Assembly: GCA_023129075.1 (NCBI GenBank)
Contig: JAGMCT010000024.1
Location: 1 to 34,192, forward strand
Direction: 5' to 3'
DNA: 34,192 nucleotides
Source: Microcaldota archaeon
Lineage (GTDB): Archaea > Micrarchaeota > Micrarchaeia > Anstonellales > Bilamarchaeaceae
The notes beneath the pieces are model-generated. The model searched no databases and was not told where the DNA came from. It saw nothing but the letters and a program-made list of their open reading frames with translations. Position numbers and translations under genes: made by a program. The first letter of the stretch is position 1. Each line of letters starts with the position of its first letter. Of this stretch, positions 1 through 34,192 are shown one piece after another.

Positions 1-687
1 GAAGAGAAGATTCCAAAACACATAGTATTTATTCCTGATGGAAACAGGACATGGGCCAGAGTTAACAATATTCCCTACAAAGAAGCTTATGAAAAAGGAA
101 TCTCCAAGATAGGAGATATTCTTGAGTGGTGCATGGAAAAAGGAATAAAAAACGCTACTTTCTGGGGCTTCAGTACCGAGAATTTCAAAAGGGAAGGAGA
201 GGTGTCCCTTCTTTTTGACCTCTTCAGGAAAAAATTAAAAGAAGGCCTGAAAAAGCCTGATGAGGAAAAGCCAGAGGAAAAGGTTAAGATTCGTTTCCTT
301 GGAAGGATTCATCTGTTTCCCAAGGAAGTTCAGGATGCAATCAAACAGGTTGAATCAAAGGCTTCTGAAGGCGATTATCACCTGAATATCCTTCTTGGGT
401 ATGGAGGAAGAGCCGAGATATTGGATGCAGTAAATAAGCTTATTTCTTCAGGAGAAAAAGAAATCACTGAAGAGAAATTCTCCGAATGCCTCTATACAAA
501 AGGAATTTCTGATCCTGATTTGATAATAAGGACTTCAGGAAACAAAAGATTAAGCGGTCTTTTTCCATGGCAGTCTGTTTACAGCGAACTATATTTCACA
601 GATGTTCTTTGGCCTGATTTTTCCAAGGGGGAATTTGAAAAGGCTCTTTCTTTTTACGCTTCCACTCAAAGGAAATTCGGGAAATGA
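1..687 (+). CDS. uppS: Polyprenyl (undecaprenyl-type) diphosphate synthase, 5'-truncated
   Basis: Cis-prenyltransferase that condenses isopentenyl diphosphate units onto an allylic primer to make the long polyprenyl diphosphate lipid carrier for surface glycans. The frame is open from base 1, so the start lies outside the window; 228 residues remain and probably only a short N-terminus is missing. Visible hallmarks are HIVFIPDGNR (residues 7-16, the catalytic Asp/Asn/Arg P-loop), WGFSTENFKR, and the C-terminal RTSGNKRLSG...WQ..YSELYFTDVLWPDF block. The usual Glu of RTSGE is Asn here. It sits at the edge of a glycan locus, which suits its role. The family assignment is secure; the chain length of its product cannot be read from the sequence. 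Confidence 0.95.
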   Translation, partial: EEKIPKHIVFIPDGNRTWARVNNIPYKEAYEKGISKIGDILEWCMEKGIKNATFWGFSTENFKREGEVSLLFDLFRKKLKEGLKKPDEEKPEEKVKIRFLGRIHLFPKEVQDAIKQVESKASEGDYHLNILLGYGGRAEILDAVNKLISSGEKEITEEKFSECLYTKGISDPDLIIRTSGNKRLSGLFPWQSVYSELYFTDVLWPDFSKGEFEKALSFYASTQRKFGK

Positions 688-711
688 GATTTTCTTTTTT
701 TATGGAACATA

Positions 712-717
712 TTTAAA
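712..717 (+). promoter_or_regulatory. TATA box for the gene at 740
   Basis: TTTAAA inside an A/T-rich stretch, centred about 25 nt before the ATG at 740. This is archaeal TATA-to-start spacing, so transcription should begin at or next to the start codon (leaderless message). It also supports ATG 740 rather than an earlier in-frame start inside uppS. Confidence 0.65.
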
Positions 718-739
718 CATTTCTACCCATTATAAGAAT

Positions 740-1792
740 ATGAAAGTTCTTGCAGCAGGCTGGCATACTGGTTCAGTTAACTCCATAGCTCCAGTAGTGC
801 GCGAACTTGTTAATAAAAAGGTCAAAGTATTCACCGTTGCTTATGGTGTTGGTGCAAAGGCATTTGCAAACCATAAAATTAAGCCGGATTTAATCCTTGA
901 TAAAATAGAACTATCAAACATCAGAAAAATAATCCAAAAAATTATGCCAACTAGTATCCTAACAGGTCTTGCGGTCCCTGATAAATCCGAGCCGTTGTGT
1001 TTAGAGCAGGAGATGGTCAGAGAAGGCAAAAACCTTGGTATTTTTACCCTTTCGGTTCTTGATTTTTGGGGGAATTATCTTGAGCGTGTTTCCAAGCTGG
1101 ATGTTACTACACAACCTGTCAGGATTACAGTTCCTTTCCGTTATATCCCTGATAAGATTGCTTGTTTGGATGAGCTGTCAATGAGAGAGATGACATCTCT
1201 CGGGTTCCCTAAATCTTCCCTCTTGCTAACTGGCAATCCTCATTTTGCTGAGATAATAAGGAAAAAACCTTCAGTAAGGGAAGAAAAAATGCGTATTCTA
1301 TACTGTTCACAGCCGATAGAACACCATTATGGAGATAGTTTGGGGTACACAGAAAAAAGCATATTCCGGGAGCTCTTTAAGACTCTTTATATGCTCTCAG
1401 AAAAACTTGGAAAGATAATAATTGACATAAGGCTGCACCCAAGAGAAAAACAACCCTTTTTTGAAACAGGCGTTTTTGGAAACATTGAAATAAGAGACGA
1501 TAACGATGATTTGCATACGGCTCTTGCCAGGGCCCAGGTTATTGCAAGCATTGTTTCCACGGTTTTGGTAGAGGCAAGGCTCCTTGGAAAACCAGCAATA
1601 AGTATAGAAATCGGAAAAAAAGAGGAAGCCCAGAATTTCCTCAAGACCAATTCACTGAACATTACATCTTCAGCCCTGACAACCCATATGCTATATACTC
1701 TTTTGGACGATGCATTCAGAAACAAATTAAAACAAAATGAGATTTCATTTCCTTCTAATCCTACGGAATTTATCCTGTCCAACTTAAAATAA
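740..1792 (+). CDS. GT-B-like glycosyltransferase/epimerase-fold protein
   Basis: A 350-residue protein starting MKVLAAGWHTGSVNSIAPVV, an N-terminal beta-strand/glycine loop followed by a short activator helix, as in GT-B sugar transferases and UDP-GlcNAc 2-epimerase-like proteins. The second half has an IDIRLHPRE segment (about residues 232-240) and a late IVSTVLVEARLLGKPAISIE stretch that resembles the nucleotide-sugar binding region of capsule and teichoic-acid type transferases. No signal peptide or membrane segment is seen. The open frame extends back into uppS, but ATG 740 is chosen because a TATA box lies 25 nt upstream. Its 3' end faces the GT4 gene at 1806 with only 13 nt between. 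Substrate unknown; the fold assignment is inference from motifs. Confidence 0.6.
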   Translation: MKVLAAGWHTGSVNSIAPVVRELVNKKVKVFTVAYGVGAKAFANHKIKPDLILDKIELSNIRKIIQKIMPTSILTGLAVPDKSEPLCLEQEMVREGKNLGIFTLSVLDFWGNYLERVSKLDVTTQPVRITVPFRYIPDKIACLDELSMREMTSLGFPKSSLLLTGNPHFAEIIRKKPSVREEKMRILYCSQPIEHHYGDSLGYTEKSIFRELFKTLYMLSEKLGKIIIDIRLHPREKQPFFETGVFGNIEIRDDNDDLHTALARAQVIASIVSTVLVEARLLGKPAISIEIGKKEEAQNFLKTNSLNITSSALTTHMLYTLLDDAFRNKLKQNEISFPSNPTEFILSNLK

Positions 1793-1805
1793 GCACTGCC
1801 TCTTT

Positions 1806-2885
1806 TTATTTTTCAGAGCTTTGGAAAATGATATCTATTATTTTCCCGGCCCTTTTCCCCCAGGTATACTCCTTTACTTTTTCATACGCCGTCTGAACCT
1901 TTTTCTGGTAATCCTTTGCTCTCAGCGCTTTTTCAATTGTTTCTGCCAAACTTCGCGGGTTATCCGGCTCAAAGAAATAGACCATGTCCTCGCCAACAAT
2001 CTCTCTTATCGCAGGAACATCCGAAGCAACGATTAATCTTTTACTTGCCATGTACTCAAACAATTTTAAAGGAGAGGTATATTCGCTCATTTGCTTGTTT
2101 TTTGCACTGTTTGGAATCACTAAAATATCCGCCATTTCCAAATATTTTTTTATTTGGGAGTAAGGAATAAACCCCATAATCTCTACGTTTTTAGGTGCTT
2201 TCTTTTTTATTCTTCTTATTTCCTCTTTTGTTCCCCCAACCACCAGTGCCTTTTCATTCTTCAGTAATCTCATTGCTTCTATGAAGGTATCTGCTCCCTT
2301 TTCTTTATACAGATGCCCTACATAGACAATTAAATTTTCCCTTTTCTTTTTTTCCTGGGTTTTTATTTCTTCCAAATCAACGGCATCATGTACTACTTCT
2401 CCCATTATTCCTATCTTTCCATACGCTTTTTTCAATCCTTTGGAGATAACAACTAGTTTTGTTTTTTTCAGAAAATTCTTCTGCATCCACAAATCCACCC
2501 CCTTATTCGGAAAGTTGTGCGCTTCATATACGATCTTTCTTCCAAGAAGCCCGAATAGAAAAACTATGTTGCTGTCCCTTGTCAATACAGTTCCTTTTTT
2601 ATTCAGCATATAGAAAAAGCTCGAAAGGGAAAATGAAAGAGTGAGTATATAGAAATTCAGAGGATCCAGAAATCTGTATTTTAAGAGATCTATTGATGGC
2701 AGAAAATTAATTCTGAAATTTCTTTTAACATTATAGAACTTAAACGGGTCACCCCTTCCTCTATATGGCACCACCAACTCCACTTCCTGTCCCTTTTCTG
2801 CAAGTGCCTCACAGGTTTTTACTATTTGAAGGCCGTGTGCTTTTTCAGTTGGCATCCTTGCGCAGGTTATATATTTGATTTTCAT
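1806..2885 (-). CDS. Glycosyltransferase family 4
   Basis: A 359-residue GT-B enzyme of the GT4 (group 1) family, which transfers a sugar from a nucleotide-activated donor. The N-terminal half begins MKIKYITCARMPTEKAHGLQIVK, a typical acceptor-side Rossmann start. The C-terminal donor domain shows LIVYVGHLYKEKGADTFIEA (about residue 185), then ILVIPNS...SPLKLFEYMASKRLIVASDVPAIREIV (about residues 255-297), in which the Glu of LFEYMA is the conserved C-terminal Glu of the EX7E region. It ends at the usual family length. A TATA box at 2911-2920 gives it its own leaderless promoter, placed in the 3' end of the broken acyltransferase gene. Donor and acceptor cannot be inferred. Confidence 0.88.
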   Translation of the reverse strand: MKIKYITCARMPTEKAHGLQIVKTCEALAEKGQEVELVVPYRGRGDPFKFYNVKRNFRINFLPSIDLLKYRFLDPLNFYILTLSFSLSSFFYMLNKKGTVLTRDSNIVFLFGLLGRKIVYEAHNFPNKGVDLWMQKNFLKKTKLVVISKGLKKAYGKIGIMGEVVHDAVDLEEIKTQEKKKRENLIVYVGHLYKEKGADTFIEAMRLLKNEKALVVGGTKEEIRRIKKKAPKNVEIMGFIPYSQIKKYLEMADILVIPNSAKNKQMSEYTSPLKLFEYMASKRLIVASDVPAIREIVGEDMVYFFEPDNPRSLAETIEKALRAKDYQKKVQTAYEKVKEYTWGKRAGKIIDIIFQSSEK

Positions 2886-2903
2886 TATATCATTTATTAA
2901 TTC

Positions 2904-3814
2904 CTACCCCTTATATATTTTTCTAACTTGAAAAATTGTTCTTTTAAAGAGATACCAAAGGGCCATTGGAATTATGATACCACATACCGAAGAGAAGAGA
3001 ACTCTTGCTACTGGTTCTGTAATTATTCTTGTTGATATGAAATACAGAGTAAGATAAGGATAGTGCAAAAAATAAATCATATATGAATAGTCCCCCATTT
3101 TGACTAATGAATCACTTATTAAACCAAATTTTGTCAAGTTAGGTATTCCCAGTCTGTACTTAGACCATAAAAAACCCCATAAAAAAACAGGAGAAAGAAT
3201 AAAAACCGTACAGATATCCGATATATGTGGTATTCTCCATCTATGTAAAGAAAAGGAAAGCAAATTGCACTTATTACAATAAATAAAAACAAAAAGAGTA
3301 GAGGGTGTCTTTCGACCCTATTTTCTATTAAGGGAAAAATCAAGAATATCAGGAACAGTACAAATAGGAACCAGAGATGTTCTCTATCAGGATAAATACT
3401 GAACACTAGGAAATCTATAGTATTCGAAGACGGGTCACATTTTTTTTCCAATATCTTGAAATCATATTTTTCCAATTGAGCTCCTAAATAACAATTTGCT
3501 AAAATTGGAATAATAAACATTAGGACAAATCCCATAATAAATGTGGGAACATACAGACGTAAAAATTTCTTTTTAATAAATTCAACATAATTTTTTCTTT
3601 TGTTTCTTAAATAGTGATAAAAAAAACCAGAAATGAAGAAGAATCCTGCCAACGCAGTTAAGAGAATCCACTTAACGTTCCATCATGTTTCGGTTAATAC
3701 AGCAGAATGGCCAGAGACGATCATTATGATAAAGATAGCACGCAGTACTTGGAAGCTGTTGAGTTTCAAAATATCACCATTTACTATAAAAAATGAAAAA
3801 TACCCATATATCAT
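2904..3814 (-). pseudogene. Broken acyltransferase-3 (OafA/WecH-like) membrane gene
   Basis: Three reading segments together make one polytopic acyltransferase-3 protein, the family that O-acylates surface sugars. Segment 1 starts at ATG 3814, which overlaps the upstream stop as ATGA, and contains SFQVLRAIFIIMIVSGHS, the family's N-terminal LRA...GHS signature with its catalytic His. It ends at an in-frame TGA (3685-3683). The same frame continues with LAGFFFISGFF and several hydrophobic helices. Near 3165-3190 the frame changes to a third segment with SKYRLG and YMIYFLHYP, which ends at 2904. The shift equals loss of one base, most simply in the A-runs at 3169-3174 or 3181-3187. Two separate lesions make a true pseudogene more likely than one sequencing error. 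Confidence 0.82.
2911..2920 (-). promoter_or_regulatory. TATA box for the GT4 gene starting at 2885
   Basis: On the minus strand this reads AAATATATAA, about 29 nt before the ATG at 2885, which fits a nearly leaderless transcript. It lies within the last codons of the acyltransferase-3 pseudogene, so the GT4 gene can be expressed independently of the damaged gene upstream. Confidence 0.6.
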
Positions 3815-5199
3815 TTTGGGTAATAGTACTTATATGCATCAAGGATGGCATTTCCTACTTCAGTAATGTTTTCTTCTTTATGAACATAACTTCTTTCTGT
3901 ATGTAATGAACAAGGATAGGATGACTTGTAAGCAGCATTAACTAATCTTATTACTTTTTCCTTTGGTATCTTAGTAGATAAAAGCAAGTTTATATCTTTT
4001 TTAAGGTTTTTTAAGTTTTTATTTTTGATGACCAAATCTTCGAAAGCATAAGGGGGAGAACCGAGTGCAAGAACCGGTTTCTCATAGAGAAGAGATTCAA
4101 AACCGACACTTGAATTTATTACTATTACACCCTGTGAGTTTTTTATAAGATCGTGGGAACTTATATTGTGAGATACAAATCTAACGTTTTTTAATTTTTT
4201 AAATTCTCTTATCCACTTGAAGGGATATCTCCCTAAACCGCGAGGATGAGGTTTGGCATACAAAAAGTATCCTTCTGGGAGATTGAGCGCAATTTTTTTT
4301 ACTACTTTTGACTGATCTATAAATTCAGGTTCTCTAAGAGTAATCTGAGTATCTTGTGGTTCATGTAAAGGAAAGAAAAAATATTTCTTGTTTAAATCTA
4401 TTTTATCATAAAGAAGTGGAGTTATATAAAACCTTAGATTTCTTTTAAGCATTGCAATCTCAGAAATTAATGGGATATAAGCCGTATCAGCATCTATTTT
4501 TCCTTCTCTGAAATACTTAGATATCCTGTGGAAATGTACTACAATCCTCTGCAAAAGGTTCCTTGCCGGAGGTTTGCCACAAACAACAGTTTTTTCTTTT
4601 TTCCATTCTCCAAGGTATTTTTTCACTCTTTTTCTCTCCTCTCTAGTTGGCTTTTTTTGATAATATTCTTTTTTTATCCAACTGTTTGCCATTTCACATT
4701 TATCTATATATAATCTATTTTTGATAAATGTTTCTGCATTAAAATACAAAAAAGGTATGTTCAATTCTTTTGCTAGCATTAGAGCAGCCATTCGATATAT
4801 TTGACCTCCATCACCAAAAACAAGGAGATCTGGTTTTTCTTTTTTAAAGATTTTTTTTATAAGAAGATAATATCTTTTTGCTATGTGTTCAAATTTTGAG
4901 ATGAAATTTCTGGGGATTTTTGAAGGTTTCTCATCAAACTTGTCCATTCCAAATATTCTAAGTTTATAAAGGGAGGTATAGTACGCATTCCAAAATTCCT
5001 TTTCTTCAATTGAAGAATAATCTAATTCATCGTTCATTCTTAAAAGTTCATAATACTTCATCCTGTTTTTTTCCAGTATCTCCCTTGAATTTGGGTTCAG
5101 CCCATCGGTCAGAATTATCGTTTCTATCCCTTTTCTTTTATTCAGGTACGATGCAATAGTCACCCCAGTGAAAAACTTTGAGAAATAAAAGATTTTCAT
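3811..5199 (-). CDS. Capsule-polysaccharide-synthesis-like glycosyltransferase
   Basis: A 462-residue protein starting MKIFYFSKFFTGVTIASYLN. The C-terminal half has AKPHPRGLGRYPF (about residues 319-331) and VIVINSSVGFESLLYEKPVLALGSP (about residues 359-383). The NSSVGFE...L..KPV..LG pattern is the nucleotide-sugar-binding signature of the capsule-synthesis family (Pfam Capsule_synth, KpsC/KpsS-like transferases). A longer frame starts at a TTG at 5217, but ATG 5199 is chosen because a TATA box is centred 25 nt upstream of it, giving a leaderless message. Its TGA stop overlaps the ATG of the broken acyltransferase gene (ATGA), so the two were probably one operon. No membrane segments are seen. 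The sugar transferred is unknown. Confidence 0.78.
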   Translation of the reverse strand: MKIFYFSKFFTGVTIASYLNKRKGIETIILTDGLNPNSREILEKNRMKYYELLRMNDELDYSSIEEKEFWNAYYTSLYKLRIFGMDKFDEKPSKIPRNFISKFEHIAKRYYLLIKKIFKKEKPDLLVFGDGGQIYRMAALMLAKELNIPFLYFNAETFIKNRLYIDKCEMANSWIKKEYYQKKPTREERKRVKKYLGEWKKEKTVVCGKPPARNLLQRIVVHFHRISKYFREGKIDADTAYIPLISEIAMLKRNLRFYITPLLYDKIDLNKKYFFFPLHEPQDTQITLREPEFIDQSKVVKKIALNLPEGYFLYAKPHPRGLGRYPFKWIREFKKLKNVRFVSHNISSHDLIKNSQGVIVINSSVGFESLLYEKPVLALGSPPYAFEDLVIKNKNLKNLKKDINLLLSTKIPKEKVIRLVNAAYKSSYPCSLHTERSYVHKEENITEVGNAILDAYKYYYPK

Positions 5200-5220
5200 A
5201 ATGTTATGTCCTTCCAAGAA

Positions 5221-5228
5221 TTTAAAAA
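5221..5228 (-). promoter_or_regulatory. TATA box for the capsule-like gene starting at 5199
   Basis: The minus strand reads TTTTTAAA centred about 25 nt before ATG 5199. It lies 13 nt downstream of the stop of the GT4 fragment, so the promoter sits right against the remnant. Confidence 0.6.
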
Positions 5229-5241
5229 GTTTCCATTTTAC

Positions 5242-5390
5242 TTAGCAATAATATCTGCTCTTTATCCTAAACCCGCTTTCTGTTGTTGTGAGCACCTTTT
5301 TTACAAAGAGATAGGCAACTCTCAGAAGGGGTGACACTCCGCCGTGAGTATAGAAGAAAACTATCGGAATTCTCTTTAGCGTGGTGACCG
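5242..5390 (-). pseudogene. Internal fragment of a GT4 glycosyltransferase
   Basis: The minus-strand frame reads IPIVFFYTHGGVSPLLRVAY, then FVKKVLTTTESGFRIKS, and stops at 5244-5242. This matches in order the middle of the intact GT4 gene at 17488-18498, where YMHKSVPLTLRIAEVF is followed by SEKIFTGNEESFRMKTKKK and then HHGID. The fragment ends just where the HHGID region and the whole donor domain should follow. On its 5' side the similarity ends at about 5390, where the plus-strand hexapeptide acyltransferase begins. Roughly 45 codons survive. There is no plausible start and no catalytic domain, so it is a remnant rather than a gene. The left and right limits are approximate. Confidence 0.6.
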
Positions 5391-5776
5391 GAAGAATCAA
5401 GGTTCTGAAACCCGAAAACATATCAATCGGTTCTGGATGCACATTTAGCGAGGGAATATTCATAGATGCAACAGAGAGGATTAAGGTAGGGGATTTTGTC
5501 AGGATTTCCCCTTATGTTTGTATTATAAGTGGCACCTTAAACCTAAACGATAAATATTCAGAAAGAAAGCATATAAGAAAGCCGATAATTATTGAAGATG
5601 GAGCTTGGTTGGCAACCGGTTCTACGATTCTTTTAGGTGTAAGGATAGGAGAGGGTGCAGTCGTAGCAGCAGGTGCGGTCGTGATAAAGGATGTTGAACC
5701 TTACACCCTTGTTGCCGGGATTCCTGCCAAATTCAAGAAAAATCTAAGGAAAACCAGAACCAATACTTTTAAATAA
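5381..5776 (+). CDS. Left-handed beta-helix (hexapeptide) acyltransferase, short N-terminus
   Basis: A 131-residue protein of the hexapeptide-repeat acetyltransferase family (maltose/galactoside acetyltransferase and NeuD/WbbJ relatives), which acetylate sugars using acetyl-CoA. Repeats of the form [LIV]-G-x4 are clear: ISIGSG, IKVGDF, then IIIEDGAWLATGSTILLG, VRIGEGAVVAAGAVV, and the C-terminal AGIPAKF typical of the family. Homologues usually carry some 30-60 more N-terminal residues. Here the frame closes at a TAG at 5351 and the first start is GTG 5381 or 5384. The upstream DNA belongs to a GT4 fragment on the other strand, so the N-terminus was probably lost at a rearrangement junction. 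It may still be active, since the trimeric beta-helix core is intact. Confidence 0.72.
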   Translation: MVTGRIKVLKPENISIGSGCTFSEGIFIDATERIKVGDFVRISPYVCIISGTLNLNDKYSERKHIRKPIIIEDGAWLATGSTILLGVRIGEGAVVAAGAVVIKDVEPYTLVAGIPAKFKKNLRKTRTNTFK

Positions 5777-5822
5777 AGTGATAAAACAAAAGATAAGTAA
5801 ATGGGATTAATCCGGGATATTA

Positions 5823-6824
5823 ATGTTCAGGAATAAAAAAATACTAATAACTGGTGGTACTGGAACCATTGGGAAGGAATTGATTAGAGAACTTCTCAAG
5901 CAAGAGCCAGATGTAATCAGGATTTATAGCAGGGATGAAACAAAACAATATCTTATGGAGAACAGCGAATTTGCAGACCATAATGAACGATTAAGGTATT
6001 TGATAGGGGACATAAGGGATCGGAAAAGGTTGGCAATTGGTATGGAAGAGATTGATATTGTTTTTCATACTGCAGCCCTAAAACATGTGAAGTCATCCGA
6101 GTATAATCCCTTTGAGGCGGTCAAAACCAATATACTGGGCACTCAAAATGTAATTGAGACGGCCCTGGAAAAAAATGTTGAAAAGGTATTATTTACAAGC
6201 AGTGATAAAGCGGTTAACCCAACCAATGTAATGGGCATAAGCAAACTCATGGCTGAGAGACTCATCACTTCTGCGGAGTACTACAAAGGCAGGAAGCAAA
6301 CAATTTTCTCATCCGTAAGATTTGGGAATGTCTTCGGTTCAAGAGGCTCGGTGGTTTCTCTTTGGAAAGGGCAGATGAAAAAAGGATACATAACAATGAC
6401 AAAGCCAGACATGACTCGGTATATGATGACAAGTGGCAAGGCAATAGAGCTTATTCTTAAGGCATGTGAACTCTCCATTGGTGGGGAGATATTTGTGTTT
6501 AAAATGCCATCAGTAAGATTATCAGACTTGGCTGTGGCTTTGATAGACAGGTTTGGAGAAAATAAACAAATAGAAGTAAAAGAGATTGGTTTGAAGGATG
6601 GAGAGAAGGAATACGAGGAGCTGATGACAGAAGAGGAAAGAAGCAGAGCACTTGAAATTGGAGAGATGTATGTTTTGCTTCCCCAAATAAAAGAATTGTT
6701 CAGATCAAAACACAGTAATTATTTAAAATTAGGGGCGAAGCAGATAGAAAAAAAGAAATATTCTTCAACAGATGAAAAGATGCTTTCAAAAGATGAAATA
6801 ATTAAAATGTTTTTGAAAGAGTGA
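5823..6824 (+). CDS. UDP-GlcNAc 4,6-dehydratase (PseB/CapE-like, SMK type)
   Basis: Extended short-chain dehydrogenase of 333 residues. NAD(P) motif GGTGTIG at residues 11-17, SSDKA at 126-130, and MGISK at 137-141, where Met replaces the usual catalytic Tyr. This Ser-Met-Lys triad is known from the WbpM/CapE group of UDP-GlcNAc 4,6-dehydratases. Further family blocks are FHTAALKHVKSSEYNPFEAV and RFGNVFGSRGSVV. The reaction would convert UDP-GlcNAc to a 4-keto-6-deoxy sugar, the first step toward pseudaminic or legionaminic acid or FucNAc-type sugars. It heads the long sugar operon and is followed after 4 nt by a cupin gene. A T/A-rich TATA candidate (about 5766-5774) overlaps the end of the preceding gene. 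PseB versus CapE function cannot be separated by eye. Confidence 0.85.
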   Translation: MFRNKKILITGGTGTIGKELIRELLKQEPDVIRIYSRDETKQYLMENSEFADHNERLRYLIGDIRDRKRLAIGMEEIDIVFHTAALKHVKSSEYNPFEAVKTNILGTQNVIETALEKNVEKVLFTSSDKAVNPTNVMGISKLMAERLITSAEYYKGRKQTIFSSVRFGNVFGSRGSVVSLWKGQMKKGYITMTKPDMTRYMMTSGKAIELILKACELSIGGEIFVFKMPSVRLSDLAVALIDRFGENKQIEVKEIGLKDGEKEYEELMTEEERSRALEIGEMYVLLPQIKELFRSKHSNYLKLGAKQIEKKKYSSTDEKMLSKDEIIKMFLKE

Positions 6825-6828
6825 GGCG

Positions 6829-7230
6829 ATGAGATTACTGAATAGGGTGAAACATACAAATGAATCAGGCTGGCTTGCAGAGCTTGTTTCCATGAATTAT
6901 GATGATGAGCCTTTTAACTGCCTTCATTCTTATGTCGTCATGATAAATCCAGGTTGTACAAGAGCAAATCATTACCATAAGGAGAAAGAGGAATGGATTG
7001 GCATATGTTCAGGAGAACTGACTTTATTATTCGAGAATATGGAAAATGGGGTGAAGGATAAGATTATTTTGAATGCTGATGAAAAGGAGTATAAGCTTGT
7101 TTATATTCCCCCCATGGTCGCACACACGATAATTAACAAAAGGAATGAGAAGGCCACAGTGATTGTTTTTAGCACAACGTTTTCCAAAGAAAAGGATGTT
7201 TATCTTTATGAGGTGAAGGAAAATGACTAA
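6829..7230 (+). CDS. Cupin-fold sugar epimerase/isomerase-like protein
   Basis: A 133-residue single-domain cupin. Metal-site motif 1 is visible as PGCTRANHYHKEKEEW (about residues 42-57, with the H-x-H pair and a following Glu), and motif 2 as IPPMVAHTIIN (about residues 92-102). It resembles the C-terminal cupin domain of CapF (WbjC), which acts on a 4-keto-6-deoxy UDP-sugar, and the FdtA/WxcM ketoisomerases. It starts 4 nt after the dehydratase stop, so both likely work on the same 4-keto intermediate. In CapF the cupin is fused to a reductase; here it is followed by a dying SDR N-terminus at 7223, perhaps the former partner. Exact reaction unproven. Confidence 0.68.
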   Translation: MRLLNRVKHTNESGWLAELVSMNYDDEPFNCLHSYVVMINPGCTRANHYHKEKEEWIGICSGELTLLFENMENGVKDKIILNADEKEYKLVYIPPMVAHTIINKRNEKATVIVFSTTFSKEKDVYLYEVKEND

Positions 7231-7306
7231 TTTGTTTGTTATGGGGTGGAGCTTCATAGATAGCCACGTGATAGATGCGCTACTGAAAAGAGGTAAAAAT
7301 GGATGA
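7223..7306 (+). pseudogene. N-terminal remnant of an SDR epimerase/reductase
   Basis: A 27-codon frame, MTNLFVMGWSFIDSHVIDAL followed by LKRGKNG and TGA. It aligns with the standard start of NAD-dependent epimerases (M-x-N-I-L-V-T-G-G-A-G-F-I-G-S-H-V-V), but the glycine-rich loop is corrupted: TGGAGFIGSH has become MGWSFIDSH. Its ATG overlaps the cupin stop by 8 nt and a good AGGTGAAGG ribosome site precedes it, so it was once the translationally coupled next gene of the operon. Everything after the first helix is gone. Confidence 0.6.
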
Positions 7307-7472
7307 ACCCATGGTTTTAAAGAGAGGCTCAACCATAAAGATTTTTTGTAAAAAGCTTCCAAGAGGATTTCTCAAGAATTTTCGGTATGCCTTGGTTTGG
7401 GGAAAAAGCGTAAAATTCCCTGGCCAGAGAGTTGGCCTTAACCATGTTCTTGAGGAAGGAGAGTATAATTAA
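7299..7472 (+). pseudogene. TGS-domain fragment of a DRG-type GTPase
   Basis: A 57-codon frame from ATG 7299 reads DEPMVLKRGSTIKIF, then FRYALVWGKSVKFPGQRVGL and NHVLEEGEYN before a stop at 7470-7472. This matches the C-terminal TGS domain of the DRG family of GTP-binding proteins (compare EFRYALVWGTSAKHQPQRVG in eukaryotic DRG1), including the preceding D-E-P-[LM]-[IV]-L-K-R-G. The GTPase domain is absent and the last strand is cut. Such a ribosome-associated domain has no expected place in a sugar operon. It is most likely translocated debris, less likely a stand-alone TGS mini-protein. Confidence 0.62.
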
Positions 7473-7494
7473 GATTGTAAAGAGGTGAAGGGTC

Positions 7495-7644
7495 ATGGTA
7501 ATGCAGACAGAAATTGACAAAGTAATCTCATGGTGCGAGGAAAGGAAAAAGGAAAAACAAAGGATATACATAGTTGAAAGGAATTCCTTTAGAGATGAGA
7601 TTGACTGGATGCGGAGATTTTCTCCAGAGGAGACGCACGGTTAA
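7495..7644 (+). CDS. Small charged protein of unknown function (49 aa)
   Basis: The frame starts MVMQTEIDKVISWCEERKKE and ends RRFSPEETHG. A purine-rich GAGGTGAAGG sits 4-5 nt upstream of the ATG, the strongest ribosome-binding site in this stretch, which argues that it is or was translated. The sequence is amphipathic and rich in Lys, Arg and Glu, with no membrane segment. I do not recognise a family. It could be an intact small protein or the tail of another decayed gene, since both upstream neighbours are remnants. It precedes the methyltransferase by 35 nt. Confidence 0.4.
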   Translation: MVMQTEIDKVISWCEERKKEKQRIYIVERNSFRDEIDWMRRFSPEETHG

Positions 7645-7679
7645 GTGTTGATTTTATTACATAGGTTTTAGGTGTTTTT

Positions 7680-8429
7680 ATGGCAGATATTAAAAAAATT
7701 ATTTTAACCAAAGGGATATTCTCAAAGGAGGAGAACGAAAGAATATATAATCAAAATTTTAAAGATTGGTATAAACTCCACCTACCGATCTATAAGGAAT
7801 TTGCGCTTAAAAAAGAAGACAGGATATTGGATATTGGATGCTCTTTCGGTATGAACCTTATTCATTTCAACAAAGAATCAATTGGTCTTGAATTAACGGA
7901 TGTAAAATGTAGGTTTGCTAGGTCGATCGGGTTAAACGTGATCAAGACAAATGTAGAGGAATCTTTCAAACTTGATGATTCAGAACGATTTGATGTCATC
8001 TGGTGCACCGATTTTTTAATCCATCTTACCAGTCCCTATAAATTCCTCCTAGAATGTCGAAAATACATGGATGAAGATTCTTCCTTAATTCTTCAGATTC
8101 CTCAATACACACCACTTATTCCTCAATCGATAAAAAGGACATATGAAACCAAGGTTCATTATTATGCTTTTAACTATCCAACCCTAAAATATTTAGTTGA
8201 GAATTCGGGATACGAAGTCATAAAAAGTCTTGGTCATGTACGACATTTTCCATATTTAGTGAATAAATCGTTTAATTTTTTTCTAAAACGCTTTGGCTCC
8301 AACATTTGGATAAAGGCAAAAAAAGATTTTGGATTTTATCATGCGGAAAAACAACCTAATTTCCCAGACCATATGAAAGATTTATATATCAAACAAACAA
8401 AATCAGGGCGGGATGAAACGCATGACTAA
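7680..8429 (+). CDS. Class I SAM-dependent methyltransferase
   Basis: A 249-residue Rossmann methyltransferase. Motif I is ILDIGCSFGMNL (about residues 48-59), the acidic post-I strand is SIGLELTDVK, and motif IV-like FDVIWCTDFLIHL (about residues 103-115) is followed by ILQIPQYTPL. The C-terminal 80 residues are rich in aromatic and basic residues, as in sugar methyltransferases of O-antigen-type loci. The message may start leaderless from an A/T-rich box near 7650-7659. The gene overlaps the next by 8 nt, joining it to the nonulosonate operon. A sugar O- or N-methylation role is inferred from context only. Confidence 0.8.
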   Translation: MADIKKIILTKGIFSKEENERIYNQNFKDWYKLHLPIYKEFALKKEDRILDIGCSFGMNLIHFNKESIGLELTDVKCRFARSIGLNVIKTNVEESFKLDDSERFDVIWCTDFLIHLTSPYKFLLECRKYMDEDSSLILQIPQYTPLIPQSIKRTYETKVHYYAFNYPTLKYLVENSGYEVIKSLGHVRHFPYLVNKSFNFFLKRFGSNIWIKAKKDFGFYHAEKQPNFPDHMKDLYIKQTKSGRDETHD

Positions 8430-9372
8430 GATATTTGTTACAGGAGGAGCAGGATTTATAGGAAGAACTACAGTTAAGCAGTTATTAGCGAGAGAAGATG
8501 TTGAGAAGGTTCTTGTTCTGGATAATTTGAGCAACGGAAGCAGAAAAAATATGGTTGAGTTTGAAAATGACCCGAAGTTTGATTTTGTTGAAGGAGATAT
8601 ACTTGATAATAAGCTCCTGGGGAGTTTATTTGCAAAGGAACAATTTAATATTTGTATTCACATGGCGGCCCAAATAAATGTTCATGAATCCCTTCAGAAC
8701 CCAAAGAAATCTTTTGATTACAATGTTATTGGTTCATATAATATTCTGGAGCAATGTAAAAAACATAAAACAAAAGTTATTTTCATTGGAACCTGCATGG
8801 TTTATGATTTAGCAGATTATTCAAAACCAATAAATGAAGAACATAAAACTTTGCCACGTTCTCCTTATGCAGCTACAAAACTTGCTGCAGAGCAATTAGC
8901 CATTTCTTATCACCATGGATTCGGTCTTCCCATAACAATACTTAGACCTTTTAATGTTTATGGACCTTTTCAGAAAAGAAATTCAGAAGGAGGTGTTGTT
9001 AGCATATTCATTAGTAAGGCACTGAAAAATGAACCAATTGGAGTTTTTGGAGATGGGACTCAGACAAGAGATCTTCTTTATGTTGAAGACTGTGCTGATT
9101 TTATCATCAAAGCGGCATTTTCTAAGAATGCAGTCGGAGAAACAATCAATGCCGGTTTGGGAGAAGATGTGAGTATCAACGATCTTGCCAAGTTGATATC
9201 CCGGAAGAGAAGTGAAATAAAAAATGTTAAACACCACCACCCCCAGTCTGAAATTCAAAAATTAATATGTGATAATACAAAAGCAAAGGATTTATTAGGG
9301 TGGGAGCCAAAAACGTCTTTAGAAGAAGGTATCCGTAAAACAGAAGAATGGATGAGTGAACAAAATGGGTAA
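8422..9372 (+). CDS. NAD-dependent epimerase/dehydratase (GalE-like SDR)
   Basis: Extended SDR, 316 residues from this start. It has the NAD motif TGGAGFIGR (residues 7-15), ICIHMAAQINVHESLQNP with the family's AA-x-V/I signature, CMVYDLADY, and the catalytic SPYAATK (Tyr-x3-Lys), followed by RPFNVYGPFQ and QTRDLLYVEDCADF. It belongs with UDP-hexose 4-epimerases and related dehydratases. An in-frame ATG at 8413 also exists. ATG 8422 is preferred because GGGCGGG ends 9 nt before it but directly abuts ATG 8413, and because homologues start at M-x-K-I-x-V-T-G. It overlaps the methyltransferase by 8 nt and the aminotransferase by 8 nt. Substrate unknown. Confidence 0.85.
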   Translation: MTKIFVTGGAGFIGRTTVKQLLAREDVEKVLVLDNLSNGSRKNMVEFENDPKFDFVEGDILDNKLLGSLFAKEQFNICIHMAAQINVHESLQNPKKSFDYNVIGSYNILEQCKKHKTKVIFIGTCMVYDLADYSKPINEEHKTLPRSPYAATKLAAEQLAISYHHGFGLPITILRPFNVYGPFQKRNSEGGVVSIFISKALKNEPIGVFGDGTQTRDLLYVEDCADFIIKAAFSKNAVGETINAGLGEDVSINDLAKLISRKRSEIKNVKHHHPQSEIQKLICDNTKAKDLLGWEPKTSLEEGIRKTEEWMSEQNG

Positions 9373-10483
9373 ATTTATTCCATATGGAAAACAATCTGTA
9401 TCTGAAGAAGATATTTCTGCAGTAGTAGAGGTCCTTAAAGGAGATTGGCTTACAACAGGACCCAAAGTTCCTGAATTTGAGAAGTCGGTCTGTGAATACA
9501 CTGGTGTTAAGCACGGCGTTGCAGTGAACTCTGGAACTAGTGCTCTTGATATTGCTGTCGACTCCTTAAATTTACCAAAGGAAAGCGAGATAATTACAAC
9601 TGCATTTACCTTTGCAGCAACTTCTAATTGCATACTCTACAACAATCACAAGCCTATCTTTGCAGACATACTTCCAGATACCTACACTTTAGACCCAAAT
9701 GATGTTAAGAAGAAAATTACTGATAAAACTAAAGCCATAATTTGCGTTGATTATGCAGGACACCCATGTGAATTGGATGAATTGAAAGAAATTGCTGATA
9801 AATACAATCTGTATTTGATAGAAGATGCATCACATGCCCTTGGTGCTAGTTATAAGGGTAAAAAAGTGGGCGGGATTGCAGATATAACGGTATTCAGCTT
9901 TTACCCTATAAAACCAATTACAACTGGGGAAGGTGGGATGGCTGTAACCAACAATAGTGAATTTTATGAAAGAATGTCTATTTTGAGAAATCATGGTATA
10001 GATAAAACACCTGAACAGAGAACAACATGGAAGTATGACATGAAGTTATTAGGAAGAAATTATAGAATTACTGATATACAATGTGCATTGGGTCTATCTC
10101 AAATGAAAAGGCTGGATAGGTTTGTTGAGAGCAGAAAAAAGATTGCAAAAATATATTTTGATTTGTTAGACGGACTAAATTCAGTTAAACTTCCTACCAT
10201 AAGAGAATACGCAAAGTCCTCTTGGCATCTGTTTCCAATTTTATTTGAAAACAATAAGAAAAGGAAGATAATGTTTTCACTTTTAAGAGAAAACAGCATC
10301 GGAGTGAATGTTCACTATATCCCTATTTATAATTTTTCTTATTACAGAGGTATCGATTATGATAATTTAAGGCTTATGATTACCGAGATGGTCAGCGAAA
10401 GGGAACTATCTATTCCAATATACGTTGGCCTTGATGACAAAAGTATTAATAAGATTGCAGATTTAATAAAGAAAAATATGTGA
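9365..10483 (+). CDS. pseC: PLP aminotransferase, DegT/PseC-like
   Basis: A 372-residue fold-type I aminotransferase of the DegT/DnrJ/EryC1 family, closest in pattern to PseC, which aminates C4 of the 4-keto-6-deoxy-UDP-sugar made by the dehydratase. Family blocks: the opening IPYGKQSVSEEDI, DWLTTGPKVPEFE (28-39), SGTSALD (56-62), the cofactor Asp in IEDASHALG (152-160), and FSFYPIKPITTGEGG (177-191) with Lys183 as the probable Schiff-base lysine. An earlier GTG at 9356 is possible; ATG 9365 is preferred because it gives the 8-nt overlap seen at neighbouring junctions. The PseC label is from motif resemblance; LegC-type specificity is possible. Confidence 0.85.
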   Translation: MGKFIPYGKQSVSEEDISAVVEVLKGDWLTTGPKVPEFEKSVCEYTGVKHGVAVNSGTSALDIAVDSLNLPKESEIITTAFTFAATSNCILYNNHKPIFADILPDTYTLDPNDVKKKITDKTKAIICVDYAGHPCELDELKEIADKYNLYLIEDASHALGASYKGKKVGGIADITVFSFYPIKPITTGEGGMAVTNNSEFYERMSILRNHGIDKTPEQRTTWKYDMKLLGRNYRITDIQCALGLSQMKRLDRFVESRKKIAKIYFDLLDGLNSVKLPTIREYAKSSWHLFPILFENNKKRKIMFSLLRENSIGVNVHYIPIYNFSYYRGIDYDNLRLMITEMVSERELSIPIYVGLDDKSINKIADLIKKNM

Positions 10484-10487
10484 TGGT

Positions 10488-11531
10488 ATGAAGATAAAAG
10501 TTGGCAATAAATTTATTGGAGATGGAGAACCATGTTTCATTATTGCGGAAGCGGGTTCTAATCACAATAAAAAATTAGATATGGCTAAAAAGTTAATTGA
10601 TGTTGCAGCAGATGCAGATGCTGATGCTGTAAAATTTCAATTATTTAAAGCGGATAAATTATATGTTGGCAAACCAGGATTTGCCGATTATCTAGAAAAT
10701 AAAAAATCTATTTATGAAATAATTAAAAACATGGAATTTCCTGTAGAATGGCTTGATGAGTTGTTTTCTTATGCTGATAAACGAGGGCTTTTATTCTTAG
10801 CAACCCCCTTCCACGAAGAAGCTGTCGATGTTTTGGATGGATATGTGCCTGCACATAAAATTGCATCTTATGAATCAAATCACATTCCTTTAATAAAATA
10901 CGCTGCAAAAAAAAGAAAACCATTATTTATTTCAACAGGAGCATCTACTCTGGAAGAAATCTGTGAGGCTGTTGAGGCAGCACGTTCTGTTGGAAATGAG
11001 AATATTGTTCTTCTTCAGTGCGTAGCTAAATATCCGGCTCCTATTAATTCCCTTAATCTAAATGTGATAAGATTTTTTAAGAAAAAATTTCATATTCCTG
11101 CAGGTTTGTCTGATCACAGCAGAGATCCTCTGATTGGCCCCCTAACTTCGATAGGGATAGGGGCGAATGTTATTGAAAAACATTTTACACTTGATAATAA
11201 ATTGCCTGGGCCGGACCATAAATTTGCTGTTGAACCTAAAGAATTGAAGAGGATGGTTTTTGCAATTAGGGAGGCAGAAAAGGCGTTAGGTAAAGAAGAA
11301 AAACAAATCCTTTCTATAGAACAAGAACTTTATGATTTTGCTAAGAGAGCAGTGCATGTTACGAGAGATATAAAAAAGAATGAAATATTTTCACAAAAGA
11401 ACATAGCTGTTTTGAGACCTGGAAAAGTAAAGAGGGGCCTCCCCCCTAAATTCTTTGAGAAGATTATTGGAAAAAAATCGACAAGAGACATCTTTAGGGA
11501 TGAGGGGGTATTGGAAGGTGATTATGAGTGA
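10488..11531 (+). CDS. NeuB/PseI-family nonulosonic acid synthase
   Basis: Condenses phosphoenolpyruvate with a six-carbon amino sugar to make a nine-carbon sialic-acid-like sugar. The 347-residue length is standard. The TIM barrel shows EAGSNHN (21-27), VKFQLFKAD (48-56), LATPFHEEA (104-112), GLSDHS (206-211), VIEKHFTLD (228-236) and GPDHKFA (241-247), the PEP and metal binding set. The C-terminal SAF antifreeze-like domain (about 287-345) has RAVHVTRDI and LRPGKVKRGLPP. It starts 4 nt after the aminotransferase and its TGA overlaps the next GTG. The neighbours favour pseudaminic or legionaminic acid over N-acetylneuraminate, but the product is not proven. Confidence 0.9.
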   Translation: MKIKVGNKFIGDGEPCFIIAEAGSNHNKKLDMAKKLIDVAADADADAVKFQLFKADKLYVGKPGFADYLENKKSIYEIIKNMEFPVEWLDELFSYADKRGLLFLATPFHEEAVDVLDGYVPAHKIASYESNHIPLIKYAAKKRKPLFISTGASTLEEICEAVEAARSVGNENIVLLQCVAKYPAPINSLNLNVIRFFKKKFHIPAGLSDHSRDPLIGPLTSIGIGANVIEKHFTLDNKLPGPDHKFAVEPKELKRMVFAIREAEKALGKEEKQILSIEQELYDFAKRAVHVTRDIKKNEIFSQKNIAVLRPGKVKRGLPPKFFEKIIGKKSTRDIFRDEGVLEGDYE

Positions 11532-11968
11532 ATGTTAAACTGGAAGAAGTAAAGCAGCAAAACATTGAATTTATTTTCAATCTGAGAAATATGAAGCAAA
11601 TTAGGAAAAATATGTTCAACCCAGACATTATTTCATGGGACGAACATCAAGCTTTTTGGAAAAATCGTTTGAGTAGAAAAGATTTATTTTCATTTTTAAT
11701 TTTGGTTGACGGTGCGCCAAACGGAGTTTTGAAATTGGATCTGGTGAAGAAAAATGATTGTGAAATAGATATTTTTCTTCATCCAAAAGTACAAGGCAAA
11801 GGAATTGCCACTCAAGCAATCAAAGAACTTATCTCATTTGCTAGAACAAAGAACATTCTGAAACTTCTTGCACGTGTTAAACCGGATAATATTTCTTCGC
11901 GTAATCTTTTTGAAAGGTTTGGTTTTAATTTAAAATATGTTCTCTATGAATATGAGGTGAAAAAATGA
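11528..11968 (+). CDS. GNAT N-acetyltransferase, PseH-like
   Basis: A 146-residue GNAT enzyme. The N-terminal FIFNLRNMKQIRKNMFNPDIISWDEHQ-type stretch (about residues 14-40) is the pattern of PseH and RimJ/RimL relatives. The acetyl-CoA site appears as IDIFLHPKVQGKGIATQAIKE (about 79-99; the QGKGIA loop), with a late NISSRNLFERFGF (about 118-130) typical of GNAT motif B. In the pathway it would acetylate the 4-amino group made by the PseC-like enzyme. It starts with GTG in a GTGA overlap with the synthase gene, and its TGA overlaps the ATG of the deacetylase, so translation is tightly coupled. Confidence 0.8.
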   Translation: MNVKLEEVKQQNIEFIFNLRNMKQIRKNMFNPDIISWDEHQAFWKNRLSRKDLFSFLILVDGAPNGVLKLDLVKKNDCEIDIFLHPKVQGKGIATQAIKELISFARTKNILKLLARVKPDNISSRNLFERFGFNLKYVLYEYEVKK

Positions 11969-12639
11969 AAGTTCTTGTTGTTGCGGCCCATCCAGATGAT
12001 GAAGTTCTTGGTGCTGGCGCAACCATTGCAAAACATACTGAGAAAGGAGATGATGTCAAGGTTTTAATTCTTGGAACAGGAGTTACTTCCAGAGAAGTTG
12101 AGAATCCGAGATTAAAAGTAGAAGAATTGGTAAATGATTCAAAAAGAGCACTTTCCCTTTTGGACGTTTCCGATATTATTCATTTAGATTTCCCCGATAA
12201 TCAGTTTGATTCTGTTTCCCTACTTGATATAATAAAAGAAGTTGAAAAGATTGTAAGCAAATTCAACCCTGAAACGGTTTATACGCATCACTGGGGGGAT
12301 TTAAACGTAGACCACAGACTAACATTTGATGCTGTTCTTACTGCATGCAGACCATTTTCTTCTAATGTCAGGAAAATACTTTGTTTTGAAGTTCTTTCAT
12401 CAACAGAATGTACTATTCAGAGCGTACAAAACTCATTCGCACCAAATTATTTTGTGGAATGTAAAAAAACAATAAAGAAAAAAATTGATGCGCTAAAGGA
12501 ATATAAATCAGAAATAAAAAAGTGCCCCCATCCTCGTTCACTTGAGAGTGTTGAATATCTTTCGCGCTATAGGGGAACCATGATAGGGAGGGAATATGCA
12601 GAAGCATTTGTTCTTGTAAGAGATATCAAAGGTGATTGA
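11965..12639 (+). CDS. PIG-L/LmbE-family N-deacetylase
   Basis: A 224-residue zinc-dependent deacetylase of the PIG-L family, which removes N-acetyl groups from amino sugars. The signature AHPDDE at residues 8-13 supplies His and Asp metal ligands plus the catalytic Asp, and HHWGDLNVDHR (108-118) supplies the second His. Overlaps on both sides (ATGA with the GNAT; 8 nt with the GT2) place it inside the operon. Deacetylation followed by the formyltransferase two genes downstream would replace N-acetyl with N-formyl, a known kind of nonulosonate decoration. That route is inference. Confidence 0.88.
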   Translation: MKVLVVAAHPDDEVLGAGATIAKHTEKGDDVKVLILGTGVTSREVENPRLKVEELVNDSKRALSLLDVSDIIHLDFPDNQFDSVSLLDIIKEVEKIVSKFNPETVYTHHWGDLNVDHRLTFDAVLTACRPFSSNVRKILCFEVLSSTECTIQSVQNSFAPNYFVECKKTIKKKIDALKEYKSEIKKCPHPRSLESVEYLSRYRGTMIGREYAEAFVLVRDIKGD

Positions 12640-13312
12640 AATCAGAAAACCGGATGTTAGCATCATAATCCCTGTTTACAATGGGAAAGATACTATTGAG
12701 AGGGCATTGCAAAGCGTTTTTGAGCAGGATTTCAAAGGGATTATTGAAGTAATAGTAGTTGATGATGGCTCAACAGATGGAACAAAGGAAATACTACAGA
12801 GATATCTCAAAAGAATAAAGCTCATATCGCAGAAAAACAGAGGACCGGTTGAAGCAGCAAACACGGCCTTTGCAAATATTTTAGGGAAATACATTATGAA
12901 ACTTGATGCAGACGATACATTTGAAAGGACAATAATAAGAAAAATGCACTCCGTGTTAGAAAAAGATAAATCTCTTGCCTTTGTTTATTCTAATTATTAT
13001 GAAGTGAATGCATCAAAGAGTGAGAAGAAAGTAGTGAATACAGCAACCAATCTTCTAAACACTGTTGCGATAGGCATAATGTTCAGAAAAAGTATTCTTG
13101 ATGAAGTAGGGTTCTACGATGGAGAGTTGATATTTCCTGAATACGACCTGTTACTTCGATTATCTAAGAAATATTCTAGTTATCATATTCCAGAACCTCT
13201 TTTTACATACTTTAGGTCTTATGAAAGTCTTACTGGGGATAAAGTAATTGTAGCAAAAGGAATAAAACAGCTTTCGGATAAATATGGAGAATTGAAAGTT
13301 AGGGGTTATTGA
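12632..13312 (+). CDS. Glycosyltransferase family 2
   Basis: A 226-residue GT-A enzyme. It shows the opening VSIIIPVYNGKDTIERALQS, VIVVDDGSTDGT (about residues 41-52), and the metal-binding KLDADDT (about 90-96; D-x-D type). It ends soon after an acceptor-region LIFPEYDLLLRLSKK, so it is a single catalytic domain without membrane helices. It starts at GTG 12632 inside the deacetylase stop region (8-nt overlap), and its TGA is immediately followed by the ATG of the formyltransferase. Within this operon it is a candidate for transferring one of the sugars made here; donor unknown. Confidence 0.88.
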   Translation: MIEIRKPDVSIIIPVYNGKDTIERALQSVFEQDFKGIIEVIVVDDGSTDGTKEILQRYLKRIKLISQKNRGPVEAANTAFANILGKYIMKLDADDTFERTIIRKMHSVLEKDKSLAFVYSNYYEVNASKSEKKVVNTATNLLNTVAIGIMFRKSILDEVGFYDGELIFPEYDLLLRLSKKYSSYHIPEPLFTYFRSYESLTGDKVIVAKGIKQLSDKYGELKVRGY

Positions 13313-14233
13313 ATGAAGATCGTTTTTATTGGAGCTCTTCTTTGGGGGTTTCGTTGTCTTGAATCTTTGCTTGAGGATGGGAAAGAAGTTGTCGCAGTTT
13401 TTACGTTATCTGATAAATTCAAAGACAGAAGCGGTTTTGTTGATTTTTCTCCTCTTTGTTCAAAGCACAACATTCCTGTTTTTGAAATTGATGATCCCAA
13501 AACTCATAATTTTCAGAAAATAAAGGAATTTAATCCTGATTTAGTACTGGTGATAGGATGGTCTTGGATTGTTCCAGATATAGTTCTTGACTCCTCGAAA
13601 GTTGCCTGCATAGGCAATCATCCCACTCTTCTTCCTAAACACAGAGGAAATGCTCCCCTCCCTTGGTCTATCATTATGGGTCTAACGAAATCAGGAGTAA
13701 CCTTTTTCGAGCTTGAAAAGGATGTTGATTCAGGAAAGATTTATGGCCAGAAAGAGTTTGAGATAGGATTCGAGGATTATGCTTCCGATGTTTACAGGAA
13801 AGCACTCAATACCTCTGTGTTACTTCTTCATGAAGTTATCGAGAAACTTGAAAAGAACACGTTAGTACCTATTGCGCAGGATTCCAGAAAGGCTTCTAAA
13901 TGGCCAAAAAGAAAGCCTGATGATGGAATAATCGACTGGAATAAAGGAAATGTGTCCATATATAATTGGATACGCGGTCTTTCTCATCCATATCCTGGAG
14001 CTTTTACATTCTTAGGAGATAAAAAATTATTTATCTGGAAAGCTTCGATTTATTCTGGAAAGAAATTTGTTGGAGTTCCGGGACTGCTCCGTATATTCAA
14101 GAATTCAGTTGTTGTAAAGACTGGAGACGGTGCCCTACTATTTGAGATACTTCAATTTGAGGGAGATTCTGAGATGAGTGGGCTTAATTTTGTGAAAAAA
14201 TATTCCGTTGCGCCCGGGATTGTTATGGGGTGA
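13313..14233 (+). CDS. Formyltransferase (FMT-like, probably sugar N-formyltransferase)
   Basis: A 306-residue protein with the formyl-tetrahydrofolate transferase fold: N-terminal MKIVFIGALLWGFRCLESL, catalytic GNHPTLLPKHRG (101-112, His103) and ELEKDVDSGKI (133-143, with the D-x-G Asp139), then a C-terminal OB-like domain including RGLSHPYPGAFTF. In classic methionyl-tRNA formyltransferase the Asn is two residues before the His; here it is adjacent, which fits the GxHPTxLPxxRG subgroup of sugar formyltransferases. Its place next to a PIG-L deacetylase and a NeuB-family synthase suggests N-formylation of the nonulosonate or its precursor. A real methionyl-tRNA role is unlikely in archaea, which do not formylate initiator tRNA. 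Confidence 0.8.
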   Translation: MKIVFIGALLWGFRCLESLLEDGKEVVAVFTLSDKFKDRSGFVDFSPLCSKHNIPVFEIDDPKTHNFQKIKEFNPDLVLVIGWSWIVPDIVLDSSKVACIGNHPTLLPKHRGNAPLPWSIIMGLTKSGVTFFELEKDVDSGKIYGQKEFEIGFEDYASDVYRKALNTSVLLLHEVIEKLEKNTLVPIAQDSRKASKWPKRKPDDGIIDWNKGNVSIYNWIRGLSHPYPGAFTFLGDKKLFIWKASIYSGKKFVGVPGLLRIFKNSVVVKTGDGALLFEILQFEGDSEMSGLNFVKKYSVAPGIVMG

Positions 14234-14238
14234 AAAAA

Positions 14239-14358
14239 ATGAAAGAACTTTCCTTTTTGGTTTTGGACCGTGGTTTTATAGGAAGAAGACATTTGCAGCT
14301 TTGGTTTGTACGCCACTTGGGATACTGTTGGATTAATACAGTGTTCATAAGTTATTAA
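14239..14358 (+). pseudogene. N-terminal remnant of a Gfo/Idh/MocA oxidoreductase
   Basis: A 39-codon frame starting MKELSFLVLDRGFIGRRHLQ. It matches the N-terminus of Gfo/Idh/MocA dehydrogenases (K-F-L-V-x-G-x-G-S-I-G-R-R-H-x-R-N-L), with the first glycines damaged (VLGCGSIG has become VLDRGFIG). After about 20 codons the similarity stops and the frame closes at 14356. GGGGTGA just upstream gave it a ribosome site coupled to the formyltransferase end. Oxidoreductases of this family are common next to cytidylyltransferases in nonulosonate loci, so an original operon member was probably lost here. Confidence 0.55.
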
Positions 14359-14416
14359 ATTCTTTCCTACTATAATGCTTGTTGTTTTGAGTTTAACTAC
14401 ATTGAAAAGGGTTATT

Positions 14417-15190
14417 ATGAAAAAGAAAATTGTAGCTATTGTTCAAGCAAGAATGGGTTCTTCTAGGTTGCCTGGTAAATCACTGAAAATTATTAGGGGC
14501 AAGCCCCTCATTCTGCTTGTTTTGGAAAGAGTTAGGAAGGCAAAAACAATTGATGAGATTATTGTTGCCATACCAGCAAGAAAACAAGATGATTCTCTTG
14601 CAGAGATTATACAAAATTCTGGTTTTTTTGTTTTTAGGGGAAGCGAAAAAGATGTTCTGGATCGTTATTACCAAGCGGCCAAATCCAAAAGTTTAGATAT
14701 TGTTGTGAGAATTACCGGGGACTGCCCCTTGATCGATCCAGCGATTATTGACAAGGCAGTAAAATTTTTTGTTGATAATAACTATCGTTTTGTTTCTAAC
14801 TCGACTCCTGATTCTCCAGAGAGTGGGTTCGATGTGGAAGTTTTTTCATTCAAAGATCTCGAAATCGCTTGGCGAAATGCCAGCCTTCTATCAGAAAGAG
14901 AACATGTAACTCCTTATCTAAAGAAACATTTACCTAATTCCTTTGTTCATATCTTTTCAAACGACAGAAGACTCAATAAGTTGCATTGTAGCGTTGATAG
15001 ACCAGAAGATTTAATTTTTGTCAAAAAATTATATGATATGTTAGCTGAATCAGGAAAAGAACACGATTTTTCTTATCTGGACGTTCTTGTTATCTTGGAA
15101 AAAAATCCAGATCTGAAGAAATTAAACAAGAATGTAGAGATTGGTGAAGGTTATCGGATGTCACTCAAAGAAGACAGGTTTGTTTATTGA
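14417..15190 (+). CDS. SpsF-like cytidylyltransferase family protein
   Basis: A 257-residue GT-A-fold nucleotidyltransferase of the SpsF/acylneuraminate cytidylyltransferase group, expected to activate the nonulosonic acid as its CMP-sugar or to act in spore-coat-type polysaccharide synthesis. Motifs: VQARMGSSRLPGKSL (9-23, nucleotide-binding loop), GSEKDVLDRYYQAA (about 75-88), VRITGDCPLIDP (about 96-107, metal Asp), and SEREHVTPYL. The open frame starts at 14375, but ATG 14417 is used because the signature sits right after it and GAAAAGGG lies just upstream. Classic CMP-NeuAc synthetases (NeuA) differ in sequence, so CMP activation is likely but not certain. Confidence 0.8.
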   Translation: MKKKIVAIVQARMGSSRLPGKSLKIIRGKPLILLVLERVRKAKTIDEIIVAIPARKQDDSLAEIIQNSGFFVFRGSEKDVLDRYYQAAKSKSLDIVVRITGDCPLIDPAIIDKAVKFFVDNNYRFVSNSTPDSPESGFDVEVFSFKDLEIAWRNASLLSEREHVTPYLKKHLPNSFVHIFSNDRRLNKLHCSVDRPEDLIFVKKLYDMLAESGKEHDFSYLDVLVILEKNPDLKKLNKNVEIGEGYRMSLKEDRFVY

Positions 15191-15335
15191 TTTTTGCTAT
15201 TGGTTCAATCTTTTGAGCTTCTTCTTCCTAAAATTAGTGTAAACACTTATTTTCTTCATGGTTGCACATCATACATCATAATTCTTAAAAGGAAGATTTA
15301 AAAAAGTAGGATTATTATCTTAAAAAGGGAGTTTG

Positions 15336-16001
15336 ATGAAAGAAGGAAAACCGGAAGACACCAAATGGAACAGGTACACCCGTTCCATGGGTAAAAAAAC
15401 AGCCTTTCCAAAGGAATTTCTAAAAGAATACTGTAGAAAGAAAAGAACATTGGATATCGGTTGTGGAAGAGGCGGCCATGCAAGATATGTTTCCGGTTTT
15501 GCAAAAAAGGTTTACGGAATAGACCCTTCTGATGAGGCAATAGCAGAAGCAAAATCTGTTTGCCCTAAATGCAAGTTCTTCGTTGGTTCAGCATATAAAC
15601 TTCCTTTTAAGGATAATTTTTTTGATTCTGTTTATTCAATTGATGTAATAGAGCATTTGGATTACCCTGAGAAGATGCTCAAGGAAGTAAAAAGGGTCCT
15701 GAAAAAAGGAGGCGTTTTTTTAATTCAAACTCCGAATTATCCTGTAAAGAGATTCTATGATTTGATCCATTATCTAAATCCAAATTCTTGGAGAAAAACT
15801 TTTGATGATGATCCGACACATGTTTCCAAGTTTTCCTATGGCTTGCTCAAAGAAACCGTTGAAAAATATTTCCGGATAGAAAAGGCCTTTTGCCGGAATC
15901 TCTTTCTTGATTCAAAAATAAAAAAACTGGAAACATTAAGAGATAAATCTTTGGGGTTGTATTTAGGTCAGAAGATAATTATGGTTCTGAGGAAGGAATG
16001 A
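15336..16001 (+). CDS. Class I SAM-dependent methyltransferase
   Basis: A 222-residue Methyltransf_11-type protein. It has TLDIGCGRGGHARYV (motif I, about residues 39-53), KVYGIDPSDEAI (acidic end of strand 2), LPFKDNFFDSVYSIDVIEHLDYPEKML (motif IV region, about 90-116), and VLKKGGVFLIQTPN. The first ATG at 15336 follows AAAAAGGGAG. A possible TATA-like GATTTAAAAA lies near 15294-15303. It is separated from the cytidylyltransferase by 145 nt with its own likely promoter and faces the minus-strand flippase gene. Substrate unknown; a sugar or lipid-linked glycan is suggested only by context. Confidence 0.85.
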   Translation: MKEGKPEDTKWNRYTRSMGKKTAFPKEFLKEYCRKKRTLDIGCGRGGHARYVSGFAKKVYGIDPSDEAIAEAKSVCPKCKFFVGSAYKLPFKDNFFDSVYSIDVIEHLDYPEKMLKEVKRVLKKGGVFLIQTPNYPVKRFYDLIHYLNPNSWRKTFDDDPTHVSKFSYGLLKETVEKYFRIEKAFCRNLFLDSKIKKLETLRDKSLGLYLGQKIIMVLRKE

Positions 16002-16002
16002 A

Positions 16003-16015
16003 TTATTTTTTTTTA
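16003..16015 (+). terminator. T-run terminator after the methyltransferase
   Basis: An almost pure T stretch starts 3 nt after the stop at 16001 (AATTATTTTTTTTTTAC). Archaeal RNA polymerase terminates at such oligo-T runs without a hairpin. The rest of 16016-16101 shows no gene or repeat. Confidence 0.5.
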
Positions 16016-16101
16016 CAACAACAAAATAATAGTATGCCATGGTGTTATCTTTTCTGTTTTCTTTCACGTTTCCGAATTTATTCAATATTATAAATGAAGT
16101 T

Positions 16102-17469
16102 TTAAATGTTTCCTATTTTTTTCTTAGACCCAACAATAAAAAGTTCTATATTTTTTTTTATTGCTTTTTTTTCGTCTTCAGTTATTTTCAAAAAATCGAC
16201 CATTTCATAATCAAATTCTTTTTCTATTTTTCCAATTAAGAAGATGTTAAGAAAGACAATTAGTGAAAGTATGGATATTGTTATACACATCCCTATCAGA
16301 CCCCATATTCCGGTTAGTACCCATCCCATTATTATCAAAAGAACTAGTCTAAGTAGATTGCTTATCAAAATTTGTTTCAATCCTCTGATTAGATAAAAAA
16401 TTCCCTTTTGCCCTACTGCAATACCAGCGAAGAACAATCCAGGCGAAAGGAACAAAAAGGGTATTATAGATTCAGTATACTTTGGGAATATTGATGTTAG
16501 GAAGAAATAGACAAAAATGATAGAAAATATTGTTACCGAAAAGGAGAAAATAGATGAGGTTTTTATCATTGCAAGATAAAGCTTTCCTGCTAATTTTTTG
16601 TTTTTTTCTATTTCTGATGAAATGTATGGGATAAATGCCGTTGAAATTTGTGTATATAAAGTGTTTACAGAGTTTTTGATACGATTAGCCAATGAGAATA
16701 TCGCAACAGCTTCAGCTCCGAGCAAGTAGTTTATAATCCAAATTGGCACCTGTTCTGTGTTGGCGATTACGAGATTATTTAAAAACGAGTACAAACCAAA
16801 TTTTTTTGTAATCTCACATAGTTTTGTCATCTTAAATGATAAGAATTGGAAACTTGAGAATATTGTTCCTAGCGTAAAAAATCCAGTTATTAGTACAGAT
16901 ATCGCTTGTGGTACAATATTAACTAGAATCAGAGCTTGAAATGGGCCCAAGAATATAAAGAAGACGAAGAAAAGAACTAATTTCAAGACCAATTCTAAGA
17001 AGTCCACGAACACATATAATTTCAGTCTAAGGTTTATGTATAATACTAATTGGAATATTCTTTTTAACGCGTTTATAATTACTAAAAGAGAGAGCGGTTT
17101 AACCATTTCAATTAGATTACTTGGATAATTCCCTAAGAAAAGATCGTAAAGAGAAAGAAGAATTATGGAAAAGAGTATCCCTCCTATAATTTGTAGGAGT
17201 GAATATTGAGAAAGCAGGCATTTCCAATCGGCAGTGTCTTCTTTTGCCTTTGATCTGAGTATTTCCGGTTTTAGTACTCCCCCTAACCCAAAATTAAAAA
17301 AGGTAGAAAAAACAGGTATAAAAGAAAGTGCAACACACAATAATCCATATTCTTGTTTTTCTACAAAATAAAGGAAAATAATTAAGGAACCTAATGATAA
17401 AATAATATTTAAGTATCTAATAATTGTTGAGAAGCTTAAGATATCTAGAATTTTTTTAGAATAACTCAT
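16102..17469 (-). CDS. Wzx/RfbX-type polysaccharide flippase (MOP superfamily)
   Basis: A 455-residue polytopic membrane protein with about 12-14 hydrophobic helices and few charged loops. Its opening (FSTIIRYLNIILSLGSLIIF, then EKQEYGLL and FGLGGVLKPEI) is typical of polysaccharide biosynthesis/oligosaccharide flippases, which move lipid-linked glycan across the membrane. It starts at ATG 17469 (a TTG at 17472 is less likely), with GGGGGAA 7 nt upstream in the 18-nt gap after the GT4 gene. It is the last gene of the minus-strand unit beginning at 19550. No Wzy polymerase or AglB-type oligosaccharyltransferase lies in the window. Confidence 0.85.
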   Translation of the reverse strand: MSYSKKILDILSFSTIIRYLNIILSLGSLIIFLYFVEKQEYGLLCVALSFIPVFSTFFNFGLGGVLKPEILRSKAKEDTADWKCLLSQYSLLQIIGGILFSIILLSLYDLFLGNYPSNLIEMVKPLSLLVIINALKRIFQLVLYINLRLKLYVFVDFLELVLKLVLFFVFFIFLGPFQALILVNIVPQAISVLITGFFTLGTIFSSFQFLSFKMTKLCEITKKFGLYSFLNNLVIANTEQVPIWIINYLLGAEAVAIFSLANRIKNSVNTLYTQISTAFIPYISSEIEKNKKLAGKLYLAMIKTSSIFSFSVTIFSIIFVYFFLTSIFPKYTESIIPFLFLSPGLFFAGIAVGQKGIFYLIRGLKQILISNLLRLVLLIIMGWVLTGIWGLIGMCITISILSLIVFLNIFLIGKIEKEFDYEMVDFLKITEDEKKAIKKNIELFIVGSKKKIGNI

Positions 17470-17487
17470 CAAACATTCCCCCTTTAT

Positions 17488-18498
17488 TTAACATCGTCCA
17501 TTTCTAATTTCCTTTGCGATTTTTTTTATTAGATCTGTCACCGAGTGCTCTTTTTTAATTTTCTTCCTCAATTTGGAGCCTATTTCTTTCCCTAGTTTTT
17601 CTCGTTCGAGGAGTTTCTTCATTTTTTTGCTTAGTTCAGACACGTCACCTTTCTTGAAGAAGCAGTACTTCTCTAGGTGCTCAAGAATACTAGAAAACGC
17701 TTCATTACATATCAGAACAGGTTTCTCACTAGCAATCGCTTCAAGACCAGTTTTATCTAGACTTCCCGTTTCACTAGCGGACACAAATAAGGAACAATTG
17801 GCATAGATACGAGGCATTTTTTTATGGGGTACTGATCCAAGAAACTTAACTTGTCTCTCTATTCTCAATTCCTTCGTCAATTTTTTGAGTTCTTTTTCCA
17901 CCTTTAAATCTCCTCCACCAACTATCCAAAGCCCTCTTTTTTTTATTCTTTCCGGAAGTTCAGAAAAAGCTCTTATTATTAGATCATGATTCTTTATTTT
18001 TGAAATTCTTGCAACATCCAGGAGGTATTTACTGGTTTTTGAATAATATTTTGAAGTGTCTATTCCGTGGTGAAGAACAATTTTTTTCTTAGTTTTCATC
18101 CTAAAACTTTCTTCATTTCCCGTAAATATCTTCTCGGAAAATACTTCTGCTATTCTTAGAGTTAATGGAACCGATTTATGCATATACCAAAGGTATGCAG
18201 GGATCCTAAGTATGGTTTTTGCAAAAATTGAGGCAACTAGAAATTCGGGGCACATATGTATAAACAATGAATCGGGTTTTTCTTCAAGAATTACTCTATT
18301 TAGGGAAAGGACCTTACTTATTTTATTGCCCCTTATTTTTATCTGTTTTGTATTCTTCGAGAGCTTCGCTCCAGAACCTTTGAAATACACAACAACTACT
18401 TCTTTGAAATGTTTTGCAAATTCTTTTATCCATCTTACAAAGAAACCTAGCACCGAGCCTTTTTCATCTACTTCCTGTGTTATTATCATTAATTTCAT
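17488..18498 (-). CDS. Glycosyltransferase family 4
   Basis: A 336-residue GT-B enzyme. The acceptor domain contains LWYMHKSVPLTLRIAEVFSE and NEESFRMKTKKKIVLHHGID (about residues 110-145), the hinge region with the HGID phosphate-binding turn. The donor domain has DVARISKIKNHDLIIRAF and ETGSLDKTGLEAIASEKPV, in which a slightly altered EX7E region (E...GLEAIA) is seen. Its ATG overlaps the stop of the GT4 gene at 18495 as ATGA, so translation is coupled. It is the intact relative that reveals the GT4 fragment at 5242-5390. Sugar specificity unknown. Confidence 0.88.
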   Translation of the reverse strand: MKLMIITQEVDEKGSVLGFFVRWIKEFAKHFKEVVVVYFKGSGAKLSKNTKQIKIRGNKISKVLSLNRVILEEKPDSLFIHMCPEFLVASIFAKTILRIPAYLWYMHKSVPLTLRIAEVFSEKIFTGNEESFRMKTKKKIVLHHGIDTSKYYSKTSKYLLDVARISKIKNHDLIIRAFSELPERIKKRGLWIVGGGDLKVEKELKKLTKELRIERQVKFLGSVPHKKMPRIYANCSLFVSASETGSLDKTGLEAIASEKPVLICNEAFSSILEHLEKYCFFKKGDVSELSKKMKKLLEREKLGKEIGSKLRKKIKKEHSVTDLIKKIAKEIRNGRC

Positions 18499-19550
18499 TG
18501 TACTAACACCTCTTTGAAGATTTTATATCTCTTCCCTGCCATTTTTTCCAATGAATATTCCATTGATTTGATTCTGGACTTCTTCCCCATTCTCTTCCTC
18601 TCTTTTTTAGGCGTTGAAAAGAACATTTTTATTTTTTTAACCAAGTCCGCCTCATTTCCACTCTCAAAAACAAAGCCTGTTTTTCCATTCACCACGAGTT
18701 CCCCCACGGATTTCACGTTGCTGCTGACAATTGCGGGTATCCCTGATGCAAATGCCTCAACTATGACCATGCCCCAGCTTTCACTTTTAGAAGGTAAAAT
18801 AAGAATATCTGCATTTGCATACAGTGAAGGCAATTTCTTTTGAGGGACCCCCCCTAAAAAATTAACATTTTTTGGAGCATCTCTCTTTATTTTTTCCAGA
18901 AGTTTTCCTTCTCCTACTACAGTTAAACTTTTGTTCTTAAGTTTGTTCATGGCATTGATTAACAACTCTAGGTTTTTTTCCTCTACTACCCTCCCCACGA
19001 ATATGATTTTTGAATCCTGTTTTTTTTTCCCAATTTTCAAAAACGGATTTATATCTATCCCTACTGGACATACAAATACTTTTTCAAAACCTTTTTCTTT
19101 TAACTCCTTTTTCATCTGCTTAGAAACCGTTCTTATTGCGTCTGCTTTTTTTAGGATGTAGATTCCGATTGAATGGAAAATTCCAAGTTTTTTCTTCCAA
19201 TATTCCTGAAAAAAACCACTATGAACGTCCACTACAAATTTCGTTTCTGGGGAAAGGAGATGGAGCAAGTACCCAACTATCCCGCAAAGGAGGGGATCCT
19301 GAGGATTTATTATTTCTATTTTTCTCTCTTTAATTATTCTAAAACCCAAAAATAAACTTTGTAAAAAATATAAGATAGGAAATTGAGAAGCTCCATATAT
19401 ATTAAGATTCTTCTTTTCCATATTTCTGTTTCCAATGTTAATATTGTATATTTCCATGTATTTGGAGTATTCCTCAAATCTTCTATGGATGTTTCCTTCC
19501 GATTTTTTGGAAAGGAGAGTGGGATCTCTGCTTAACATCAGTATTTTCAT
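18495..19550 (-). CDS. Glycosyltransferase family 4
   Basis: First gene of the minus-strand GT4/GT4/flippase unit, 351 residues. The N-terminus MKILMLSRDPTLLSKKSEGN is an acceptor-domain start. The central VVDVHSGFFQEYW and AIRTVSKQMKKELKEKGF segments lead to VCPVGIDINPF. The donor domain has IIFVGRVVEEKNLELLINAM and LPSKSESWGMVIVEAFASGIPAIVSS, with the conserved E-x7-E (SESWGMVIVEA). It begins 86 nt from the divergent methyltransferase at 19636, and each has its own TATA box in the gap. Donor and acceptor are unknown. Confidence 0.9.
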   Translation of the reverse strand: MKILMLSRDPTLLSKKSEGNIHRRFEEYSKYMEIYNINIGNRNMEKKNLNIYGASQFPILYFLQSLFLGFRIIKERKIEIINPQDPLLCGIVGYLLHLLSPETKFVVDVHSGFFQEYWKKKLGIFHSIGIYILKKADAIRTVSKQMKKELKEKGFEKVFVCPVGIDINPFLKIGKKKQDSKIIFVGRVVEEKNLELLINAMNKLKNKSLTVVGEGKLLEKIKRDAPKNVNFLGGVPQKKLPSLYANADILILPSKSESWGMVIVEAFASGIPAIVSSNVKSVGELVVNGKTGFVFESGNEADLVKKIKMFFSTPKKERKRMGKKSRIKSMEYSLEKMAGKRYKIFKEVLVQ

Positions 19551-19570
19551 GTTAATTTATTTCTCTAGTC

Positions 19571-19585
19571 GGATTAAAAATATAT
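19571..19585 (-). promoter_or_regulatory. TATA box of the divergent GT4/flippase unit
   Basis: The minus strand reads TATATTTTTAATCC, with the TTTTTAAT core about 26 nt before ATG 19550. This predicts a leaderless transcript for the GT4/GT4/flippase unit. Confidence 0.6.
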
Positions 19586-19605
19586 GGGTCTAAACCAAGG
19601 ATCAG

Positions 19606-19614
19606 TTTTAATTA
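19606..19614 (+). promoter_or_regulatory. TATA box for the methyltransferase at 19636
   Basis: TTTTAATTA is centred 26 nt before ATG 19636, so the RNA should begin at the A of the start codon. This excludes the in-frame TTG at 19630 as the start. Confidence 0.65.
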
Positions 19615-19635
19615 TTTTTTGGTTTTAGTTTGTTT

Positions 19636-20259
19636 ATGGTCAATTTGTCCAAATATTATGAGGAACACTGGAAAACGAAAAAAGGAGGATGGAAACCATG
19701 GTTTGACAACATCCTAGAAAATATTTCAAAAGGCTCAAATATTTTGGAAGTAGGATGTGGAAAAGGAATACTCCTTAATACACTTAAGAAAAAGAAGGAC
19801 TGCAAGGTTACTGGAGTTGACATAATATCTAAACCAGATTCAATAGATTTTCCTTTTTTTACAGTAGATATCGACTCCGAGCCTCTGCCTTTTGATTCAG
19901 ATTCATTTGATTATGTCATATGCACCGAAGTTCTTGAGCATCTTTTCAATCCTGAAAAAGCAATAGACGAGTTAGCAAGAGTTTCTAAAGATAAGTTGCT
20001 AATATCCATACCAAACACGAGGTATGTTGGCTATTCTGTGAGGCTTTTGTTTTTTGGGGTCTTTTATTCTCTTCAGTCAAAAGACCATTTGAATTTTTGG
20101 ACTTCGAAAGATTTCATTTCTATTTTGAAATCAAAAAATCTAATTGTTCTAAAGTACGAGGGAGTAAAAGAAAAGAAATGGGGATTTCTTTCAAGAATCT
20201 TTCCTGATTTGTTTTCTGGTATTATTGTCTATTTTGCCTCCAAAAAAGAAAAATCCTAA
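19636..20259 (+). CDS. Class I SAM-dependent methyltransferase
   Basis: A 207-residue Rossmann methyltransferase: ILEVGCGKGILLNTL (motif I, about residues 37-51), VTGVDIIS (acidic residue at the end of strand 2), LPFDSDSFDYVICTEVLEHLFNPEKAI (motif IV and following helix, about 84-110), then a short SIPNTRYVGY. The C-terminus has a hydrophobic LLFFGVFYSL patch that may touch membrane or lipid-linked substrates. It has its own leaderless promoter, and the next gene again has its own TATA box, so it may be a single-gene unit. Specific substrate unknown. Confidence 0.85.
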   Translation: MVNLSKYYEEHWKTKKGGWKPWFDNILENISKGSNILEVGCGKGILLNTLKKKKDCKVTGVDIISKPDSIDFPFFTVDIDSEPLPFDSDSFDYVICTEVLEHLFNPEKAIDELARVSKDKLLISIPNTRYVGYSVRLLFFGVFYSLQSKDHLNFWTSKDFISILKSKNLIVLKYEGVKEKKWGFLSRIFPDLFSGIIVYFASKKEKS

Positions 20260-20261
20260 TG

Positions 20262-20272
20262 TTTTTAATTTA
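20262..20272 (+). promoter_or_regulatory. TATA box of the UDP-xylose operon
   Basis: TTTTTAATTTA starts 2 nt after the methyltransferase stop and is centred 25 nt before ATG 20292, predicting a leaderless start for the decarboxylase/GT4/nucleotidyltransferase operon. Confidence 0.65.
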
Positions 20273-20291
20273 TTGGTAGGATTATTCCTTT

Positions 20292-21209
20292 ATGAGAATT
20301 CTTATTACAGGAGCCTCTGGTTTCATCGGTTCGCACCTTGCAGAAAAACTTGCAGACGAGCACGAGATAATTGGTATAGATAACCTCATTACAGGAAAAA
20401 AAGAAAACATAAGGGAATTGAATATAGAATTCATAGAGCAGGACATTACGAAGCCGTTTGATATAAAGGCAGATGTAATATTCAATATGGCTTCTCCTGC
20501 AAGCCCTGTTTTTTATCAGAAGTATCCTCTGGAAACCCTTGAAACCAATTCTATTGGAATGAAAAATGTTCTTGAGAATGCAAGAAAACATAGTTCGATA
20601 GTTTTACAGGCTTCTACTTCAGAAGTCTATGGAGACCCTAAGGTCCATCCCCAACCAGAGACCTATTGGGGAAATGTAAATTCTATTGGTCCAAGGTCAT
20701 GTTATGATGAAGGAAAAAGATTTGCTGAGTCCTTATGCATGAATTATGCTGAAAAACATGGTGTTGAGGTAAAACTTGCCCGAATTTTCAATACCTATGG
20801 TTCAAGGATGAGGTGGGATGATGGTAGGGTTGTCCCTAACTTTATCTATCAATCCCTAACAGGAAAACCATTAACTATATACGGAGGGGGTCTGCAGACC
20901 CGAAGTTTCTGTTATATCTCAGATATGGTTGACGGTCTTATTAAGATAGCACTTAAAGGCAAAAACAAGGAGGTTTATAATATTGGTACTCCTGAGGAGT
21001 ATACAATAAGGGAATTAGCAAAAAAGATAATAGAATATTCTGGTTCAGATTCAGATGTTGTATTTGAAGGACTTCCTGAAGATGACCCGACAAGAAGAAA
21101 ACCAGATATTTCCAAAATAAGAAAAGAATTGAATTGGGAGCCAAAGGTTTCTTTTGAGGAAGGAATGAAAAAAACAATAAATTGGTTTAGGGAAAGGTTG
21201 AATTTATGA
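20292..21209 (+). CDS. uxs: UDP-glucuronate decarboxylase (UDP-xylose synthase)
   Basis: Extended SDR of 305 residues that oxidises UDP-glucuronate at C4, decarboxylates it and reduces the ketone to give UDP-xylose. The NAD motif is GASGFIG (7-13). The family hallmark is LQASTSEVYGDPKVHPQPE followed by YWGNVNSIGPRSCYDEGKR, with Thr109, Glu111, Tyr138 and Lys142 in the positions of the catalytic residues of human UXS1. ARIFNTYGSRM, GRVVPNFI and QTRSFCYISDM follow. It leads a tight operon with a GT4 and a nucleotidyltransferase, both joined by ATGA overlaps. No UDP-glucose dehydrogenase is in the window, so UDP-glucuronate must come from elsewhere. Confidence 0.92.
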   Translation: MRILITGASGFIGSHLAEKLADEHEIIGIDNLITGKKENIRELNIEFIEQDITKPFDIKADVIFNMASPASPVFYQKYPLETLETNSIGMKNVLENARKHSSIVLQASTSEVYGDPKVHPQPETYWGNVNSIGPRSCYDEGKRFAESLCMNYAEKHGVEVKLARIFNTYGSRMRWDDGRVVPNFIYQSLTGKPLTIYGGGLQTRSFCYISDMVDGLIKIALKGKNKEVYNIGTPEEYTIRELAKKIIEYSGSDSDVVFEGLPEDDPTRRKPDISKIRKELNWEPKVSFEEGMKKTINWFRERLNL

Positions 21210-22339
21210 ACGTTCTGTATATTATCGCTTTTTTTCATCCGGTAAAAGAAGGCGGGGCCGAGATTTTCGCCAAAGAACTGGCTTTGAATTCAATAAAGGA
21301 ACACGAAGTTTCTGTCCTAACAGGAAAATACGATAACTTCCTTCCTTCCAATGAAGCGTACAAAGGAATAAACATACGCAGGGTTCCCATTCTGATGATA
21401 AAAAATCTTAAATTAATTTCATTTCTTTTTTTTGGTTTTCTAAAAGGTTTATTCCTAAAGACCGATGTTTACCACGGCCACATGGCTTTTTCTGCTGGAA
21501 CCCTGGCGGTTCTTCTGGGGAAACTCAAAGGAAAACCCTCTATAGTCACTATCCAGGGAGGAGATATGGCGGATTACAAGGAGAATACAGGGAGGTTTCT
21601 TTTCATAATGAAGCCAATTATTTCCTGGACTCTGAGAAATGCTTCTTTGGTTCATGCAGTTAGTAAAGATTTGAAAAGAAAAGCAATGGAATTCGGTGTA
21701 AAAGAAGAGAAAATAAAAGTTATTCCAAATGGGGTTGATTCTGAAAAGTTCCGTAAAAGAGAATCCGGTTTGAAGAAAAAATTAGGTTTAGAAGGAAGGA
21801 AGATAATTCTTTCTGTTTCAAGATTATCCTACAAAAATGGAATGGATTTGATTATTTCAGCATTTACCAATGTAAAAAAGAGATTCAATGATTCTGCCCT
21901 TGTTATACTGGGAGACGGAGAAGAAAGAGAAAACCTTCTTAATCTGGTTTCAAAGGTGAACTTAAAGAAGGATGTTGTTTTCCTAGAACCCGTTCCCCAC
22001 GAAAGACTTTCAGAATATTATTCAATTGCTGATGTTTTCATAAGACCTTCCAGAGATGAAGGTTTTGGTATAGTTTTTATCGAATCCATGGCTTGTTCAG
22101 TTCCCACAATCGGAACTAAGGTTGGAGGCATAACAGACATAATCAAAGATGGAGAAACTGGTCTCTTGATACCTGCAGAGAATACAAAGGTAATCTCCGA
22201 AGCTATAATAAAAATATTGTCTGATTCTTCTTTTTCAAAAAAACTCTCTGAAAATGGAAGAAAAGAGGTAGAGAGGAGATTCTCCTGGAATTCAATAGCG
22301 AAAGAAATAAATACTCTCTATAAAAATCTTAAAACATGA
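21206..22339 (+). CDS. Glycosyltransferase family 4
   Basis: A 377-residue GT-B enzyme with full GT4 architecture. The acceptor loop is FHPVKEGGAEIFAKELA (residues 10-26, the GGAE motif). VTIQGGDMADYK and VHAVSKDLKRKA precede VIPNGVDSEKF. The donor domain has ILSVSRLSYKNGMDLIISAF, VILGDGEERE and RPSRDEGFGIVFIESMACSVP (EX7E: EGFGIVFIE). It overlaps the decarboxylase stop as ATGA and ends in an ATGA with the nucleotidyltransferase. This suggests it uses UDP-xylose or a UDP-sugar made by its partners; that is inference. Confidence 0.92.
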   Translation: MNVLYIIAFFHPVKEGGAEIFAKELALNSIKEHEVSVLTGKYDNFLPSNEAYKGINIRRVPILMIKNLKLISFLFFGFLKGLFLKTDVYHGHMAFSAGTLAVLLGKLKGKPSIVTIQGGDMADYKENTGRFLFIMKPIISWTLRNASLVHAVSKDLKRKAMEFGVKEEKIKVIPNGVDSEKFRKRESGLKKKLGLEGRKIILSVSRLSYKNGMDLIISAFTNVKKRFNDSALVILGDGEERENLLNLVSKVNLKKDVVFLEPVPHERLSEYYSIADVFIRPSRDEGFGIVFIESMACSVPTIGTKVGGITDIIKDGETGLLIPAENTKVISEAIIKILSDSSFSKKLSENGRKEVERRFSWNSIAKEINTLYKNLKT

Positions 22340-23124
22340 TAGGAATAATTCCAGCAGCAGGAAGCGGAACCAGACTATACCCATTCTCAAGGGCGGTTCC
22401 AAAAGAACTTTACCCTATTCTTGGAAAGCCGGTTATAGAATACTGCGTTGAAAACCTCAAGGAAGGTGGAATCTCAAAGATATTTACAATAGTAGGCCAA
22501 CAGAAAGGAGCATTGATGGATTATCTCGGCCACGGCCAGATTTTCGGGGTGAAGATAGGCTACCTCCACCAAATGGAGAGAAAAGGACTTGGGCATGCAG
22601 TTTTACAATGCAAGGACTGGATTGATGATACCTTCACGGTTCTTCTGGGAGACTCGTTCATTACCCCAAAGGAAGAAATAAAAAATCTTATTGAAACCCA
22701 CAAAAAGGAAGACTCCTTTGCAACAATACTTCTTTTCAGGGTGCAGGATTCTACTCAATATGGAATAGCAAAGCTGGAAGACAGTAAGATAATCTCCCTG
22801 GTGGAAAAACCCACAAAAGAGCAGGCAGAGGAATACAAAGTAAATGGAAGTTATTATGCAATATGCGGTGCGTATGTTTTTGAAAAAGATATTTTTCAAT
22901 ATCTTGAGAAGACCGAGCCAGGTGCAAAAGGAGAGATTCAGCTTACTGATGCAGTTGTTCTCGCTCTGAAAGATGGAAAAAAAATAACAGGCAAAATATT
23001 AGAGGGAGAATACCTTGATATGGGCAAATGGGAGACTGTTCTTAAGACAGAAATGAAGTTAATGAAAGAGATTAATCTGGAAGAGAGAATAAAAGACCGC
23101 GAGAATCTCAGAAACAACAAATAA
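22336..23124 (+). CDS. Sugar-1-phosphate nucleotidyltransferase, GalU-like
   Basis: A 262-residue nucleotidyltransferase. The signature IIPAAGSGTRLYPFSRAVPKELYPILGKPVIEY spans the opening, with R-A-V-P-K-E-L as in UTP-glucose-1-phosphate uridylyltransferases (GalU uses K-A-V-P-K-E). FTVLLGDSFI (about residues 95-104) carries the metal Asp, and LVEKPTKEQA and GEYLDMGKWET complete the RmlA/GalU sugar-binding set. It would form UDP- (or dTDP-) glucose from glucose-1-phosphate. Being the last gene after a UDP-xylose synthase and a GT, making UDP-glucose as precursor of UDP-glucuronate is the simplest reading. GalU versus RmlA specificity is not settled. Confidence 0.85.
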   Translation: MIGIIPAAGSGTRLYPFSRAVPKELYPILGKPVIEYCVENLKEGGISKIFTIVGQQKGALMDYLGHGQIFGVKIGYLHQMERKGLGHAVLQCKDWIDDTFTVLLGDSFITPKEEIKNLIETHKKEDSFATILLFRVQDSTQYGIAKLEDSKIISLVEKPTKEQAEEYKVNGSYYAICGAYVFEKDIFQYLEKTEPGAKGEIQLTDAVVLALKDGKKITGKILEGEYLDMGKWETVLKTEMKLMKEINLEERIKDRENLRNNK

Positions 23125-23129
23125 TCATG

Positions 23130-23140
23130 TTTTTAAATAT
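23130..23140 (+). promoter_or_regulatory. TATA box of tRNA-Lys
   Basis: TTTTTAAATAT is centred 33 nt before the mature 5' end of tRNA-Lys, predicting a leader of about 7 nt. It is the only promoter-like element in the gap after the nucleotidyltransferase. Confidence 0.55.
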
Positions 23141-23167
23141 TCACCCCCCATTCTCTCTACTTTTTAT

Positions 23168-23242
23168 GGGCTCGTAGCTCAGCTTGGCCAGAGCGGCGGA
23201 CTTTTAATCCGTAGGTCAGGGGTTCAAATCCCCTCGAGCCCG
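23168..23242 (+). tRNA. tRNA-Lys (anticodon UUU)
   Basis: A complete cloverleaf of 75 nt. Acceptor GGGCTCG pairs with CGAGCCC and leaves discriminator G. D-arm GCTC/GAGC has a 10-nt loop. Anticodon arm GCGGA/TCCGT has loop CTTTTAA, giving anticodon TTT (lysine). T-arm AGGGG/CCCCT has loop TTCAAAT. There is no intron, and no CCA is encoded, as in many archaeal tRNA genes. TTTT follows immediately at 23243-23246 and could end the transcript. Its 3' 15 nt plus one base recur 81 nt downstream. Confidence 0.97.
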
Positions 23243-23263
23243 TTTTAACAAACGGTCTTTCGG

Positions 23264-23377
23264 TTTATCCTTCGGATAAAACTCTCAGAAATCCTGTGGA
23301 TTTCCAAGATCCCCTCGAGCCCGTCCGAACCGTGGAGGGGGACACTCCCTCCCCAGTTTCAGGGTCCTCCTGACCCT
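23264..23377 (+). other. GC-rich hairpin cluster downstream of tRNA-Lys
   Basis: Four compact hairpins follow each other: 23264-23280 (7-bp stem TTTATCC/GGATAAA), 23288-23304 (7-bp GAAATCC/GGATTTC), 23334-23352 (6-7 bp GGAGGG/CCCTCC) and 23361-23377 (6-bp AGGGTC/GACCCT). The tRNA 3'-end copy lies between the second and third. The part from 23309 on is about two-thirds G+C by hand count, far above the surrounding A/T-rich DNA. No reading frame of note and no terminator T-run. It could be a structured RNA, a miniature mobile element, or leader structure for the gene at 23400; the identity is unknown. Confidence 0.5.
23309..23324 (+). repeat. Copy of the tRNA-Lys 3' end (att-like direct repeat)
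   Basis: The 16-nt sequence ATCCCCTCGAGCCCGT is identical to 23228-23243, i.e. the 3' part of the T-arm, the acceptor strand, the discriminator and one flanking base of tRNA-Lys. The copy has no matching 5' half, so it is not a second tRNA. Duplication of a tRNA 3' end is the usual trace of an integrated element (attL/attR), but only 65 nt lie between the copies and no integrase is seen. Confidence 0.75.
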
Positions 23378-23399
23378 CCCCCGAAATTTGGTGAATAAA

Positions 23400-23867
23400 A
23401 TGGAAAAACCTCACAAACTTCTTTATCCCCAAAGGGTCTGCCTTATAACTGCAAAAGCAGAAGAAGAAAATATAATGCCTGCATCCTGGTGTTTTCCGCT
23501 TTCCATGAATCCCTTAATGTACGGGGTTTCAATTGCAAAGTCCAGGCACACCTATTCAATGATTCATTCCTCAAAGAAATTCACAATAAACCTGGCCGGA
23601 GAATCCATGAAAAAAGGGATGCTCCTGTGCGGTTCAACTTCAGGAAGGGAGGAAGATAAATTCTCCTTAACCGGATGGGAAAAGGAATACGGAAAAACAG
23701 GGGTTCCGATGATAAAGGAATCCATGCTTTCAATAGAATGCGAGCTTGAGGATGAAATAGAAACAGGCGACCATGTTCTCTTCATCGGGAAGGCAGTAAA
23801 CATTGTAAAAAGAAAGGATGAAAAAGGACTTTACGAAACAAAAGAAAGGGATTTTATTTCATTATAA
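23400..23867 (+). CDS. Flavin reductase-like (FMN-binding split barrel) protein
   Basis: A 155-residue protein of the flavin-reductase-like domain family (split-barrel, FMN-binding). The N-terminal YPQRVCLITAKAEEENIMPASWCFPLS-type stretch (about 9-35) and VSIAKSRHTYSMIHSSKKFTINLAG (about 43-67) are the typical FMN-contact regions. The likely partner is NAD(P)H or another flavoenzyme. Starts TTG 23388 and GTG 23391 are also in frame; ATG 23400 is chosen because GGTGA precedes it by 5 nt. Its last 14 nt overlap the 3' end of the convergent GT4 gene. It is not obviously part of glycan synthesis. Confidence 0.8.
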   Translation: MEKPHKLLYPQRVCLITAKAEEENIMPASWCFPLSMNPLMYGVSIAKSRHTYSMIHSSKKFTINLAGESMKKGMLLCGSTSGREEDKFSLTGWEKEYGKTGVPMIKESMLSIECELEDEIETGDHVLFIGKAVNIVKRKDEKGLYETKERDFISL

Positions 23868-24903
23868 AACTTAATTTTGCCCAGTGTTTTTCTATTGTGA
23901 ATTTCTTAGTTTTCTCTTTATTTTTTCTTACAATTTCTTCTCTATATTTCTTATCTGTGAGCATCCTTTCAATCTTTTCCTTAAGCTCCTTTTCATTCTT
24001 TGCAATGGATTCCGTGCACACTACTTCTGCATTTCCCCCGGCGTTGCTTGCAACAATCGGAATTCCTATTCTGGAACCTTCTATAAGCACATGAGAAAGC
24101 CCTTCATAAGAAGAATAAAGAACAAGAACACCTGCATCTTTCATTGCTCCCAATATTGTTTCATGCGATAGTTTCCCCATTAATTTAATCCCCTTTCCTT
24201 TTACCTCATTCTCCATAGGTCCTTCCCCAATAATATTCAATCTTAGCTCAGGAATTTTTTTCCTCAATTTTTTAAAGGCATTAATCAATTCCTGCAGGCC
24301 CTTCCATTTTACCAGCCTCCCAACAAAAAGAATACTCGGTTTTTTCAGGGAAATTCTTGGAATTTCATCAGGCATCACAATAAAATTAGGTACAATCTCT
24401 ATTTTTTCTTCATTTACTCCATGGTATTTTATCAGGATATTTTTCAGATATTCTGCAGGTACGATTATCCTTTCTACTCTCTTTAAAACATACCTTTCAA
24501 CAGCCAGCAGATGCTTGTTTGCATCCGGCTTCTCAAGGAACTCCTCAAGATGTTTTTTTGTTTTTCCTTCCCTAAATGTTTTTTCCCATACAACATCCCC
24601 AACATACCTTAAGATAACCCTTTTCCCTGCAAATACAGCGGGAATACCGATCGCCAGGGGATCCAGTGCATAGATTACATCCGCACCCTTCCCATGCTTG
24701 CGAATCGCATTAAACAGCGAAAACTCCCTGTTTATAATTCTTTTATCCCTTGGCACCACAACACAGTCCTTTGCATTTGGAGTTAAGGTAATCACCTCTA
24801 CATTTACTCCCTCCCCTTCCATTTTCTTTTTCAGGTAATAGGAATATGTTGCCGGCCCCCCTATGTCCGGGGGATAAATCGGAGTTACAAGCAGAACTTT
24901 CAT
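23854..24903 (-). CDS. Glycosyltransferase family 4
   Basis: A 349-residue GT-B enzyme. N-terminal VTPIYPPDIGGPATYSYYL (residues 6-24) has the GGPA acceptor loop. VIYALDPLAIGIPA and IIVPAEYLKNILIKY lead to VPNFI. The donor domain shows ILFVGRLVKWKGLQELINAF and YSSYEGLSHVLIEGSRIGIPIVAS, with EX7E as EGLSHVLIE and then NAGGNAEVV. The ATG overlaps the stop of the upstream GT4 as ATGA, so the two are translated together from the promoter near 26027. Substrates unknown. Confidence 0.92.
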   Translation of the reverse strand: MKVLLVTPIYPPDIGGPATYSYYLKKKMEGEGVNVEVITLTPNAKDCVVVPRDKRIINREFSLFNAIRKHGKGADVIYALDPLAIGIPAVFAGKRVILRYVGDVVWEKTFREGKTKKHLEEFLEKPDANKHLLAVERYVLKRVERIIVPAEYLKNILIKYHGVNEEKIEIVPNFIVMPDEIPRISLKKPSILFVGRLVKWKGLQELINAFKKLRKKIPELRLNIIGEGPMENEVKGKGIKLMGKLSHETILGAMKDAGVLVLYSSYEGLSHVLIEGSRIGIPIVASNAGGNAEVVCTESIAKNEKELKEKIERMLTDKKYREEIVRKNKEKTKKFTIEKHWAKLSFIMK

Positions 24904-26000
24904 AAGGATTCCTCATAAGTTTTCTTTGTAATGAGTGCAACATTCTCCCAGGAATATTCTTCCTTAACAATATATTCTGCCTTTTCCACTGTTTTTTTCA
25001 TCTGCTTTTCATTCACAAGAAAGTATTTCAATCTCTCAGCTAATTCAACCTCATTCCTGAAAAGGAATTTCCATTTTTCCTTTCCATATGCCTGGTCAAA
25101 TAAAATCGGGGCATCCCCCACAGGTGTAGAAAACATAGGTCTCCCGGATGCCATTGCCTCAAGCCACACCAAACTGAACCCTTCATATCTGCTTGGGAGC
25201 ACAACCATTTTAGACCTGCAGTAGATTTCTTTTATCCTTGAATAAGGAACCTCAGTAAAAATTGCCTCAACCTTAAGCTCATTTGCCAGCCCCTCCAGCT
25301 TGCTCTTAATTCCCTCATCCTTTCCGCAGATAAGCAGCTGCAGTTTTGGAAACTGCCTTTTTACGAATGCAAATGCCTTTATAAGCCTGTCAATCCCCTT
25401 GTCCTCATCAAGTCGCCCTATATAACTTATTACATTCTTCTCAAGAAAGCTTTTGCATAAGAACTCCTTTTCATTGATTCCGTTTGCTATGTAAACAATC
25501 TTATCCTTGTCAACCTCTTTTTCTATAAGAGGTATTGAACTTTTTGAGACCACAATAACCTTTTTTGCAATCCTCAAGAATATACTTGCGATAAAATACT
25601 TGTAAAACCACTGAAAAACCCTTTTCTTTCCCTTTAGATTGGGATATCCGTGCAGGGTGAATATAAACGGCTTCCTTTTAATAAAAGCAGCCAGGGAGGC
25701 AATTAAAGGCATTAGAGAACCATACCCATGCGATGCATAAACATCCACATCAGCTTTTAACAGTTCGCAGAAAAGAAAAGGAGAAAACCTTACCGAAGAA
25801 AACAATGGAAAGTTCAGAGACCAGTATCTCCTTATATTTATCCCGTCCATCTCCTCCTCTTTTTTTGTTCCTTCCAGAAGGCTTGTAAAAACCTGAACAT
25901 CATTCCCTTTTTTTGCTAATTCCCTTGCTATATGAAAAACATGGTGTTCTATTCCTCCTGTGGCAGGATAAAACAAATGAACAACCTGTGCAATCTTCAT
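24900..26000 (-). CDS. Glycosyltransferase family 4
   Basis: A 366-residue GT-B enzyme, first gene of a two-gene minus-strand unit. VVHLFYPATGGIEHHVFHIARELAKKG (6-32) carries the GGIE acceptor loop. FTLHGYPNLKG, VSKSSIPLIEKEV and YIANGINEKEF follow. The donor domain has ISYIGRLDEDKGIDRLIKAF, LLICGKDEG and LPSRYEGFSLVWLEAMASGRPMFSTPVGDAP with a clear EX7E (EGFSLVWLE). It starts at ATG 26000, 27 nt from a TATA box shared with hisS on the other strand. Its sugar donor is not evident. Confidence 0.92.
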   Translation of the reverse strand: MKIAQVVHLFYPATGGIEHHVFHIARELAKKGNDVQVFTSLLEGTKKEEEMDGINIRRYWSLNFPLFSSVRFSPFLFCELLKADVDVYASHGYGSLMPLIASLAAFIKRKPFIFTLHGYPNLKGKKRVFQWFYKYFIASIFLRIAKKVIVVSKSSIPLIEKEVDKDKIVYIANGINEKEFLCKSFLEKNVISYIGRLDEDKGIDRLIKAFAFVKRQFPKLQLLICGKDEGIKSKLEGLANELKVEAIFTEVPYSRIKEIYCRSKMVVLPSRYEGFSLVWLEAMASGRPMFSTPVGDAPILFDQAYGKEKWKFLFRNEVELAERLKYFLVNEKQMKKTVEKAEYIVKEEYSWENVALITKKTYEESL

Positions 26001-26023
26001 GTAAGTTTTCTATAATCAAAATC

Positions 26024-26031
26024 TTTTTAAT
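26024..26031. promoter_or_regulatory. Single TATA box between divergent GT4 and hisS
   Basis: TTTTTAAT on the plus strand (ATTAAAAA on the minus) is the only T/A-rich element in the 54-nt gap. Its centre (26027) is 27 nt from ATG 26000 (minus) and 28 nt from ATG 26055 (plus), so it is at the right distance to start a leaderless message in either direction. Confidence 0.5.
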
Positions 26032-26054
26032 GTGAAACCTTCCAACTTATGTTC

Positions 26055-27251
26055 ATGAGACGTACGCCAAAAGGAATGCGGGATTTTTTACCCGAGGACA
26101 TGCTCCTAAGAGAAAGGATATTCAGAATTATAAGGGAAACATATAGAGAATTCGGGTTCAGGCCTGTGGAAACCCCTGCAATGGAACATCTTAAAGTACT
26201 GGAAGCAAAAGGCGGAGAAGAAATTACAGGACAGATTTTCAGACTGGATGACAAGGAGCTTGGCCTTAAGTTTGAGCATACGATATCTTTAGCCAGGCTG
26301 GTTTCCCAGAATTCATTCCCAAAACCTTTCAAGGCATACCAGATAGGAAAGGTATGGAGAAGAGAGGAACCTCAAAAAGGAAGGTATAGGGAATTCTATC
26401 AGGCTGATGCAGATATAATCGGAACAAAGGATATGAGAGCTGAAGCAGAACTTTTGCATATGGCTGAGAGAACACTTGAAAGGCTTGGCTTCCCAAATGT
26501 TATTTTTGCGTTGAACAATAGAAAGGTATTGAATGACATAATGAAGCAGAAAGGTTTGCAGGAAAAAACTTCAAAGATAATGAGAGTGCTTGATAAGCTG
26601 GATAAGATTGGAGAAGAAGAGGTAAGAAAAGAACTCAAAGAACTAAATGCGGAAGAGATTCTTAATCTGCTTAAAACATCAGACAATGAAGAGGCGCTCA
26701 AGGTTGCAGAAAAATTCAGCGAGCAAGGGGAAAAAGAATTAAGGGAGCTCCTTGAACTCTACCCAAAAGCAATAATTGACTTGACCCTGGCAAGAGGACT
26801 TGCTTATTACACAGGGCCAATATTTGAGATAAAATCAAAGGAATCTTCCATAAGTTTAGGAGGGGGAGGCAGATACGACGAGATGATTTCCCTGTTCGGT
26901 GCAGGGGATTATGCAACTGGAATAAGCCTTGGAATAGACAGGATAGCCCTGCTTCTCGGAACAGATAAGAAAACCCCCACCAAGGTGTTCATTGCAAATT
27001 TAGAAGGCTTTTACAAGGAGGCAGTTGAGCTTGCTGATTATTTAAGAGCAAGTAAAATAAATGCAGAAACAGACCTGAATAAAAGAACATTAAGAAAACA
27101 ATTGGATTATGCAAATTCCCTGGAGATACCCTACCTTATTGTAATCGGAAAAAAGGAAGCAGAAAGCAAAGAATACAAATTAAAAACCATGGCAACAGGA
27201 GAAGAGAAAACACTGAAAAAGAAAGAATTGCTGGAACTGCTTGGGAGTTGA
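26055..27251 (+). CDS. hisS: Histidyl-tRNA synthetase
   Basis: Class II aminoacyl-tRNA synthetase that charges tRNA-His; 398 residues. PKGMRDFLPEDM opens the catalytic core, KFEHTISLARLV and the motif 2 stretch WRREEPQKGRYREFYQADADIIG (about 103-125) follow, and the histidine-specific loop LARGLAYYTGPIFEI (about 239-253) and motif 3 ATGISLGIDRIALLL (about 286-300) complete it, with an anticodon-binding domain after about residue 308. An ATG at 26049 is also in frame; 26055 is chosen from promoter spacing. It marks the housekeeping flank of the glycan locus and is followed after 6 nt by the antiporter gene. Confidence 0.96.
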   Translation: MRRTPKGMRDFLPEDMLLRERIFRIIRETYREFGFRPVETPAMEHLKVLEAKGGEEITGQIFRLDDKELGLKFEHTISLARLVSQNSFPKPFKAYQIGKVWRREEPQKGRYREFYQADADIIGTKDMRAEAELLHMAERTLERLGFPNVIFALNNRKVLNDIMKQKGLQEKTSKIMRVLDKLDKIGEEEVRKELKELNAEEILNLLKTSDNEEALKVAEKFSEQGEKELRELLELYPKAIIDLTLARGLAYYTGPIFEIKSKESSISLGGGGRYDEMISLFGAGDYATGISLGIDRIALLLGTDKKTPTKVFIANLEGFYKEAVELADYLRASKINAETDLNKRTLRKQLDYANSLEIPYLIVIGKKEAESKEYKLKTMATGEEKTLKKKELLELLGS

Positions 27252-27257
27252 AAATAG

Positions 27258-28655
27258 ATGAAACGATTTATAAAATTTCTTCTTGAAAACCCGTTCACAA
27301 ATGGGATAGATGAGGCAAGAGAGAAATTATTCAAACCATTAATTCTGTTCTCCACTTTCCTTGTTTTCATTGTCCTTCTTATCTCACTAATTAACTCAAG
27401 CCTGTTTGCAGGTGTAGACCCGGAAAAGCATGCAATATTTGAGATTGTTTTCCTTTTATTTATTGCAATACTTGCCGAAACCCTTGTTTTATACTTAAAA
27501 CAGCCAACAGTAATCCTTTTGCTTGTTTTGGGTATTTTGATAGGGCCAAGTTTCATAGATTTGATTTGGCCTTATTTAGTTGGCACCTTTCCCTTTCTCC
27601 CTTCAACAGGTCCGCATTTTATCTTGAATGAACCCCTTATTACTATTTTTGCACAATTAGGAGCAATCATCCTGATGTTCAAGGTTGGTCTTCACACAAA
27701 GATACAGGATGTGTTCAAGATGGATAATGCCCTGGTTGCATTTCTGGGTGTTTTAGTCCCCTTCATTGTAGGATGTGGTTATGCACTAATCACAGGCGGC
27801 TCTTTTGTTTACTCACTCTTTTTGGGTGCTGCATTCACAGCAACCAGTGTCGGCGTTACTGTTGCGTTGCTCCAGGAAATGGGCCTTATAAAGAAAAAAT
27901 TCTCGCAGATGATTATCGGTGCTGCTATTATAGATGATATTCTCTCACTGCTTGCACTTTCCCTGATAATAAATCTCCCGACATCCTTTGCGGATTTAGC
28001 CCCCTCAGCTTTAACTTTCCTGTTTTCATTTGTTTTCATTATTGGGGGATTGTATGCAGGAAGGCTTTTTATCAAATCCTTTATAGATGTTGGACCGCTG
28101 GACAACAAAACCTTTCTTTACATACTCTCCTTCGTTTTCTTTTATGCATATTTTGCCGAACACATAGGTCTTTCAAGCATTGTCGGAGCATTCATAGCAG
28201 GAACGATTCTTAACCAAAGTAAGCACATAGGTGAGATAGACAAAAGGATGTATGCACTAGGAGCAATCTTCATTCCCATATTCTTCATCTCAATGGGAAT
28301 GCTTTTGGATGTGGGAGCAATCTGGGTTTTCGGACTTCCAATTCTTATCATTACGGTACTTGCGGTTCTGAGTAAACTGATTGGCTGCGGTATCGGAGCT
28401 CTCCTCTCAGGTTTTAATAAAAGGGATTCTGTAATGGTCGGTCTGGGTATGGGGCCCAGAGGAGAGGTTTCCTTAATTATTGCATTAATCGGTCTTTCCA
28501 GCGGGGTTCTTAACCAGGCAGAATACACCATCATCTCTGCTATGGCCCTGCTCACCACGTTAGTTGGACCTCCATTAATGAATTTGATTGCAAGGAGTAG
28601 GGAAGATGATAAAAGCGCTCAGGTTCTATCTGAAGGGAAAACAAATCTTCAGTAA
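27258..28655 (+). CDS. CPA2-family Na+/H+ (cation/proton) antiporter
   Basis: A 465-residue polytopic membrane protein with about 13 hydrophobic helices. LGILIGPSFIDL, AFTATSVGVTVALLQEMG (192-209), the paired aspartates in AAIIDDILSLLALS (222-235, Asp226-Asp227) and GLGMGPRGEVSLI are the CPA2 core. The double Asp is the mark of electrogenic Na+/H+ exchange as in NapA. A cytosolic-looking first 25 residues, rich in Lys, Glu and Phe, precede helix 1. No C-terminal TrkA-N/RCK domain is present, unlike KefB. It starts 6 nt after hisS and overlaps the next gene, so these three may be co-transcribed. Potassium specificity cannot be excluded. Confidence 0.9.
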   Translation: MKRFIKFLLENPFTNGIDEAREKLFKPLILFSTFLVFIVLLISLINSSLFAGVDPEKHAIFEIVFLLFIAILAETLVLYLKQPTVILLLVLGILIGPSFIDLIWPYLVGTFPFLPSTGPHFILNEPLITIFAQLGAIILMFKVGLHTKIQDVFKMDNALVAFLGVLVPFIVGCGYALITGGSFVYSLFLGAAFTATSVGVTVALLQEMGLIKKKFSQMIIGAAIIDDILSLLALSLIINLPTSFADLAPSALTFLFSFVFIIGGLYAGRLFIKSFIDVGPLDNKTFLYILSFVFFYAYFAEHIGLSSIVGAFIAGTILNQSKHIGEIDKRMYALGAIFIPIFFISMGMLLDVGAIWVFGLPILIITVLAVLSKLIGCGIGALLSGFNKRDSVMVGLGMGPRGEVSLIIALIGLSSGVLNQAEYTIISAMALLTTLVGPPLMNLIARSREDDKSAQVLSEGKTNLQ

Positions 28656-29100
28656 GGGAAAGGCCACCTACCGGCTTGTTGGCAGTCCTATTCCTCTTAT
28701 AAAGAAAAAGATAAAGCAGGGTTTTGAGGTTTTTCATATAAAAGACTTGGATGCTTTGAAGGGAAATGCCGCCAACCTGGACATCTATGATCATCTTACC
28801 CAGTTCACTCATGTTCAGGTTGAGTGCCTTGAGAAAGAGACCCTTGTAAAAAAATTATTGGGTCTGCGGGTTCGGGTGGTTTTGGATCTGCCGATTAAGA
28901 AAATTTACCAACAGGAATACGAAAAACTTATTGTTGGAAAAGCAGAACCAGGTTATAAAGGTCCTTTAAACTGCCATGATGTTTTCCTTGATGGGGAGGA
29001 TGGTGAATTGGTAAAGAGAATAAAGAAAGAGAACAAACGCCTCATAATAAACAAAGAAGAGAATAAAACAGATGCCTTTATTGTGATTGAAGACCTTTAG
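28606..29100 (+). CDS. Conserved-looking protein of unknown function (164 aa)
   Basis: Starts MIKALRFYLKGKQIFSKGKA at ATG 28606, with GGAGTAGGG just upstream, overlapping the antiporter end by 50 nt in another frame. An earlier TTG (28588) is less likely. It has alternating beta/alpha character, e.g. FEVFHIKDLDALKGNAANLDIYDHL then THVQVECLEKETLVKKLLGL and RVVLDLPI, which recalls strand/helix units of a TIM-barrel protein of the HisA/HisF kind. It is only about two thirds of that size and lacks motifs I can name. C-terminal ENKTDAFIVIEDL. No membrane segments. Function unknown. Confidence 0.7.
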   Translation: MIKALRFYLKGKQIFSKGKATYRLVGSPIPLIKKKIKQGFEVFHIKDLDALKGNAANLDIYDHLTQFTHVQVECLEKETLVKKLLGLRVRVVLDLPIKKIYQQEYEKLIVGKAEPGYKGPLNCHDVFLDGEDGELVKRIKKENKRLIINKEENKTDAFIVIEDL

Positions 29101-29104
29101 TAGG

Positions 29105-29137
29105 TTTTAAATATTTTACTATTTTTAATATTTACTA
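29105..29137 (+). promoter_or_regulatory. Tandem T/A-rich direct repeats upstream of the GbsR-like gene
   Basis: TTTTAAATATTTTACTA (29105-29121) is followed head-to-tail by TTTTTAATATTTACTA (29122-29137), an imperfect direct repeat. The second copy lies at TATA-box distance for a start about 8 nt before ATG 29160. The first could be a second TATA box or one half of a regulator operator. Confidence 0.45.
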
Positions 29138-29159
29138 AAAATTCAAAAAGAGTGTTTTC

Positions 29160-29663
29160 ATGACTATAGAAAAAACAGATGAAGAATTCATAAACCTGTT
29201 TGTCAAGATAGGCAAACACTGGAATCTAACTAATCTACAGGCAAAGATACTTGGGTATGTATTTCTTCAGTTGGAGCCCCTTTCAATGGAGGAGCTGACA
29301 AAAAAGACAGGTTATTCCCTGGCGAGCATAAGCAACAACGTGAGGTTCCTTGAACGGATTGGTATAATTGAAAAGACATCCAAGCCGGGAACAAAAAAGA
29401 TTTTTCTTAAGATTGAAAGAGATGTATACAAAAGGATAAGAAAAATAGTAGAAAATGCATATGAGTACAAAGTAAAATTGTTTAAAGAAACACTGCCGGT
29501 TATTATTGAATGTTACAAAAAGGAACTTCAGAGAGAAAAGAATCCCTCTAAAAAAAAGATATTGAATGAAAGGATAAGCATAGTGCAAAAATTATCCAAG
29601 GATGTCATGGTAATTGAATCTCTTACCTCTGTCATCTTAAAAATAAAAAGGTTGGGCAAATGA
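29160..29663 (+). CDS. GbsR/MarR-type winged-helix transcription regulator
   Basis: A 167-residue DNA-binding protein. The winged helix spans about residues 17-80: LTNLQAKILGYVFLQLEPLSMEELTKKTGYSLASISNNVRFLERIGIIEK, with the recognition helix at SLASISNNVRFLE and a basic wing KPGTKKIF. The C-terminal half is a long, Lys/Glu-rich helical region for dimerisation. This is the layout of GbsR-like (COG1510) regulators. It overlaps the ABC ATPase gene by ATGA and is therefore the first gene of that operon, so it probably controls the exporter and itself. The inducer is unknown. Confidence 0.82.
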   Translation: MTIEKTDEEFINLFVKIGKHWNLTNLQAKILGYVFLQLEPLSMEELTKKTGYSLASISNNVRFLERIGIIEKTSKPGTKKIFLKIERDVYKRIRKIVENAYEYKVKLFKETLPVIIECYKKELQREKNPSKKKILNERISIVQKLSKDVMVIESLTSVILKIKRLGK

Positions 29664-30358
29664 AATCTGCAAAAAAGAAAGAAAAAGTCGTTCTTGAGTT
29701 GAATGATGTATGGAAAACCTATACCATGGGCGAGGTTAGGGTTGATGCCCTAAGAGGCTTGTCAATGAAGGTAATGGAAAGAGATTACCTCAGCGTAATG
29801 GGTCCGAGCGGAAGCGGAAAGTCCACGCTTCTTCATATGGTCGGCCTTCTTGATGTCCCGACAAAAGGCAAGGTGTTCATTGATGGGGAACAGGTAAAAA
29901 CCATGAGCGATGATGAAAGAGCAGTTATCCGCTCGCATAAAATCGGCTTTGTTTTTCAGGTTTTTAATCTTGTTCCGAGCCTTACTGCTTTGGAGAACGT
30001 TGCCCTGCCTCTTATGATACAAGGGGTTCCCAGAGCTGAAAGGGAGAAAAAGGCAGAGGCTGTGCTTGTAAGAATTGGGATGGGTGCCAGGGTGCACCAC
30101 AAGCCGGCTGAATTGAGCGGAGGAGAGAGGCAGAGAGTTGCAATTGCAAGGGCTTTGGCCACTGACCCTGCGATTATTCTTGCTGATGAGCCTACAGGGA
30201 ATCTTGATTCAAAGACAGGGCAGGAGATAATAGATTTGCTTGATGAGTTAAATGATGAAGGAAGAACAATTATTGTAGTTACCCATGATAAGGAGATTGC
30301 AGCCCGTGCAGAAAAAAGGATGAGATTAAAGGATGGGCAGGTTATTTCAAAGAGTTGA
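29660..30358 (+). CDS. ABC transporter ATPase, LolD/MacB-type
   Basis: A 232-residue nucleotide-binding subunit with all motifs intact: Walker A GPSGSGKST (48-56), Q-loop VFQVFNLVPSLTALENV (98-114), signature LSGGERQRVAIARAL (152-166), Walker B and D-loop IILADEPTGNLD (172-183), and switch His209. The FNL-x-P-S-LTALENV sequence is typical of the LolD/MacB/FtsE group, which powers mechanotransmission by FtsX-like permeases rather than solute import. It is coupled to the regulator (ATGA) and followed by a surface protein and two permeases, so it serves those. Confidence 0.95.
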   Translation: MKSAKKKEKVVLELNDVWKTYTMGEVRVDALRGLSMKVMERDYLSVMGPSGSGKSTLLHMVGLLDVPTKGKVFIDGEQVKTMSDDERAVIRSHKIGFVFQVFNLVPSLTALENVALPLMIQGVPRAEREKKAEAVLVRIGMGARVHHKPAELSGGERQRVAIARALATDPAIILADEPTGNLDSKTGQEIIDLLDELNDEGRTIIVVTHDKEIAARAEKRMRLKDGQVISKS

Positions 30359-30372
30359 AGAAGGTTGATGAT

Positions 30373-31872
30373 ATGAACGCGAAAAATATGTTGTTTGGTT
30401 TGCTGTTGCTTGGATTTGTGTTTGCAGGGTTGGGGATTACGGATTATTCGGTTTCTCCTGACGTTCTTGAACCAGGGGAATCAGGAACATTAACTATATA
30501 TGTAGGGAATCCAGCAACTACAGGAATTGTTGAATTAGTTACCTTGAGAACCCATTCAATTACAAAACTCGGCTTAAATCAGGAGTTCAGCATAGGCGAC
30601 CTTGATGCAGGTTCTTCCTCATTTGTTTCTATTCCATTCACAATAGCAGAAGATACCCCGCCAGGGATGTATCCTGTTTACATAGATGCAGTGGGTTATT
30701 CTGAAGATGCTGATGGTGAAAGGGAACTTACACAAAAAGCTGCAATGGCTTCTTTAGAGGTTGTTATAAGGCCAATAATTTCAGTTTCTCTAAGCGAGGG
30801 AAAAGTAGGGGATTTACAGAGAGAGACAATAAAGATTGAAAATACAGGCGGATATGCTAAGAATGTTAGATTGGAGATTAATGACCCGTCTAAGTTGTTA
30901 TTCGATGAAGAAGGAAAGGTAGCAGCAGTAATATATGAAGAACGTTTTGGTTTTCTTAACAAGGATTACATATATGTAGCTGAGTTGATTGATTCCTATG
31001 AGGAGAACATAACGTTGGATTCAAGAAATGCAGAAGAAGGTTCAAGAAAGTTTTATTATTCTTTAACCTATGAGGACAAATTGGGTAATGAATATTCTGA
31101 AGAGTCTTCTATTCAGCTGAGTGTAAAGAAGGAAGGAGGAGATTTCCTTTTCACAGCTTTGGATTCAGTAGTTACCGGAAAAGATGACGTGCTTCAGCTT
31201 AAGGTAAAGAATACAGGCGAGACAGTGGAGGATTTAACGTTCACGTTCAGCGGTGACAATGTTAATCTCATAGGGGAAAGTGAGGTTAAGATAGGTGCTC
31301 TGGGGAAAAACGCTGAAAAGATATTTGAGATACCCCTTAATGCACGGCTCCAGCCAGGCTCTAACTCAGTAGCAGCTTCTCTTGAATGGACAGAGAACAA
31401 CCAGGATATGTCCACAGAGGTCGATATTCCGATAAAGGTTACCTCAGATTCCGAAGTTGGAATCTACCTTGAGGCAAAACCAGAACCTCTTACGGCAGGA
31501 CAGGAGCATACCCTTTCAATAACCGTTGCAAATCTCGGTTCCTATGCAGTTGAGGGAACAACTGTAAGAATTAATGGAGAAGGTTTCCAACTGCTTTCAG
31601 TACAGCCCGAGCAGTATATAGGAGGTCTTGAAACCGATGATTTCAGCAGTGTGCAGTTCAAGATAAAGGCAGGTTCTGAACCAGGAGAAAAAAGCGTACA
31701 TGTTTTAGTAGACTACAAGGACGTTTCAGGGGAATGGATGACTGCTGAAAGAACAATACCAATAAATATTCTGCTAACAACCCAGGACAGCGGTCTGGTC
31801 TGGTGGATATTTGGAGGGGTTGTTGTTCTGGTGGCCATTGGCATCTGGTACTGGAAACGGAGGAAAAAATGA
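30373..31872 (+). CDS. COG1361-like secreted/anchored surface protein
   Basis: A 499-residue extracellular protein. An N-terminal signal sequence MNAKNMLFGLLLLGFVFAGL is followed by about 450 residues of beta-rich repeats of the CARDB/COG1361 (S-layer-like) type. Repeat-like starts are YSVSPDVLEPGESGTLTI (near residue 25) and LEAKPEPLTAGQEHTLSI (near 370), with KNTGE and NTGGYAKN motifs between. A C-terminal membrane helix (GLVWWIFGGVVVLVAIGIWY, about 474-493) ends in the basic tail KRRKK. A longer frame from TTG 30355 exists; ATG 30373 puts the signal peptide first. It sits between ATPase and permeases, so it is probably the periplasm-side partner of the ABC complex. Confidence 0.82.
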   Translation: MNAKNMLFGLLLLGFVFAGLGITDYSVSPDVLEPGESGTLTIYVGNPATTGIVELVTLRTHSITKLGLNQEFSIGDLDAGSSSFVSIPFTIAEDTPPGMYPVYIDAVGYSEDADGERELTQKAAMASLEVVIRPIISVSLSEGKVGDLQRETIKIENTGGYAKNVRLEINDPSKLLFDEEGKVAAVIYEERFGFLNKDYIYVAELIDSYEENITLDSRNAEEGSRKFYYSLTYEDKLGNEYSEESSIQLSVKKEGGDFLFTALDSVVTGKDDVLQLKVKNTGETVEDLTFTFSGDNVNLIGESEVKIGALGKNAEKIFEIPLNARLQPGSNSVAASLEWTENNQDMSTEVDIPIKVTSDSEVGIYLEAKPEPLTAGQEHTLSITVANLGSYAVEGTTVRINGEGFQLLSVQPEQYIGGLETDDFSSVQFKIKAGSEPGEKSVHVLVDYKDVSGEWMTAERTIPINILLTTQDSGLVWWIFGGVVVLVAIGIWYWKRRKK

Positions 31873-33086
31873 ACATAGATGATATGTTTCTTTATTCTCT
31901 CAAAAACCTCAGCCATCAGCATTTAAGGTCATGGCTGACCATTCTTGGCATAGTCATAGGAATCTCGGCAATTGTTGTGCTTGTAGGGCTTGCAGACGGC
32001 CTAAGGAAAGATGTTGATGACCAGCTTTCTATAATGGGCCCAAACACAATAGTTCTGATTCCTTTCAACATTGAAGGGACTACGGATCTTTCTGGCGGAC
32101 CAATAGCGCTGCGCGCCAGTTCAGGAAAGCTTTTTGACAAGGATGTGGAGAGGGTAGAAAAGATAACCGGAGTGAAGGTTGTTGCAAAATTAATCAGCGG
32201 GAGTATTAATGTTAAATTCAGGAAGGATGAACTTACAATGGATGTAAGAGGGGTAGAACCTGAAATCTTCAGGGAGGTTACCCCAATTGATATAGAAGAG
32301 GGGAGATACCTTGAGGAATCAGACAGGCATGTTGCTCTTATCGGCTATAACATAGCTACAGATACGTTCGATGACCCTATTGATGTAGGAAGCAAACTGA
32401 TAATTAATGGAACTGCCTTCCGTGTTATAGGCATCATAGAAAAAACAGGGACAGGAGCCGTTAATTTCGATAATGTTATCCTGCTTCATTTTGAGGATGC
32501 AAGGGACCTTTATTCGGATTCATACGCCCCCAGGGAAATCAGAGCTGCAAGAATAGAGGTAAAGGAAGGTTTTGACCCTGAGGAGGTTGCAGAGGAGATT
32601 GAGAGTTCACTTCTTTCTTTCAGGAAGCTTAAGGAGGAAGATAAGGATTTCAGCCTGATAACCCCTAAATTCGTTAATGATACAGTAGGTTCAATCCTTA
32701 CAACAATAACAGTTTTTCTAGGGGCTGTTGCAGTAATCTCCCTTATTGTAGGGGGCATTGGTGTTTCCAACACCATGTTCATGAGCGTTCTGGAAAGAAC
32801 AAAGGAAATCGGAGTAATAAAAGCGATTGGTGCAAAAAAGAATGAGATTCTTGCGCTTTTTCTTTTTGAAAGTGCAATACTAGGTATTATCGGAGGTATT
32901 ATAGGAATTGGACTGGGCTATGGAATTCTCAGCCTGATTTCTTTGCTCGGCATTACAACCCTTTTTTCCCTTTCTTTAGCATTAATGGCCTTTGCATTTG
33001 CTCTTGCAGTAGGGTTAATTGCAGGTTACATCCCGGCAAGGAATGGAGCCGATATAGAACCTATGGAGGCGATGAGATATGAGTAG
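31869..33086 (+). CDS. FtsX/MacB-type ABC permease 1
   Basis: A 405-residue permease. TM1 is at about residues 21-43 (SWLTILGIVIGISAIVVLVG), followed by a large extracytoplasmic MacB periplasmic-core-like domain (about 45-270) and the FtsX core with three helices, including VGGIGVSNTMFMSVLERTKEIGVIKAIGAKK between TM2 and TM3 and a final IPARNGADIEPMEAMRYE. This is the MacB/LolC topology. Its ATG overlaps the surface protein stop as ATGA, and GGAGG 5-6 nt upstream is a strong ribosome site. It overlaps the second permease by 8 nt, suggesting a heterodimer. Confidence 0.92.
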   Translation: MNIDDMFLYSLKNLSHQHLRSWLTILGIVIGISAIVVLVGLADGLRKDVDDQLSIMGPNTIVLIPFNIEGTTDLSGGPIALRASSGKLFDKDVERVEKITGVKVVAKLISGSINVKFRKDELTMDVRGVEPEIFREVTPIDIEEGRYLEESDRHVALIGYNIATDTFDDPIDVGSKLIINGTAFRVIGIIEKTGTGAVNFDNVILLHFEDARDLYSDSYAPREIRAARIEVKEGFDPEEVAEEIESSLLSFRKLKEEDKDFSLITPKFVNDTVGSILTTITVFLGAVAVISLIVGGIGVSNTMFMSVLERTKEIGVIKAIGAKKNEILALFLFESAILGIIGGIIGIGLGYGILSLISLLGITTLFSLSLALMAFAFALAVGLIAGYIPARNGADIEPMEAMRYE

Positions 33087-34192
33087 AAGGATTAGCTGGG
33101 CGGATATTTTTTCCTATTCTTTTAAATATCTAAGAACCCAATCCCTGCGTTCCTGGTTAACTATCTCAGGCATTGTGATTGGTGTTTCCCTTATTGTTGT
33201 ACTTTTATCCATTGGAATCGGCCTTGAAAAGGACGTAAAGAGTCAGATGGCGGCCTTTGGAAGTGATATGATTGTAGTATATCCAATGGACATCTCCCAG
33301 ATGAATTTCATGTCCCTTGGCCCGAGCAAGGGAAAGCTATTTGAAAAGGATGCAGAGCTCATGAAACAGGTTCCAGGAGTGGAGGTTGTTACAAGATTTA
33401 TCATGACCAGCGGTTCTATTGCCTATAAGGACCAGGAGATTACCTCACCTTTATACGGCGTTGATGCAAACATATTTGAGGTTTACCCGGATTATATTGA
33501 ACTTGAAAAAGGCAGATTTTTCAAAGACGGGGAAAGCAGGGTTGTTATATTAGCATATACTGCAGCAAACGACCTTTTCAGGAATGAAAAACTAGAGGTA
33601 AATAAATTCCTTATAATCAACGGAGAAAAATATAGGATTGTAGGAACGCTCAAGGAGATAGGGACCTCTCTTTCAGCTTCTGATGATAGTGCAATATACA
33701 TCACCATTAATGACGCGAGAAAGATTGCAGGAAATGAGCTTGCACCCAAAGAATTAAGCGCTCTTATGGCCGATTTATATGATGATTACCCCACAGAAGA
33801 AGCAGAGGAAAGGATTATAGAAAAGCTTGCTTCTTCCCATGGAGTGAGTGTAGAAGATAAGGATTTCATTACAATCACTGCAGATGCGATGAACGAGATA
33901 GTCGGAACGGTTCTTGGGATGATTACCACCTTTCTTTTTACAATCTCTGTCATCTCCGGAATTGTCGGAGGAGTTGGTATGGCAAACACCATGTTCATGA
34001 GCGTCCTGGAAAGAACAAAGGAAATTGGAATACTGAAATCCATAGGTGCAAAAGCAGGAGAAATCCGCATGCTCTTTCTTGTTGAGGGTGCAATTATTTC
34101 ATTTGTTGGAGGAATTATCGGCTGTCTTACTGCTCTTATTCTTATTTATATTGCATCGTTCTGGCTCTTTGTTTCCTATGATTTGTGGATAT
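33079..34192 (+). CDS. FtsX/MacB-type ABC permease 2, 3'-truncated
   Basis: The frame from ATG 33079 (MSRRISWADIFSYSFKYLRT) stays open to the window end: 371 residues with the C-terminus missing. It repeats the layout of permease 1. TM1 is near residues 30-52 (SWLTISGIVIGVSLIVVLLS), an extracytoplasmic domain runs to about 275, and then come VGMANTMFMSVLERTKEIGILKSIGAKAGEI and the start of the last helices. It overlaps the first permease by 8 nt. The two permeases are clearly paralogous, so the complex is probably a LolC/LolE-like heterodimer driven by the ATPase at 29660. About 30-40 residues are likely missing. Confidence 0.9.
   Translation, partial: MSRRISWADIFSYSFKYLRTQSLRSWLTISGIVIGVSLIVVLLSIGIGLEKDVKSQMAAFGSDMIVVYPMDISQMNFMSLGPSKGKLFEKDAELMKQVPGVEVVTRFIMTSGSIAYKDQEITSPLYGVDANIFEVYPDYIELEKGRFFKDGESRVVILAYTAANDLFRNEKLEVNKFLIINGEKYRIVGTLKEIGTSLSASDDSAIYITINDARKIAGNELAPKELSALMADLYDDYPTEEAEERIIEKLASSHGVSVEDKDFITITADAMNEIVGTVLGMITTFLFTISVISGIVGGVGMANTMFMSVLERTKEIGILKSIGAKAGEIRMLFLVEGAIISFVGGIIGCLTALILIYIASFWLFVSYDLWI

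Follow-up and report, generated by a model that had tools for sequence, protein, structure and literature searches.

tRNA genes are classic landing sites of mobile DNA, and knowledge of how they are used rests on large elements that bear an integrase. In archaea, integration by tyrosine recombinases duplicates the tRNA 3' end and leaves the tRNA restored (PMC8371274, PMC9897764); the att sites involved may measure as little as 8-14 bp, and the 5' halves of tRNA genes serve as targets for one type of integrase (PMC8371274). Casposons, too, create a target-site duplication when they integrate at tRNA 3' ends, which are the targets of five euryarchaeal casposons (PMC4046053). In Caldiarchaeum, fragments of tRNA-Thr found beside the tRNA were attributed to integration (PMC3293823); only one tRNA is affected there, and a distance of 1.8 kb separates it from the 5' fragment, which is accompanied by a recombinase gene. 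The RHE of organelles are short hairpin-forming repeats whose mechanism of transposition is debated (PMC2800124). In the tyrT region of E. coli (the 178-bp repeats of tyrT/tyrV, rttR/tpr region), we checked the sequence and found that the terminal 19 nt of tRNA-Tyr (tyrV), starting in the T-loop, recur exactly three more times with a spacing of 178 nt. To our knowledge, this one E. coli locus is the only other place where copies of a tRNA end form such a pattern. The Rickettsia palindromic elements are short, non-coding, dispersed palindromic repeats that also occur in-frame in ORFs. No description of the repeats reported below, or of the combination in which they occur, was found in the papers searched.

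The window, which is the whole stretch of 34,192 nt analysed here, belongs to the draft genome of a Microcaldota archaeon (25 contigs, 93% complete), the sole genome sampled for its genus. It contains an intact tRNA-Lys(TTT) gene on the plus strand at 23167-23243 (ARAGORN; RF00005, 72.2 bits). The last 16 nt of this gene at 23228-23243, ATCCCCTCGAGCCCGT, which correspond to tRNA-Lys nt 59-73 plus a T at 23243 inside the ARAGORN gene end, recur exactly on the same strand at 23309-23324. An earlier note had pointed out this recurrence, and our counts bore it out: 0.08 matches to the 16-mer are expected in the window, two matches were present in none of 100 shuffles, and allowing up to 3 mismatches revealed no third match in the whole window. 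The spacing given in that note was also correct, as the proximal and distal copies are offset by 81 nt from start to start and are separated by 65 non-coding nt without a gene. As at archaeal att sites, the tRNA 3' end is therefore present as a direct repeat and the tRNA is restored. In contrast to those sites, neither an integrase gene nor cargo or other element DNA lies between or beside the repeats, and one repeat sequence is combined with many tRNA ends, here at a 65-nt spacing.

The spacer (23244-23308, plus strand) was found to be one copy of a palindromic repeat, termed A, that forms a genome-wide family. Copies were recovered by BLAST, and the covariance model R1 matched the tRNA-Lys spacer at 23250-23308 with an E-value of 5.7e-19. 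The repeat is composed of two hairpins, about 50 nt together, and a variable lead; it measures 65 nt at tRNA-Lys and 65-78 nt across tRNA loci. The first predicted hairpin, TTTATCC-TTC-GGATAAA, occupies 23264-23280 and the second, GAAATCC-TGT-GGATTTC, 23288-23304, both on the plus strand. The pairs of both hairpins co-vary among the copies (score of 0.286 vs 0.137; 0/500 shuffles), and the fold of the unit has a z of -2.1. Terminal inverted repeats common to the A copies were not seen. An Rfam search of the repeats returned only tRNA/5S and sub-threshold matches, and a search of 84,980 genomes and IMG/VR with the A-core pattern gave 55 matches, which is about the chance level, almost none of them with the first hairpin. 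A double hairpin much like A is present in a Diapherotrites MAG record (L158:90-180), and a tRNA was not detected in that stretch.

To describe the distribution of A, we consider first its positions within this genome, whose tRNA genes are intron-rich. In an A-only search, all six own-genome matches were located at tRNA genes, namely Lys, Arg(TCT) on contig C13, Ser (three) and Gly. The Ser matches are three tandem copies with a period of 84 downstream of tRNA-Ser(GCT) on contig C5, and the Gly match is an inverted copy beyond the tRNA at C12:98100. Inspection of the tRNA flanks brought three more, two of them after tRNA-Arg(TCG) and the third after the tRNA-Leu at C16:30544. The R1 model gave 12 strong matches at 7 loci, 6 of which are just downstream of tRNAs. 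As the 250-nt regions after the 37 tRNAs make up only about 1% of the genome, this clustering is far from chance (by hand calculation, P < 1e-10, or about 1e-6 with placement restricted to intergenic DNA).

Each direct-orientation copy of A is followed by the 3' end of its own tRNA, at some loci in the form of tandem arrays. The end copies are CCCTCCGGGCCCG at Arg(TCT) (13 nt), TCCCTCCCTCAGCG three times at Ser(GCT) (14 nt plus trailer), TCCCTTCGGGCCCG twice at Arg(TCG) (14-18 nt) and ATCCCTTCCCCTGCA at Leu C16:30544 (15 nt), and all of those at A loci begin at about tRNA nt 59-61. An own-end copy was absent at the inverted A beyond tRNA-Gly and at a weaker A match after tRNA-Met. Additionally, end copies with other spacers were present at Thr (25 nt), Leu C11 (two copies) and Leu C4 (11 nt). 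Viewed as target-site duplications of the casposon type, the copies measure 13-16 nt at A loci and are of variable length elsewhere; the overall range is 11-25 nt in this genome, and a copy in the genome G020 reaches 29 nt.

These results bear on the earlier note, which had read the tRNA-Lys locus as an att-type scar. A tRNA 3' end duplicated with an insertion, and a tRNA left intact, is what we observe; an excision scar or an empty element is not supported, because the spacer is repeat A, which at other tRNA loci is likewise accompanied by copies of the respective tRNA end. The proposal that integration here helped to bring in glycan genes is not supported either, since no gene lies in the interval and the duplication recurs at many tRNAs elsewhere. 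The window carries genes for sugar activation of the pseudaminic/legionaminic acid type at 5823-14233, with PseC above the cut-off at 9356-10483 and PseB- and PseI/NeuB-like matches below it.

End duplication affects about a third of the tRNA genes of this archaeon. The terminal 9-mer of the tRNA itself is repeated no more than 260 nt downstream at 8 of the 37 tRNA genes, compared with 2 of 1316 for the 9-mers of other tRNAs in the same flanks. Exact repeats of at least 11 nt within 250 nt were likewise present at 8/37 tRNAs, whereas positions remote from tRNAs had them in 2.0% of cases (P 7e-7). The 5' ends are also involved, as nt 1-8 are repeated upstream at five of the 37 genes (Ser, Met, Cys and two Leu; 1/1296 for foreign 5' ends), and tRNA-Cys has three upstream 5'-end units with a small hairpin in each. 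At the tRNA-Ser(GCT) gene on C5 (L238), 61-bp units upstream each end in flank plus tRNA nt 1-9, and the 84-bp array lies downstream. The genome thus resembles the E. coli tyrT/tyrV repeats in having downstream units that each contain the exact 3' end of their own tRNA. The E. coli case differs in that it is a single locus with long units, without a palindromic mobile repeat, and its copies include the encoded CCA, whereas the archaeal repeats involve about a third of all tRNA genes, form short hairpin units and extend to 5' ends.

The sequence on the far side of the duplication suggests which copy was there first. At Leu C16:30544, CTTTCTTT, which is the trailer of three other Leu genes, follows the distal copy only, and this arrangement of sequence identifies the distal copy at that locus as the original end. 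At tRNA-Lys, a second palindromic repeat, termed B (23325-23391, plus strand; CCGAACCG), lies directly 3' of the distal copy. Repeat B is dispersed in many genera of the family, with identities of up to 95% across genera, and its fold is no more stable than that of shuffles. The four full-length B copies of this genome all abut tRNA 3' ends, those outside the window being at Gly, Leu and a fourth tRNA. Since B elsewhere sits directly on tRNA ends, and the Leu trailer comes after the distal copy, the proximal copy together with A appears to be the added part, and the distal copy at tRNA-Lys probably represents the original end, which the insertion moved away from the gene.

Signs that A is mobile came from copies away from tRNAs and from related genomes. 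Three other genomes (G001, G013 and G003) contain scattered A-like copies, the A at C12:98100 is inverted, and at C1:12010-12131 (L237), beside a remnant of B, one A is nested within a hairpin loop of a second A. In G001, an A-like copy lies in-frame in an IPP-isomerase-like ORF (L240, C57), flanked by AGTCTTGA repeats; in G003 (L258, C39), a different palindrome occupies the same point of the corresponding ORF, and both insertions are flanked by AGTCTYGA-type direct repeats. The presence of different palindromes at one ORF point in two genera may be a sign of fast turnover of the hairpin sequence. A composite copy at a gene end (L209) is flanked by a 13-nt direct repeat. The direct repeats around 17 dispersed A copies show only a modest excess (mean of 7.4 vs 6.4 nt), which weighs against insertion with duplication. 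Given the dispersal of A-like repeats, their nesting within one another and the in-frame copy in an ORF, we regard A as mobile. It shares with the RHE and the Rickettsia palindromic elements its short length, non-coding and palindromic character, dispersal, in-frame copies in ORFs and double hairpins; unlike them, it is concentrated in this genome at tRNA ends together with copies of those ends.

This association with tRNAs is a property of the present genome, as A is mostly dispersed in relatives. The genome G031, from another genus, has a copy of the tRNA-Thr end with an A-like unit directly beside it (L213). By the same test, 3' end copies were found at 5/17 tRNAs in G031 and at 0/65 in four genomes of two further genera. 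The 29-nt end copy of G020 belongs to its tRNA-Lys and differs at the discriminator base. A second copy with the spacer was absent at tRNA-Lys of other genera.

From the observed copies, the A family, its recurrence at several tRNAs with their own ends and the signs of mobility, we favor, with a probability of roughly 55%, the reading that a mobile palindromic repeat was inserted at the tRNA 3' end and duplicated the terminal segment while the tRNA was left intact. In particular, A, a short non-coding repeat, would insert at the 3' end of tRNA-Lys, and the insertion would duplicate the terminal 13-16 nt, which run from the boundary of T-loop and T-stem up to the discriminator base. The tRNA would then be completed by the proximal copy, and the former end would persist as the distal copy, with the old downstream sequence behind it. 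The duplication may have been made at insertion, either as a target-site duplication by a staggered cut or through a crossover in the T-loop by a recombinase; a strict staggered cut with target-site duplication is disfavored because the lengths of the end copies vary. Tandem arrays could grow by repeated insertion or unequal exchange, and the enzyme would act in trans. If this is correct, tRNA ends throughout the genome are used by a repeat of about 50-65 nt that carries no gene, the tRNAs stay intact, and a short tRNA-end duplication is not necessarily the scar of an integrase. It would also open the questions of which enzyme is involved, how the tandem arrays form and whether the units turn into tRNA introns.

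A more far-reaching reading, which we put forward only tentatively, is a dedicated integration system for tRNA termini, in which hairpin units of DNA or RNA would be placed at either end of tRNA genes and the tRNA end would be rebuilt at each event, the tRNA tail thereby playing the part of the repeat in a CRISPR-like array. Such a system would be new.

Partial tandem duplication by slippage or unequal exchange, as at E. coli tyrT, with A arriving later or carried along, is in our view unlikely as the general explanation, although it describes some loci well. In the E. coli precedent the end copies are exact, and perfect 57-bp units at Leu C11 and units of 84 and 168 bp at Ser are those of simple tandem duplicates. 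In G031, a tRNA-Gly gene (C2:69177, L303) is followed by units made of part of its own intron and the whole 3' exon end; these units and those at Leu C11 look like plain partial tandem duplications. However, such a process would copy the native trailer, and the proximal copy at Leu C16:30544 is without it. The A loci also differ from simple tandem duplicates in that one repeat is common to unrelated tRNAs, which requires mobility in any case.

We consider it unlikely that the locus is an att remnant, in which a tyrosine integrase put an element into tRNA-Lys near the T-loop and the element was then lost or shrank to leave two att cores. The copies do span the range used by archaeal integrases, from the vicinity of the T-loop to the tRNA 3' end, and the genome does encode a tyrosine recombinase of the kind that the earlier note had in mind, but this enzyme adjoins tRNA-Asp and not tRNA-Lys. 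It is the only one in the genome, XerA-like with a C-terminal zinc ribbon (C12:9768-10961, minus strand; L097), and it starts about 60 nt 3' of tRNA-Asp(GTC), among several ORFs without Pfam matches. Its region is possibly an integrated element with the other end off the contig; a second tRNA-Asp end was not found within 11 kb. None of the eight tRNAs with 3' copies has an integrase of its own, and no relative was seen to carry a larger element between such copies. Furthermore, independent deletions would not be expected to leave one 65-78 nt repeat at tRNAs with different ends, and one A sequence combined with five tRNA ends does not fit a single fixed attP. At about 81 bp, a closed circle would also make a very small double-stranded substrate.

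It is very unlikely that the unit is a functional structured RNA, such as a trailer with a second acceptor 3' strand that serves tRNA maturation, termination or regulation. The co-varying hairpin pairs and the fold described above would suit such an RNA, but the spacer and copy are not conserved at fixed length, the pattern that the earlier note associated with a structural RNA: the arrangement is absent at tRNA-Lys of other genera. A also occurs away from tRNAs and within an ORF, and the unit had no Rfam match. The units complement their own tRNA end no better than foreign ends (mean normalised rank of 0.51), a result on which acceptor-stem mimicry as a general rule was also rejected; three units in G031 are strong individual cases of complementarity to the own tRNA end. 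A casposon-like origin, with a Cas1-type integrase making the duplication and the tandem units as repeated insertions in a primitive CRISPR array, is highly improbable, as the insertion at a tRNA 3' end with a direct repeat, the tandem arrays and the known casposon targets agree with it, but casposons are kilobases long and encode Cas1 and PolB, Cas1 was not found here, common terminal inverted repeats were not seen in A, and casposon targets overlap only 4-7 tRNA nt (PMC4046053), compared with 13-15 here.

For the preferred insertion of a mobile repeat, no enzyme in the genome stands out as a candidate. Cas1 (PF01867) is absent from this 93%-complete genome, and a source in trans is possible. 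A full Y1 (TnpA-REP) transposase, the resident enzyme of REP/RAYT systems, was not found in the genome, which contains only a 54-codon REP-transposase fragment at C5:63776.

Finally, several observations concern disrupted tRNA genes. An intron with the end copies as exon was also considered and rejected, since no bulge-helix-bulge fit was found at the junctions by eye. In G017, a tRNA-Arg(TCT) gene has a complete copy of B within its apparent intron (C5:16391-16450; L017). On the more far-reaching reading of a dedicated integration system, the entry of such repeats into tRNA introns could therefore account in part for the numerous disrupted tRNA genes in these archaea. With the tRNA model, only 4 tRNA genes were detected in G001 and 10 in G003, genomes rated 89% complete; tRNA genes in these genera probably escape the model through being heavily interrupted or split. 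Two further tRNA genes (G000:C13:40043-40117, L093; G000:C3:11268-11323, L095) have apparent T-loop introns, with their real 3' exons beyond the model match.
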